Assembly: GCF_001447385.1 (NCBI RefSeq)
Contig: NZ_LLWQ01000193.1
Coordinates: 248,001 to 312,000 of the forward strand
Length of the DNA stretch: 64,000 bases
Reading direction: 5' to 3'
DNA from: Paracoccus sp. MKU1
Lineage (GTDB): Bacteria > Pseudomonadota > Alphaproteobacteria > Rhodobacterales > Rhodobacteraceae
Shown here: positions 1 through 64,000 of the stretch, in pieces
Layout of the letters: the number at the start of each line of letters is the position of its first letter
Numbering within the stretch: the first letter of the stretch is position 1
Notes under the pieces: generated by a model
Told to the model about the DNA's origin: nothing
Database searches by the model: none
The model's input: the letters and a program-made list of their open reading frames with translations, nothing else
Position numbers and translations under genes: made by a program

Positions 1-225
1 AGCCTTGCGTTCGCCCGTATCGCAGAGCGTGCCGAACTCGGCAAAGCCCAGGTTCCAGGCGCAGCCTTTCAGGAAATGCAGGTCTGTTTCCAGCCGCAGC
101 GCATCGCAGCGCGACAGGCGCATGATGACGCCTTCGACCTCGTCCAGAAACAGCTCCAGGATCAGCTGGAATTCGTCATCGCCGACTTCTCCGCGCAGTT
201 CGTTGATACGGTTCCAATCCAGCAT
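1..225 (-). CDS. Hpt-domain phosphotransfer protein (partial, runs off left edge)
   Basis: The minus strand encodes 75 residues from an ATG at 223-225 to the window edge with no stop, beginning MLDWNRINELRGEVGDDEF. Around residue 51 it has HFLKGCAWNLGF, the signature of histidine phosphotransfer (Hpt) domains (His-x-Leu-Lys-Gly with a downstream Leu-Gly); that His would carry the phosphoryl group. An acidic helix (ILELFLDEVE) precedes it, as in Hpt four-helix bundles. It is transcribed divergently from a response regulator-phosphatase gene 119 bp away, so the two may form one phosphorelay. The C-terminus lies outside the window, so total length and any extra domain are unknown. Domain assignment is confident; partnership is inference. 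Confidence 0.8.
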   Translation of the reverse strand, partial: MLDWNRINELRGEVGDDEFQLILELFLDEVEGVIMRLSRCDALRLETDLHFLKGCAWNLGFAEFGTLCDTGERKA

Positions 226-281
226 GGACAACCCTCGGAAGAATCATGCCTCGTTCATAGCAGAAATTTCATCCATAACGT

Positions 282-309
282 GTTAATCGCGAAAATTGTC
301 TGGATTAAC
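282..309. promoter_or_regulatory. Inverted repeat between the Hpt gene and the response-regulator gene
   Basis: GTTAAT at 282-287 and ATTAAC at 304-309 form a dyad separated by 16 bases in the AT-richer centre of the 119-bp divergent spacer. It could be a regulator site shared by both genes. TTAAC half-sites resemble those of CtrA, but the spacing does not match the usual TTAA-N7-TTAA arrangement, so no regulator is assigned. Confidence 0.25.
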
Positions 310-344
310 GGAACCTTCAGGGCCGGTGGTCTAGACCCTTGCGC

Positions 345-1616
345 ATGATGATCCTCGACAGCCAGGCCGTAAATTCCATCCCCCATAGCTGGCGGCTGGT
401 CCTGCTTGTCGATGACAGCCGGGCGCAAAGGCGGACGCTGGCGGTGCAGCTGATCCGCGCCGGCTATCATGTGGTCGAGGCGGCCAGCGGCGAGGAGGCG
501 ATGCGCATCTGCCTGGAACGGCGGCCCGACATCGTGATCTCGGACTGGATGATGCCGGGGCAAAGCGGGCTGGAATTCTGCCGCCGCTTCCGCGAGATGC
601 AGTCGGACCGCTATGGCTACTTCATCCTGCTGACCTCGCGCAACGACAAGAAGGACATCGCCGCGGGACTGCGGGCCGGCGCCGACGAATTCCTGACCAA
701 GCCGGTCTCGGGGGCCGAGCTGCTGGCCCGGCTTTCGGCCAGCGAACGCATCCTGCGCATGGAGGAAAGCCTGCGCAACGCCAATGCCCAGCTCAACGCC
801 ACGCTGACCCAGCTGCGCGAGACCCAGGCGGCGATCGAGCGCGACCTGCGCGAGGCGCAGCGCCTCCAGCAGGGGTTGGTGCGCGAACGCCATGGCCGCT
901 ACGGCGATTTCGACCTGTCTCTGCTGATGCGCCCGGCCGGCCATATCGGCGGCGGCCTGGTCGGGTTCTTTCCGATCAATGCCCGCCGGGTCGGGTTGTT
1001 CGCGCTGGACGTGGCGGGGCATGGCGTGGCAGCCGCCCTGCTCAGCGCCCGGCTGGCGGCGCTGCTTTCGGGGGCGACCGATCAGAACATCGCGCTGCGC
1101 ATCACCGAGCTGGGCCTCTACGACGCCCGTCCGCCGGCCGAGATCCTCAGCCACCTGAACAGGCTGATGATCGAGGAATTGCGTACCGAATCCTATTTCA
1201 CCATGGTCTATGCCGACCTGGATTTCCTGACCGGAAAGCTGCGGCTGGTGCAGGCGGGCCATCCTCATCCGGTGCTGCAACGCGCCGACGGCCGTATCGA
1301 GCGGATCGGGCGGGGCGGCCTGCCCGTGGGGGTCTTTCCCCATGCCGATTATGACGAGGTGCAGCTGGTGCTTGCCCCCGGCGACCGGCTGTTCATCAGC
1401 TCGGACGGGCTGACGGAAAGCGAGAATGCCCGCGGTGAGCCGCTGGGCGAAGACGGGCTGCACGCCATCCTGCGCACCAACGCCACGCTGCGCGGCGATG
1501 CGCTGCTGGAATCGATCTGCTGGTCTGCGGCGCATTATGCCGCCGGGCGGCGCAGCGACGACATCTCGGCCGTGCTGATCGAGCGGCAGGGGGCCGGCGA
1601 CCGTCCATGGGGCTGA
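345..1616 (+). CDS. Response regulator with C-terminal PP2C/SpoIIE-type phosphatase domain
   Basis: The protein has about 423 residues from ATG 345; ATG 348 and TTG 339 are alternatives and no strong ribosome site separates them. Residues 18-135 are a receiver domain with the full set of phosphorylation residues: acidic pair Asp23/Asp24, phospho-acceptor Asp67 (ISDWMMPG), Thr97 and Lys119. A coiled linker follows (about 140-185), then an RsbU/SpoIIE-like phosphatase domain to the C-terminus. Conserved metal motifs DVAGHG, SSDGLTE and DDISAV are present. The first motif, usually GGDxxD, reads GGGLVGFF, so two expected acidic ligands are missing. Such proteins normally dephosphorylate anti-sigma-factor antagonists in partner-switch signalling. 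The divergent Hpt gene is a plausible phosphodonor. No sigma-factor partner is visible. Confidence 0.88.
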   Translation: MMILDSQAVNSIPHSWRLVLLVDDSRAQRRTLAVQLIRAGYHVVEAASGEEAMRICLERRPDIVISDWMMPGQSGLEFCRRFREMQSDRYGYFILLTSRNDKKDIAAGLRAGADEFLTKPVSGAELLARLSASERILRMEESLRNANAQLNATLTQLRETQAAIERDLREAQRLQQGLVRERHGRYGDFDLSLLMRPAGHIGGGLVGFFPINARRVGLFALDVAGHGVAAALLSARLAALLSGATDQNIALRITELGLYDARPPAEILSHLNRLMIEELRTESYFTMVYADLDFLTGKLRLVQAGHPHPVLQRADGRIERIGRGGLPVGVFPHADYDEVQLVLAPGDRLFISSDGLTESENARGEPLGEDGLHAILRTNATLRGDALLESICWSAAHYAAGRRSDDISAVLIERQGAGDRPWG

Positions 1617-1624
1617 GGCCCGAC

Positions 1625-2065
1625 TCAGATTCTGCGCAGCGCCGCCCGCACGAAAGCGCGCAAGCCCGGATCGGGCAGCAACCGCGCGACCTGCGGCAAG
1701 GGCACCCAATGCGCCTCATGCCCCGGCTCGGCGGGGGCGCCCAGCCGCGCCACCGGACGCGCCAGCCAGACGGTGCAGAGCTTTTCGGCCCAGAACCCGT
1801 AATCCGGCATATAGCAGAACCGCCGATAGGCACCGAAACGGCGCGGATTGCCAATGCTCCAGCCCGTCTCCTCGCGTACCTCGCGATGCAGGGCGGCCAG
1901 CGGCGATTCGCCGGGGTCGATGCCGCCGCCGGGCAGCTGGAACTCGGGCTCGGGCGCCTGCTGAAAGGTCAGCAGCACCGCGCCGTCGCGGATCAGCAAG
2001 GCATAGGCGCCCCGGCGCAGGCGATAGGCCCGCCGCCCCGGCGGCGATCCGAAACGCGGTATCAT
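1625..2065 (-). CDS. Nudix hydrolase
   Basis: This 146-residue protein is a single Nudix domain. The Nudix box runs from GGGIDPGES through REVREETGW at about residues 46-69 and contains the REVxEExG metal-binding glutamates that hydrolyse nucleoside-diphosphate-linked substrates. The substrate cannot be told from sequence; the size and the YMPDYGFWAEK region fit a general NUDIX housekeeping enzyme rather than RppH, which is encoded separately at 56160. The gene converges on the response regulator with only 8 bases between the stops. A dispersed GAGTATTT-type repeat lies about 90 bp upstream of the start. Confidence 0.88.
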   Translation of the reverse strand: MIPRFGSPPGRRAYRLRRGAYALLIRDGAVLLTFQQAPEPEFQLPGGGIDPGESPLAALHREVREETGWSIGNPRRFGAYRRFCYMPDYGFWAEKLCTVWLARPVARLGAPAEPGHEAHWVPLPQVARLLPDPGLRAFVRAALRRI

Positions 2066-2152
2066 CCTGCTCCCTTCCCTTCTTCATGGCAACCGAATGG
2101 CGGATCCGTCCCGGCCGGCAAGGCCAGGGCCATATCCCGGCTCGAGCGCATG

Positions 2153-2176
2153 CTTTCACCGTTTCCCAAATACTCA
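2153..2176 (-). repeat. Dispersed intergenic repeat, GAGTATTT type (copy 1)
   Basis: Read on the minus strand the site is GAGTATTTGGGAAACGGTGA followed by AAG. Twenty-two of its bases are identical to the copy at 47678-47699, and it is similar to the two copies at 51784-51876. It lies 3' of the tRNA-Leu terminator and 5' of the Nudix gene on the same strand. Function unknown. Confidence 0.7.
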
Positions 2177-2230
2177 CGCGACCGCGCCACCGGCAGCAAG
2201 ACCTGCCTGACCGGGCGTTGCCGGTCAAAG

Positions 2231-2268
2231 CAAAAGCCGCGCAAACCCAAGGGCTTGCGCGGCTTTTG
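2231..2268 (-). terminator. Terminator of tRNA-Leu
   Basis: A nearly perfect inverted repeat with 18-base arms (one A/C mismatch) and a two-base loop, bounded by AAAAGCCGCGC and GCGCGGCTTTT. It begins five bases past the encoded CCA end of the tRNA. The T tract lies within the outer stem, so it should stop transcription in either direction. Confidence 0.8.
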
Positions 2269-2272
2269 TTCA

Positions 2273-2357
2273 TGGTGCCCAGGAGAGGACTCGAACCTCC
2301 ACGCCTTGCGGCACACGGACCTGAACCGTGCGCGTCTACCAATTCCGCCACCTGGGC
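2273..2357 (-). tRNA. tRNA-Leu (anticodon CAG), 3' CCA encoded
   Basis: On the minus strand the gene starts GCCCAGGTGGCGGAATTGGT and ends in the T-arm GGTTCGAGTCC, acceptor CCTGGGC, discriminator A and a genomically encoded CCA (2273-2275). The anticodon CAG lies at 2321-2323 in the loop TTCAGGT, flanked by the stem CACGG/CCGTG. The class II extra arm (TGCCGCAAGGCG) is typical of tRNA-Leu. The tRNA reads CUG, the leucine codon that dominates the genes of this window. A sigma-70-like promoter precedes it and a hairpin terminator follows. Confidence 0.96.
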
Positions 2358-2374
2358 AGGTCGCGTGAGCCGGG

Positions 2375-2403
2375 TGATTAAGCCCAGCCGCGAGGGGTGT
2401 CAA
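2375..2403 (-). promoter_or_regulatory. Sigma-70-type promoter of tRNA-Leu
   Basis: On the minus strand a consensus -35 TTGACA (2398-2403) is separated by exactly 17 bases from TAATCA (2375-2380). The predicted start is near 2368, about ten bases before the mature tRNA 5' end. This is the clearest consensus promoter in the window. Confidence 0.7.
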
Positions 2404-3905
<1,502 letters not shown>

Positions 3906-3906
<1 letters not shown>

Positions 3907-4709
3907 TGGAGCACAATACCCTCGTTGCCGTCGCCCTTGGTCTGCTGGAGGGGCTGACCGAGTTCATTCCCGTGTCCTCGACCGGCCACGTGCTTCTGGC
4001 GGGGCATTTCCTGGGCTTCGATTCGCCCGGGCGCGCCTTCGAGGTGCTGATCCAGCTGGGCGCGATCATGGCCATCCTGGGCGTCTATTCCGGGCGGCTG
4101 TGGCGGATCTTCACCAGCGCGCCGCATGACCCGCGCGCGCGGCGCTTTATCCTGGCGGTGCTGCTGGCCTTCCTGCCCGCGGTGGTGATCGGCGTGCTGG
4201 CGCATCGCATCATCAAGGAAGTGCTGTTCGAGACACCGGCCCTGATCGCCACCATGCTGATCGTCGGCGGCGTGGTGCTGCTGTTCGTGGACCGGATGGC
4301 GAACCGGCCGCGCCATTTCTCGGCCGAGGATTTCCCGCTGCCCATGGCGCTGAAGATCGGCTTCATCCAGTGCCTGGCGATGATTCCCGGCGTCTCGCGC
4401 TCGGGCGCGACCATCGTCGGTGCCCTGCTTCTGGGCGCGGACAAGCGTTCTGCCGCGGAATTCAGCTTCTTCCTGTCCATGCCGACGATGCTGGGCGCTT
4501 TCGTCTATGACCTCTACAAGAACCGCGACATCCTGGACGCGGCCGCGGCCGGGAACATCGTGATCGGCTTCGTTTGCGCCTTCCTGGCGGCCGTGGTCGT
4601 GGTGCGCGGGCTGCTGAACTATGTCTCGACCTATGGCTACGGCTTCTTCGCCTGGTGGCGAATCGTGGTCGGGGCCGTGGTTCTGCTGGCTTTGCAGGCA
4701 GGTTGGTAA
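3906..4709 (+). CDS. uppP: Undecaprenyl-diphosphatase
   Basis: The 267-residue integral membrane protein removes a phosphate from undecaprenyl pyrophosphate, recycling the lipid carrier for peptidoglycan synthesis; in the family it also confers bacitracin resistance. Both catalytic signatures are present: [16 protein letters not shown] at residues 13-28 and PGVSRSGAT at about 162-170. About seven to eight hydrophobic segments are visible and the length is normal for UppP/BacA. The start codon overlaps the preceding stop, so it is probably co-transcribed with the NDUFA9-like gene. A run of eight T residues follows the stop but no convincing hairpin precedes it. Confidence 0.96.
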
Positions 4710-4859
4710 ACAATGCTGACCTTTTTTTTCGCATTTGCAGCATGAAAAATCCGGGGGAGACCGGAAAATCGTTAATTAGGTCAACATAGCTGACTTTTCT
4801 TTGATGACGGCCTGACTTATCAGGCTGTGAACACCCTCGTCATCGAAGGACGCGCAGCC

Positions 4860-6353
4860 ATGGCCACGCAGAAGATGCTCAAATTCGTCACCATCGGGCG
4901 CGAGATGCCCGAGAAACGTGACGCGGCATCCCGCTCGGAAGATTTCCACGAGATCTATCGCGAGTTCGCCGAAGCCAAGGCCAAGGAACAGGCCAGCCGG
5001 TGCAGCCAATGCGGCGTGCCCTATTGCCAGAGCCATTGCCCGCTGCACAACAACATCCCCGACTGGTTGCGCCTGACCGCCGAGGGCCGCACCCAGGAAG
5101 CCTATCTGCGCAGCCAGGAGACCAACACCTTCCCCGAGATCTGCGGCCGCATCTGCCCGCAGGACCGGCTGTGCGAGGGCAATTGCGTCATCGAGCAATC
5201 CGGCCACGGCACCGTCACCATCGGCGCCATCGAGAAATACATCACCGACACCGCATGGGAGGAAGGCTGGGTCACCCCCGCCGCCCCCGCGCAGGAACGC
5301 CCCGAATCCATCGGCATCATCGGCGCCGGGCCGGGCGGGCTTGCCGCCGCCGACCGGCTGCGCCGCATGGGCTTCCAGGTCACGGTCTATGACCGCCACG
5401 ACCGCGCCGGCGGGCTGCTGATCTACGGCATCCCCGGCTTCAAGCTGGAAAAGGACGTGGTCGAGCGCCGCACCCGGCAGCTTGTCGAGGGCGGCGTGGA
5501 TTTCGTGCTGAACGTCAATGTCGGCGAGGATATCAGCTTCGACGCCATTCGCGGCAAGCATGACGCGGTGCTGATCGCCACCGGCGTCTACAAGACCCGC
5601 GACCTGGACATCGACAATGCCGCCGCCAAGGGCGTGGTGCGGGCGCTGGACTACCTGACCGCCTCGAACCGGGTCGATCTGGGCGACGAGATCCCCGATT
5701 ACGAGGATGGCGAACTGAACGCCAGGGGCAAGCGCGTCGTGGTCATCGGCGGCGGCGACACCGCCATGGACTGCGTGCGCACCGCCATCCGCCAGGGCGC
5801 GCAATCGGTGAAGTGCCTGTATCGCCGCGACCGCGCCAACATGCCAGGCAGCCAGCGCGAGGTGCAGAATGCCGAGGAGGAAGGCGTCGAATTCGTCTGG
5901 CTCTCCGCCCCCGGCGCCTTTACCGGCCATGTCACCGGCGAAGCGATGGTCGCGCAGGAACGCGATGTGGACGATACCGGGGACATCCCGACCATCAGCG
6001 CCGTGCGGGTACAGAAGATGCGCCTGGGCCAGCCCGATGTCTCGGGCCGGCAGTCGCCGGAACTGATCGAGGGCGCCGATTACGACGAGCCGGCAGAGCT
6101 GGTCATCAAGGCGCTGGGTTTCGAGCCCGAGGAACTGCCGCGCCTCTGGGGCGTCGATGGGCTGGAGGTGACGCGCTGGGGCACGATCAAGGCCGATTAC
6201 CAGACGCATCAGACCAGCCTGCCCGGCGTCTTTGCCGTGGGCGACATCGTGCGCGGCGCCTCGCTGGTGGTCTGGGCGATCCGCGACGGCCGCGAGGCCG
6301 CCGACAGCATCGCCGGCTATCTGTCCGGCGCTGCCCGGGTCGCCGCCGAATAG
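4860..6353 (+). CDS. gltD: Glutamate synthase (NADPH) small subunit
   Basis: The 497-residue beta subunit passes electrons from NADPH through FAD and two [4Fe-4S] clusters to the large subunit. The N-terminal cysteine motifs CSQCGVPYCQSHCP and CGRICPQDRLCEGNC bind the clusters. GIIGAGPGGLAAADRL is the FAD-binding fold and VVVIGGGDTAMDCVR the NADPH-binding fold, with a final GDxxRGASLVVWAI FAD segment. ATG 4860 is preferred because GAAGGA precedes it at good spacing; a GTG at 4827 would add 11 residues. It is first in an apparent three-gene unit with a secreted protein and gltB. Confidence 0.95.
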   Translation: MATQKMLKFVTIGREMPEKRDAASRSEDFHEIYREFAEAKAKEQASRCSQCGVPYCQSHCPLHNNIPDWLRLTAEGRTQEAYLRSQETNTFPEICGRICPQDRLCEGNCVIEQSGHGTVTIGAIEKYITDTAWEEGWVTPAAPAQERPESIGIIGAGPGGLAAADRLRRMGFQVTVYDRHDRAGGLLIYGIPGFKLEKDVVERRTRQLVEGGVDFVLNVNVGEDISFDAIRGKHDAVLIATGVYKTRDLDIDNAAAKGVVRALDYLTASNRVDLGDEIPDYEDGELNARGKRVVVIGGGDTAMDCVRTAIRQGAQSVKCLYRRDRANMPGSQREVQNAEEEGVEFVWLSAPGAFTGHVTGEAMVAQERDVDDTGDIPTISAVRVQKMRLGQPDVSGRQSPELIEGADYDEPAELVIKALGFEPEELPRLWGVDGLEVTRWGTIKADYQTHQTSLPGVFAVGDIVRGASLVVWAIRDGREAADSIAGYLSGAARVAAE

Positions 6354-6364
6354 GGGGGAAGGCC

Positions 6365-7125
6365 ATGGCATCTCGACCAAGCATCAATCCCGCAGCGCGC
6401 GGCGTGGCGCTGGCGGCAGGAATGGCAGCCTTGCTGTCCCTTCCGGCGCTGCCCGCCGCGGCGGCGAATTTCACCCCGCCCTCGGGCTGCAAGCTTGAGG
6501 TGACGGTGCAGAACCGCGGTTGCAGCGTCTCGCAGCATTACCGCTGCGGCGCGGATGCGCCGGGCGACCAGTGGGTGACCTATTTCACCCCCGAGGGCCC
6601 GACCTTCCAGTCGCGCATCGACCGCGAGACGCGCTGGATGGAAAGCACCGACCTGCGCACCGGCCTGACCGACGTGCTGGAGGATCAGGCGCAGGACCAT
6701 GCCTCGTTCTCGACCCTGCTGGCGACCGGGCGGGACGATTTCGATTTCTGGACCCGCTCGAACAGCGGCGAGCGGCTGCGCCATGTCGGCCATGACGAGC
6801 TGACCGGCGAAAAGGTGCAGATCGACGGCGTGACGCTGGAGGTCACGCGCTTCGAACTGACCACCTATGGCGAAACCGGCCAGGTGCTGATCCAGCGCCG
6901 GGGCCAGCAATTCATCAGCCGCGCGCAAGGGCGGTTCTATGGCGGCGCCGAGACCTCCGAGGACTGGACCGGCGCCGCGCAGCAGACCAACGACAGTCCG
7001 GTGACGTTCTCGTTCCCGGGGCAGCCCGGCTTCGGCTCGACCACGCCGGAATATGATTGCGACCTACAGATGGTGGGCGGCGAAGGCGCCGGCATCCTGT
7101 GGCAGCTTGTGAAGGAGGCACGGAC

Positions 7126-7129
<4 letters not shown>
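6365..7129 (+). CDS. Secreted protein of unknown function between gltD and gltB
   Basis: The 254-residue protein begins with a signal peptide: a positive N-terminus, then a hydrophobic stretch ending AALPAAAANF, with cleavage likely near residue 37. The exported part has four or five cysteines (GCKLEVTVQNRGCSVSQHYRC) that may form disulphides. No known domain was recognised. The ATG at 6365 follows GGGGGAAGG. It lies 11 bases after gltD and its stop overlaps the GTG start of gltB by four bases, so it is tightly embedded in the glutamate synthase operon. A periplasmic protein there is unexpected, since glutamate synthase is cytoplasmic. Confidence 0.8.
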
Positions 7130-11676
<4,547 letters not shown>

Positions 11677-11683
11677 AGCGGAT

Positions 11684-11703
11684 CGGGGGCCTTCGGGCCC
11701 CCG
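11684..11703 (+). terminator. Rho-independent terminator after gltB
   Basis: GGGGGCC, loop TTCG, GGCCCCC, extended by an outer C-G pair, followed by TTCCCTTT. It starts eight bases after the gltB stop. Confidence 0.85.
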
Positions 11704-12169
11704 TTCCCTTTCTGGCGAAGGGAAGATCGTTGCTGCGGCGGGCGGTACCGGGCGGATGGCCCTTGCAGCCCGGATCGCGCCGGAAGTCGTGCGCGGCACA
11801 GGGTGGACAGTCCCCGCAGCGGCCCCACGGGGACGAGCGGACGCCGGCACGACAGTGCCCGCCTTCGCAAGGCGTCTTGTCGCGCCGGCCTTCGGCCATG
11901 CCCGACAAAGCTGCCGCGCATGGCCGGGACAACTCTCGGCGCCGTAAAAGCCGATCCGTTCAAGCCTGGCCGGCGCCGCCGCCAGCAGGCGCCCTGCCTC
12001 GGCGGCAAGCGCGGCATTGCCGGGGGCGAAGTCATGCGTAAACGCGGGACTCGGATCGGGGGACCTGAAAACCCCTCCTGCACGAGTGCCTCCGATCCTA
12101 GGCTCTGGGCCTTGCCGGATGAAGGGGCTAAAAGGCGCCCCTGTGACGGAATCGGAAAGGAAAGCGCCC
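11704..12169. other. About 465 bp without a recognisable gene
   Basis: No frame here shows a recognisable domain or convincing codon use. A small dyad, AGGGGC to GCCCCT near 12122-12141, lies about 30 bases upstream of the metal-transporter start and could be regulatory. In-frame upstream starts for that gene (GTG 12143 and ATG near 12119) lie at the end of this stretch. Confidence 0.45.
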
Positions 12170-13053
12170 ATGTCCGCCACCGAAAGACTAGCCTTCGGCA
12201 GCATCCTTGTCGGCCTGATCGTCCTGGCGCTCAAGACGCTTGCCTGGTGGCTGACCGGCTCGGTCGCGCTGCTTTCGGATGCGCTGGAAAGCACGGTGAA
12301 CGTCGCCACCGCCGTCGCCGCGCTGATCGCCATCCGGGTCGCCGCCAAGCCCGCCGACCGCAGCCACCCCTATGGCCATCACAAGGCGGAATTCTTCAGC
12401 GCCGTGCTGGAGGGGGTGATGATCATCGTCGCCGCGCTGCTGATCCTGCGCGAGGCCTGGCACGGTTTCCAGAACCCGCGCATGCTGGACGCGCCGGTCG
12501 AGGGGCTGCTGGTCAACGGCGCGGCCAGCATACTCAACGCGCTGTGGTGCTGGGTGCTGATCAGCCGCGGCCGGCGGCTGAGATCGCCGGCGCTGGTCGC
12601 CGACGGGCGGCATCTCTTGTCCGACGTGATCTCCTCGGTCGGCGTGGTGGCCGGGGTGGCGCTGGCGGTCGTCACCGGCTGGGCGGTGCTGGACCCGGCG
12701 CTGGCAGCGCTGGTGGCACTGAACATCCTGTGGTCGGGCTGGAAGGTCATGGCCAGTTCGCTGTCGGGGCTGATGGACGAGGCGGTGTCCGAGGACACGC
12801 TGGCCGATATCCGCGCCACCATCTCGGACGCCGCCACCGGCGCCATCGAGGCGCATGACCTGCGCACCCGCCATGCCGGGCCGCGCACCTTCATCGACTT
12901 CCACCTGGTGGTGGACGGCCAGACCACGGTCGATGCCGCCCACGACATCTGCGACCGCATCGAACAGGCGCTGAAGCGCAAGCTGCCCGGCGCGCTCATC
13001 ACCATCCATGTCGAGCCCGAGCACAAGGCCAAGCATTCCGGCGTGGTGGTGAT

Positions 13054-13057
<4 letters not shown>
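12170..13057 (+). CDS. Cation diffusion facilitator (CDF) family transporter
   Basis: The 295-residue protein has about six membrane segments and a C-terminal cytoplasmic ferredoxin-like domain (THIHVEPE-type end, here [14 protein letters not shown]). It should export a divalent metal using the proton gradient. The fifth segment carries the conserved His-x3-Asp metal pair in [12 protein letters not shown]. The second segment reads [11 protein letters not shown]: where HxxxD or DxxxD is usual, it has Glu and Asn, which may change metal choice. ATG 12170 follows GGAAAGGA. The stop TAG overlaps the convergent ABC ATPase stop in the shared tetranucleotide CTAG. Confidence 0.85.
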
Positions 13058-14046
<989 letters not shown>

Positions 14047-14071
14047 CAGGGTCTCCTTGCTGCAAGACGGA

Positions 14072-14911
14072 TCATTTGACGGCGCCGGCGGTGATGCCGC
14101 GGATCAGCTGGCGCGAGAAGATCAGGTAAAGCACCAGCACCGGCAGGATGGCGAGGCTCAGCGCCGCCAGCACCGCGTTCCAGTTGGTGACGAACTGGCC
14201 GATGAAGACTTGGCTGCCCAGGGTCACGGTCTTGGTCGCCTCGCTCGGCGCCAGGATCAGCGGGAACCACAGGTCGTTCCAGATCGGGATCATGGTGAAG
14301 ACGGCGACGGTGGCCATGGCCGGACGCACCAGCGGCAGCACCAGCCGGAAGAAGATGGTGTATTCCGACAGCCCGTCGATGCGGCCGGCATTCTTCAGGT
14401 CGTCCGAGACGCCGCGCATGAACTCCGACAGGATGAACACCGCCAGCGGCAACCCTTGGGCGGTATAGACCAGCACCAGCGCCGTCAGCGTGTTGACCAG
14501 CCCCGAGGCCACCATCATCTGCAATATGGCGACGGTGCCCAGCCGGATCGGGATCATGATCCCCAGCGCCAGATACAGCCCCATCAGCATGTTGCCGCGA
14601 AAGCGGTATTCCGACAGGGCGAATGCCGCCATCGCGCCGAACAGCAGCACGAAGAACAGGCTGGCCACGGTCACGATCAGCGAGTTCTGGAAGTAGAGGA
14701 CGAAATCCCCCTGCGCCAGCACCGTGCGATAGCCGACCAGATCGAAGCTTTCCGGCGTCGGCACGGCCAGCGGATCGGCGAAGATCGCGCGGCGGTTCTT
14801 GAAGCTGTTGATGACCACGACGAAGACCGGGAACAGCGCGATCACCGTGTAAAGGATCAGCACGGCATGGGCGGCCAGGCTGCGGGCGGTGGAATGGCGG
14901 GCTTGGCTCAT
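14072..14911 (-). CDS. Carbohydrate ABC transporter permease (MalG type)
   Basis: The 279-residue inner-membrane permease has about six hydrophobic segments. Its cytoplasmic EAA-type loop ([22 protein letters not shown]) contacts the ATPase. The first segment ([22 protein letters not shown]) and overall length match the MalG side of family 1 sugar importers. It lies nine bases after the MalF-type permease gene in the same operon. Substrate specificity cannot be read from the permease; context points to an amino sugar. Confidence 0.92.
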
Positions 14912-14920
14912 GGTCTCCCC

Positions 14921-15838
14921 TCAGAACTGATAGCGGCGCAGCCGGCGCTGGATGGCGAACAGATAGAAGCTGACGCCCAGCAGGATGATACCGAACATGG
15001 CGGTGGCGATGGTCGCGCCCATATGCGGATCGCCGATCTGCAACTGGAAACCGAAGAAGGTGCGGTAAAGGAACGTCCCCAGGATATCGGTCGAGAAATT
15101 CGGCCCTGCTAAGGCCCCTTGCGTGACATAGATCAGGTCGAAGGCGTTGAAATTGCCGACGAAGGTCAGGATCGAGATGATGCCGATCGAGGGCAGGATC
15201 AGCGGCAGCTTGATCTTCCAGAACTGCGACCAGCCGGTGACGCCGTCCATCTCGGCCGCCTCGATCACCTCGTCGGGGATCGACAGCAGCGCGGCATAGA
15301 TCAGCATCATCGGGATGCCGACGAATTGCCAGACCGAGATCAGCGCCAGCGTGGTCAGCGCCGTGCCCTCGCGGCCCAGCCAGGGCGCGAACAGGCTTTT
15401 CAGCCCGACGGCGTCCAGCATGCCGGGCGCGATGCCCCAGATCGGCGACAGGATCAGCTTCCAGACGAAGCCGACGATGACGAAAGACAGGATGGTCGGG
15501 ATGAAGATCGCGGTGCGATAAAACGCCGCCCCCCGCAGCCGCGGCGAGCTCAGCAGCGCCGCCAGCGCCACGCCGACCGGGTTCTGCACCAGCATGTGGA
15601 CCAGGAAGAACCAGGCGTTGTTGCCAAGCGCGTTCCAGAAGCTCGCCGACCAGCGCGGATCGCCGAACAGCGTGGCGAAGTTCCGCAGACCCACAAAGAC
15701 CCGCCCGCCCTCGCCGGTATTGAACAGCGATAGGTTCAGCGTCCCGAACAGCGGAACGATCATGATGGCGGTATAGACCAGCACCGCGGGCGCAAGAAAC
15801 ACCGCGATATGCCAGCGAAACGCTTTCCGCTGCGCCAT
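14921..15838 (-). CDS. Carbohydrate ABC transporter permease (MalF type)
   Basis: The 305-residue membrane protein is the second permease subunit. It has about six hydrophobic segments and an EAA loop (AAEMDGVTGWSQFWKIKLPL) for coupling to the ATPase. It is preceded by a 122-base gap with several strong hairpins that separate it from the binding-protein gene, an arrangement that often gives more binding protein than permease. The start ATG at 15836-15838 follows AAGGAGGGC, a strong ribosome site. Confidence 0.92.
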   Translation of the reverse strand: MAQRKAFRWHIAVFLAPAVLVYTAIMIVPLFGTLNLSLFNTGEGGRVFVGLRNFATLFGDPRWSASFWNALGNNAWFFLVHMLVQNPVGVALAALLSSPRLRGAAFYRTAIFIPTILSFVIVGFVWKLILSPIWGIAPGMLDAVGLKSLFAPWLGREGTALTTLALISVWQFVGIPMMLIYAALLSIPDEVIEAAEMDGVTGWSQFWKIKLPLILPSIGIISILTFVGNFNAFDLIYVTQGALAGPNFSTDILGTFLYRTFFGFQLQIGDPHMGATIATAMFGIILLGVSFYLFAIQRRLRRYQF

Positions 15839-15857
15839 GACGCCCTCCTTCTCCGTT

Positions 15858-15923
15858 GAAAAATACCCTCGGGGGGTGCGGGGGGCGGAAAGCCCCCCGC
15901 CATCGCCGGGCCGCCAGGCCCGG
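15858..15923 (-). repeat. Hairpin cluster and GTATTT element between binding protein and permease genes
   Basis: Read with the operon (minus strand), hairpin CCGGGCC-loop-GGCCCGG (15906-15923) is followed by GCGGGGGGC-loop-GCCCCCCGC (15878-15900) and then CCCCCCGAGGGTATTTTTC (15858-15876). This could be a partial terminator or a barrier that protects the binding-protein mRNA. The tail resembles the other dispersed GTATTT elements in the window. Confidence 0.7.
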
Positions 15924-15960
15924 TCAGTATTCGCGCCGGGCCGTCAGCCCCGGCAAGCCG

Positions 15961-17220
15961 TCACTGTTGCTGCGGCGCGTACCACGAGGCCAGACCCTGT
16001 TGCAGCCGCTCGGCCGCGGCCTCGGGCGTCTCGGCGCCGGTGATGACATTGGCCGAGGCGGTCCAGGTCTCGTTCTCCAGGTTCGGCGTGCCGCGCGACA
16101 GGATCTGGTAGGTCGAGCGGATGGTGGGCTCACAGGTCTCGCGCCAGCCGACGAATTCCTTGGCCAGCGGGTCCTCCATCTCGACCGGGGCCGAGTTCAG
16201 CGAGAAGAAGCCGGGCAGCGCATTCGCATAAAGCGAGGCGAATTCCGACGAGCCGACCCATTCCAGGAATTTCCGCGCCTCTTCCGGGTGCTTGGTCGCG
16301 GCGTTCATGCCCAGGGCGATGTCGGTATGGTCGCTGATATAGCAGGTGTCGCCCTCGGCCGGGACCGGGGGCGGGAAGGCGCCCATCTCGAAGGCGCCGC
16401 CGATCTGCGGGCCGAAGACGCCGATCTCCCAGGACCCGGCCGGATAGATCGCGGCGCGGCCCAGCGTGAACAGGTTCTGGCTGTCGGGATAGGTCTGCGC
16501 CTCGAAGCCGTCGCCCAGATAGTCCTTCCACTTCGCCAGCTGGCGGAAGGGCGCGACCCAAGGCTCATCCGTCAGCTTCTGCGTGCCCTCGATCAGCGCC
16601 TTGCGGCCCTCCTCGCCTTTCCAGTAGGTCGGGCCGATGTTCTGGTAGCCCATGGTCGCCGCTTCCCACTGGTCGGCCGTGCCCATGGCCATCGGGATAT
16701 AGGTGCCGTCTTCCTTGATCTTGTCGAGCAGCGCGAAGAACTCCGCCTCGGTCTTGGGCGGGGTCAGGCCCAGTTCCTCGAAGGCGGTCTTGTTGTAGAT
16801 GAAGCCGTGGATGACCGAGGCCATCGGCACGCAGAAGGTCTGGGTGCCGTCATCGGTCTGCCAGGCCGATTTCGCCACGTCCGAGAAATTCGCCATCGCC
16901 GCCAGGTCGCTCAGATCGGCCAGCTTGCCCTTCTTGAACAGCTCCAGCGAGGCGTCGAAGGGCCGGCAGGTAATCAGGTCGCCGGCCGAGCCCGCATCGA
17001 GCTTGGAATTCAGCACCGCGTTGTATTCCGGCGGCGCCGAGGGCGCGAAATTGATCTTGATGCCGGGATTGGCCGCCTCGAAGGCCGGGATGATCTTTTC
17101 CTGCCAGATGGCGAGGTCGTCGTTGCGCCAGCTCTCGATGGTCAGCGTGACGTCCTGGGCCCAGGCGGCGCTGCCCAGCAGGGTGCTGGCCAGCAGCGCC
17201 AGGCGGATGGTCTTGGTCAT
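15961..17220 (-). CDS. Extracellular sugar-binding protein of the ABC transporter
   Basis: The 419-residue periplasmic protein starts with a signal peptide (MTKTIRLALLASTLLGSAAWAQ, cleavage after AWA). The mature protein (VTLTIESWRNDDLAIWQEKI) belongs to family 1 solute-binding proteins, which capture oligosaccharides or sugars. Conserved patterns include PGIKINF and AAIYPAGSWE. It sits 48 bases downstream of the murQ-like gene and upstream of the permeases. Its companions (etherase, kinase, deacetylase, deaminase) suggest the ligand is N-acetylmuramic acid, N-acetylglucosamine or a disaccharide of these; this is inference. ATG 17220 follows GGGAGAAG. Confidence 0.92.
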   Translation of the reverse strand: MTKTIRLALLASTLLGSAAWAQDVTLTIESWRNDDLAIWQEKIIPAFEAANPGIKINFAPSAPPEYNAVLNSKLDAGSAGDLITCRPFDASLELFKKGKLADLSDLAAMANFSDVAKSAWQTDDGTQTFCVPMASVIHGFIYNKTAFEELGLTPPKTEAEFFALLDKIKEDGTYIPMAMGTADQWEAATMGYQNIGPTYWKGEEGRKALIEGTQKLTDEPWVAPFRQLAKWKDYLGDGFEAQTYPDSQNLFTLGRAAIYPAGSWEIGVFGPQIGGAFEMGAFPPPVPAEGDTCYISDHTDIALGMNAATKHPEEARKFLEWVGSSEFASLYANALPGFFSLNSAPVEMEDPLAKEFVGWRETCEPTIRSTYQILSRGTPNLENETWTASANVITGAETPEAAAERLQQGLASWYAPQQQ

Positions 17221-17268
17221 GGTCTTCTCCCTTCGGCATCGGGTCTCTCGCGGACCCTCTGGTTGCAA

Positions 17269-18147
17269 TCAGATCAGCGGGGCCAGCAGGCCCCCGGTTT
17301 CGGCCAGCCGCGCCCCGGCCGCGTCGGGCGCCATGCCGCGCGCGACCAGGATGGCGGGCTTGACCGCGCCGCCGCTGCGCGACAGCGCCGCCTCGGCCTC
17401 GTCGCGGGTCACGCCCGCCACGGCGGCCACGATGCGGGCGGCGCGGTCCACCAGCTTGATGTTGTCGGCCACCAGGTTGACCATGTAGCCGTCATGGACA
17501 TGGCCCAGCCGGATCGCGACCAGCACCGAAAGCATGTTCAGCGCCACCTTCTGCGCCGTGGCCGCCCCCATGCGGGTCGATCCCGAGACGACCTCGGCCC
17601 CGGTCTCGATCAGCACCGGGATGTCGGCGCGTTCCAGCAGGGCCGAGCCCGCCACATTGGCGAGGCCGGCCACGGTCACGCCCCGCTCCTGCGCCGCCGC
17701 GCAGATCGCCAGCGCATAGGGCGTCCGCCCCGAGGCCGAGAGGCACAGGAGCACATCCCCCGCCCCAAGCCCGGCGCGGTCCAGATCGGCCAGGGCCAGC
17801 GCCGGATCGTCCTCGACGCTGCCCTTCAGATGCAAAAGCGCCTCTGCCCCGCCGGCGAACATCATCGGCGTGCGTTCGGGCGCGATACCGAAGGTGCCGG
17901 CGAGCTCCAGGCAATCCGCCAGCGCCATCAGCCCCGAGGAACCGGCGCCGGCATAGCCGAGCTTGCCGCCGGAGCGCAGCGCGGCGCTGGCAGCCTCGGC
18001 CGCGCGCTCCAGGGCCGGCAGAGCGGGCTCCAACGCCCCAAGCGCCACCATTTGCGCCTCAAGCAGGATGCGCAGGACGTCGCCGCCGGAACGCGCGTGA
18101 AGTCCTGCGGATGCCGGATGCCTTGCCTCGGTGCCGGATGCGGTCAT
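17269..18147 (-). CDS. murQ: N-acetylmuramic acid 6-phosphate etherase-like SIS protein
   Basis: The 292-residue protein has a sugar-isomerase (SIS) fold. It matches MurQ in several blocks: YAGAGSSGLMALADCLE, the phosphosugar loop LSASGRTPYALAICAAA, and GAEVVSGSTRMGAATAQK with KVALNMLS, the MurQ signature. Glutamates corresponding to the catalytic pair appear in ADCLE and GSVEDD. MurQ removes the D-lactyl ether from MurNAc-6-phosphate to give GlcNAc-6-phosphate. The N-terminus is divergent from enterobacterial MurQ. It is first in the operon with the ABC transporter, divergent from the sugar kinase, and carries an operator copy just upstream. ATG 18147 follows GGGGGAA. Confidence 0.83.
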   Translation of the reverse strand: MTASGTEARHPASAGLHARSGGDVLRILLEAQMVALGALEPALPALERAAEAASAALRSGGKLGYAGAGSSGLMALADCLELAGTFGIAPERTPMMFAGGAEALLHLKGSVEDDPALALADLDRAGLGAGDVLLCLSASGRTPYALAICAAAQERGVTVAGLANVAGSALLERADIPVLIETGAEVVSGSTRMGAATAQKVALNMLSVLVAIRLGHVHDGYMVNLVADNIKLVDRAARIVAAVAGVTRDEAEAALSRSGGAVKPAILVARGMAPDAAGARLAETGGLLAPLI

Positions 18148-18171
18148 GTGATTCCCCCTGTTCCGCAGATA

Positions 18172-18188
18172 ATGCCAAAACAATACCA
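18172..18188 (-). promoter_or_regulatory. Putative GntR (NagQ-like) operator before the murQ/ABC operon
   Basis: On the minus strand the site reads TGGTATTGTTTTGGCAT, a near-direct repeat of TGGTAT/TGGCAT. It matches the site at 18262-18278 in 16 of 17 positions and lies 25 bases before the murQ start. The GntR regulator encoded at 19133 is the likely ligand-responsive repressor. Confidence 0.72.
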
Positions 18189-18261
18189 CTTGTAAAGGCC
18201 CTTCTTGAAAATCCGCACAAAACGGCCTTTTATCGGGATTATTAAAATACCCCTTTCCTTT

Positions 18262-18278
18262 TGGTATTGTTTTGGTAT
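18262..18278 (+). promoter_or_regulatory. Putative GntR (NagQ-like) operator before the kinase/nagA operon
   Basis: TGGTATTGTTTTGGTAT, two TGGTAT units, lies 22 bases before the kinase start. It mirrors the copy on the opposite strand at 18172-18188, so both divergent arms appear to be under one regulator. A separate dyad, AAAGGCC (18194-18200) and GGCCTTT (18224-18230), lies between the two operators. Confidence 0.72.
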
Positions 18279-18299
18279 CGTCACCTCAAAGGAGTCGCC

Positions 18300-19133
18300 A
18301 TGTCATATTTCCTGGGCATAGACGGAGGGGGGACCGGCTGCCGCGCGGCCATCGCGGACGGCTCGGGCCGGATCATCGGCCAGGGCGCGGCCGGGCCGGC
18401 CAATATCTCGGTCGAGACCGAGGGGGCCTGCGCCAATATCCTCGCCGCCGCCCGTGCCGCGCTTCAGGACGCCGGACAGGGCCATCTGGACGAGCTGACC
18501 GCGGTGCTGGGCCTGGCCGGGGCCAATGTCACCGCCGCCGCCCGCAGCCTGCGGGCCATGCTGCCCTTTCGCCGCACCCGCATCGTCACCGACGCGGTGA
18601 CCGCCGCCACCGGCGCGCTGGGGGGCGGGGACGGCATCGTCGCCGCCATGGGCACCGGCTCGGTCTTCGCGGTCCAGATCGGCGGCGAGATGCGGCAATA
18701 TGGCGGGCGCGGCTTCGTCCTGGGCGACGAGGGCAGCGGCGCGGTTCTGGGCCGGGCGCTCTTGTCCGAGGCCCTGCGCGCCGAGGACGGCTTCGCGCCG
18801 ATGACCCCGCTGCTCCAGGCGGTGCTGGACGAGCTGGGCGGGATCGAGGGGGTGATCTCCTTCGGCTTCCGCGCCCGGCCGGCCGAATTCGCGCAATTCG
18901 CGCCGCGCATCGTCGCCGGCACCGACCCGGTGGGCGAGCGCATCTTTGCCGCCGCCGTGGCCGAGATCCGCGCCATGATCGACAGGCTGCAAGCCGAGCG
19001 CGACCTGCCGGTGGTGTTCCTGGGCGGGCTCGGCACGCATTACGCCGCCCGCTTGCAGGGGCTGTGGCGCATCGAGGCGCCCAAGGGCTCGGGCCTCGAC
19101 GGGGCGCTGCATCTGGCCCGGCAGGAGGCGTGA
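18300..19133 (+). CDS. BadF/BadG/BcrA/BcrD-type amino-sugar kinase
   Basis: The 277-residue ATPase has the sugar-kinase actin-like fold: phosphate-1 motif FLGIDGGGTGCRA at the N-terminus, the second phosphate loop AAMGTGSVFAVQ, and GGRGFVLGDEGSGA, typical of N-acetylglucosamine and MurNAc kinases (MurK/NagK-like). It probably phosphorylates the imported amino sugar with ATP, since no PTS gene is present. ATG 18300 follows AAGGAG. The stop overlaps the GntR start by one base. It heads the right arm of the amino-sugar locus, downstream of an operator. Whether MurNAc, GlcNAc or both are substrates cannot be told. Confidence 0.85.
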   Translation: MSYFLGIDGGGTGCRAAIADGSGRIIGQGAAGPANISVETEGACANILAAARAALQDAGQGHLDELTAVLGLAGANVTAAARSLRAMLPFRRTRIVTDAVTAATGALGGGDGIVAAMGTGSVFAVQIGGEMRQYGGRGFVLGDEGSGAVLGRALLSEALRAEDGFAPMTPLLQAVLDELGGIEGVISFGFRARPAEFAQFAPRIVAGTDPVGERIFAAAVAEIRAMIDRLQAERDLPVVFLGGLGTHYAARLQGLWRIEAPKGSGLDGALHLARQEA

Positions 19134-19900
19134 TGGGCGAGTTGTTCACCCCCGAAGCGTTTGAGGAAACCGGCGGCGGGCCGCTTTACCTGCAACTGCA
19201 CCGGCTGATCGCCGAGGCCATCGCCTCGGGGCGGCTGCAACCGGGCGACAGCCTGCCATCGGAACGCGAGCTGGCGGCGATGACTGGCCTGTCGCGCGTC
19301 ACCGTACGCAAGGGGGTGGCGGAGCTGGTCGGCTCGGGGCAGCTGGTGCAAAGGCGCGGCTCGGGCACCTTCGTCGCGCCCAAGGTCGAAAAGCTGGAAC
19401 AGGCGCTGTCGCTGCTGACCTCGTTCACCGAGGACATGGCCCGGCGCGGCCGCAGCGTCGAAAGCCGCTGGATCGCCCGCGGCCTGCACGCCCCGGCGCC
19501 CGAGGAGGTGATGGCGCTCGGGCTGGGCGTCGGCGAGAAGGTGGCGCGGCTGGAACGGGTGCGCAGCTCGGACGGGGTGCCGCTGGCCATCGAGCGCGCC
19601 TCGCTGTCGCAGGCGATCCTGCCCGATCCCGAAGGCGTCGATGCCTCGCTTTACGCGGTGCTGGAAGCGCGCGGCATGCGGCCGGTGCGGGCGGTGCAGC
19701 GCATCTCTGCCGCGAACCTGAACGCCAAGGACGCGGAATTGCTGGGCGTCAGCCCCGGCGTGGCCGGGCTGCGCATCGAACGCATCTCCTACCTGCCCTC
19801 GGGCAAGGTGGTCGAGTTCACCCGCTCGCTCTATCGCGGCGATGCCTATGACTTCGCCGTGGAACTGAAACTTGCCCCGGAAGGCGAAAGGAACCCCTGA
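19133..19900 (+). CDS. GntR-family regulator with UTRA effector domain (HutC subfamily)
   Basis: The 255-residue protein has an N-terminal winged helix-turn-helix (residues about 17-85; PLYLQLHRLIAEAI, SLPSERELAAMTGLSRVTVRK) and a C-terminal UTRA domain that binds small sugar-phosphate ligands (LERVRSSDGVPLAIERASLS, VVEFTRSLYRGDAYDF). This is the NagR/NagQ architecture; GlcN-6-P or GlcNAc-6-P would be the expected inducer. It sits in the operon it probably controls, with 1-base overlaps to the kinase and to the SIS deaminase. Two mirrored TGGTAT-type operators lie in the divergent region upstream. Confidence 0.9.
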   Translation: MGELFTPEAFEETGGGPLYLQLHRLIAEAIASGRLQPGDSLPSERELAAMTGLSRVTVRKGVAELVGSGQLVQRRGSGTFVAPKVEKLEQALSLLTSFTEDMARRGRSVESRWIARGLHAPAPEEVMALGLGVGEKVARLERVRSSDGVPLAIERASLSQAILPDPEGVDASLYAVLEARGMRPVRAVQRISAANLNAKDAELLGVSPGVAGLRIERISYLPSGKVVEFTRSLYRGDAYDFAVELKLAPEGERNP

Positions 19901-20925
19901 TGAGCCAGACGCATATGGCGCGCGAAGTGGCCGAGATCCCCGAAGCCGCGGCCCGTTTCCTGGAACGCTCGCGCGATGCGGTCGCGGATGCCGCCGCAGC
20001 TCTGCGCCGCAAGGACCCCGATCTGGTGGTCACCGTGGCGCGCGGGTCGTCGGACCATGCCGCGACCTATCTGAAATACGCCATCGAGCTGGAGGCCGGG
20101 GTGCCGGTCGCTTCGGTCGGGCCGTCCATCGCCTCGATCTATCGCCGGCCCTTGCGGCTGGGCAAGGCGGCCTGCATCGGCATCTCGCAATCCGGCCGCA
20201 GCCCGGACGGGGTCGAGATGATGCGCGCCTCGGGTCAGGGCGGCGCGCTGTCGATCGCCATCACCAATGTCGAGGACAGCCCGATGGCGCAGGTCTCGGC
20301 CCATTGCCTGCCCTTGCAGGCGGGCGAGGAGAAAAGCGTCGCCGCCACCAAGACCTTCGTCTGCTCGGTGCTGGCCGGCCTGTCGCTCTTGGCGGAATGG
20401 CGCGAGGATCACGCCCTGCAGGATGCCGTCGCCGCCCTGCCCGAGGCGTTCGGGCAGGCCGTGGGGCTGGACTGGTCGCCGCTGTCGGCGCGGCTGGCGC
20501 GGGCCAGCTCGGCCTTCGTGCTTGGCCGCGGCCCCAGCTTCGCCATCGCCTGCGAATCGGCGCTGAAGTTCAAGGAAACCTCGGGCATCCATGCCGAGGC
20601 CTATTCGGCTGCCGAGGTGCTGCACGGCCCCGCCGCCATCGTGCAGGCCGGCTTCCCGGTGCTGGCGCTGGGGATCGAGGATGCCGCCCTGCCCCAGCTC
20701 AAGGCCACGGCCGAGCGGCTGGCGGCCCAGGGCGCGGATGTGTTCGTGACCGGCACCGAGGTCGGCGGCGCCGTCACCCTGCCCTCGGTCCCCGGCCTGC
20801 ATCCGCTGGTGGCGCCACTGGTGACCATCGCCGGCTTCTACGCCTTCATCGAGGGGCTGGCGCGGCGGCGCGGCTTCGACCCCGACACGCCGCCGCATCT
20901 GCGCAAGGTGACGGAGACGGTGTGA
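19900..20925 (+). CDS. SIS-domain glucosamine-6-phosphate deaminase (NagB-II / AgaS type)
   Basis: The 341-residue protein has two SIS domains, like the isomerase half of GlmS but lacking the N-terminal glutamine amidotransferase domain. Diagnostic segments are VTVARGSSDHAATYLKYA, ISQSGRSPDGVEMM, EKSVAATKTFV and a C-terminal LRKVTETV, equivalent to the GlmS isomerase tail. Such stand-alone enzymes (NagB-II) convert glucosamine-6-phosphate to fructose-6-phosphate and ammonia. No classical NagB is in the window, so this probably completes the pathway after NagA. Start and stop codons overlap those of its neighbours. Confidence 0.88.
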   Translation: MSQTHMAREVAEIPEAAARFLERSRDAVADAAAALRRKDPDLVVTVARGSSDHAATYLKYAIELEAGVPVASVGPSIASIYRRPLRLGKAACIGISQSGRSPDGVEMMRASGQGGALSIAITNVEDSPMAQVSAHCLPLQAGEEKSVAATKTFVCSVLAGLSLLAEWREDHALQDAVAALPEAFGQAVGLDWSPLSARLARASSAFVLGRGPSFAIACESALKFKETSGIHAEAYSAAEVLHGPAAIVQAGFPVLALGIEDAALPQLKATAERLAAQGADVFVTGTEVGGAVTLPSVPGLHPLVAPLVTIAGFYAFIEGLARRRGFDPDTPPHLRKVTETV

Positions 20926-22049
20926 TGGCGCGCGAGGTCCTGACCGGCGCGCGGATCTTCGACGGCGCGCGTTTCCTCGACGGCCATGCGCTGGTGATCG
21001 AGGCGGGCGAGATCGCCGCCATCCTGCCCGAGGCCGAGGCGCCGGCCGAGGGGCGGCGGGCGGTGTCGGGCATCCTCGCCCCGGCTTTCCTGGATTTGCA
21101 GGTGAACGGCGGCGGGGGGCTGATGCTGGACGGCACGACCGATCTGGGGGGGCTGCACCGCATCTGCGCCGCGCATCGGGCGCTTGGCACCGCCGGGGTG
21201 CTGCCGACGCTGATCACCGACACGCCCGAGGCCACCGCCCATGTCATCGCGCTGGGGATCGCCGCGGCCGAGGCAGGGGTGCCGGGCTTCCTGGGCCTGC
21301 ATCTGGAGGGGCCGCATCTCGACCCGCGCCGCAAGGGCGCCCATGATCCGGCGCTGATCCGGCCGATGGGCGACGAGGATCTGGCCCGGCTTTGCGACGC
21401 CGCGCGCCGGCTGCCGGCGCTGATGGTGACGCTGGCGCCCGAGGCGGCAAGCCCGCAGCAGATCGCGGCGCTGGCCGGGGCCGGGGCGGTGGTCAGCCTG
21501 GGCCATAGCGATTGCAGCCATGACGAGGCGCAGGCCGCCTTTGCCGCCGGTGCCCGCTGCGCGACGCATCTGTTCAACGCCATGAGCCAGATCGGCAACC
21601 GCGCGCCGGGGCTGGCGGGCGCGGTGCTGGCCGGCGAGGCCGGGGCCGGGCTGATCGCCGACGGCATCCACGTGCATCCGGCGGTGATGCGGCTGGCGCT
21701 GGGGGCGCGGCCCGAGGGCATCTTCCTGGTCAGCGACTGCATGGCCTTCGCCGGCACCGACCGGACCGAGATGGAGCTGGGCGGCCGCAAGGTGCTGCGC
21801 CGCGACGGGCGGCTGACCCTGGCCGACGGCACGCTGGCCGGGGCCGACCTGACGCTGCCGCAGGCCATCGCCGTGCTGGTCCATCAGGTCGGCATCGCGC
21901 CCGAACGCGCGCTGCGCATGGCCTCGGCCATCCCGGCGGCGCTGCTGGGCTTGCAGGACCGATATGGCGCGCTGGCCCCCGGCCGTCCGGCCGATCTGGT
22001 GCTGCTGGCCGAGGATTTCAGCCTGCGCGAACACTGGCTGTCGCCCTGA
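20925..22049 (+). CDS. nagA: N-acetylglucosamine-6-phosphate deacetylase
   Basis: The 374-residue amidohydrolase removes acetate from GlcNAc-6-phosphate. The metal-binding glutamate lies in LHLEGPHLDPRRKGAH, and the histidines in SLGHSDC and ATHLFNAMSQ. The catalytic Asp is in FLVSDCMAFAGT and the C-terminal barrel closes with LGLQDRYGALAPGRPADLVLL. Length is close to E. coli NagA. The start overlaps the deaminase stop by one base. It is the last gene of the right arm; 93 bases separate it from nnr, which belongs to a different system. Confidence 0.95.
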   Translation: MAREVLTGARIFDGARFLDGHALVIEAGEIAAILPEAEAPAEGRRAVSGILAPAFLDLQVNGGGGLMLDGTTDLGGLHRICAAHRALGTAGVLPTLITDTPEATAHVIALGIAAAEAGVPGFLGLHLEGPHLDPRRKGAHDPALIRPMGDEDLARLCDAARRLPALMVTLAPEAASPQQIAALAGAGAVVSLGHSDCSHDEAQAAFAAGARCATHLFNAMSQIGNRAPGLAGAVLAGEAGAGLIADGIHVHPAVMRLALGARPEGIFLVSDCMAFAGTDRTEMELGGRKVLRRDGRLTLADGTLAGADLTLPQAIAVLVHQVGIAPERALRMASAIPAALLGLQDRYGALAPGRPADLVLLAEDFSLREHWLSP

Positions 22050-22142
22050 ACGCCGGGAAATGCCGAGTGGAATGCGCGGTCTTTCCCTCGCCGGCCGGGC
22101 GTGCAAAACTCGGACCGGCGCGAAACCATGGACGAGGCTCCG

Positions 22143-22817
22143 ATGAATGCCCCCCTGCCCGAGGCAGTGAAGAAATCCGTTCTGCTGAACGGGCTGACTC
22201 CCGAGATGCGCGACAAGCTGCTGAAGGACGCCCAGCGGCGCAGCTATCGCGAGGGCGAGACCATCTTCCTGCAAGGCGATCCGGCGCGGGCGGTGTTCAT
22301 CGTGCTGAACGGCTTCATCAAGCTGTCGCGACTGACGCCGAACGGGACCGAGGCGGTGGTGGCGATCCTGGGCCGCAACCGCAGCTTTGCCGAGGCGATG
22401 GCGCTGCGCGGCACGCCCTATCCGGTCTCGGCCGAGGCGATCTCGGATTGCACGCTGTTGCAGATCGACGGCGCGCGGCTGCGGCAATTCCTGCTGGAGA
22501 ACCAGGAATTCGCCATCGGTCTGCTGGCCTCGACCTTCGTGCATTTGCAAGGGCTGGTGGACCAGATCGAAAGGCTCAAGGCCCATACCGGGGTGCAGCG
22601 CGTGGCGCAGTTCCTGGCCGACCTTTCCGATGCCGAGGCCGGCCCGACCGAGGTGCGGCTGCCCTATAACAAGCGGCTGATCGCCGGCCATCTGGGCATG
22701 CAGCCGGAAAGCCTGTCGCGCGCCTTCGCCCGGCTGCGCCAGCACGGGGTCGAGATCGAGGCCGACAAGGCCATCATCGCCGACATTGCCGAATTGCGCA
22801 TGATGGCCATGGATTGA
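22143..22817 (+). CDS. nnr: Crp/Fnr-family nitric-oxide-responsive regulator
   Basis: The 224-residue protein has a cyclic-nucleotide-like beta-roll (about residues 15-125), a dimerisation helix and a C-terminal helix-turn-helix, LIAGHLGMQPESLSRAFARL. The recognition helix carries the Glu-x-x-Ser-Arg pattern of FNR, which reads TTGAT half-sites. The cysteine cluster that holds the FNR iron-sulphur centre is absent, as in the Nnr/DNR branch, whose members sense NO, probably via heme. It lies convergent to norF at the end of the nor operon; matching boxes precede norC and nirS. ATG 22143 follows GAGG; ATG 22128 and GTG 22101 are in-frame alternatives. Confidence 0.88.
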   Translation: MNAPLPEAVKKSVLLNGLTPEMRDKLLKDAQRRSYREGETIFLQGDPARAVFIVLNGFIKLSRLTPNGTEAVVAILGRNRSFAEAMALRGTPYPVSAEAISDCTLLQIDGARLRQFLLENQEFAIGLLASTFVHLQGLVDQIERLKAHTGVQRVAQFLADLSDAEAGPTEVRLPYNKRLIAGHLGMQPESLSRAFARLRQHGVEIEADKAIIADIAELRMMAMD

Positions 22818-22835
22818 CGGTCCGGGCCCCGCGCC

Positions 22836-23069
22836 TCAGACGAGATGCAGCCCCCAGATCAGCGCCAGCCAGATCGCCAGCGGCACGGTGAAGGCGGCGC
22901 GCCAACCCGCGGCCCGGTCGAGATGCAGAAAGCCGGCCAGGATGGCGCGGGCCTTCAGCAGCGCCAGCCCCAGCAGCGCCGCCGCCGCGACCGGCCCCGA
23001 GGCAAAGGCCAGCGCCGTGGTGGCGGCGGTCAGGGCCAACAGGATCAGCCAGATGCGTGTCAGTTCCAT
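22836..23069 (-). CDS. norF: Nitric oxide reductase accessory protein NorF
   Basis: The 77-residue membrane protein has two or three hydrophobic segments (LILLALTAATTALAFA, AALLGLALLKARAIL, LAIWLALIWGLHLV). It resembles the small cytochrome-oxidase-subunit-IV-like NorF. NorF and NorE are needed for full NO reductase activity or stability in Paracoccus but are not catalytic. It is last in norCBQDEF, three bases after norE. Its stop is 18 bases from the stop of convergent nnr, with no clear terminator between them. Confidence 0.86.
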   Translation of the reverse strand: MELTRIWLILLALTAATTALAFASGPVAAAALLGLALLKARAILAGFLHLDRAAGWRAAFTVPLAIWLALIWGLHLV

Positions 23070-23072
23070 CCC

Positions 23073-23609
23073 CTACCCCAGCAGATAGACCGGCGGCAGG
23101 ATCAGCACCCAGACCAGATCGACCATGTGCCAGAAGGCGGCGCCGGCCTGCACCTCCTCGGCGCGCAGCCGGATCGCCACCAGCGCCAGCACGCCGATGC
23201 CGAACAGCACATGCGCGGCGTGAAAGCCGGTCAGCAGGTAGTAGAAGGTGAAGAACGGGTGGCTCTCCATGCCCAGGCCCGCGCGCAGGTCGCCGGCATA
23301 TTCCACCACCTTCACCGCCAGGAAGGCCGCACCCCCCAGCGCCGCCAGCGCCAGCCCGAGGCGTGCCCGGCGCCGGTCGCCGCGATGGCAGGCACGCTCG
23401 GCCAGGGCGGCGAAAAGGCCCGAGGTGACCAGGATCGCGGTGTTCAGCGCCGCCATCCAGCCATGCAGCTGCGCCTGCGCCGCGGCAAATCCCGCCGGGT
23501 CGGTCAGCCGCACCCCGGCCATGGCGGTGATGCCGGCGGCAAAGACCAGCAGTTCGGAGGCGATGAGCACCCACATGATCGGCTCGCCCGGCAGATCCTG
23601 GACCCGCAT
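23073..23609 (-). CDS. norE: Nitric oxide reductase accessory protein NorE (cytochrome oxidase subunit III family)
   Basis: The 178-residue protein has about five membrane segments and the layout of cytochrome c oxidase subunit III: WVLIASELLVFAAGI near the N-terminus, FYYLLTGFHAAHVLFGI, and FWHMVDLVWVLILPPVYLL at the end. Family members assist NorCB but carry no redox centre. The ATG at 23607-23609 overlaps the norD stop (TGATG); a GTG one codon earlier is possible. It sits between norD and norF. Confidence 0.9.
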   Translation of the reverse strand: MRVQDLPGEPIMWVLIASELLVFAAGITAMAGVRLTDPAGFAAAQAQLHGWMAALNTAILVTSGLFAALAERACHRGDRRRARLGLALAALGGAAFLAVKVVEYAGDLRAGLGMESHPFFTFYYLLTGFHAAHVLFGIGVLALVAIRLRAEEVQAGAAFWHMVDLVWVLILPPVYLLG

Positions 23610-25525
23610 CACGCCACCAGTTGCCGATAGATCACCGGCAGCGCCGCCAGCAGCCGGTCGGGATGCGGGATCAGCGAAAAGCCGCCCTGGCCGAAGATGC
23701 GGGGAAACCAGCTTTTCGCATCGCGGTCCACGGTGATGCCATGCACGGCATGGCCGGCACGCCGCGCCTCGCGCACTGCCATGGCGCTGTCCTCGATGCC
23801 GTGGCGGCCCTCGTAATGGTCGAGATCGTTGGGCTTGCCGTCGGTGATGACCAGCAAAAGCCGCCGGCTGCTGGCCTGCTGCGCCAGCCCGGCCGAGGCA
23901 TGGCGGATGCCGGCGCCCAGCCGTGTATAGAAACGCGGCCGCAGCCCGGCGATGCGCCGCTCGACCGCCGCGCCCATCGGTTCGTCGAAATCCTTGCAGG
24001 CGCTCAGGAACACCCGGTCGCGCTTGAGCGAGGAAAAGGCATTGATCGCGAAACGGTCGCCGCAGGCATCCAGCCCCCAGGCCAGCGCCGCCAGCGCCTC
24101 GCGCTCGATCTCGATCACCGCCCGCCCCGTCACCGCGCTTTCGGTCGAGCGCGACACGTCGAGCAGGATCGACACCGCAAGGTTGCGCGCCAAGGGCCGG
24201 GACTGGCGCCAGATGCGGTCGCTGCCCTGGCCGGTGGCGCGCAGGTCGGCGGCGGCGCGGACGGTCAGCTCGGCATCCAGCTCATCCCCGTCGCGGTGGC
24301 CGGTGGTGGTAACGCGCCCGGGCCGCAGCGCCTCGAACTGGCGGCGCACGGCGCGGATGCGGGCTTGCGCGCGGGGGTCCGGGGTCAGCGCCTCGTCATG
24401 CTCGGGCGCGCGGTTTTCCAGCACGCGCACATGGCCGGCAAGGTAGCGGCCGCGCCGCGCGTCCCATTCGGGATAGGTGCGGATGCCGGCGACAGCCTCA
24501 AGATCCGCGTCCTCGGGCGCAAGATCGAGATGCAGCCGCAGGCGGGTCGCCGGTGCCTTCGACACCTGGCCAAGGCCCAGTTCTTCCTGGTCCTCGGCCG
24601 CCTTCTTCGCGTCGTCCTGATCGTCATCATCGACATGCCGGTTGAGATTCATCAGATCGGCCCAGCTCAGCAGAGCCTCGAACTTGTGCAGGATCAGGCT
24701 GTCGCGGCGCTGCGGCTGGTCGCTCTGCCGGCGGCGGGCACGGAACATGCGCGCGCTGGCCGGATCGGCGGCGATGCCGTCGGGTGCGTCGCCCGGGGCG
24801 GCGGCCAGCGTCGTGCCGGGCGCGGCCAGATCGGGCCAGAGCGGCACCGGCCGCATCGGGCGATAGCCGCGCGGCGCCTGCGCCTGCGGATCGTCCAGCA
24901 CCGCCAGCCAGTCGCGAGCCAGCGGCGGCAAGGGCGCCGGATCGCCAAGAAAATGGCAGACCAGCGCCTCGACCGCCGCCTCGGCCGGCGGCAGCGCGGC
25001 CGTGGGGCGCAGCGACAACACCAGTTCGGCAAGGTCGTCGTAAAGCCCGGTCAGGCCCGGCGCATCCTGCAACGTGGCCTCGACGGCCCGCTGCGCCGCA
25101 CCTAGCCTTGCCAGGTCGCGGCGCAGCGGGTCGTCCTGCGCGGGCGCCATACTGCCATGCGCCGCACAAGCCGCGAGCCACAGGAAAAGCGCGCCGTTCG
25201 CCTGGCGCGAGGGCAGCACCGACAGCCGCTCCGGCAGGCGCAGGATCTCGCCATCGAAACTGGCATGCGGCACCGTCTCGGCCACCGTGCCCAGCCGGCG
25301 CAGCCAGCCGATGCGATGCTGCGACGCCTGGACGGCGGCGGGCCGGATCTCGACCGCCGCGCCGCCGCCCAGTCCCCGGAACAGCACCGCGAGCCGCCCC
25401 GAGACTTCGGAAAGCGCCACCGCCTGATCCTCGAACTCCTGCGGTGCGCCGAAGCCGCTGGCCCAGACGTGCCAGAGCTTGCCGACGGTTTCCTCGGGTT
25501 CCCAGGGTTCCAGGTCCAGACCCAT
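23609..25525 (-). CDS. norD: Nitric oxide reductase activation protein NorD
   Basis: The 638-residue cytoplasmic protein ends in a von Willebrand factor A domain (about residues 440-630) with the metal-site motif LLDVSRSTES, a DxSxS-type MIDAS. The N-terminal 400 residues are variable with an acidic stretch (DDDDQDDAKKAAEDQEELG). NorD works with the AAA+ ATPase NorQ, probably as a MoxR/vWA pair that helps insert the non-heme iron of NorB. It follows norQ by 13 bases and its stop overlaps the norE start. ATG 25525 gives the family's usual length. Confidence 0.94.
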   Translation of the reverse strand: MGLDLEPWEPEETVGKLWHVWASGFGAPQEFEDQAVALSEVSGRLAVLFRGLGGGAAVEIRPAAVQASQHRIGWLRRLGTVAETVPHASFDGEILRLPERLSVLPSRQANGALFLWLAACAAHGSMAPAQDDPLRRDLARLGAAQRAVEATLQDAPGLTGLYDDLAELVLSLRPTAALPPAEAAVEALVCHFLGDPAPLPPLARDWLAVLDDPQAQAPRGYRPMRPVPLWPDLAAPGTTLAAAPGDAPDGIAADPASARMFRARRRQSDQPQRRDSLILHKFEALLSWADLMNLNRHVDDDDQDDAKKAAEDQEELGLGQVSKAPATRLRLHLDLAPEDADLEAVAGIRTYPEWDARRGRYLAGHVRVLENRAPEHDEALTPDPRAQARIRAVRRQFEALRPGRVTTTGHRDGDELDAELTVRAAADLRATGQGSDRIWRQSRPLARNLAVSILLDVSRSTESAVTGRAVIEIEREALAALAWGLDACGDRFAINAFSSLKRDRVFLSACKDFDEPMGAAVERRIAGLRPRFYTRLGAGIRHASAGLAQQASSRRLLLVITDGKPNDLDHYEGRHGIEDSAMAVREARRAGHAVHGITVDRDAKSWFPRIFGQGGFSLIPHPDRLLAALPVIYRQLVA

Positions 25526-25538
25526 GCCGCGCCCCCTT

Positions 25539-26351
25539 TCAGCCGAAGATCGCCGCGACCAGGTCGCGCAGCCCACGCTTGACCTCGGCATCGTCGGTCA
25601 GGGGCTCGATCATCGCCGCCTCGACGGCGCGGTCCAGGCTCATGCCGCGCGCGACCAGGCTGGCGGCATAGACCACCAGCCGGGTCGAGACGCCCTCCTC
25701 CAGATCCTGGCCCTTGAGGCCGCGGATCTTGCCCGCCAACCGCACCAGCCCCAGGGTCCGATCGTGGTCGAGGCCGCTTTCGCGGGCCACGATCTCGGCC
25801 TCGCGCCTGGGTTCGGGAAAGTCGAACTCCATGGCCACGAAACGCTGCCGCGTCGAAGGCTTCAGCGTCTTGAGGATGTTTTGGTAGCCGGGGTTGTAGG
25901 AGGCCACCAGCATGAAGCCCGGCGCCGCCTCGATCTCCTCGCCGGTGCGGTCGATGGGCAGGATGCGGCGGTCGTCGGTCAGCGGGTGCAGCACCACGGT
26001 CACGTCCTTGCGCGCCTCGACCACCTCGTCGAGATAGCAGATCGCGCCCTCGCGCACGGCGCGGGTCAGCGGACCGTCGGTCCAGACCGTCTCGCCGCCC
26101 TTGAGCAGGTAGCGCCCGATCAGGTCGGCGGCCGACAGGTCGTCATGGCAGGCCACGGTATAAAGCGGCCGGCCCAGCCGCGCCGCCATATGGGCGACGA
26201 AGCGGGTCTTGCCGCAGCCGGTCGGGCCTTTCAGCAGCACCGGCAGGTCGTTCGCAGCGGCGGCCTCGAAGACCGCGACCTCGTCGCCCTGCGGCAGATA
26301 GAAGGGGGCGTCGGCCGCCCCGTTCCGTTCGGTTTTCACATGCGCGTTCAT
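25539..26351 (-). CDS. norQ: AAA+ ATPase NorQ (MoxR family)
   Basis: The 270-residue protein has Walker A GPTGCGKTRF at about residues 42-51, Walker B AICYLDEVVEA, and sensor-type residues in MLVASYNPGYQ, all typical of CbbQ/NirQ/NorQ ATPases. These act with a von Willebrand factor A partner (NorD here) as chaperones that activate the metalloenzyme, in this case NorCB. It follows norB by three bases. No truncation or missing motif is seen. Confidence 0.95.
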   Translation of the reverse strand: MNAHVKTERNGAADAPFYLPQGDEVAVFEAAAANDLPVLLKGPTGCGKTRFVAHMAARLGRPLYTVACHDDLSAADLIGRYLLKGGETVWTDGPLTRAVREGAICYLDEVVEARKDVTVVLHPLTDDRRILPIDRTGEEIEAAPGFMLVASYNPGYQNILKTLKPSTRQRFVAMEFDFPEPRREAEIVARESGLDHDRTLGLVRLAGKIRGLKGQDLEEGVSTRLVVYAASLVARGMSLDRAVEAAMIEPLTDDAEVKRGLRDLVAAIFG

Positions 26352-26354
26352 GGC

Positions 26355-27743
26355 TTACTCCGCAGCCTCCAGATGGCCGTCCTTGTGGGCCTGCACCGGG
26401 CCGGCCGTCACCACTTCGCGGCGCGGGAACAGCACGGCATAGATGAACAGCAGCGCGCCCAGAACCACGGCGACGCCCGAGCCGAAGCGCATCCAGTAGA
26501 ACAGCGCCAGCCCGTCCTGCACGTCCATGAAGAACCCACCCTCGACGCGTTGCAGATGCGTCTGCACCGTTCCGGCAAAGGTCAGCGTCACCGTCATGAA
26601 CACCATGCCCGAGGACATCAGCCAGAACGAGGCCATGTTCAGCACCTGGTTGTAGGGATCGCGGTTCTTCATCAGCGGCATGCAATAGGTCACCAGCGCC
26701 AGCACCAGGCAGACATAGGCGCCATAGAAGGCCAGGTGGCCATGCGCGGCGGTGATCTGCGTGCCGTGGGTGTAGTAGTTCACCCCGTGCAGCGTGTGCA
26801 GGAAGCCCCAGACCCCGGCGCCGAAGAAGGCCAGCACGGTGCAGCCCAGGCTCCAGACCAGCGCGGCCTTGTTCGGATGGTCGCGCCGGCCCTTCCAGAC
26901 CATGACGAAGGCGAATGACATCATGGCGAAGAAGGGCACGATCTCGAAGCTCGAGAAGATCGAGCCGATCCACTGCCAGTAAGCCGGCAGGCCGATCCAG
27001 TAGTAATGGTGGCCGGTGCCCAGGATGCCCGAGAACAGCGCCGTGGCGACGATGACGTAGAGCCATTTCTCGACCACCTCGCGGTCCACGCCGGTCAGCT
27101 TGAGCATCAGGAAGGCGAGGATGGCGGCCATGATCAGCTCCCACACGCCCTCGACCCACAGGTGGATCACCCACCACCAGTATTGCTTGTCCAGCACCAG
27201 GTTCGCCGGGTTGTAGAAGGCGAACAGCCACAGCAGCACCAAGCCCCACAGGCCCATCAGCAGCACGTTGGTGACCGCCGTGCGCCGGCCCTTCAGCGCG
27301 GTCATGCTGACGTTGTACATGAAGATCACCGCGGCGACGGCGATGCCGACCTTGACCCATTTCGGCTGTTCCAGGAACTCGCGCCCCTCCTTGCCCAAAA
27401 GCCAATGGCCGTGGAACAGGTCGAACAGATAGGTCACGACCACGCCCGCCGTGCCGAGCACGAAGATGCCCAGCTGGATCCAGGCCAGCAGCGGCGAATG
27501 GATCTCGCGCTCGGCCTCCTCGGGCAGGATGTAATAGGTGGCGCCGAAAAAGCCCAAAAGCAGCCAGACGACCAGGCTGTTGGTGTGCAGCATCCGGGCG
27601 ATGTTGAAGGGCAAGAGCTCGGACAGGAAGTTCGGGCTGACATAGATCCAGCCCATGATCAGGCCGAGCGTGACCTGCACGGCGAAAAGCACCATGGCCA
27701 CCAGGAAATAGGCATAGGCGATGCGTTGCGAATGGTATCTCAT
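26355..27743 (-). CDS. norB: Nitric oxide reductase large subunit (cytochrome b)
   Basis: The 462-residue protein is the catalytic subunit of cytochrome c-dependent NO reductase, with 12 membrane helices. It reduces two NO to N2O at a heme b3-FeB site. Conserved histidines are visible in RMLHTNSLVVW (low-spin heme), HLWVEGVWELIMA (FeB region with its glutamate), TGHHYYWIGLP, and HGTQITAAHGHLAFYG (heme ligands). Length matches Paracoccus NorB. The gene follows norC by 13 bases in the operon norCBQDEF. Confidence 0.97.
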   Translation of the reverse strand: MRYHSQRIAYAYFLVAMVLFAVQVTLGLIMGWIYVSPNFLSELLPFNIARMLHTNSLVVWLLLGFFGATYYILPEEAEREIHSPLLAWIQLGIFVLGTAGVVVTYLFDLFHGHWLLGKEGREFLEQPKWVKVGIAVAAVIFMYNVSMTALKGRRTAVTNVLLMGLWGLVLLWLFAFYNPANLVLDKQYWWWVIHLWVEGVWELIMAAILAFLMLKLTGVDREVVEKWLYVIVATALFSGILGTGHHYYWIGLPAYWQWIGSIFSSFEIVPFFAMMSFAFVMVWKGRRDHPNKAALVWSLGCTVLAFFGAGVWGFLHTLHGVNYYTHGTQITAAHGHLAFYGAYVCLVLALVTYCMPLMKNRDPYNQVLNMASFWLMSSGMVFMTVTLTFAGTVQTHLQRVEGGFFMDVQDGLALFYWMRFGSGVAVVLGALLFIYAVLFPRREVVTAGPVQAHKDGHLEAAE

Positions 27744-27756
27744 CTGTGTTTCCCCC

Positions 27757-28209
27757 TCAGCCCGCGTCGTTCGGCGGCCAGTTCTGGGTGTTGATCGTGC
27801 CCGTCCACAGCAGGAAGTCGCTCAGCGCCCGGAACTCCTCGTCCGTCAGTTCGAAGCGGGGCATCTGGCGGCGGCCCTCGATGCCGGTGGGCATGGATTC
27901 CATCCAGCCCTTTAGCGTCTCGACGGCGGTTTCGGGATCGTCCTGCACGCCCCAGCGCTTCATGACATTGCCAAGCTCGGGGGCGAAATAGGCACCCTCG
28001 CCCAGAAGCGTGTGGCAGTCGATGCAGGCGTTGCGTTCCCAGATATGCTTGCCCTCGACGACCGAGGGGGTGAGCTGGCTTTCGTCCACGGCCTTGGTGC
28101 GGGCGTAGATATGGCTGTGCACGGTCAACGCGCCAAAGATCAGAATGAAGAATATGGACCCGCCGTAGAAGACGTTCCGGGCCATGTTCTTGGTCATGAT
28201 GTCGCTCAT
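27757..28209 (-). CDS. norC: Nitric oxide reductase small subunit (cytochrome c)
   Basis: The 150-residue subunit has a single N-terminal membrane anchor (FYGGSIFFILIFGALTVHSH) and a periplasmic cytochrome c domain. The heme motif CIDCH is at residues 62-66 and a likely axial methionine is in RRQMPRFE. It receives electrons from periplasmic donors and passes them to NorB. It is first in the nor operon. The Nnr box centred 71 bases upstream overlaps the end of nirX. Confidence 0.97.
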   Translation of the reverse strand: MSDIMTKNMARNVFYGGSIFFILIFGALTVHSHIYARTKAVDESQLTPSVVEGKHIWERNACIDCHTLLGEGAYFAPELGNVMKRWGVQDDPETAVETLKGWMESMPTGIEGRRQMPRFELTDEEFRALSDFLLWTGTINTQNWPPNDAG

Positions 28210-28273
28210 GACGCGGGTCCCCTATCTGTTATTTCCGATAAGACCTCACTGTCCGGCAAGCGCGAGTCGCTCA

Positions 28274-28287
28274 TTGATGAAAGTCAA
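28274..28287 (-). promoter_or_regulatory. FNR/Nnr box upstream of norC
   Basis: The minus strand reads TTGACTTTCATCAA, i.e. TTGAC-N4-ATCAA, a full-match FNR-family site. Its centre lies 71 bases before the norC start, leaving room for activation from about -41.5. The box overlaps the stop codon of nirX (28284-28286). Confidence 0.8.
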
Positions 28288-29198
28288 GCGAAGCAAAAGC
28301 GGGGCATTTTGTCCGGGAACTCCGCGTCCTGCGCGGCGATCGCCAGCTCGATCCGGCAGCCCGGCAGGCGTGCCAGCGCGGCGCAGGCGGTCTTGGGCGG
28401 CATCAGGCAAAGTGCGGTCGAAAGCCCGTCCGCCAGCGCCGCGCTGTCCGCGCTGACCGAGACCGTGTCCCAGAGCGGCGCCCCGCCGCCCGGCGCCAGG
28501 ATATGCGGCAGGCTGCGCGGGCCGATCAGCGTGCCGCCGGGCGAGGAAGTCGCCAGCGCCCGGTCGGCCAGCCGGATGCGGCGATGCTCGCGCCCCGCGG
28601 CATCGGCCAAGCCCACGGGCCAGTCCCGCCGCCCCAAGACCCGGATCTCGCCCGCATCGATCAGCAACTCGGCCAGGTCGTGGCGCGCGGCGGCGGCGGC
28701 CAGTTGGTCGGCAGCCCAGCCCTGCGCGAGACCGTTGAAAGTCAGCGCCATGCCGGGACGGGTCAGCCGGACCTCGGCCCGCGACCAGGCGACCGCATCC
28801 CAGCCGGTCAGGGCGCGGGCCGCGGCCTCGTCCTCGCCCCGCGCCCGCGCCAGCCACAGCGGCTGCACGGTCGGGTCGAAGGCGCCGCCGGTGGCACGGT
28901 GCAGCCGATCGGACAGGGCCAGCAGCTCGACCATGCCACCGGCGGGAACGCGCAGCCGCCCGGTGCGGTTCAGCCGCGCCAGATCCGAATCGCGATGCAG
29001 CGAGAACAGGCTTTCGACATGGGCCAGCAGCCGCGCCGCCTCGGCGAAGAAGCCGCGCGCCTGCGCCGGGCTCGCGCCATGCAGCCGCAGGGTGACATCG
29101 GCCCCCATGGCGCGGCCGCGCCATTCCTCGGGCGCGGCCTTCGTCATGCCGGGCAGCGCGGCGCAGGCGGTCAGCAGCAGGAAGCGGCGGCGGTTCAT
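28284..29198 (-). CDS. nirX: ApbE-family flavin transferase NirX
   Basis: The 304-residue exported protein has a short N-terminal signal (RRRFLLLTACAALPGM; twin-arginine-like RRRF, possibly with a lipobox-type Cys). It has the ApbE landmarks: SLFSLHRDSDLARLN, GGAFDPTVQPL, LTFNGLAQGWAAD, LLIDAGEIRVLG and SVSADSAALADGL. ApbE proteins attach FMN covalently to a threonine of partner proteins. The partner is likely NirI, whose gene ends in a 4-base overlap with the nirX start and which carries a flavinylation-like motif. NirX is a known paralogue of NosX in Paracoccus. Confidence 0.93.
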   Translation of the reverse strand: MNRRRFLLLTACAALPGMTKAAPEEWRGRAMGADVTLRLHGASPAQARGFFAEAARLLAHVESLFSLHRDSDLARLNRTGRLRVPAGGMVELLALSDRLHRATGGAFDPTVQPLWLARARGEDEAAARALTGWDAVAWSRAEVRLTRPGMALTFNGLAQGWAADQLAAAAARHDLAELLIDAGEIRVLGRRDWPVGLADAAGREHRRIRLADRALATSSPGGTLIGPRSLPHILAPGGGAPLWDTVSVSADSAALADGLSTALCLMPPKTACAALARLPGCRIELAIAAQDAEFPDKMPRFCFA

Positions 29199-31240
29199 GG
29201 CGCATCTCCGGTCGGGGCGGCGCTGCGGGCGCGGCGCTTCAGCACCGGGCAGGTGCCGGGGTCGTTCATCACCACCTGGCAGCGCAGGCAGAGCACGCAT
29301 TCGTTGGGATTGATCCGGCCCAGCGGGTCGATGGCGCCGACGGTGCATTTCGTCTCGCACAGCCGGCATTCGCGGCCGCATTGCGGGCGGCGGCGCAACC
29401 AGTCGAAGATCTTCAGCTTGGCCGGGATCGCCAGCCCCGCCCCCAAGGGGCAAAGGTAACGGCAATAGAACCGCTCGATGAACAGCCCGCCCGCCAGCAC
29501 CGCCAGCGCAAACAGCACGAAGGGCCAGGCGCGCAGGAAGCGCATCGAGATCACGGTCTTGAACGGCTCGACCTCGGCCAAGATCAGCGCCTGCTCCATG
29601 CTGTAGAAGCTGAGCGCGACGATGGCGACGAACAGCGTGTATTTGATCACCCAAAGCCGCTCGTGCAGGGCCTGCGGCACGGCGATTTGCCGCACCCCCA
29701 GCCGCTGCGCGGCGGCATTGGTCAGCTCTTGCAGCGCGCCAAAGGGGCACAGCCAGCCGCAGAACACGCCGCGGCCCCAGAACAGCAGCCCCAGCGCCAC
29801 GGCGGACCAGATCAGGAAGATGATCGGCTCGATCAGGAAGGTTTCCCAGCGAAAGCCGGACAGCAGCGCGTTCAGGAAGGCCACCACCTGCACCACCGAA
29901 AGCTGGCCGTTCAGCCCCCAGCCCAGCACGAAAAGCGTCGTGGCCAGAAAGCCCAGCCGCACCCGCCGCCACAGCATCGGCCGGCGCACCAGCGCCTCTT
30001 GCCCGAACAGGATCAGCGCCAGCACGAACAGCATGGCCGCGACCACGGCGATGCCGGGGATCTTCTTCAGCCAGAACTCCTGCCACAGCGGCACGACGGG
30101 GGCCTCGGCGACGGCATAGGCCGCGGGCAGGCGGATGGTGGCGCGGATGGGCAGCGCGGCCTCGCCCCCCGCCGCCAGCGGCCGGGTTGCGGTCACCACC
30201 AGATCAAAGGGCCGGCTGGGGTCGATGCCGCCGGCGGCGGGGTCGATGTTCAGCCGGAACAGGCTGATTTCCTTGAAGGCCGGCGCGTCGGGCAGGGCGA
30301 GTGTCTCGACCATGACGAAATCGCCGTCGTCCGGTTCGATCCGCAGCGCGCCCTGTTCGAAACCGATGCGCTCGAACCGGCCCGAGCGGCGCCATTCCGT
30401 GCCGCGCGGGCTGTAGAGGCCGCGCGACAGCACCGCGACCAGCGCCTGACCGGGTTGCAGCGCGCCCGCGGCGGCGGTGAATGCCTGCGCGCCCAGCAGG
30501 TTGCGGCCGACGGTCGGCGGATCGATCAGCCCGGCATAGAGGTCCAGGAACGGCGCGTCCGAGGGCTCGACCGGCACCTTGGCGCCGGCAAAGGCGCGCG
30601 ACGCCTCGGCCATCGAGACCGAGGCGTGGCCGAATGCCCCCTCGGCCAGCAGTTCGGCCCAGGTGGCGGGGCGGTAGCCGACGCGATCGATGCCGCCGCC
30701 GCCCAGCCCCTGCGCCTGCGCCAGCACCCGGGCGCTGCGCAGGATGCCGTCGCGGATCACCCCGGTCGAGACCGTGGCGCGCGAGATCACGTCGGGCAGC
30801 GCTTGGCCCTGTGCTTCACCCTGCGACAGATCGACGCCCCGGAACCCGTCCACATAGGCGGCGATATGCGCCTCGGAAATGCCTAGGCTCAGCACCGGCT
30901 CGGTCTGGCGCACCAGCCTGGCGCCGGCGATGACCCCCTGCGGCGTGACGGCGACCAGCACGTCTAGCGGCTTGCCGGAATAGCCGGCGGTCGCCGCGAT
31001 CTCCCAGGTCGAGCCGACCATGCCCAGCGCCCGGCCGTCGCGGCTGACGCTCCAGCCCGGCACCGGGGCTTCGCGGCGGTCCAGCATCACCGGCCCATCG
31101 GCGCCGAACAGCGCCTGCGCCAGCGCCGCATCGGGGGCGGCCGGCGGCTCGGGCCGCGCCGGCAGGGCCAGCAGAATCAGCGCCAGCAACGCCAGCACCA
31201 GGCGGCAGGGTGCAAGAGGGAGCTTTCCGGGCATTGCCAT
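29195..31240 (-). CDS. nirI: NirI, NosR-like membrane iron-sulphur flavoprotein
   Basis: The 681-residue protein has a signal peptide, a periplasmic FMN-binding domain with DVISRATVSTG (DxxS-x-AT flavinylation motif, about residue 170), further periplasmic sequence, and then about six membrane helices. Cytoplasmic cysteine motifs include FCGWLCPFGA, YCRYLCPLGA and two ferredoxin-type [4Fe-4S] sets, CGRECRLCETKC and CVLCLRCQ. It is needed for nirS expression or NirS activity in P. denitrificans and may relay electrons across the membrane. The ATG at 31240 or 31234 is chosen so that the signal peptide starts properly. It is divergent from nirS. Confidence 0.93.
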   Translation of the reverse strand: MAMPGKLPLAPCRLVLALLALILLALPARPEPPAAPDAALAQALFGADGPVMLDRREAPVPGWSVSRDGRALGMVGSTWEIAATAGYSGKPLDVLVAVTPQGVIAGARLVRQTEPVLSLGISEAHIAAYVDGFRGVDLSQGEAQGQALPDVISRATVSTGVIRDGILRSARVLAQAQGLGGGGIDRVGYRPATWAELLAEGAFGHASVSMAEASRAFAGAKVPVEPSDAPFLDLYAGLIDPPTVGRNLLGAQAFTAAAGALQPGQALVAVLSRGLYSPRGTEWRRSGRFERIGFEQGALRIEPDDGDFVMVETLALPDAPAFKEISLFRLNIDPAAGGIDPSRPFDLVVTATRPLAAGGEAALPIRATIRLPAAYAVAEAPVVPLWQEFWLKKIPGIAVVAAMLFVLALILFGQEALVRRPMLWRRVRLGFLATTLFVLGWGLNGQLSVVQVVAFLNALLSGFRWETFLIEPIIFLIWSAVALGLLFWGRGVFCGWLCPFGALQELTNAAAQRLGVRQIAVPQALHERLWVIKYTLFVAIVALSFYSMEQALILAEVEPFKTVISMRFLRAWPFVLFALAVLAGGLFIERFYCRYLCPLGAGLAIPAKLKIFDWLRRRPQCGRECRLCETKCTVGAIDPLGRINPNECVLCLRCQVVMNDPGTCPVLKRRARSAAPTGDAP

Positions 31241-31290
31241 CCGCGTCCGAAGGTTTGTCCCGCTGATCGCGCAAATGCCGCACCCCGACC

Positions 31291-31304
31291 TTAACAAAGG
31301 TCAA
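31291..31304 (+). promoter_or_regulatory. FNR/Nnr-like box between nirI and nirS
   Basis: TTAACAAAGGTCAA; the reverse complement TTGACCTTTGTTAA has one perfect TTGAC half and one imperfect half. The centre is 70 bases before nirS and 57 bases before nirI, so one site could serve both divergent promoters. Confidence 0.7.
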
Positions 31305-31358
31305 AGCCTCACGCGCGGATTGCGATCAGGAACGGCGTGAACGCGCGCCAGCAAATAG

Positions 31359-33158
<1,800 letters not shown>

Positions 33159-33172
33159 GCGGTCACAACCCA

Positions 33173-33213
33173 GGCGGGGGCGTTCGCGCCCCCGCCCCGG
33201 CAGTATTTCAATG
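33173..33213 (+). terminator. Hairpin between nirS and nirE with trailing CAGTATTT element
   Basis: GGCGGGGGCG, loop TTCG, CGCCCCCGCC (33173-33196) begins 14 bases after the nirS stop. It is followed by CAGTATTTCAATG (33201-33213) rather than a T tract. As an attenuator it would give more nirS than heme d1 biosynthesis message. The tail resembles the dispersed GTATTT elements elsewhere in the window. Confidence 0.7.
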
Positions 33214-33223
33214 GGGGTTCGAC

Positions 33224-34087
33224 ATGGCCGGCAAGACGGTGACAAACGGGGCCGCGCAAGGAAAGGCCGCGCGCAGCGGCGTGGACGGCGCGGCGCGGGG
33301 CAAGGCTGGGATGGGCAGGGTCGATCTGATCGGCGCCGGTCCGGGCGACCCGGAATTGCTGACGCTGCGGGCCCTGCGGCTTTTGCAGCAGGCGGATGTG
33401 GTGGTGCATGACCGGCTGGTCTCGGACGAGGTGATGGCCTGCGTCCCCGCCCATGTCCGGCGCATCCCGGTGGGCAAGGCGGCGGGCTTCCATCCCGTGC
33501 CGCAGGATGAGATCAACGCCCTGCTGGTCGAACTGGGCCTCGCCGGCCTGACCGTGGCGCGGCTCAAGGGCGGCGATCCGACCATTTTCGGCCGCGGCGG
33601 CGAGGAGTTCGAGGCCGTGACCCGCGCCGGCATCCCCTGCGACTATGTGCCCGGCATCACCGCGGCACAGGGGGCGGCCACCTCGGCCCGCTTTCCGCTG
33701 ACGCATCGCGGGCTGGCGACCGGGCTGCGCCATGTCACCGGCCACCGGGCGCGGGACGCGGCGCTGGACCTCGACTGGGCCTCGCTGGCCGATCCGCAGA
33801 CCACGCTGGCCGTCTATATGGGCGCGGCGAACATGGCCGAGATCGCGGCCCAGCTGATCCGCCACGGCATGCCGGCCGACCTGCCGGTGCTGGCCGTGTC
33901 GCAGGCCAGCACCCCGCAAGAGCAGCGGCTGCACGCGACGCTTCAGGACATCGCCGCGCTGCTGGCGCGCAAGCCGCTGCCGGCGCCGGTGCTGTTCATC
34001 GTCGGCCATGTCGCGGCGCTGGCCGAGGATGGCGCCCTGCCCCAGGGGCTCTGCCACCCGGAATGGCGGCTGGTGGCGCATGGCTAG
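33224..34087 (+). CDS. nirE: Uroporphyrinogen-III C-methyltransferase NirE
   Basis: The 287-residue SUMT enzyme adds two methyls from S-adenosylmethionine to uroporphyrinogen III, giving precorrin-2, the first step towards heme d1. Signatures are VDLIGAGPGDPELLTLRA, VGKAAGFHPVPQ, RLKGGDPTIFGRGGEE and VPGITAAQGA. About 30 polar residues precede the catalytic domain; ATG 33311 would remove them, but ATG 33224 has GGGGG at proper spacing. The stop overlaps the nirC start by eight bases. Confidence 0.95.
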   Translation: MAGKTVTNGAAQGKAARSGVDGAARGKAGMGRVDLIGAGPGDPELLTLRALRLLQQADVVVHDRLVSDEVMACVPAHVRRIPVGKAAGFHPVPQDEINALLVELGLAGLTVARLKGGDPTIFGRGGEEFEAVTRAGIPCDYVPGITAAQGAATSARFPLTHRGLATGLRHVTGHRARDAALDLDWASLADPQTTLAVYMGAANMAEIAAQLIRHGMPADLPVLAVSQASTPQEQRLHATLQDIAALLARKPLPAPVLFIVGHVAALAEDGALPQGLCHPEWRLVAHG

Positions 34088-34391
34088 GCTGGCGTTCCTG
34101 CTGGTGCTGCTGGCCGGGACCGCGGTGGCGGGCCCGCCCGACGCCGCGCGGCAGGACCAGTTGCGCCACATGGTGCGCCAGGATTGCGGTTCCTGTCACG
34201 GCTTGCGGCTGACCGGCGGGCTGGGCCGGCCGATCACCGCCGGGGCGCTGGCCGGGCGCGACGTCGAGGATCTGAGCGGCGTGATCCTGGACGGCATGCC
34301 CGGCACCGCCATGCCCGGCTGGCGCCCGCTGCTGACCGAGGACGAGGCGCGCTGGATCGCCGATTACCTTCTGAAGACGGAGACGGAATGA
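34080..34391 (+). CDS. nirC: Small periplasmic cytochrome c NirC
   Basis: The 103-residue protein has a signal peptide (MARLAFLLVLLAGTAVAGPP) and one heme c site, CGSCHGLRLTGG. A probable axial methionine is in GMPGTAMPGW. NirC can donate electrons to NirS or assist heme d1 assembly, depending on the organism. The start lies inside the end of nirE and the stop overlaps the nirF start, consistent with tight translational coupling in the nirSECF block. Confidence 0.94.
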   Translation: MARLAFLLVLLAGTAVAGPPDAARQDQLRHMVRQDCGSCHGLRLTGGLGRPITAGALAGRDVEDLSGVILDGMPGTAMPGWRPLLTEDEARWIADYLLKTETE

Positions 34392-35542
34392 TGTTCAAGG
34401 CAACTCTCGCCGCCCTCCTGCTGATCGCCAGCCCGGCGCTGGCCGACGAATTGCGCGGCACCGGCGATCTGGGCCTGATCGTCGAGCGCGAGGCGGGCTC
34501 GCTGCTGGTCGTGGATCGCAGCGAACGCGCCGCCATCGGCCGGATCGAGGGCTTGGGCGACCTGTCCCATGCCAGCCTGGTCTATTCCCCCGACGAGCGT
34601 TTCGCCTATGTCTTCGGCCGCGACGGCGGCTTGACCAAGGTGGACATCCTGACCCGTCAGGTGGTCCGCCGCGTGGTGCAGGCCGGCAATTCCATCGGCG
34701 GCGCCATCTCGGACGACGGCCGGCTGGTCGCGGTGGCGAATTACGAGCCGGGCGGCGTCAAGGTCTTCGACGCCGAAACGCTGGAACTGGTGGCGGACGT
34801 GCCGATGGGATCGAAGACCGTGGGCATCGCCGATGCGCCGGGCTCGCGCTTCGTCGTCGCGACCTGGGACACGGGCGAGGTCTGGATCCTCGACCATTCC
34901 ACCGATGCCGCGCAGCCGGCGGTCACCAAGCTGGAGGGCATCGGCGCCAATCCCTATGACGCGCTGCTGACCGGCGACGGGCGGCACTATATCGTCGGGC
35001 TGTTCGGCGAAAAGGGGCTGACGCAGGTCGATCTGTGGCAGGACCCGCCCAAGGTCACGCGCTTCCTGCCCGATTACGGCAAGGACCAGCCCGACCTGCC
35101 GGTCTACAAGATGCCGCATCTGCAAGGCTGGACGCTGGCCGACGGGGTCTTTGCCCTGCCCGCCGTGGGGCTGCACCAACTGCTTTGGGTCGATGCCGAC
35201 GGGCTGGCGGAGATCGCCCGCACCGACCTGGCCGGCCAGCCGGTCTTTGCGCTGGCCCGCCCCGACAAGCGCGAGGTCTGGGTGAATTTCGCCCCGCCCG
35301 ACAACGACAAGCTGCAAGTGGTCGATGTGCTGAGCCATGAGGTCATCGACACCCTGGCCCCCGGCAAGGGCGTCCTGCACATGGAATTCGCCCCGCGCGG
35401 GCGCGAGGTCTGGCTGTCGGTCCGCGACGAGAACCGGGTCGAGATCCGCGACACCCGCACCCGCGAGGTGCTGGGCGAGATCGAGGCCCGCGCGCCCTCG
35501 GGCATCTTCTTCACCGACCGCGCACATCGGACGGGGCTGTGA
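34388..35542 (+). CDS. nirF: Heme d1 biosynthesis protein NirF
   Basis: The 384-residue protein has an N-terminal signal (FKATLAALLLIASPALADE) and a beta-propeller resembling the d1 domain of NirS without the cytochrome c part. NirF acts late in heme d1 synthesis in the periplasm and binds d1 or its precursor. Two adjacent ATG codons (34388 and 34391) are both possible. The stop overlaps a GTG candidate for nirDL. No heme c motif is present. Confidence 0.95.
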   Translation: MMFKATLAALLLIASPALADELRGTGDLGLIVEREAGSLLVVDRSERAAIGRIEGLGDLSHASLVYSPDERFAYVFGRDGGLTKVDILTRQVVRRVVQAGNSIGGAISDDGRLVAVANYEPGGVKVFDAETLELVADVPMGSKTVGIADAPGSRFVVATWDTGEVWILDHSTDAAQPAVTKLEGIGANPYDALLTGDGRHYIVGLFGEKGLTQVDLWQDPPKVTRFLPDYGKDQPDLPVYKMPHLQGWTLADGVFALPAVGLHQLLWVDADGLAEIARTDLAGQPVFALARPDKREVWVNFAPPDNDKLQVVDVLSHEVIDTLAPGKGVLHMEFAPRGREVWLSVRDENRVEIRDTRTREVLGEIEARAPSGIFFTDRAHRTGL

Positions 35543-35544
35543 CC

Positions 35545-36519
35545 ATGGACGATCTGGACCTGCGCCTGCTCGACGGTTTCCAACGCGACCTGCCGCTGGA
35601 GCCTCGGCCCTTCGCCGCCATCGCCCAACGCCTCGGCACCGGAGAGGCCGAGGTGATCGCCCGTCTGTCCCGGCTGCGCGACGAGGGGGTCGTCGCCCGC
35701 ATCGGCGCCACCTGCCGGCCGAACACCGCCGGCGCCTCGACCCTGGCCGCGCTGCGGGTGCCCGCCCGGCGCATCGACGAGGTCGCGGCGCTGGTCGGGG
35801 CCGAGCCGGGCGTCAATCATGCCTATCTGCGCGAGGGCAGCGACTGGAACCTGTGGTTCGTCGCCACCGCTCCCGATACCGAGGCGCTGGATGACAGCCT
35901 GGCCCGGATCGAGCTGGCGACCCGGCTGGTGCCCCTGTCCCTGCCGCTGGTGCGGGCCTTCAACATCGACCTGGGCTTTCCGCTGATCGGCCCACGCCGC
36001 GCCATGGCGCTGGACCGGCCCGCCGATCTGGACGCCCTGCGCCCGCGCGACCGCGCGCTGATGCAGGCGCTTTCGACCGGGCTGGCGCTGGTCCCGCGCC
36101 CCTTCGTCGCACTGGGGCAGGCGCTGCACCGCAGCGAGGCCGAGGTGATCTCGCGCATCCGCGCGCTGGCCGAGGCGCGCATCCTGACCCGGGTCGGCGT
36201 GATCGTGAAGCACCGCGCGCTTGGCTGGACCCAGAATGCCATGGTGGTCTGGCGGCTGCCCGAAACCGCTGTCGAGATCGCCGGCACCGCGCTGGCTGGG
36301 GTTCCCGGCGTGACGCTGTGCTATCAGCGCCGCACCGTGCCGGGACTGTGGAACTGGCCGCTGTTCTGCATGATCCACGCCCGTTCCCGCGCCGAGGCGA
36401 TGGAGGTGCTGGCCGAGGCCCGCGCCCTGCCAGAGCTGAAAGACGTGCCGCATCGCATCCTGTTCTCGACCCGCTGCTTTCGCCAGCGGGGCGCCATCAT
36501 CGCCGAGGTCGCCGCATGA
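35545..36519 (+). CDS. nirDL: Siroheme decarboxylase NirD-NirL fusion
   Basis: The 324-residue protein is two AsnC/Lrp-like units in tandem. The first (about 1-160) has LDLRLLDGFQRDLPLEPRPF and the second (about 170-320) has RALMQALSTGLALVPRPFVALG and the FSTRCFRQRG end. These proteins remove the acetate side chains of siroheme, giving 12,18-didecarboxysiroheme in the heme d1 route. They resemble regulators but act as enzymes with NirG and NirH. ATG 35545 is eight bases after GGGG; GTG 35539 is an alternative. It overlaps nirG by four bases. Confidence 0.92.
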   Translation: MDDLDLRLLDGFQRDLPLEPRPFAAIAQRLGTGEAEVIARLSRLRDEGVVARIGATCRPNTAGASTLAALRVPARRIDEVAALVGAEPGVNHAYLREGSDWNLWFVATAPDTEALDDSLARIELATRLVPLSLPLVRAFNIDLGFPLIGPRRAMALDRPADLDALRPRDRALMQALSTGLALVPRPFVALGQALHRSEAEVISRIRALAEARILTRVGVIVKHRALGWTQNAMVVWRLPETAVEIAGTALAGVPGVTLCYQRRTVPGLWNWPLFCMIHARSRAEAMEVLAEARALPELKDVPHRILFSTRCFRQRGAIIAEVAA

Positions 36520-36989
36520 GACGCCACACCCTGCCGCCCGAGGCGCTGGATGACACCGACCGCGCCATCCTGAACCGCCTGCAAGAAGCGTTTCCGCTGA
36601 GCCCCCGCCCTTTCGACGATGCCGGCGCGGCGCTTGGCCTCAGCGGCGCCGAACTGATCCAGCGGATCGAGCGGCTGCAAGAGATCGGCGCCATCACCCG
36701 CTTCGGTCCCTTCTACGACGCCGCGGCGATGGGCGGGGCCTTCTGCCTTTGCGCATTGTCCGCGCCCGAGGCGGATTTCGACCGCATCGCCGCGCTGGTG
36801 AACGCCCATCCCGAAGTGGCGCATAACTATGCCCGCGACCATGCGCTGAACATGTGGTTCGTGCTGGCCACCGCCACGCCCGAGGGCATCGCCAAGACCG
36901 CCGGGCGCATCGAGGCCGAGACCGGGCTGACCGTCTGGCGCTTTCCCAAGCTGCGGGAGTTCTTCATCGGCTTTCGGGTGGCGGCATGA
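36516..36989 (+). CDS. nirG: Siroheme decarboxylase subunit NirG
   Basis: The 157-residue single AsnC/Lrp-like unit starts LDDTDRAILNRLQEAFPLSP in its helix-turn-helix-like region and continues with an RAM-type ligand domain (CALSAPEADFDRIAALVNAH; FVLATATPEG). It forms part of the siroheme decarboxylase complex with NirDL and NirH. Both ends overlap neighbours in ATGA junctions. The G versus L label follows gene order, since these paralogues are very similar. Confidence 0.87.
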   Translation: MRRHTLPPEALDDTDRAILNRLQEAFPLSPRPFDDAGAALGLSGAELIQRIERLQEIGAITRFGPFYDAAAMGGAFCLCALSAPEADFDRIAALVNAHPEVAHNYARDHALNMWFVLATATPEGIAKTAGRIEAETGLTVWRFPKLREFFIGFRVAA

Positions 36990-37468
36990 CGGTCCTGGAC
37001 GATACCGACCGCCGGCTGATCGCCGCCACGCAGGCTGGCCTGCCGCTGGTCGAGGCGCCCTATGCCCGGATCGCCGCCGATCTGGGCCTGACCGAGACGC
37101 AGGTCATCACCCGGCTGTCGATCCTGCATGCGCGCGGCGTGATCCGCCGCATCGCCATCGCGCCCAATCATTACGCGCTGGGAATGACCGCGAACGGCAT
37201 GAGCGTCTGGGACGTGGACGACGCGCGGGCGGAAGCCCTGGGCGAAAGGATCGGCGCGCTGGATTTCGTGACGCATTGCTACCTGCGGCCGCGCGCGCCG
37301 GTCTGGCGCTACAACCTCTTCGCCATGCTGCACGGCCAGAGCCGCGCCGAGGTCGAGGACAAGCGCGCCCAGGTCCGCGCCCTGCTGGGCACCGCCTGCC
37401 GGGGCGACGACATCCTCTATTCCACCCGGATCCTGAAAAAGACCGGCCTGCGCCTGAAGGACGGCTAA
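36986..37468 (+). CDS. nirH: Siroheme decarboxylase subunit NirH
   Basis: The 160-residue paralogue of NirG and NirDL begins VLDDTDRRLIAATQAGLPLV and has TETQVITRLSILHARGVIRR in the helix-turn-helix-like region. The C-terminal end ILYSTRILKKTGLRL matches the siroheme decarboxylase family, including a histidine-bearing THCYLRP segment. The start overlaps the nirG stop by four bases. Thirteen bases separate it from nirJ. Confidence 0.88.
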   Translation: MTVLDDTDRRLIAATQAGLPLVEAPYARIAADLGLTETQVITRLSILHARGVIRRIAIAPNHYALGMTANGMSVWDVDDARAEALGERIGALDFVTHCYLRPRAPVWRYNLFAMLHGQSRAEVEDKRAQVRALLGTACRGDDILYSTRILKKTGLRLKDG

Positions 37469-37480
37469 GAAAGGCAAACC

Positions 37481-38704
37481 ATGTTCCGCCTGACCCAATA
37501 CATGCACCAGCTTCTGGACCCCTCGCCGCCGCGCCGCCGCAGCCGGCCGGATGCGGTCCGCCCGGTGGTGATCTGGAACCTGACGCGCAGCTGCAACCTG
37601 AAATGCCGCCATTGCTATACCGTCTCGGCCGACCGGCCCTTTCCGGGCGAGCTGACGCATGAGCAGGCCATGGCCGTGCTACGCGACCTGTCGGATTTCC
37701 GCATCCCGGCGCTGATCCTGTCGGGGGGCGAGCCGATGTCGCGCTTCGACTTCTGGGAACTGGCCGAGGAGGCGCGGCGGCTGGATTTCCGCCACCTGTC
37801 GCTGTCCACCAACGGCACCAGGATCGACGCCGGCAACGTGGACCGGCTGTCCGGGCTGGGCTTCGACTATGTCGGCATCTCGCTGGACGGGATCGGCGCG
37901 GTGAACGACTGGTTCCGCGGCGTCGAGGGCGCCTTCGACCAGGCGCTGGCCGGCGTGCGGGCCTGCAAGGCGCAGGGCGTCAAGGTGGGCCTGCGCTTCA
38001 CCATCACCGAGGGCAACGCCCATCATCTGCCCGCCATGCTGGACCTGTGCCGCGACGAAGGCGTGGACAAGTTCTACCTGTCGCATCTGGTCTATGCCGG
38101 CCGCGGCGACAAGCACCGGGGCGAGGATACCGAACATGCCCGCACCCGCCGCGCCATGGACCTGCTGATCGCCCGCGCCTGGGAGGCGGTGGAAAAGGCC
38201 GAACCGCTGGAGGTCGTCACCGGCAACAACGATGCCGATGCGGTCTATTTCCTGCGTTGGGCCGAGACGCGCTTTCCGCCCGCCGCCGTCGCCCATCTGC
38301 GCGCGCATCTGGAGGCCTGGGGCGGCAATTCCTCGGGCCTCGGCGTCGGCAATATCGACCCGCAGGGCCGCGTCCATCCCGACACCTATTGGTCGGACTA
38401 TACACTGGGCTCGGTCAAGGAACGGCCGTTCTCGGCGATCTGGACCGGGGACGACCCGATCCTGGCCACGCTGCGCACCCGGCCGCGGCCGCTGAAGGGG
38501 CGCTGCGGCGCCTGCGCCTATCAGGCGGTCTGCGGCGGCAATACCCGCATCCGGGCGCTGCAACTGACCGGCGATCCATGGGCCGAGGATCCGGCCTGCT
38601 ATCTCTCGGGCACCGAGATCGGCGCAGAGGGCGCCGACCTGGACCGCCTTGCCGTCACGCCTTTCCGGGGAAAAAGCCATGATCCGGCCCATCGTTTCCT
38701 TTAG
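37481..38704 (+). CDS. nirJ: Radical SAM heme d1 biosynthesis protein NirJ
   Basis: The 407-residue enzyme has the radical SAM cluster motif CNLKCRHC (Cys38, Cys42, Cys45) and a C-terminal SPASM-type cluster region ([13 protein letters not shown] plus a later Cys). NirJ replaces the propionate side chains of didecarboxysiroheme during heme d1 synthesis. [17 protein letters not shown] contains the SAM-binding GGEP motif. The start follows AAGAAAGG, and its end overlaps the nirN start by 26 bases. Confidence 0.96.
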
Positions 38705-40133
38705 CCTGCTGCTCGCCCTGCCGCTGATGGCCCATGCCGATCCGGCCGCCGACTATGCCGAGCATTGCGCCGCCTGCCACGGCGAGGACCGGCTGGGCGG
38801 CACCGGCCCGGCGCTGATCCCCGAGACGCTGGGACGCGTGAAGGGCATCGACGCGGTGATCGCCCAGGGCCGGGTCTCGACCCAGATGGAGGGCTTTGCC
38901 GACCGGCTGTCGCCCGAGGCCATCGCCGCGCTGGTGGATTATGTCACCGCGCCGCTGGACCACCGCCCGGACTGGAGCGCCGCGCAGATCGCCGCCAGTC
39001 GCGAGATGAATGCCGACTACCGGCCGGCGGACAAGCCGGTCTTTGCCGCCGATCCGCTGAACATCACGCTGGTGGTGGAGACCGGTGACCATCACGTCAG
39101 CGTGCTGGACGGCGACACGTTCGAGATTCTGGACCGCTTCGCCACCCCCTTCGCCGTGCATGGCGGGCCGAAATTCAGCCCCGACGGGCGCTTCGTCTAC
39201 ATCATGTCGCGCGACGGCTGGGTGCAGAAATACGACATCTGGTCGCTGGCCGAGGTCGGCCGCATCCGCGCCGCACTGAACAGCCGCAACATCGCCATCA
39301 GCCCGGACGGCCAGCGCATCGCGGTGGCGAACTACCTGCCGGAAAGCCTGACCATCCTGGATTCCGACCTAAACCCGCTGCGGCTGATCGACACGCAGGT
39401 CGGCGGCACCCCCAGCCGGGTCAGCGCCGTCTATCAGGCGCCGCAGCGCCGCAGCTTCGTGCTGGCGCTGAAGGACGCGCCCGAGATCTGGGAGGTCGCG
39501 ACCACCGACCTCTCCATTCGCCGCATCCCGATCGACGAGCCGCTGGACGATTTCTTCTTCTCGCCCGACTATCGGCAGCTGATCGGCGCCAATCGCGACG
39601 GCGACAAGGGCGTGGTGATCGACCTGGACGACGGGCACAAGGTGGCGGAACTGCCGCTGCCCGGCATGCCGCATCTGGGCTCGGGCATCACCTGGGAACG
39701 GAACGGCCGCCGCGTCATGGCCACCCCGCATCTGGGCGAGGGCGTGCTTTCGGTCATCGACATGCAGGACTGGAGCCTGGTCAAGCAGATCAAGACCGAC
39801 GGTCCCGGCTTTTTCCTGCGCGGCCATGCCACCAGCCCCTATGTCTGGGCGGACGTGTTCTTCGGCCCGCACAGGGACGAGATGCACGTCATCGACAAGC
39901 AGACGCTGGAAATCGTCAAGACGCTCGCGCCCTTCCCGGGCCAGACCTTCGCCCATAGCGAATTCACCCGCGACGGCAGCCATGTCCTGGTTTCGCTGTG
40001 GGAGGACGAGGGCGCGGTCGTGGTCTATGATGCAAAGACGCTGGACGAGGTGAAACGGCTGCCGATGCGCAAGCCTTCGGGGAAATACAATGTCTGGAAC
40101 AAGATCACCTTCGAGGACGGAACCAGCCACTGA
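38679..40133 (+). CDS. nirN: NirN, cytochrome c/d1-propeller protein
   Basis: The 484-residue periplasmic protein has a signal peptide (residues 1-20), a heme c motif CAACH at 30-34, and a C-terminal eight-bladed d1-type propeller homologous to NirS. NirN introduces the acrylate double bond of heme d1 and hands the cofactor over. GGGG lies upstream of the ATG inside nirJ. The last 44 bases overlap a small downstream membrane-protein gene. Confidence 0.94.
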
Positions 40134-40356
40134 CGGCTGGCCGGTCTGGAAACTGGCGCTGCTGTTCTATCCCTTCGCGGCGGCGGCGGTCTGGATCAAC
40201 CTGTTCATGCTGTCGCTGCTGGCCAGCTGGGTCGGCTTGCCGGTGCTGGCGCCGATCCGGGCGGCCGGCGCCGCGCTGGTGCTGGGCGTGCCGGCCGCCT
40301 GGGCCTCGGGGCGCTGGATCCGCGGCCTGATGGATCGCGCCCGCCCGCGCGGCTGA
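40090..40356 (+). CDS. Small two-helix membrane protein after nirN
   Basis: The 88-residue protein has two hydrophobic stretches (LALLFYPFAAAAVWINLFML and APIRAAGAALVLGVPAAWA) and a basic C-terminal end, so it probably sits in the inner membrane. The ATG is seven bases after GGGG and overlaps the nirN end by 44 bases in another frame, indicating coupling. No known family was recognised. Its place at the end of the nir operon suggests a role in denitrification or d1 handling, but this is inference. Confidence 0.75.
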   Translation: MSGTRSPSRTEPATDGWPVWKLALLFYPFAAAAVWINLFMLSLLASWVGLPVLAPIRAAGAALVLGVPAAWASGRWIRGLMDRARPRG

Positions 40357-40538
40357 TCGCGACAGGCAGGCGCCGCCATCATAACCTCTGATTATTATCC
40401 CCATTAAAACATATAAATTCCAACAATCCTGAAAGCTGCTAGAACCTGTCGTCAGAAAGTGTGCGGATTCGCAGAAACCATCCGCTGCGGCTGCATGAGA
40501 GCCATAGTCCGCACGCGGTGCCCCCACGGCACCGGTGA

Positions 40539-42734
<2,196 letters not shown>

Positions 42735-42799
42735 TCGATCCGGCCCCCGGACGGCGCCCGGCGACGCCGGTGCCGGGGGCGGTAGTGGTAACGAGTGCA

Positions 42800-42830
42800 C
42801 CCCTGGGGGCCACCCGCCCCCGGGGTTTTT
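42800..42830 (+). terminator. Rho-independent terminator after katG
   Basis: CCCCTGGGGG, a seven-base loop, then CCCCCGGGG and TTTTT. One T is bulged in the stem. It lies between katG and the convergent priA. Confidence 0.85.
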
Positions 42831-42921
42831 CCATCCGCAACCCATGCAAGCGGCCGGAAACGCCCGCCGGCACAACAGCCGGACGATTGCCGGCGAAGCC
42901 GCGGCCATGCTCGGCGCGGGT

Positions 42922-45123
42922 TCAGAGAAAGCTTTGCGGGTCGATATCCACCGCCAGCCGCAGGTTGGTCGGCAGCTTCGGCGCCGCCGCCAGCCATTGC
43001 GCGATGGCGCCCTGCAAGGGGGCCTGGCGCGGCGCGCGGATCAGCATCCGCACCCGATAACGCGCGCGGATGCGGGCGATGGGCGCGGGCGCCGGGCCGA
43101 ACAGCTCGGCACCGATGCCGCGCAGCGGCTCGGCGCGGCGGGCCAGCTCGCGGGCGTAATCCTCGACCACCGGCTGGTCGGGATGCGACAGGATGATCCC
43201 GGCCAGCCGGCCAAAGGGCGGCATGCCCGCCGCCTGCCGCGCCGCCGCCTCGGCATCCCAGAACGCCTCGTCCTCGCCCGACAGGATGGCGCGGATCACC
43301 GGATGGTCGGGCTGGTAGGTCTGCAACAGCGCCAGCCCCCGCGCATCGCCGCCCTCGCGCCCGGCCCGGCCGGCGACCTGGCGCATCAGCTGGAAGCTGC
43401 GCTCGGCCGCGCGCAGGTCGGCGCCTTGCAGGCCCAGGTCGGCGTCGATCACCCCGACCAGCGTCAGGCGCGGGAAATTGTGGCCCTTGGCGACGATCTG
43501 CGTGCCGATGATGATGTCGGTGCCGCCGGCGCCGATCTCGGCGATCGCCTCCTTCAGCGCCCGGGCCGAGTGGAACAGGTCCGAGGACAGCACCGTCGCC
43601 TTCGCCTCGGGGAAGCGCTCGGCCACCTCCTCGGCCAGCCGTTCCACCCCCGGCCCGATGGCGGTCATCTTGCCCTCGACGCCGCAGGCGGGACAGGCGG
43701 TCGGAATCGGCTTGGTCGCGCCGCATTGATGGCAGACCAGGCGGTTCTGGAAGCGATGCTCGACCATGCGGGCGTCGCAATGGTCGCAGCCGATCTGCTG
43801 GCCGCAGGCCCGGCAGGCGGTGATCGGCGCATAGCCGCGCCGGTTCAAAAACAGCAGCGACTGCTCGCCGCGTTCCTTGCGCAGCGCGATTTCCGTGGCG
43901 AGCCGGGGGCTGATCCAGCGGCCCTTTTCCATCTCCTGCTGGCGCAGGTCGATGGTGCCCATCTCGGGCAGGTCCGCCGTGCCATAGCGGGCGCGCAGGT
44001 CGAGGCGGCGATATTTGCCCAAGCCCGCATTCACCCAGCTTTCGACCGAGGGCGTGGCCGAGGCCAGCACCACCTGCGCCTGCTCGACGCTGGCACGCAG
44101 CACCGCCATGTCGCGGGCGCTGTAATAGACCGCATCCTCCTGCTTGTAGCTGGAATCGTGCTCCTCATCGACGACGATCAGGCCTAGGTCGGCAAAGGGC
44201 AGGAACAGCGCCGAACGCGCGCCCACCACCAGCCCGACATGGTTTTGCGCCGCCATGGTCCACAACCGCCGGCGTTCGCTGCGGGTGATGCCGGAATGCC
44301 ATTCCCCGGGCCGGGCGCCGAAGCGCGCCTCGACCCGGTCGAGGAACTCGGCCGAAAGCGCGATCTCGGGCAGCAGCACCAGCGCCTGCCGGCCCTGCCG
44401 CAGGCATTCCGCGACCGCCTCAAGGTAAACCTCGGTCTTGCCCGAGCCGGTGACGCCGCGCAGCAGCGTGGTGCCATAGCCGCGGCTCTTCAGCGCCGCG
44501 CGCAGGGTCTCGGCCGCCTCAAGCTGATCGGGGGCCAGCGGCTTGCCCGGCAGGCTCGGATCGAGCTTCGGATAGGGCACGTCGCGCGGCGCCAGCACCT
44601 CGGCCAGCGTGCCGGCCTTGACCAGCCCCTGCACCACCGAGGCGCTGACCCCGGCCAGCTGCGCCAGCTCGCCCGGCGCGAAACCGGCACCGCCATGGTC
44701 CTCGATCACCCGCAGCACGGCGGCGCGGGCATCGGTCATGCGCACGGGCGGCGGTCCCGCGCGATGGATGATGCGCCGGGCCGAGGGCGGCTGGTCCAGG
44801 TCCGGCGCCCGCGTTGCCATCCGCAGCAGCGAGGGCAGCGGCGTCAGCGTGTATTCGCCCATGCGGATCAGGAACTCGATCATGCCGGGCGCCAAGGGCG
44901 GCGCGTCGATCAGCCGCGCCACCGGCCGCAGCTTCGCCGCATCGAAATCGCCGATCCCCGACCCCCAGACCGCGCCCATCACCCGGCGCGGGCCCAGCGG
45001 CACCACGACCAGCTGGCCCAGCCGCACGCCGCCCTCGGGCGCAAGATAGTCGAGCACGCCGACCACCTCTTGCGTCAGCACCGCGATGCGCGCGCCATGG
45101 GGATAGAACAGCGGCGGGGACAT
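42922..45123 (-). CDS. priA: Primosomal replication restart helicase PriA
   Basis: The 733-residue superfamily 2 helicase reloads the replisome at stalled forks. It has the N-terminal DNA-binding part (YPHGARIAVL), Walker A GVTGSGKTEVYL, the DEEH box (VVDEEHDSSYKQED), and the zinc-binding cysteines CRACGQQIGCDHCD and CHQCG...CPACG between the helicase lobes. QVAGRAGR is the last helicase motif. Length is normal. A possible 44-codon ORF ends one base before the start. Confidence 0.96.
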   Translation of the reverse strand: MSPPLFYPHGARIAVLTQEVVGVLDYLAPEGGVRLGQLVVVPLGPRRVMGAVWGSGIGDFDAAKLRPVARLIDAPPLAPGMIEFLIRMGEYTLTPLPSLLRMATRAPDLDQPPSARRIIHRAGPPPVRMTDARAAVLRVIEDHGGAGFAPGELAQLAGVSASVVQGLVKAGTLAEVLAPRDVPYPKLDPSLPGKPLAPDQLEAAETLRAALKSRGYGTTLLRGVTGSGKTEVYLEAVAECLRQGRQALVLLPEIALSAEFLDRVEARFGARPGEWHSGITRSERRRLWTMAAQNHVGLVVGARSALFLPFADLGLIVVDEEHDSSYKQEDAVYYSARDMAVLRASVEQAQVVLASATPSVESWVNAGLGKYRRLDLRARYGTADLPEMGTIDLRQQEMEKGRWISPRLATEIALRKERGEQSLLFLNRRGYAPITACRACGQQIGCDHCDARMVEHRFQNRLVCHQCGATKPIPTACPACGVEGKMTAIGPGVERLAEEVAERFPEAKATVLSSDLFHSARALKEAIAEIGAGGTDIIIGTQIVAKGHNFPRLTLVGVIDADLGLQGADLRAAERSFQLMRQVAGRAGREGGDARGLALLQTYQPDHPVIRAILSGEDEAFWDAEAAARQAAGMPPFGRLAGIILSHPDQPVVEDYARELARRAEPLRGIGAELFGPAPAPIARIRARYRVRMLIRAPRQAPLQGAIAQWLAAAPKLPTNLRLAVDIDPQSFL

Positions 45124-45124
45124 C

Positions 45125-45259
45125 TCAGGCCGGCAGCGCGGCCCAGCCGATCAGCAGCAGCACCGGCCAGTTGCCGACAAGCAGCGGCCCGGCCGCCAGG
45201 GCCGGCAACAGGTCAATGAGATCGGGCTGAAAGGCTTCCACGACATTCTCTCCGTGCAT
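45125..45259 (-). CDS. Possible 44-residue membrane peptide upstream of priA
   Basis: An ATG at 45257-45259 opens a frame of 44 codons that ends one base before the priA ATG (TGA-G-ATG). The peptide has an acidic start (MHGENVVEAFQPDLIDLLPA) and a hydrophobic end (LLVGNWPVLLLIGWAALPA), so one membrane helix is possible. A GTG at codon 7, closely preceded by GGAGAG, could be the real start. No homologue is recognised. Spacing and third-position GC favour a real gene, but it may be chance. Confidence 0.4.
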   Translation of the reverse strand: MHGENVVEAFQPDLIDLLPALAAGPLLVGNWPVLLLIGWAALPA

Positions 45260-45373
45260 GAGGCCGGATAGTGGCATGTCGGCGCCATGCCCCGCAAGCC
45301 GCGCAGGCCGGACTTCACGCGCCGGCTGTTATGCGCTAAACCCACGGCAAAACCGCAAGAAGGGCTCCTCCAC

Positions 45374-46027
45374 ATGAAATTCTTTGTCGATACCGCCGAC
45401 GTCGCCGCCATCCGCGAGCTCAACGACCTTGGCATGGTGGACGGCGTCACCACCAACCCTTCGCTGATCCTGAAATCCGGCCGCGACATCCTGGAAGTCA
45501 CCAAGGAGATCTGCGACATCGTCGAGGGCCCGGTCAGCGCCGAAGTCGTCGCCCTGAAGGCCGAGGACATGATCCGCGAGGGCGAGCACCTGGTGAAGAT
45601 CGCCCCCAACATCACCGTCAAGGTGCCGCTGACCTGGGACGGGCTCAAGGCCTGCAAGGCGCTGTCCTCGCAGGGCCACAAGGTCAACGTGACGCTGTGC
45701 TTCTCGGCCGCGCAGGCGATCCTGGCCGCCAAGGCCGGCGCCACCTTCATCAGCCCCTTCATCGGCCGGCTCGACGACATCAATTTCGACGGCATGGAGC
45801 TGATCGCCCAGATCCGCGAGATCTATGACAATTACGACTTCCAGACCCAGATCCTGGCCGCCTCGATCCGCTCGGTGAACCACATCACCGATGCCGCCCG
45901 GATCGGCGCCGACGTGATCACCGCGCCGCCCGCCGTCATCAAGGCGATGGCGAATCACGTGCTGACCGACAAGGGGCTGGAGCAGTTCACCGCCGATTGG
46001 GCCAAGACCGGCCAGAAGATCGTCTGA
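45374..46027 (+). CDS. Transaldolase / fructose-6-phosphate aldolase family protein
   Basis: The 217-residue protein is the short form of transaldolase (FSA/TalC type). [20 protein letters not shown] and GVTTNPSLI are the family start. The Schiff-base lysine is Lys83 in [13 protein letters not shown], and later segments [14 protein letters not shown] and [11 protein letters not shown] are conserved. It could serve the pentose phosphate pathway or aldol reactions; family members of this length differ in activity. The start follows GAAGGG, and the stop overlaps the DUF484 gene start by one base. Confidence 0.93.
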
Positions 46028-46737
46028 TGACCGAGCAGACCGCGGCCGAATTGACCGAGGACATCCGCGCCCGGCTGCTGGCGCAGCCCGAGCTGATCCT
46101 CTCCGACCGCGACCTGATGCGCGCGCTGATCGGCGCGCGCGAGGCCGAGGTGGGCGAGAACGTCATCGACATCCGCGGCCGCGCCATGCAGGCGCTGGAG
46201 GCGCGGCTGGACCGGCTCGAGGCGGCGCATGAATCGGTGATCTCGGCCGCCTATGACAACCAGTCGGGGATGAACACCATCCACCGCGCCGTGCTGTCGC
46301 TGCTGGAGCCGATGGATTTCGAGGAGTTCCTGGAAAACCTCGACATCGCCGTGGCGCCGATCCTGCGGGTCGAAACCCTGCGGCTGGTGATGGAATCGGG
46401 CGACGAGGTGCCCGAGCCGGAGAATGACGGCCCGCTGATGATCGCCCCCGCCGGCACCGTGGCCCGGCTGATCTCGGGCGGGCGGCGGATGCCGCGCGGC
46501 GACGACATCGTGCTGCGCCGTGTGGCGGGCGAAACCCTGGCCTTCCATGGCGAGGCTCGCGCCCCGATCCGTTCCGAGGCGCTGCTGCCCATCGACCTCG
46601 GCCCCGGCCGCTTCCCGGCGCTGCTGCTGATGGGCTCGGCCGATCTCGGGCGCTTCACCCCGGCCCAGGGCACGGATCTGCTGCGCTTCTTCGGCCAGGC
46701 GTTCCGGCTGGTGCTGATCTCCTGGCTCAGGAAATGA
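46027..46737 (+). CDS. DUF484 family protein
   Basis: The 236-residue cytoplasmic protein has an N-terminal helix-rich portion (AELTEDIRARLLAQPELILSD) and a GAF-like C-terminal domain ending FFGQAFRLVLISWL. DUF484 genes often precede xerC, as here, where the overlap is four bases. The function is not established; a link with the XerC recombinase or cell division is suggested only by conserved neighbourhood. Confidence 0.85.
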   Translation: MTEQTAAELTEDIRARLLAQPELILSDRDLMRALIGAREAEVGENVIDIRGRAMQALEARLDRLEAAHESVISAAYDNQSGMNTIHRAVLSLLEPMDFEEFLENLDIAVAPILRVETLRLVMESGDEVPEPENDGPLMIAPAGTVARLISGGRRMPRGDDIVLRRVAGETLAFHGEARAPIRSEALLPIDLGPGRFPALLLMGSADLGRFTPAQGTDLLRFFGQAFRLVLISWLRK

Positions 46738-47672
46738 CCGGCGGGGCCGAGCCATTGGCGCTGGCCCCGGCCATGGCCGACAATCTCGCGCGCTGGCTCG
46801 ACAGCGAGCGCGCGGCGCGCGACCGGTCCGACCACACGATCCGCGCCTATCAGGCCGACCTGCTGGCCTTTCTCTCCTTCCTGGGCGGCTATCACGGCAC
46901 GCCCGCCCTGCCCGCGACGCTGGCCGGGCTGACGCAGACCGACATGCGCGCCTTTGCCGCCGCCGAGCGCGGCCGCGGGCTTTCGGCCCGCTCGCTGGCC
47001 CGCAGGCTCTCGGCGACGCGCAGCTTCATCCGCTGGATGTCCGACCGGCACGGTTTCGACGCTTCGAAGGCGCTGGCCTCGCGCAGCCCGAAATACACCC
47101 GCTCGCTGCCCCGCCCGCTGGCGCCCGAACAGGCGCAGGAGGTGCTGGATATCGCCGGCAGCACCCATCCCGAGGCTTGGATCGCCGCCCGCGACGCGGC
47201 GGTGCTGACGCTGCTCTGGGGCTGCGGGCTGCGCATCTCCGAGGCGCTGGGGCTCGACGGCGCCGACTGGCCGCTGCGCGAGGCGCTGACCATCCGCGGC
47301 AAGGGCGGCAGGGAACGCCAGGTGCCGGTCCTGCCCATCGCGCGCGAGGCCATCGCCGATTATCTGCGGCTATGCCCCTACCCGCTGGAGGCCAAGGCAC
47401 CGCTGTTTCGCGGCGCCCGCGGCGGCCGGCTGAATCCGGCGCTGATCTCCGCCGCGATGCGCCAGGCGCGGCAGGTGCTGGGCCTGCCGCCGACCGCCAC
47501 CCCGCATGCGCTGCGCCATTCCTTCGCCACGCATCTCCTGGCGGCGGGGGGCGATCTGCGCACGATCCAGGAACTCCTGGGCCATGCCAGCCTGTCCACG
47601 ACCCAGGTCTATACCGGCGTGGACGACGCCCACCTGCTGGCCGTCTATCGCGCCGCCCATCCCCGCGCCTGA
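46734..47672 (+). CDS. xerC: Site-specific tyrosine recombinase XerC
   Basis: The 312-residue recombinase resolves chromosome dimers at dif together with XerD. The N-terminal SAM-like domain (SDHTIRAYQADLLAFLSFL) precedes a catalytic domain with the five required residues: Arg in GCGLRISEAL, Lys in IRGKGGRERQVP, His-x-x-Arg in HALRHSFATHLL, His in LGHASLSTTQ, and the nucleophile Tyr in TQVYTGVD. It overlaps DUF484. No mobile-element features surround it, and the DUF484-xerC order is that of a housekeeping gene. Confidence 0.94.
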   Translation: MTGGAEPLALAPAMADNLARWLDSERAARDRSDHTIRAYQADLLAFLSFLGGYHGTPALPATLAGLTQTDMRAFAAAERGRGLSARSLARRLSATRSFIRWMSDRHGFDASKALASRSPKYTRSLPRPLAPEQAQEVLDIAGSTHPEAWIAARDAAVLTLLWGCGLRISEALGLDGADWPLREALTIRGKGGRERQVPVLPIAREAIADYLRLCPYPLEAKAPLFRGARGGRLNPALISAAMRQARQVLGLPPTATPHALRHSFATHLLAAGGDLRTIQELLGHASLSTTQVYTGVDDAHLLAVYRAAHPRA

Positions 47673-47677
47673 GCACC

Positions 47678-47699
47678 TTCACCGTTTCCCAAATACTCA
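47678..47699 (-). repeat. Dispersed intergenic repeat, GAGTATTT type (copy 2)
   Basis: Twenty-two bases are identical to the copy at 2155-2176; the core reads GAGTATTTGGGAAACGGTGA on the minus strand. It begins six bases after the xerC stop, pointing back into xerC. Confidence 0.75.
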
Positions 47700-47816
47700 T
47701 GGCCGCCGGCGCCGGCGGCCAGCCTCCTCCGCGGCTCCTTCGTTGCCGAAATGCGCATCCGGCCGCACCATGCGCATCGGCTTTACATTTCCTGCGCGGC
47801 ATCCCAAAGGGGCGGC

Positions 47817-48575
47817 ATGTTCGAACTGTCCCTCGATCTCGTGCTCCTGCTGGCCGGCGCCGCCTTCGCGGCCGGCTTCGTCGATGCCATCGCCGGCGGG
47901 GGCGGGCTCATCACCGTGCCGGCGCTGCTGCTGGCCGGCCTGCCGCCCGCGCAGGCGCTGGCCACCAACAAGGTGCAGGGCGTCTTCGGCGCCGCCACGG
48001 CAGCGATCTCCTATGCCCGGAGCGGGCTGGTGGACCTGCGCGCGCAAATCGGCGCGGCGGCGGTGGCCTTTGCGGCCGGACTCTGCGGTGCGCTCCTGGT
48101 GACCTGGATCCCGGCGCAGGCGCTGCGCTACGGCCTGCCGCTGGTGCTGATCGGCATCGCCGTCTTCTTCGCGCTGAAGCCGGGGCTGGACGATACCGAC
48201 CGCATGCGCCGCATCGCCCCGGCCGCCTTCACCGCCACGGTCGTGCCCGTCGTCGCCTTCTATGACGGGCTGGTCGGGCCGGGCACCGGATCGTTCTTCA
48301 TGCTGGGCTTCGTCATGCTGGCGGGCTACGGCATCCTCAAGGCCACCGCGCATACGAAACTGCTGAACTTCGCCTCGAACCTGGGCGGGCTGGTCGCCTT
48401 CGCCGCGGTGGGCAAGCCGCTCTGGCTGGTCGGCGCCGTCATGGCCGTGGCGCAGATCGCCGGCGCCATGCTGGGCGCACGGCTGGCGATGCGGATCGGC
48501 GCAAGGGTCATCAAGCCGTTGCTGGTCGTGACCTCGTCCGCGCTGGCGCTGCGGCTGATCTGGCAATTGCTGTAG
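47817..48575 (+). CDS. TauE/SafE (TSUP) family membrane permease
   Basis: The 252-residue protein has about eight hydrophobic segments and two TSUP repeats, with the family motif GFVDAIAGGGGLITVPALL near the N-terminus and GPGTGSFFMLGFV in the second half. Family members move sulphite, sulphonates or other organic anions across the inner membrane; the substrate is unknown here. ATG 47817 follows AAGGGG. A hairpin plus a GGATATTTGGACA element follows the stop. Confidence 0.9.
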   Translation: MFELSLDLVLLLAGAAFAAGFVDAIAGGGGLITVPALLLAGLPPAQALATNKVQGVFGAATAAISYARSGLVDLRAQIGAAAVAFAAGLCGALLVTWIPAQALRYGLPLVLIGIAVFFALKPGLDDTDRMRRIAPAAFTATVVPVVAFYDGLVGPGTGSFFMLGFVMLAGYGILKATAHTKLLNFASNLGGLVAFAAVGKPLWLVGAVMAVAQIAGAMLGARLAMRIGARVIKPLLVVTSSALALRLIWQLL

Positions 48576-48578
48576 ACA

Positions 48579-48740
48579 TGGGGGCTTTGCGCCCCCACGC
48601 CCGCCGGGCAAGCCCGACGGGCTTCCCCCGCAGGATATTTGGACACGAAAGAAGCCCGGCAAAAGCCATGCGCGGCGCCTGGTTTCTTTCGTGTCCCAAT
48701 ATCCTGGGGGAGCGCGGAACGCGCGGGGGCAAAGCCCCCG
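48579..48740. repeat. Facing pair of hairpin + GGATATTTGGACA modules between convergent genes
   Basis: On the plus strand, after the TSUP stop: hairpin GGGGGC-loop-GCCCCC (48579-48597), then AGGATATTTGGACACGAAAG (within 48625-48654). On the minus strand, after the asparaginase-family stop: hairpin CGGGGGC-loop-GCCCCCG (48724-48740), then AGGATATTGGGACACGAAAG (within 48683-48710). The arms form an inverted repeat of nearly 30 bases. Each copy lies 3' of a gene, in that gene's direction. Confidence 0.8.
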
Positions 48741-48776
48741 ATCTTGCCGAGAGGGTACGATGCCACGGCAGGGGCA

Positions 48777-49763
48777 TCAGCTCGGAAAACCCTCGGCGCG
48801 GCGCAATTCGCCTGTCGCCAGGCCGCGCCAGTTGCGCAAGGTCCCGGTCAGGTATTTCTGCACCACCGGGTGGCCTTCCTCCAGCAAGCCCAGATGCAGC
48901 ATCAGCGCCGTGATCGCCGCCTCGGCGCCCCGGGTGCCGCCGTCCGAGATCTTCAGCGCAATGCCCAGCCCCCGCTCGGGAACGAGGCCGACAAAGACCG
49001 CCTCGGCCCCGGTCTTGACGGCGACGCGACCCCGCATCGCGCGCATCAGCTCGGTGCAGGCCCGCCCTTCGCCGGCGACCAGCTCGGGATGGGCCAGCAT
49101 CGCCTCGACCAGCCGCCGCTGCGCCTGGCCGCGCGCCCCGGCGCCCGGCTGGGCGAAGCCGGCCATGGCATGGGCCAGCCCCTCGACAGTGCAGGCGAAA
49201 TTCGGCGCCGAGCAGCCGTCGACGCCCCAGCCGGCGGCGGTCTCGCCGGTCACCTCCTCGAAGGCTCGGCGCACGGCGCGCTGCACCGGATGGTCGATCT
49301 CGACATATTCCGGCCCGGCATTCATGTGCCGCTTGAGCGTCAGGAATCCGGCATGCTTGCCCGAGCAGTTGTTGTGGATCTGGCAGGGGCTTTCGTCCGA
49401 GCAGATCAGCCGCTTGTGCTCGGCCGGATCCCTCGGCAGATGCGCGCCGCAGCGCAAGTCGCCATCCTCGAGCCCCAGCGCGGACAGCCAGGCCGCGACC
49501 CGCTCGGTATGGATGCGGGCGCCGTTATGGCTGGCGCAGGCCAGGGCCAGATGCTCGCTCGTCAGCCCCGCCGCATCGGCCGCGCCGCTTTCGACCAGCG
49601 GCAGTGCCTGGATCATCTTGCAGGACGAGCGCGGATAGATCACCGCGCCGGGATTGCCCCAGGCCTCGACGATGCCATTCGCATCCGCAATCACCACATG
49701 GCCCAGATGGCTGCTTTCGCGCATCCCGCCACGCCACAATTCGATAAGTCTGGCAGCGGTCAT
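48777..49763 (-). CDS. Asparaginase-II family protein
   Basis: The 328-residue protein belongs to the L-asparaginase II family of rhizobia and related bacteria, which is unrelated to the E. coli enzymes. Family blocks are VEAWGNPGAVIYPRSSCKMIQ-type (Ser-Ser-Cys-Lys), LALACASHNG, HNNCSGKHAGFL and GVDGCSAPNFA. It probably hydrolyses asparagine to aspartate and ammonia, but activity has been tested for few members. ATG 49763 is chosen as it fits the family start; no strong ribosome site is visible. It converges on the TSUP gene. Confidence 0.87.
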   Translation of the reverse strand: MTAARLIELWRGGMRESSHLGHVVIADANGIVEAWGNPGAVIYPRSSCKMIQALPLVESGAADAAGLTSEHLALACASHNGARIHTERVAAWLSALGLEDGDLRCGAHLPRDPAEHKRLICSDESPCQIHNNCSGKHAGFLTLKRHMNAGPEYVEIDHPVQRAVRRAFEEVTGETAAGWGVDGCSAPNFACTVEGLAHAMAGFAQPGAGARGQAQRRLVEAMLAHPELVAGEGRACTELMRAMRGRVAVKTGAEAVFVGLVPERGLGIALKISDGGTRGAEAAITALMLHLGLLEEGHPVVQKYLTGTLRNWRGLATGELRRAEGFPS

Positions 49764-49914
49764 GGCTGTTTTTCCTCTGACAATCGCGCGATTTTCCGCG
49801 AACGGGGGTTTTTCACGACTTCCTTTTCGCATTATCTTGCCGCCGGATGGTTGAAAACACCACCGTCATCGGCAACAAGCCGGATCGAACCGGACCATGG
49901 CAGGAGGCCAGAGC

Positions 49915-50442
49915 ATGTTGAAATTCGCGCCGCGCGCCGCAGCGGCAGCCGCCGCACTCGCGATCGCCGCGTCTTCGCCAGTCCTGGCCCAGGACTCGAC
50001 GAATGTAGTCGGGACCGAGGGCGACTGGACCGTCTTCTCGGCGAACAGTCCCAAGGAATGCTGGGCCGTCTCGGCCCCGAAATCCACCCAGAACCTGGAC
50101 ACCAGCGGCAAGCCCAAGGAGGTGACGCGCGGCGACATCCGGCTCTACGTCGCCTATCGGCCCGGCCAGTCGGGCGAGGTCTCGTTCTCGGGCGGCTATC
50201 CCTTCGCCCCGGATTCGGCGGTCGAGGTGAATATCGGCGGCCAGGTCTTCAAGCTGTTCACCGAGGGCGAAAGCGCCTGGACCGGCTCTCCGGCCGACGA
50301 CGCCAAGCTGGTCTCGGCCCTGCGCGCCGGGTCCTCGGCCATCGTCACCGGCCGTTCGGCGCGGGGCACGGTGACCAAGGACACCTTCAGCCTGTCGGGC
50401 ATCACCGCCGCGACCAACAAGGCGCAGGCGGCCTGCAAATAG
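49915..50442 (+). CDS. Invasion-associated locus B (IalB) family exported protein
   Basis: The 175-residue protein has a signal peptide ([24 protein letters not shown]). The mature part has [20 protein letters not shown] and a late cysteine near the C-terminus, matching the IalB-related family common in alphaproteobacteria. The name derives from Bartonella; in free-living members the role is unknown. ATG 49915 is preferred over 49897 because AGGAGG lies eight bases upstream. A clear terminator follows. Confidence 0.85.
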
Positions 50443-50467
50443 GCCGCACCTGCCGGAACCGACATGG

Positions 50468-50495
50468 ACAGGGGCGCGAGCCCCTGTTTTCTTTT
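50468..50495 (+). terminator. Rho-independent terminator after the IalB-family gene
   Basis: ACAGGGGC, loop GCGA, GCCCCTGT followed by TTTCTTTT. It starts 26 bases after the stop. Confidence 0.9.
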
Positions 50496-50551
50496 GGGCC
50501 GCTTTGCCCTATATAGGCCCATTGCCTCCCTCGCCGCCCGGACCCGCAACC

Positions 50552-51748
50552 ATGAACGCCCCGTCGCCCGTCACGCCCGCCGCCCCGATCACCCAGGATC
50601 TGCTGACCATCCCGCGCAAACTGCCCGAGACAGCACGGCGGAACCTGGTCGGCCTGACCCGCGCGCAGCTGTACGAGGCGCTGATCGAGGCCGGCACGCC
50701 GGAACGGCAGGCCAAGATGCGCGTCGGCCAGATCTGGCAATGGGTCTATCACTGGGGCGTGCGCGATTTCGCGCAGATGACCAATCTGGCCAAGGACTAT
50801 CGCGCCCTGCTGGCCGAGAAGTTCGAGATCGCCCTGCCCGAGATCGTCACCCGCCAGATCAGCGCCGACGGCACCCGCAAATACCTGCTGCGCATCAGCG
50901 GCGGGCACGAGGTCGAGACCGTCTATATCCCCGAGGAAAACCGCGGCACGCTCTGCATCTCGTCCCAGGTCGGCTGCACGCTGACGTGCTCCTTCTGCCA
51001 CACCGGCACGCAGAAGCTGGTGCGCAACCTGACGGCGGGCGAGATCGTCGGCCAGGTCATGGTGGCGCGCGACGACCTGGGCGAATGGCCCAAGCCCGGC
51101 GCGCCCAAGGACGAGACGCGGCTGGTCTCGAACGTGGTGCTGATGGGCATGGGCGAGCCGCTCTACAATTTCGACAATGTCCGCGACGCGATGAAGGTGG
51201 TGATGGACGGCGAGGGCATCAGCCTGTCGCGCCGCCGCATCACGCTGTCGACCAGCGGCATCGTCCCCGAGATCGCCAAGACCGCCGAGGAGATCGGCTG
51301 CCTTCTGGCCGTCAGCTTCCACGCCACCACCGACGAAACCCGCGACAAGCTGGTGCCGGTGAACCGCAAGTGGAACATCGAGACGCTGCTCAATGCGCTG
51401 CGCGAATATCCGCGCCTGTCGAACTCGGAACGCATCACCTTCGAATATGTGATGCTGGACGGGGTGAACGACAGCGACGAGGACGCGCGGCGACTGGTCC
51501 GGCTGATCCGCGGCATCCCGGCCAAGGTGAACCTGATCCCCTTCAACGAATGGCCCGGCTCGCCCTATCGCCGTTCCAGCTGGGAGCGGATCGAGGCTTT
51601 TGCCGACATCGTCCACAAGGCCGGCTATGCCTCGCCCATCCGCACGCCCAGAGGCGAGGACATCATGGCCGCCTGCGGTCAGCTGAAATCCGCGACCGAA
51701 CGCGGCCGCAAGACTGCCGCCCAAATCGCCGCCGAGGCCCGCGCCTGA
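50552..51748 (+). CDS. rlmN: 23S rRNA/tRNA adenine-C2 methyltransferase RlmN
   Basis: The 398-residue radical SAM enzyme methylates C2 of A2503 in 23S rRNA and A37 in some tRNAs. The cluster motif is [11 protein letters not shown] (CxxxCxxC). [15 protein letters not shown] is the SAM region, and the C-terminal catalytic cysteine is in [10 protein letters not shown]. The start MNAPSPV is chosen over an upstream GTG/ATG frame that lacks a ribosome site. It is flanked downstream by a facing pair of repeats. Confidence 0.96.
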
Positions 51749-51783
51749 ACGGGCAGCGGTAGAGACCAGCCGCACTGCCGCAT

Positions 51784-51876
51784 GAGTATTTTCAGAACGG
51801 TGAAAAGGGAAAGGCAGCCGAGCCTCCGCTTTGGTCGGGTCGCGCTCCTCGCTTTTCACCGTTTCACAAAATACTC
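51784..51876. repeat. Facing pair of GAGTATTT-type repeats after rlmN
   Basis: GAGTATTTTCAGAACGGTGA (from 51784, plus strand) and GAGTATTTTGTGAAACGGTG (from 51876, minus strand), each followed by AAAAG, form an inverted repeat with a loop of about 43 bases. A GGCAG/CTGCC hairpin precedes the first copy, just after the rlmN stop. They match the copies at 2153 and 47678. Confidence 0.75.
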
Positions 51877-51995
51877 CTGCAACAGCACCGAAGGTCGGGG
51901 CGCTGCGCCTTCACGAATCCGCCAGAATCCGTGGTGACCTTGCCCCGCGCGCCCCGCAGTCGTAGAAGCGTCGCGACCCGCGAAAGAGGTGCCGC

Positions 51996-53519
51996 ATGAG
52001 CCGTCCGAAACCCGTCGTCCTTTGCATCCTCGATGGCTGGGGCATTTCCTCGCGCCCCGAGCAGAGCGCGCCCGACCAGGCCAGGACGCCGAATTTCGAC
52101 CGGCTGATGCGTGATTGCCCGCATGGGACGCTGGTGACCTTCGGCCCGGATGTCGGCCTGCCCAAGGGCCAGATGGGCAATTCCGAGGTCGGGCACACCA
52201 ATATCGGCGCCGGCCGCGTGGTGGCCATGGACCTCGGCCAGATCGACCTCGCCATTGAGGATGGTAGCTTCTACGAGAACGCCGCGCTGGGTGAGCTCAT
52301 CCGCAAGCTCAAGGCCAGCGGCGGCACGGCGCATCTGATGGGCGTCGTCTCGGATGGCGGCGTACATGGCCATGTCCAGCATGTCATCGCCGCCGCGCGG
52401 GCGGTGGCCGACAAGGGCGTGCCGGTGGTGATCCATGCCATCACCGATGGCCGCGACGTGCCGCCGCAATCGGCCCTGGACTTCGTCACCAAGCTTCTGG
52501 GCGAACTGCCGGAGGCCGCGCGCATCGGCACCGTCATCGGCCGCTATTACGCCATGGACCGCGACAATCGCTGGGAGCGCGTCGCCCGCGCCTATGCCGC
52601 CATGATCCGCGCCGAGGGGCTGCCGGCCCCGGATGCGGTGCAGGCGGTGGCCGACGCCTATGAGCGCGGCGAGACCGACGAATTCATCCAGCCCGCCGTG
52701 ATCGAGGGCTATGCCGGCGCGAAGGACGGCGACGGCTTCTTCTGCCTCAATTTCCGCGCCGACCGCGCACGCGAGATCCTGGCCGCCATCGGCCAGCCGG
52801 ATTTCTCTGCCTTCGACACCGGCATGCGGCCGGAATGGGCGGCGCTGCTGGGCATGGTCGATTATTCGGCCAGCCATGACGAATACATGCAGGCCGCCTA
52901 TCCCAAGCGGCAGGTGGTCAACACGCTGGGCGCCTGGGTCGCCGCCAGGGGCCTGCGCCAGTTCCGCCTGGCCGAGACCGAGAAATACCCGCATGTCACC
53001 TTCTTCCTGAACGGCGGCAAGGAAACCCCTGAGCCGGGCGAGGACCGCTTCATGCCGGCCAGCCCCAAGGTCGCGACCTATGACCTGGCGCCGGAAATGG
53101 CCGCGCCCGAGGTCAGCGCCAAGCTGGTCGAGGCCATCGAGGCGGGCTACGACCTGATCGTGGTGAACTATGCCAACCCGGACATGGTCGGGCATACCGG
53201 CAGCCTGCCCGCCGCCATCCGCGCCTGCGAGGCGGTGGACAAGGGGCTGGGCATGATGCTGGAGGCGCTGGAAAAGGCCGGCGGCGCCGCGGTGGTCATC
53301 GCCGATCACGGCAATTGCGAGACCACCATCGATCCCGAGACCGGCGGGCCGCATACCGCCCACACCACCAACCCGGTGCCGGTGATCGTCTTCGGCGGGC
53401 CCGAGGGCGCGGAACTGCGCAACGGCCGGCTGGCCGATGTGGCGCCGACGGTGCTGGACCTGATGGGCCTGGACCTGCCGCCCGAAATGACCGGCACCTC
53501 GCTGATCGAGCGCGCATGA
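51996..53519 (+). CDS. gpmI: 2,3-bisphosphoglycerate-independent phosphoglycerate mutase
   Basis: The 507-residue enzyme interconverts 3- and 2-phosphoglycerate using two Mn ions. Asp in CILDGWG and the phosphorylated Ser in GQMGNSEVGHTNIGAGR form the first metal site and catalytic centre. HAITDGRDVPP, FNFRADRAREI-type (LNFRADRARE) and IADHGNCE-T-HTTNPVP are the later conserved blocks. Length is normal. ATG 51996 follows AAGAGG. It overlaps the EnvC-like gene by four bases. Confidence 0.96.
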   Translation: MSRPKPVVLCILDGWGISSRPEQSAPDQARTPNFDRLMRDCPHGTLVTFGPDVGLPKGQMGNSEVGHTNIGAGRVVAMDLGQIDLAIEDGSFYENAALGELIRKLKASGGTAHLMGVVSDGGVHGHVQHVIAAARAVADKGVPVVIHAITDGRDVPPQSALDFVTKLLGELPEAARIGTVIGRYYAMDRDNRWERVARAYAAMIRAEGLPAPDAVQAVADAYERGETDEFIQPAVIEGYAGAKDGDGFFCLNFRADRAREILAAIGQPDFSAFDTGMRPEWAALLGMVDYSASHDEYMQAAYPKRQVVNTLGAWVAARGLRQFRLAETEKYPHVTFFLNGGKETPEPGEDRFMPASPKVATYDLAPEMAAPEVSAKLVEAIEAGYDLIVVNYANPDMVGHTGSLPAAIRACEAVDKGLGMMLEALEKAGGAAVVIADHGNCETTIDPETGGPHTAHTTNPVPVIVFGGPEGAELRNGRLADVAPTVLDLMGLDLPPEMTGTSLIERA

Positions 53520-54751
53520 GACCCAGTCTGCTCCTGCCGATGCTGCTGGCCTTCGGCCTCGGCTCGATGGCTCCGGCCCAGCCGGCGACGCCCGCGCAGG
53601 ACGATTCGCAGCTGAGCCAGGCCGCGCAGGAGGCGGCCGCGGCCGCCGACATGCTGCGCGGCGCGGTGGGCCAGCTGGACGAGGCGCTGACCGAGGACGA
53701 TCAGGTCGCCTCGCTGACCCGGATGATCCGCGCCTATGAGCAGGGCATGGCGGCGCTGCGCGAGGGATTGCGCCGCGCCGGCATCCGCGAACAGGAGATC
53801 CGCGCCGAGTTCGACGCCCGGCGCGAACGTCTGGGCCGGGTGCTGGGGGTGATGACCTCGATGCAGAAATCGCCCGAGACCATGCTGCTGCTGCATCCCT
53901 CGGGGCCGGAATCCTCGGCCCGGGCGGGGATGATCCTGTCCTCGGTCGCGCCGGGGCTCGAGGCCGAGGCCCGCGACATGCAGCAGAAGCTGGAGGAGAT
54001 CCGCACCGTACGGGCGATCCAGCTGAGTGCGGCGAACACGCTGGCGCAGGGGCTGGACCAGGTGCAGGAGGCGCGGCGGCTGCTGGCCTCGGCCGTCACC
54101 GACCGCTCCAGCCTGCCGGTGCGTTTCGGCGAGGACCCCAGGGAGCTGACCGCGCTGGTGCAATCGGCCGATACGCTGGACGCCTTTGCCTCGGGCATCG
54201 TCGGCATGGAGCAGGATGTCGGCCCGCCCATGGCCGATTTCGAGGGCGCGCAGGGCAGTCTGGCGCTGCCGGTGCTGGGCCGGGTGCTGCGCCGCTATGA
54301 CGAACCCGACGCCGCGGGGGTGCGCAGGCCGGGAATGGTGATCGCCACCTCGCCCGCCGCGCTGGTGACGGTGCCTTGGCCTGCGACGATCCGCTATCGC
54401 GGCCCGCTGCTCGATTACGGCAATGTGATGATCGTTGAGCCCGCGCGGGGGTATCTGATGATATTTGCCGGGCTGGCCCAGGTCTTCGGCGAGACGGGCG
54501 ACGTGCTGGCCGCGGGCGAGCCGGTCGGGCTGATGGGCGGGCAGGAGCCGCCCGCGCAGGAGTTCGGCGCCGAATTCGTCGCCAATGCCGCCGCCGGAGG
54601 CGGCGCTGGACAGACCGAGACACTGTATGTTGAACTCCGCAAGGGCAAGGAAACACTGGACCCGGCAGAATGGTTCGTGATGAATCCCATTGTCGGAGAG
54701 GCCACGGACGGGACAGGCCGCAACGCAACCGGGCAGGACGGAACCGAATGA
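53516..54751 (+). CDS. EnvC-like murein hydrolase activator with degenerate LytM domain
   Basis: The 411-residue protein has an N-terminal signal (LLLPMLLAFGLGSMAPAQ), a long coiled-coil region (about 30-230), and a C-terminal LytM/M23 fold (RYRGPLLDYGNVMIVEPARG). The usual zinc ligands are missing: where active M23 peptidases have HxH (YAHL), this reads IFAGL. It is therefore likely to activate amidases at division rather than cut peptidoglycan, as EnvC does. It is coupled to gpmI and ctpA by overlaps. Confidence 0.87.
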   Translation: MRPSLLLPMLLAFGLGSMAPAQPATPAQDDSQLSQAAQEAAAAADMLRGAVGQLDEALTEDDQVASLTRMIRAYEQGMAALREGLRRAGIREQEIRAEFDARRERLGRVLGVMTSMQKSPETMLLLHPSGPESSARAGMILSSVAPGLEAEARDMQQKLEEIRTVRAIQLSAANTLAQGLDQVQEARRLLASAVTDRSSLPVRFGEDPRELTALVQSADTLDAFASGIVGMEQDVGPPMADFEGAQGSLALPVLGRVLRRYDEPDAAGVRRPGMVIATSPAALVTVPWPATIRYRGPLLDYGNVMIVEPARGYLMIFAGLAQVFGETGDVLAAGEPVGLMGGQEPPAQEFGAEFVANAAAGGGAGQTETLYVELRKGKETLDPAEWFVMNPIVGEATDGTGRNATGQDGTE

Positions 54752-56163
54752 AACATTATCTTCTGGCAGGGGCGATCGGCACGCTTGCGGGCATCACCGT
54801 CGCCACCCAATTCGCCGGCCCGCTGGTCGCGCAGGAATCGGGCAAGAACGCCTCGGTCTACGAACAGCTGGACCTGTTCGGGAACGTGTTCGAGCGCGTG
54901 CGCGCCGATTACGTCGAGCAGGTGGACGACAAGAAGCTGATCGAGGCGGCGATCAACGGCATGTTGACCTCGCTCGACCCGCACAGCTCGTTCCTGTCGG
55001 CCAAGGATTACGACGACATGCAGACCCAGACCCGCGGCAGCTTCGGCGGGCTGGGGATCGAGGTCGGGCAGGAGGACGGGCTCGTCAAGGTCATCTCGCC
55101 CATCGACGATACGCCCGCGGCCGAGGCGGGGGTCAAGGCCGGCGACTACATCACCCATGTGAACGGCGAATCGCTGATGGGCCTGACGCTGGACGAGGCG
55201 GTCGAGAAGATGCGCGGCCCCGTCGGCTCGGAGATCAAGATCACCATCCTGCGCGAGGGCGAGAAGGAGCCCTTCGACCTGACCATCACCCGCGACACGA
55301 TCAAGCTGACCGTGGTCAAGACCCGGATCGAGGGCCATGCCGTGATCCTGCGCATCTCGACCTTCAATGACGAGACCTTCTCGACCCTGAGGACCGAGAT
55401 GGACAAGGCGATCAAGGAGGCGGGCGGCATCGACAAGGTGACCGGCTTCGTGGTGGACCTGCGCAACAACCCCGGCGGGCTGTTGAACCAGGCCATCGAG
55501 GTCTCGGACGCTTTCCTCGACAAGGGCGAGATCGTCTCGACCCGTGGCCGCAAGCCCGAGGAAAGCGAGCGCTGGAACGCCAAGACCGGCGATCTGGCGC
55601 AGGGCAAGCCGATGGTGGTGCTGATCAACGGCGGCTCGGCCTCGGCATCCGAGATCGTCACCGGCGCGCTTCAGGACCACCGCCGCGCCATCGTCGTCGG
55701 CACCAAGAGCTTCGGCAAGGGCTCGGTGCAGACGGTGATGCCGGTCACCGCCGACAGCGCCATCCGGCTGACCACGGCGCGCTATTACACGCCCTCGGGC
55801 CGCTCGATCCAGTCGCTGGGCATCCAGCCCGACATCATCGTCGAGCAGCCCGCCCCGAAACCGCAGGAGGAGGACGAGGCCGACACGCCGCGGACCGAGT
55901 CGAAATTCCTGAACTCGGAGGCCGACCTGCGCGGGGCGCTGAACAACGATTCGATCAGCGACGAGGAACGCAAGCAGATCGAGGAGGAGGCCAAGCAGGT
56001 CGAGGCCACCGCCAAGCTGCGCGAGGAGGATTATCAGCTCGCCTATGCGGTCGATATCCTCAAGGGCCTGGCGGCGGTGGATTACCACGCCCAGGCCGTG
56101 CCCGAGGCCGCGAAACCCGCCAATACCGGCGAGGACGCCGCCCAGGGGGCGCAGGCGGAATGA
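54748..56163 (+). CDS. ctpA: Carboxy-terminal processing protease (S41)
   Basis: The 471-residue periplasmic serine protease has an N-terminal signal or anchor, a PDZ domain (about 90-175; [21 protein letters not shown]) and the S41 catalytic domain. Ser in [15 protein letters not shown] and Lys in [11 protein letters not shown] form the catalytic dyad. The C-terminal region is acidic ([17 protein letters not shown]). CtpA proteases often act with envelope hydrolases, which fits the neighbouring EnvC-like gene. It overlaps both neighbours by four bases. Confidence 0.95.
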
Positions 56164-56651
56164 GCGCGGCTCTGCTGGGGCCCTCGGGCCTGCCCTACCG
56201 GCCCTGCGCCGGGGTGGTGCTGATCAACCCGATGGGGCTGGTCTTTGCCGGGCAGCGCATCGACAATCCCGGCCCGGCCTGGCAGATGCCGCAGGGCGGC
56301 ATCGACCAGGGCGAGACGCCGCGCGAGGCGGCGCTGCGCGAGCTGGTCGAGGAGACCGGGGTGACCACCGATCTGGTCGATGTGCTGGCCGAGACGCCGG
56401 GCTGGGTGACCTATGACCTGCCGCCGGAGCTGCTGGGCAAGGTCTGGAAGGGCCGCTATGGCGGGCAGAAGCAGAAATGGTTCGCCATGCGCTTCCTGGG
56501 CGAGGATTCGGCGGTGCGGATCGCCACCGAACATCCCGAGTTCGAGCGCTGGCAATGGATGCGGGCGGTGGATCTGATCGACAGCATCGTGCCCTTCAAG
56601 CGCGATGTCTATGCCCGGGTCTTTGCCGATTTCCGCGACATTCTCGCCTGA
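56160..56651 (+). CDS. rppH: RNA pyrophosphohydrolase
   Basis: The 163-residue Nudix enzyme removes pyrophosphate from 5' ends of mRNA, starting decay. It begins with the RppH hallmark [16 protein letters not shown]. The Nudix box is [23 protein letters not shown], with the REVEE-type glutamates, followed by [17 protein letters not shown] typical of alphaproteobacterial IalA/RppH. The start overlaps the ctpA stop. Confidence 0.94.
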
Positions 56652-56661
56652 ACCGGCAGCG

Positions 56662-56708
56662 CCGCGCCCTGTGGCGCGGGCAGCAGGGGTATTTGGACAA
56701 CGAAGAAG
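56662..56708 (+). repeat. Hairpin + GGGTATTTGGACA module after rppH
   Basis: Hairpin CCGCGCC-loop-GGCGCGG (56662-56679) followed by AGGGGTATTTGGACAACGAA (from 56685), matching the modules at 48625 and 48710. It lies just after the rppH stop and in the same direction. Confidence 0.75.
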
Positions 56709-56713
56709 CGCAA

Positions 56714-56736
56714 GGGGCGGCTTTCGGGACCGCCCC
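56714..56736. terminator. Hairpin terminator between convergent rppH and mltB
   Basis: GGGGCGG, nine-base loop, CCGCCCC, extended by an outer A-T pair. It lies five bases from the mltB stop and 62 from the rppH stop, so it may serve both genes. T tracts are short. Confidence 0.65.
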
Positions 56737-56741
56737 TGCTT

Positions 56742-57995
56742 CTAGCTGCGCAGCATGGCCAGCAGGCGGGTATCGGCATAGCCGTCGGGCGTCACGCCGC
56801 GCGAACGCTGGAAGGCCTTGATCGCCTCGGTCGACTGGCTGCCGAGCTTGCCATCCACGCCGCCGGTGTCGAAGCCGCGGGCCATCAGCAGGCGCTGGAT
56901 CTCGGCCTTTTCGCTGTTCGACAGCGTGCGGTCGCCCCGCGGCCAGCCGCCCTGGATGCCGCGGCGGCCGGCAATGGCCTCGCCCAGATAGGCCACGCCG
57001 AGGGCGTAGCTGTCCGAGGCGTTGTATTTCAGGATGGCGCGGAAATTCTCGGTGATCAGGAAGGCCGGGCCGCGCGCGCCCGCAGGCGCAAGGATCGAGC
57101 CCGAGGGCACCGGCGCGCCGCTGACCGTGCGCACGCCCATCGCCGCCCATTGGCTGCCGGAATGCTGCACCGACTTGCCGGACTGGTTGAAGTCGAAGCC
57201 CTGCGGCAGGATCACCTCGGTGCCCCAGCTCTGCCCCGGGCGCCAGCCGTTCTGGCGCAGGTAGGAGGCGGTCGAGGCCAGCGCATCGGTCGGGTCGTTC
57301 GACCAGATGTCCCGGCGGCCGTCGCCGTTGAAGTCCACGGCATGGCTGAGGAAGGACGAGGGCATGAATTGCGTATGCCCCATGGCCCCGGCCCAGCTGC
57401 CGACCATATGGGCGCTGTCCACGTCGCCGGACTGGATGATGCGCAGCGCCGCCACCAGCTCGCCGGCGAAGAATTCGCCGCGGCGGCCGTCATAGGCCAG
57501 CGTCGCCAGCGCCGGCACGATCTGCGTATTGCCGCGATTGGCGCCGAAATTCGATTCCATGCCCCAGACCGCCAGCACGATCTCGCGCGGGACGCCGTAG
57601 CGCGCCTCGATGGCCGACAGCGTGCTTGCATATTGCGCGGCCTTGGACCGGCCGGTCGCGCCGCGCGTGCCGATGGCGCCGTCGAGATAGTCCCAGATCG
57701 GCTTGGTGAACTCGCTCTGCTTGCGGTCCAGGGCGACGATGCTGGGCTGGTAATGTGCGCCGGCCATGGCGCTGTCGAAAGTGCCGGGCGAGATGCCGGC
57801 CGCCAGCGCGCGCGGACGGAAGCTTTGCACCCAGTTGCGGAAGCCCGCCTCGGAGCCCTGCCCGCCCGCCGTGGGCAACCCGCCGAAATTGCCGCCGCCG
57901 ACCGCGCCCGGGGTCTGGTTCAGCGACACGCCGCAGCCTGCCAGGGCGAGGATCAGCACGGCCGAGGTCGCGATGCGGGAAATGCGTCTGGTCAT
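56742..57995 (-). CDS. mltB: Lytic murein transglycosylase (MltB family)
   Basis: The 417-residue protein is a probable lipoprotein: VLILALAGCGVS is a lipobox with lipidated Cys. The catalytic MltB domain has the Glu in AVWGMESNFGANRGN and the conserved SWAGAMGHTQFMPSSF block. A C-terminal peptidoglycan-binding domain (EIQRLLMARGFDTGGVDGKLG, residues about 350-415) follows. It cleaves glycan strands to anhydro-muropeptides. The products could feed an amino-sugar pathway like that at 13-22 kb. ATG 57995 is chosen at the signal start. Confidence 0.93.
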   Translation of the reverse strand: MTRRISRIATSAVLILALAGCGVSLNQTPGAVGGGNFGGLPTAGGQGSEAGFRNWVQSFRPRALAAGISPGTFDSAMAGAHYQPSIVALDRKQSEFTKPIWDYLDGAIGTRGATGRSKAAQYASTLSAIEARYGVPREIVLAVWGMESNFGANRGNTQIVPALATLAYDGRRGEFFAGELVAALRIIQSGDVDSAHMVGSWAGAMGHTQFMPSSFLSHAVDFNGDGRRDIWSNDPTDALASTASYLRQNGWRPGQSWGTEVILPQGFDFNQSGKSVQHSGSQWAAMGVRTVSGAPVPSGSILAPAGARGPAFLITENFRAILKYNASDSYALGVAYLGEAIAGRRGIQGGWPRGDRTLSNSEKAEIQRLLMARGFDTGGVDGKLGSQSTEAIKAFQRSRGVTPDGYADTRLLAMLRS

Positions 57996-58072
57996 TCTGC
58001 CTGTCCGTTCCGTTGTTCTTGTTCTGGTTGCGGCCAGTCTAGCCCAGCATGGCGCGGCTGGATAGGGGCGGA

Positions 58073-58390
58073 TCAACCCTCCTCATCGCCGTAAAGCGGC
58101 TCCATCTGCGCAACGATCACTGCGTTCTCCTCCAGCGCGCGGTCCATCAGGGCGCGTTCCTCGTCGGGGATCTCATGGCCTTCGGCCAGCCGCTCGTCGA
58201 TGCTGCCATGGCCGGAGACCTCGATGGGTGCAAGGCCGGCCTGCTTCAGAATGGCGACGGTCTCGCGCACCGCCTCTTCCTCGTCCTTGCCCGAGGCATA
58301 GCAGACCAGCGCCGCGCCGCTGGCACCTTCGGGCAGACCGTCCTCCGCGGTGCGGCCGACCTGGACCAGAAGCGTATAGACCTGTTGCAT
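58073..58390 (-). CDS. Small conserved-looking hypothetical protein
   Basis: The 105-residue acidic protein (QQVYTLLVQVGRTAEDGLPE, then CYASGKDEEEAVRETVAILK) has alternating strands and helices, like a small ferredoxin-like or ACT-type fold, with no signal peptide or membrane segment. No family was recognised. ATG 58390 follows AAGGAA. It is divergent from ybaK with 56 bases between, so they may share a promoter region. It lies 77 bases upstream of mltB on the same strand. Confidence 0.75.
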   Translation of the reverse strand: MQQVYTLLVQVGRTAEDGLPEGASGAALVCYASGKDEEEAVRETVAILKQAGLAPIEVSGHGSIDERLAEGHEIPDEERALMDRALEENAVIVAQMEPLYGDEEG

Positions 58391-58446
58391 GGCTTTTCCT
58401 TCGCGGCGATTTACCGTCATATCGCCCGAAACGGACGGAGGTGACA

Positions 58447-58917
58447 ATGAGCAAGAGTTTGCGGCGCGTGCAATCGGCGCTGGAGGCCGCCGGCCTCGCC
58501 GTCGAGATCCGCGAGACCGACGACAGCGCCCGCACCGCCGAGGGCGCGGCGGCGGCGGTCGGCTGCGCGGTGGATCAGATCGCCAAGTCGATCATCTTTC
58601 GCGGCGAGGAGACCGGCCATGTCGTGCTGTTCCTGACCGCAGGCGGCAATCGCGTCGATCCGGCCAAGGCGACCACGGTGGCGGGGCAGAGCCTGGGCAA
58701 GGCCGATGCCGATTTGATCCGGACCGAGACCGGCTTCGCCATCGGCGGAGTCGCGCCGGTCGGGCATCTGCGGCAGGTCGAGGCCTGGCTGGACCCGCGG
58801 CTGCTGGACTTCGATACGGTCTGGGCGGCGGCCGGGACGCCGCGCCACGTCTTCGCCATCGCGCCGGAAGAGCTGATCCGCATCACCGGGGCGAAACAGG
58901 CGGATTTCACCGCCTGA
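58447..58917 (+). CDS. YbaK/EbsC family aminoacyl-tRNA deacylase
   Basis: The 156-residue single-domain protein belongs to the YbaK/ProX superfamily that hydrolyses mischarged tRNA (Cys- or Ala-tRNA-Pro). Conserved features include KSIIFRGEETGHVVLFLTAG with the family Lys, and GFAIGGVAPVGH. The exact substrate cannot be assigned. ATG 58447 has a strong ribosome site, GGAGGTGA. A bidirectional hairpin follows. Confidence 0.9.
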   Translation: MSKSLRRVQSALEAAGLAVEIRETDDSARTAEGAAAAVGCAVDQIAKSIIFRGEETGHVVLFLTAGGNRVDPAKATTVAGQSLGKADADLIRTETGFAIGGVAPVGHLRQVEAWLDPRLLDFDTVWAAAGTPRHVFAIAPEELIRITGAKQADFTA

Positions 58918-58925
58918 CCTGAAAA

Positions 58926-58945
58926 GGGGCGGGAAGGCCCGCCCC
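58926..58945. terminator. Bidirectional terminator between ybaK-like and GlsB-like genes
   Basis: GGGGCGGG, loop AAGG, CCCGCCCC, preceded by GAAAA and followed by CGCTTTCG. It lies between convergent stops at 58917 and 58954. Confidence 0.8.
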
Positions 58946-58953
58946 CGCTTTCG

Positions 58954-59205
58954 CTATCCGGCCACGGCTCGGTAAAGCCAGATCAGCACCACCGCGCCGA
59001 TCAGCCCGGCGACGCCCTGCGCAAGCCAGCTGCCGGCCTGGGCGTTCAGCCCGACCAGACCCAGAAGCGCATTGCCGACGATGGCGCCGACGATGCCCAG
59101 GATGACGTTGAGGATGATCCCCGTATCCGCCTTCATGATGCTGCTGGCGATCCAGCCCGCAAGACCGCCGACGATGATCGCGGCCAGCCAACCCAAACCC
59201 TGCAT
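58954..59205 (-). CDS. GlsB/YeaQ/YmgE-family small membrane protein
   Basis: The 83-residue inner-membrane protein has three hydrophobic segments (LGWLAAIIVGGLAGWIAS, NVILGIVGAIVGNALLG, GVAGLIGAVVLIWLYRA). The glycine-rich GWIASSIMK start and GIVGAIVG block are those of the transglycosylase-associated/GlsB family. Such proteins are often stress-induced; function is not known in detail. No peptidoglycan-cleaving domain is present despite the family's older name. Confidence 0.88.
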   Translation of the reverse strand: MQGLGWLAAIIVGGLAGWIASSIMKADTGIILNVILGIVGAIVGNALLGLVGLNAQAGSWLAQGVAGLIGAVVLIWLYRAVAG

Positions 59206-59268
59206 GTGAAACTCCGCTTTCAGGATACCTGTGCGGGTTGAACGCAGTGGCGGCGCTTGGGTTTCACG

Positions 59269-59294
59269 CCGGACTCACGCGCGGGTGAGTCCGG
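59269..59294 (-). terminator. Hairpin downstream of dapD
   Basis: CCGGACTCAC, six-base loop, GTGAGTCCGG: a perfect 10-bp stem beginning 18 bases after the dapD stop on the minus strand. No T tract follows, so it may act with Rho or as an mRNA 3' end. Confidence 0.65.
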
Positions 59295-59311
59295 TGCAGG
59301 GCTGCAACAGG

Positions 59312-60136
59312 TCAGTCGCGCAGCAGCTCGTTGATCGAGGTCTTGGAACGGGTCTGCGCATCGACGCGCTTGACGATCACCGCGCAATAGAGGTTCACGC
59401 CGTTCTTCGAGGGCATCGAGCCGGCGACCACCACCGAACCGGCCGGGACCTCGCCATACATGACCTCGCCGGTCTCGCGGTCGACGATCTTGGTCGATTT
59501 GCCGATGAAGACGCCCATGCCCAGGACCGAGCCCTCGCGCACGATGCAGCCCTCGACCACCTCGGAACGCGCCCCGATGAAGCAATTGTCCTCGATGATG
59601 GTCGGACCGGCCTGCATCGGCTCCAGCACGCCGCCGATGCCGACGCCGCCCGACAGGTGGACGTTCTTGCCGATCTGCGCGCAGCTGCCGACGGTGGCCC
59701 AGGTATCGACCATGGTGCCCTCATCGACATAGGCACCCAGGTTGACGAAGCTCGGCATCAGCACCACGCCCTTGGCGATATAGGCCGAGCGGCGCACGAC
59801 GCAGTTCGGCACGGCGCGGAACCCGGCGACCTTCCATTGCGTCTCGCCCCAATGGGCGAACTTGCTGTCCACCTTGTCCCACCAGGTGCCGCCCTGCGGC
59901 CCGCCCATATGGACCTCCATGTCCTTCAGGCGAAAACCCAGCAGCACGGCCTTTTTCGCCCATTGGTTCACATGCCAGTCGCTGCCGCGCTTTTCGGCGA
60001 CGCGCAGCACGCCCTTGTCCAGCGCCTCCAGCGTGGCCTCGACGGCATCGCGAACCTCGCCCTTGGTCGTGGGGGTGATCTGGTCGCGGATCTCCCAGGC
60101 GGATTCGATGGCGGCTTCAAGGGCGTCATTCGACAT
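59312..60136 (-). CDS. dapD: Tetrahydrodipicolinate N-succinyltransferase
   Basis: The 274-residue trimeric enzyme transfers succinyl from succinyl-CoA to tetrahydrodipicolinate in the succinylase route to lysine and meso-diaminopimelate. Left-handed beta-helix hexapeptide repeats run through [20 protein letters not shown] and [37 protein letters not shown] is the preceding family block. Length matches the family. Divergent from the LOG-family gene. Confidence 0.96.
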
Positions 60137-60228
60137 GGTCTGGCCTCTCTCGGGTGGAAACTCTTGCCCAAGCGCTATAAGCCGAGGGGTGCGGCCGCGC
60201 AATGCGGCGGTTTCTGCCAGAGGATCGG

Positions 60229-61056
60229 ATGACGGAACTTGACGAGCGCAGCCACCCGTTTCGCGACAGCCATCAGGACGTGGCGGTGGCACAGATCACA
60301 CCGGACACGGCCCAGACGCGCGCGCCGGCCTATCGGCTGGCCTTTACCGATACCGAATTCCTGCTGCGCGAGGAGCTGCGCCCGGTGCGGTTGCAGCTCG
60401 AACTGCTGAAGCCGCAGATGATCATGGATGCGCGCGGCATCCGCTCGACGGTGGTGATGTTCGGCGGCTCCCGCATCCCCTCGCCCGAGCGGCGCGAAGG
60501 GGCGCGCACCCCGACCCTGGCCGCCCTGTCGCATTACTATGACGAGGCGCGGCGCTTTGCCCGGCTGATGACCGAGCGCAGCCTGAAAAGCTATGGCGCC
60601 GAGAACGTGATCTGCACCGGCGGCGGGCCGGGGGTGATGGAGGCCGGCAACCTGGGCGCGCATGAGGCCGGCGGCGCCTCGATCGGCCTGTCCATCGTGC
60701 TGCCGCACGAGCAGACGCCGAACGCCTATGTCACGCCGGACCTGTGCTTCAACTTCCACTATTTCGCCATCCGCAAGATGCATTTCCTGATGCGGGCCAA
60801 GGCGGTGACGATCTTCCCGGGCGGCTTCGGCACCATGGACGAGATGTTCGAGGCGCTGACCCTGATCCAGACCGGCCGCATGAAGCGCGTGCCCTTCATC
60901 CTGTTCGGGCCGGAATTCTGGCACAAGGTCATCAACTGGCAGGCGCTGGCCGAGGCCGGCACCATCAGCCCCGAGGATCTGGACCTGATCAGCTTCGTCG
61001 AAAGCGCCGACGAGGCGGTCGAGATCATCGACAACTGGGTGGTGCCCTGTCCCTGA
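60229..61056 (+). CDS. LOG-family (TIGR00730-like) nucleoside-phosphate phosphoribohydrolase
   Basis: The 275-residue protein has the LOG fold with [12 protein letters not shown] (PGGxGTxxE) and [14 protein letters not shown], the two phosphoribohydrolase motifs. LOG enzymes release adenine-type bases from nucleoside monophosphates, named for cytokinin activation in plants; bacterial members are often AMP nucleosidase-like or nucleotide-salvage enzymes. An 80-residue N-terminal extension precedes the domain. AGAGGAT lies before the ATG. Confidence 0.88.
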
Positions 61057-61334
61057 CGGCCGGAAACCGCGGGAGAGCCGGTCCAGCGGCATCCCCGTCG
61101 GAATTGCGTCCGGCCATGGGCAAAACGGCAGAACGAAATTCCGGTTGAGATCGACGAGGACGGCGCCGCAGGGAAGTCGTTCTCATCGCAATCACGAGAT
61201 CGGGCTCTCGCACAGTCTCGGCGGATTGTGGCCCGCTCCCTCCCGTCTTGGCACCGGCCCTGTTCGTCGCGGCTTAGGCCCGGTCGCCGCGGCGGTTTCC
61301 GCGCCGCCCGTGGAGCGGCTACAGGCCGGCGGCA

Positions 61335-61877
61335 CTATTTTGGCCACCAGGCCACGAAATCGCTCGGCCCGAGAGTCGGCGGCTGGCCACGGGACCTGTC
61401 GCCCGCCACCGGCCCGGCTCCGGCAGGATGCGGCTGCCCCGCGCCATGGCGATAGATCGCATGCGACAGTTCCGGCCGCATCTCCGGGTCGGGCGGGTCC
61501 TCGGCGGCCCGGATCACGATGGTTCCCAGCCTCAGCGCGCGCTGGAAGGATTCGTCCTCGCCATAGATCGCGGTCAGGACCTTGATGACCGTGGCGCGGA
61601 ACACGGCGCGATCCTGCGGCCCGTCCGCCTCCCCGGCCGCCTGCGCCGGCCCGCCGCCCGGCCGCCGGATGTCGGGCGATTCGCTCGGGCGCGAACGGTC
61701 GATGCCTTCGCGGCCGGGCTGCACATCCCCGCCGACCGCGCCGCTTTCCTCGACCGCAGGCACTTCGGGCTGGGCGCGCGCGATGGTGGGGCCGACGAGT
61801 TCCATGTCCCGCGCCGCCGGCGGGACCGGCCCGGCTCTGGATCTGAGGGACGACTGGAAGCATGACACACCCGGCAA
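61335..61877 (-). CDS. Hypothetical protein in a 920-bp interval
   Basis: This 180-residue frame shows the strong third-position G/C bias of real genes here, mainly in its C-terminal half (AVFRATVIKVLTAIYGEDES, RALRLGTIVIRAAEDPPDPE). The first 85 residues are proline/glycine-rich and less convincing; Met25 (61805) may be the true start. No signal, membrane segment or known domain is seen. It lies alone between the LOG gene and rlmH. The flanking stretches 61057-61334 and 61878-61978 hold nothing recognised. Confidence 0.55.
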   Translation of the reverse strand: MPGVSCFQSSLRSRAGPVPPAARDMELVGPTIARAQPEVPAVEESGAVGGDVQPGREGIDRSRPSESPDIRRPGGGPAQAAGEADGPQDRAVFRATVIKVLTAIYGEDESFQRALRLGTIVIRAAEDPPDPEMRPELSHAIYRHGAGQPHPAGAGPVAGDRSRGQPPTLGPSDFVAWWPK

Positions 61878-61978
61878 CTCGTGATCTGGATGGGACCATC
61901 ATAGTCCACGGCAAGCGGATTTCACCGCCCGGCCGCCGGATTATTTCGTTAAAAGCTTAGCAATCGAACGGGTTGCGG

Positions 61979-62446
61979 TCATTCCCGGTGATAGGGGCTG
62001 CCGGCCAGGATGGTGGTGGCGCGATAGATCTGCTCGGCCAGCATGACCCGGACCAGCATATGCGGCCAGACCATGCGGCCAAAGCTGATCGCCAGATCGG
62101 CCCGGTCGCGCAGGCCGGGATCGATGCCGTCCGCGCCGCCGATCACAAAGACGACATCCCGTGCCTGATCGCGCCAGCCGGCGATCCGATCCGCAAATTC
62201 GGGCGAACTGAGCATCTGGCCGCGCTCGTCCAGCGCCACCAGCGCGGCGCCCTGGGGGATGGCCCTGTCCAGCAGCACCGCCTCGGCCGCCATGCCGCCG
62301 CCACGCCTGTCCTCGACCTCGGCCAGCGTCACGGGCGGCAGGCCCAAGGCGCGGCCCGCCTTGGCGTGGCGGTCCAGATAATCGGCGATCAGCTTCGCCT
62401 CGGGGCCCTGCCGCAGCCGCCCGACCGCGGCAATGACCATGCGCAT
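61979..62446 (-). CDS. rlmH: 23S rRNA pseudouridine-1915 N3-methyltransferase RlmH
   Basis: The 155-residue SPOUT methyltransferase acts on pseudouridine 1915 of 23S rRNA in 70S ribosomes. It has the knotted-fold motifs FVIGGADGIDPGLRDRADL and LVRVMLAEQIYRATTILAG, ending SPYHRE, the family-typical C-terminus that enters the decoding centre. Length equals E. coli RlmH. It follows rsfS by three bases, the usual bacterial order. Confidence 0.97.
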   Translation of the reverse strand: MRMVIAAVGRLRQGPEAKLIADYLDRHAKAGRALGLPPVTLAEVEDRRGGGMAAEAVLLDRAIPQGAALVALDERGQMLSSPEFADRIAGWRDQARDVVFVIGGADGIDPGLRDRADLAISFGRMVWPHMLVRVMLAEQIYRATTILAGSPYHRE

Positions 62447-62449
62447 GGA

Positions 62450-62905
62450 TCAGTTGCGGGGCGTGCCGGCCCGATCGGCCGCATGCTCGGCGCGCATCCG
62501 GTCAAGCGCGGCCGAGCGCAGCGCGTCTGCGGGCATCCACATCTTTTCCAGCTGGTAGAACTCGCGCACCTCGGGGCGGAAGACATGGACGATCACATCG
62601 TCGGTGTCGATCAGCACCCAATCGCCGGTTTCCTTGCCTTCGATCCGGGCCGAGCGGCCGGTCTGCTCCTTCAGGCGCTCGACCAGCTTTTCGGCGATCG
62701 AGGCCACCTGCCGCGCGTTCCGGCCTGAGGCGATCACCATGTGATCGGCCATGGCCGAACGGCCGCGCAGGTCGATGGTCACGACATCTTCGGCCTTGTC
62801 GTCGTCAAGAGAGGCAAGAATGCGGCCCAGTAGCTGATCGCTCGTCAGCCCGGATTCCGCGGTGGTCGCAGCCGGCGCAGAAGCCGGCGAGACGGTATTG
62901 GACAG
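62450..62905 (-). CDS. rsfS: Ribosomal silencing factor RsfS, probable CTG start
   Basis: The 151-residue protein binds ribosomal protein L14 and blocks subunit joining under starvation. The RsfS domain has TIDLRGRSAMADHMVIASGR and DVIVHVFRPEVREFYQLEKMW. The frame continues far upstream of the first GTG (62782): LDDDKAEDVV, which belongs to the family domain, and more. The in-frame stop TGA lies at 62909-62911, leaving CTG at 62903-62905 as the best start, five bases after GGAGGAT. No ATG or earlier GTG fits. rlmH follows. Confidence 0.88.
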   Translation of the reverse strand: MSNTVSPASAPAATTAESGLTSDQLLGRILASLDDDKAEDVVTIDLRGRSAMADHMVIASGRNARQVASIAEKLVERLKEQTGRSARIEGKETGDWVLIDTDDVIVHVFRPEVREFYQLEKMWMPADALRSAALDRMRAEHAADRAGTPRN

Positions 62906-62980
62906 GGTTCATCCTCCGGTCATCACGCCGATCTCCCCCGGCGCAGGGGCCTTACCAATGTAGCATGGAATCGCGCCCGC

Positions 62981-63214
62981 TCAATGCAGGGGCGGCGGAT
63001 TTCTGGCCGCATCCCCCGGTGGACAGGCGGAAACCGGCAGATTTCCCCAGGGATCGGCGCATCTGACCTGCCCCGCAGCCCAGGCCAGATGCCGGGTTTC
63101 GACCCCCGCCATCTGCCGCGCCTGCTTGAGCGGCGTGTCCGCCCAATGCACCGCCAGCGCGAAAACGGCCACGCAGATCAGCGGGATGGCCCGCAGGATG
63201 ATGCGAATCAGCAT
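62981..63214 (-). CDS. Small exported or membrane-anchored hypothetical protein
   Basis: The 77-residue protein begins with a signal or anchor segment (IRIILRAIPLICVAVFALAVHW). The outside part has two cysteines (VRCADPWGNLPVSACPPG) that could pair. ATG 63214 is preceded by AGGGA at good spacing. No family is recognised. The 293 bases between this gene and leuC hold no clear gene. Confidence 0.7.
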   Translation of the reverse strand: MLIRIILRAIPLICVAVFALAVHWADTPLKQARQMAGVETRHLAWAAGQVRCADPWGNLPVSACPPGDAARNPPPLH

Positions 63215-63507
63215 GATCGGTCCCTTCCGTCGTCTTTGGCACCAAAGATAGGAGCCATTTCTCAACTTGGAATTAACAGAGCCGTGTGGCGATATTGAAT
63301 ATGACGTGAAATCGACCTATTACTGCTGGCATGCGAGGATTCGTCTATTTCGACATTCACGACCGCGCCCGCCTGCCAGGCCGGTTCTACGGCGAAAGCC
63401 TGTCCGTCACCGCCCGACTTTGACGGGAGCGGGCGCCTGCGCGCGCCCTGCCGCAGGCTGCGGCCCCTCCGCCCTTTCCCAGCTAGTCTTCCAGAAAAGA
63501 GACAGCC

Positions 63508-64000
63508 ATGACCGGCAACACGAACGCGGGCGCGCCCCGCACCCTCTACGACAAGATCTTCGACGCCCATGTGGTCGAGCGTTCCGACGACGGCACCTGC
63601 ATCCTCTATATCGACCGCCACCTGGTGCATGAGGTGACCTCGCCCCAGGCCTTCGAGGGCCTGCGCATGGCCGGGCGCAAGGTGCGCCGCCCCGACCAGA
63701 CCATCGCCGTGCCGGACCACAACGTGCCGACCACGCCCGACCGCGTGGACGGCATCGAGAACCCCGAGGGCCGCATCCAGGTCGCCGAACTGGACAAGAA
63801 CGCCCGCGAATTCGGGCTGAACTATTACCCGATGAACGACATCCGCCAGGGCATCGTGCATATCGTCGGCCCGGAACAGGGCTGGACCCTGCCCGGCATG
63901 ACCGTGGTCTGTGGCGACAGCCATACCGCGACGCATGGCGCCTTCGGGGCCTTGGCGCATGGCATCGGCACGTCGGAAGTGGAACACGTCCTGGCCACCC
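63508..64000 (+). CDS. leuC: 3-isopropylmalate dehydratase large subunit (partial, runs off right edge)
   Basis: The first 164 residues of LeuC are present with no stop before the window end. LeuCD isomerises 2- to 3-isopropylmalate in leucine synthesis using a [4Fe-4S] cluster. Landmarks are [41 protein letters not shown] and [20 protein letters not shown], which includes the first cluster cysteine. The start follows AAAAGAGA. Residues for the other two cluster cysteines lie beyond the window. Confidence 0.94.

Follow-up and report, generated by a model that had tools for sequence, protein, structure and literature searches.

The 64,000-nucleotide stretch of Paracoccus sp. MKU1 DNA analysed here (the window) carries a murQ/ABC operon on the minus strand, back to back with a nagK-gntR-nagB-nagA operon on the plus strand, and a 17-bp site lies in mirrored orientation just ahead of the first gene of each arm. 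An earlier note on this DNA, made from the sequence alone, had read the two sites as operators flanking the divergent promoters and predicted that the locally encoded GntR protein represses both arms together, possibly by looping. The question that the locus raises is whether the two sites work as a pair and, if so, what sets the distance between them.

The divergon and its two sites

The minus-strand arm begins with a murQ-like N-acetylmuramic acid 6-phosphate etherase (17269–18147; NCBIfam NF003915, 291.5 bits, cut-off 168). Downstream of it lie a sugar ABC substrate-binding protein (15961–17220; weak TIGR03850 and NgcE matches, both below cut-off), two sugar ABC permeases (14921–15838 and 14072–14911; matches under curated cut-offs) and a UgpC/MalK-type ABC ATPase (13054–14046; NF008653, 445.1 bits, cut-off 432), all on the minus strand. 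The plus-strand arm comprises a BadF/BadG-type, NagK-like amino-sugar kinase (18300–19133; PF01869, with NF046058 at 151.5 bits), a NagQ-like GntR/HutC regulator that overlaps the nagK stop codon (19133–19900), a NagB-II-type glucosamine-6-phosphate deaminase of the SIS type (19900–20925; PF01380, with NF046059 at 301.9 bits) and nagA, for N-acetylglucosamine-6-phosphate deacetylase (20922–22049; TIGR00221, 249.3 bits, cut-off 225.65). These are the gene neighbours expected of NagQ, with the kinase and the deaminase below their equivalog cut-offs (370 and 430, respectively), and the same gene order is found in many of the at least 80 pattern-found loci described below, as far as their stretches extend. 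Further downstream (22101–26351), a Crp/Fnr-type regulator, a COX3-like protein and, by eye only, NorQ/NorD-like genes are found, which places the amino-sugar cluster next to genes of respiration.

The regulator has the domain composition of NagQ, with PF00392 at 58.7 bits and the UTRA domain PF07702 at 128.4 bits, both over cut-off; a NagQ model is absent from the 25 of 26 NCBIfam matches listed for the window proteins. Its nearest PDB chains by sequence are NagR (YvoA) and DasR. The available part of the NagR study gives Arg38, Arg48 and Gly69 as the operator-guanine and wing contacts, and Thr90, Arg133, Arg135, Ser165 and Tyr167 as contacts to the sugar phosphate (PMC4333415). In our alignment, counted by hand, the former correspond to R45, R55 and G76 and the latter to T99, R142, R144, S172 and Y174, with Ile166 replaced by L173. 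We infer that the regulator probably binds the 17-mers and would be released by an amino-sugar phosphate.

The sites themselves are where the earlier note had put them: TGGTATTGTTTTGGCAT at 18172–18188 on the minus strand, 25 bases from the murQ ATG at 18147, and TGGTATTGTTTTGGTAT at 18262–18278 on the plus strand, 22 bases from the nagK ATG at 18300, with 90 bp between the site centres. The putative NagQ-type operators are direct repeats, TGGTAT-N5-TGGCAT in the murQ arm and TGGTAT-N5-TGGTAT in the nagK arm, giving the general form TGGTAT-N5-TGGYAT with an 11-bp period; in the nagK arm 18259–18269 and 18270–18280 form an 11-bp tandem repeat. A palindromic (dre-site) reading was rejected, each site being a direct repeat rather than the inverted-repeat operator of DasR and NagR, and a TGGTATT direct repeat upstream of nag genes is what is expected of a NagQ operator. 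The 73 bp between the sites (18189–18261) are the putative loop DNA, the length of which is conserved in whole helical turns, with a central part that shows little conservation.

At up to three mismatches the two 17-mers are the sole matches in the whole window, and 100 shuffles of the window gave a mean of 0.01 matches and no shuffle with two; the pair is not a chance occurrence. No other exact match to either was found in the draft genome of 5.39 Mb, which consists of 242 contigs. In the genome search for other regulon members that the note proposed, three mismatches added four matches against four for the reversed-pattern control; the loosened pattern TGGTATTNNNNTGGNAT with two mismatches gave 74 matches against 37 for its control, and additional weak regulon sites may exist in the genome.

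Co-occurrence of the pair with the regulator

Within a sample of 101 genomes of the genus, the GntR protein (E ≤ 1e-40) is present in 33. The strict pair occurs in 26 of these 33 and in none of the 68 GntR-negative genomes, and the reversed pattern occurs in 0 of 101. Seven of the GntR-positive genomes lack the strict pair. Two genomes (G077, G085) have the pair at 111 bp, beyond the gap allowed; one (G072) has a half-site with an altered first base; one (G100) has one weaker site at 89 bp and another (G024) two weaker sites at 90 bp. The sixth (G063, locus L165) carries two intact sites 954 bp apart, in the murQ and nagK arms, apparently through an insertion between the operators. The last (G023, loci L167 and L023) has nagK and the GntR gene, but its stretches, as far as read, contain neither murQ nor the operators, which suggests a local loss.

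Across 395 genomes of the family the strict pair at 75–105 bp was found in 13 (control 0), all of which fall within the 135 genomes having the GntR protein at E ≤ 1e-50. At a spacing of 106–136 bp the strict TGG pattern, which cannot match the AGG half-sites of a distant clade, was found in 0 of 395. When the genome_contigs collection (84,980 species) was scanned with the strict-pair pattern at 75–105 bp, at least 80 stretches came back, and among those listed 78 lie beside nag-type genes. As a pattern-found set is biased by its search pattern, our main counts come from a protein-based census, built from 140 regulator places (E ≤ 1e-50) in the 395 family genomes together with the genus loci. 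Here, a pair was accepted if its half-sites were TGGTAT or AGGTAT, if neither site had more than a single mismatch, and if the spacing was 40 to 250 bp.

The census gave 171 readable GntR loci, with a divergent murQ detected in 117. A mirrored pair is present in 111 of the 117 murQ loci (103 with at most one mismatch overall and 81 with none, the clean pairs) and in six no pair was found; the reversed-order control was found in 0 of 171 loci. Three census loci without a pair have a cut contig (L013), lack the sites (L023), or have the second site beyond the stretch (L027). The other 54 loci have no detected murQ, some owing to a short stretch, and seven of them have pairs (L079 at 110, L180 at 86, L217 at 89, L234 at 90, L243 at 100, L253 at 102 and L255 at 100 bp), which were excluded from the main counts.

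Several variants of the arrangement were seen among the census loci. Twenty-two loci without murQ (L075 and others in L205–L267) have one TGGTATTATTTTGGTAG-like minus-strand site 142–170 bp upstream of the regulator start, with weak mirrored partners visible in some of them. In L220 the regulator is, by eye, divergent from two sugar-permease-like genes. Six genus loci (L028–L030, L033, L034 and L036) have no nagK beside the regulator, yet a pair at 89–91 bp, and the first half-site of their regulator arm is TGGCAT.

That the GntR protein governs the two arms jointly, as the earlier note predicted, is supported by the co-occurrence of pair and regulator and by the agreement of the direct repeat with the published NagQ motif.

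The sites within their putative promoters

Although the earlier note placed the operators on the flanks of the promoters, each instead fills the spacer of a conserved −35/−10 pair. In the murQ arm, the promoter scan gave a −35-like TTTACA (18191–18196, minus strand) and a −10-like CATTAT preceded by TG, as in an extended −10 (18169–18174, minus strand), which overlaps the second half-site of the operator. This TTTACA-16-CATTAT promoter, reading into murQ across the operator, was the only one that the consensus scan found (shuffles mean 0.2); for the nagK arm the same scan found none. The nagK-arm elements it misses are a −35-like TTTCCT preceded by C (18254–18259, plus strand), evident from the logo, and a −10-like TATCGT preceded by TG (18276–18281, plus strand), again overlapping the second half-site.

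Conservation was assessed in 72 pattern-found loci, in which the pattern-fixed positions are 100% by construction, and in clean census loci of a close clade (35 loci) and of the distant clade (38 loci, from L067–L081 and L168–L277). In the 72 loci, a gap of two bases separates the −35-like element from the operator in each arm. Beyond the operator, T at +19 completes a TATnnT-like −10 that starts within the second half-site, in 95% of murQ arms and in 100% (72/72) of nagK arms. The +19 T of the murQ arm is present in 35/35 close and 31/38 distant loci and that of the nagK arm in 34/35 close loci, while TnnACA stands at the murQ-arm −35 place in 33/35 close and 33/38 distant arms. The second half-site, TGG-YAT, thus probably also serves as an extended −10 element. 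Position 15 is specific to the arm, with C in the murQ arm and T in the nagK arm in 35/35 clean close-clade loci each.

The murQ arm of some loci (L168, L169, L174, L182, L194 and others) has three half-sites with an 11-bp period, TGGTAG-ACAAA-TGGTAT-CTAAA-AGGTAT, of which the first overlaps the −35-like element; the arrangement resembles the triple repeat of NanR.

The two clades differ in the register of the nagK promoter. In the close clade a −35-like CTT[TCG] lies at −9 in 33/35 loci, with a second at −16 in 8/35, whereas in the distant clade it lies at −16 in 29/38, at −12 in six and at −9 in none. A TATA-like −10 at +6 to +9 is present in 29/38 distant loci vs 0/35 close ones, and overall the nagK promoter elements are shifted by 7–8 bp relative to the operator. 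In 37 of the 38 distant loci an ATG in the nagK arm begins 17–25 bases after the first base of the operator (5/35 in the close clade). Since this ATG comes just after the TATA-like −10, the nagK message of the distant clade may be nearly leaderless.

Spacing in whole helical turns

The 90-bp spacing of a single locus predicts nothing about looping, and this part of the earlier note's guess gains nothing from the window alone. What bears on it is the spacing across relatives. Among the at least 113 main-clade rows listed (scan and protein-found), the spacings fall into four classes, 79–80 (9 rows), 88–91 (95), 99–100 (7) and 111 bp (2), with none in between; the set holds at least 93 non-redundant rows, and the tree needs nine class changes. 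The census extends the series, with groups at 79–81, 88–91, 99–102, 109–112 and 120–122 bp, single pairs at 131 and 143 bp, and seven other spacings (59, 68, 95, 128, 138, 164 and 187 bp).

These spacings form a comb with a helical period. Measured against 89.6 + k × 10.45, 107 of the 111 pairs (80 of the 81 clean pairs) deviate by no more than 2 bp, and 102 (78 of 81) by no more than 1.5 bp. For the clean non-modal pairs (outside 86–93 bp), 40 of 42 lie within 1.5 bp, where about 29% (3/10.45) would be expected without a phase. The best period is 10.4 bp, with R = 0.91 for the 68 pairs that have standard site-to-start distances; R is 0.89 in 33 distant pairs and 0.83 for all 118 pairs at 10.5 bp. 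When each spacing was jittered by up to 5 bp, 0 of 5000 sets reached the observed R, although the rows are related, so that Rayleigh p-values are not probabilities and both bootstrap and jitter treat the rows as independent. Parsimony places 20 class changes on the tree when the 82 clean rows are used and 34 when all 104 are, with 39 of 101 tree branches weakly resolved, so the number of independent changes is approximate. Two operators at a helix-phased spacing, a feature of DNA-looping repressor systems of the NagC, Lac, Gal and AraR type, are thus present in the main clade, by evolutionary phasing.

One pair was scored per locus, that with the fewest mismatches and then the shortest spacing. 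In L213 this chose 89 bp where 120 bp was equally good and the sister row has 120 bp, and because weaker rows can be mis-scored in this way the clean rows are reported separately. Three loci were dropped: L103 and L113, which have no nag genes nearby and were taken as chance (by our own estimate about one chance match is expected), and L250, which has no GntR match within its stretch.

We considered whether the 11-bp repeat of the half-sites, through a slip of register, could imitate 11-bp steps, and rejected this on three grounds: R is 0.915 at 10.4 bp vs 0.829 at 11.0 bp (n = 73), both gene starts are at standard distances in 68 of the 82 clean pairs at any spacing, and the −10 and −35 elements fix the operator register in the close clade.

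The exceptions within the clade that lie more than 2 bp off the comb are L239 (128 bp, clean) and three loci with weaker sites, L201 (95 bp), L276 (138 bp) and L173 (187 bp). Outside the main clade six loci have a pair and were treated separately (Devosia 92, 101 and 104 bp; Lysobacter 93; Rudaea 101; Pseudomonas 83). The phase is not seen in this set: by our own arithmetic on the residuals, two of the six deviate from the comb by no more than 2 bp and four by more.

The strongest alternative is that the two are independent NagQ operators that make no contact, with a spacing that is inherited or set by the space the divergent promoters need. Each operator does cover its own promoter-like elements, an arrangement that would suffice for repression by a steric block, and a nearly constant site-to-start distance with a variable spacing is the separate-control pattern described in the accessible portion of PMC4494728. 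As operator-to-start distances hardly vary with class in most loci, it is the spacer that changes; in 14 of the 82 clean pairs the gene starts are not both at standard offsets. In six loci nagK starts 45–51 bp after the site, and in L175 and L192 the murQ starts are 82–94 bp off. An inherited spacing, however, would not jump by about +10, +21, +31 and −10 bp while skipping the intermediates. The close fit of the clean non-modal pairs to the comb over some 20 parsimony changes, with a divergent spacer, makes independent operators unlikely.

A phase between the promoters or their polymerases, through shared upstream contacts or supercoil coupling, with the operators merely following, would be in keeping with the fixed register of the close-clade operators with their −35 and −10 elements. 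The distant clade separates the two, as its nagK elements have moved while the phase of its operator comb has not: the difference between clades is −0.03 bp at T = 10.45 (95% bootstrap −0.35 to +0.31, with rows taken as independent) and runs from +0.50 to −0.34 bp over T = 10.2 to 10.6. Because the phase is equal where the nagK promoter register differs, the likeliest reading is that it belongs to the two operators, in other words to the repressors bound there, and not to the pair of promoters; we regard a promoter-based phase as very improbable.

We give just as little credence to a third protein (CRP-like, IHF or HU) that binds mid-spacer, has to keep phase with the two operators, and acts as a bridge or bender of the DNA. 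GalR-type loops use HU, and isolated mid-spacer columns reach 1 bit. Helical phasing is also required between SiaR and CRP of Haemophilus, according to the part of that study available (PMC2946308). Against this, the 89-bp and 90-bp classes have no continuous conserved mid-spacer motif, with a median pairwise identity in the pattern-found set of 0.34 and 0.33, and a mean of 0.25 and 0.33 bit per column, respectively; a sequence-independent bender would be compatible with looping. Finally, there is next to no chance that the 17-mers are elements for an alternative sigma factor such as sigma-54 (GG-N10-GC), since, although the TGG...GC spacing fits the murQ-arm site on inspection, the nagK-arm site has T for C in 35/35 clean close loci, sigma-70-type elements surround both sites, and the strict pair is found in 0 of the 68 genus genomes lacking the GntR gene.

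We return to looping between the two operators as the best explanation, on the strength of the helical period of the comb and of a phase that does not follow the nagK promoter elements when they shift. Quite probably, the 17-mers are operators of a NagQ-like repressor lying inside the two promoters, with the bound repressors touching across a short loop of constrained phase. The sites, their conservation in the family, their overlap with promoter-like elements and the comb are observed, while NagQ binding, repressor–repressor contact, looping and the identity of the effector are what we infer. A repressor on each operator would cover the promoter spacer and the extended −10, and so block RNA polymerase directly. 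Repressors on both operators would also contact each other, and the 62–126 bp of DNA separating the operators, 73 bp in this locus, would be bent into a short loop. Repression would be stronger for it, and murQ-ABC and nagK-gntR-nagB-nagA would switch together. DNA of 79–143 bp is shorter than the persistence length, and a wrong phase costs twist energy; as short DNA resists twist, evolution would alter the distance almost only by whole helical turns. An amino-sugar phosphate from the pathway would release the complex, likely GlcNAc-6-P or GlcN-6-P and possibly MurNAc-6-P.

The two operators and known looping systems

The regulator and its motif are already known; what appears new is that a mirrored pair of operators embedded in promoters keeps its helical phase across a whole family. 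Among the titles and abstract openings listed by the literature searches, largely those of open-access papers, no report of phased NagQ operators was found. The 82 clean operator pairs form a natural series in which the phase comb is directly visible, and the series offers a purely comparative route to detecting repression loops and estimating the selected helical repeat (10.4–10.5 bp). Helical phasing is often used to confirm looping, on built constructs and with a sensitivity below about 500 bp, as stated in the accessible portion of PMC8053113. The phasing also makes looping by a HutC-type repressor directly testable. If our reading is true, a single switch would join salvage of MurNAc (murQ), sugar uptake and GlcNAc catabolism in Paracoccus and related bacteria.

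The closest known regulons are those of NagQ. Most HutC-subfamily motifs are palindromic, NagQ being an exception with its TGGTATT direct repeats (PMC4494728, available part), and the NagQ motif is described as a tandem repeat, with NagQ in alpha-, beta- and some gammaproteobacteria (PMC5343134, available part). The NagQ regulons share with our locus the regulator subfamily, the nagA/nagB/nagK content and the TGGTATT direct repeat; as far as these sources extend, they are silent on helical phasing of operator pairs, on half-sites embedded in promoters, on murQ and on the AGGTAT form seen in the distant clade (PMC4494728, PMC5343134). Suvorova and co-workers divided double-site HutC divergons into a group with constant distance, presumably cooperative, and a separate group (PMC4494728, in part); the main text of that article does not use 'period', 'phase' or 'helix turn', and has 'helical' and 'looping' in other contexts only.

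Among regulators of known structure, B. subtilis NagR and Streptomyces DasR (GntR/HutC) are the closest PDB chains, with their DNA- and phosphate-contact residues conserved here. NagR recognises imperfect palindromic dre sites, unlike the direct-repeat operator of our locus, and the available part of its study mentions adjacent DNA fragments being bridged (PMC4333415). On our reading, a HutC-type regulator bound to direct repeats should be able to link two sites, a step further than the NagR dimer on its palindrome. NanR belongs to a different subfamily, FadR, and AraR of B. subtilis, a GntR-type regulator said in work by Mota in 2001 to act by looping, differs from our regulator in effector domain and operators. 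Dimers of E. coli NanR, of the GntR family, bind a (GGTATA)3 operator cooperatively, according to the accessible part of PMC8012715; those repeats are within one operator, whereas here two mirrored operators stand mostly 79–143 bp apart.

The nearest architectural counterpart is NagC of E. coli, for which the available part of PMC5401889 reports that two sites and DNA looping are required at the divergent nagE-nagB. Like the system proposed here, NagC is an amino-sugar repressor with two sites at divergent nag promoters (PMC5401889, in part), but it is a ROK protein and ours a GntR protein, so a shared architecture would be convergent. Direct-repeat binding is atypical for HutC dimers and counts against our reading. 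With a shade less confidence than we place in the phased contact itself, we still think it likely that a HutC-type repressor reading direct repeats forms an obligatory, very short loop across divergent promoters; one family would then have run the helical-phasing experiment about 20 times, with the loop sequence and the register of one promoter left free, and arrived at a convergent counterpart of NagC with an unrelated fold.
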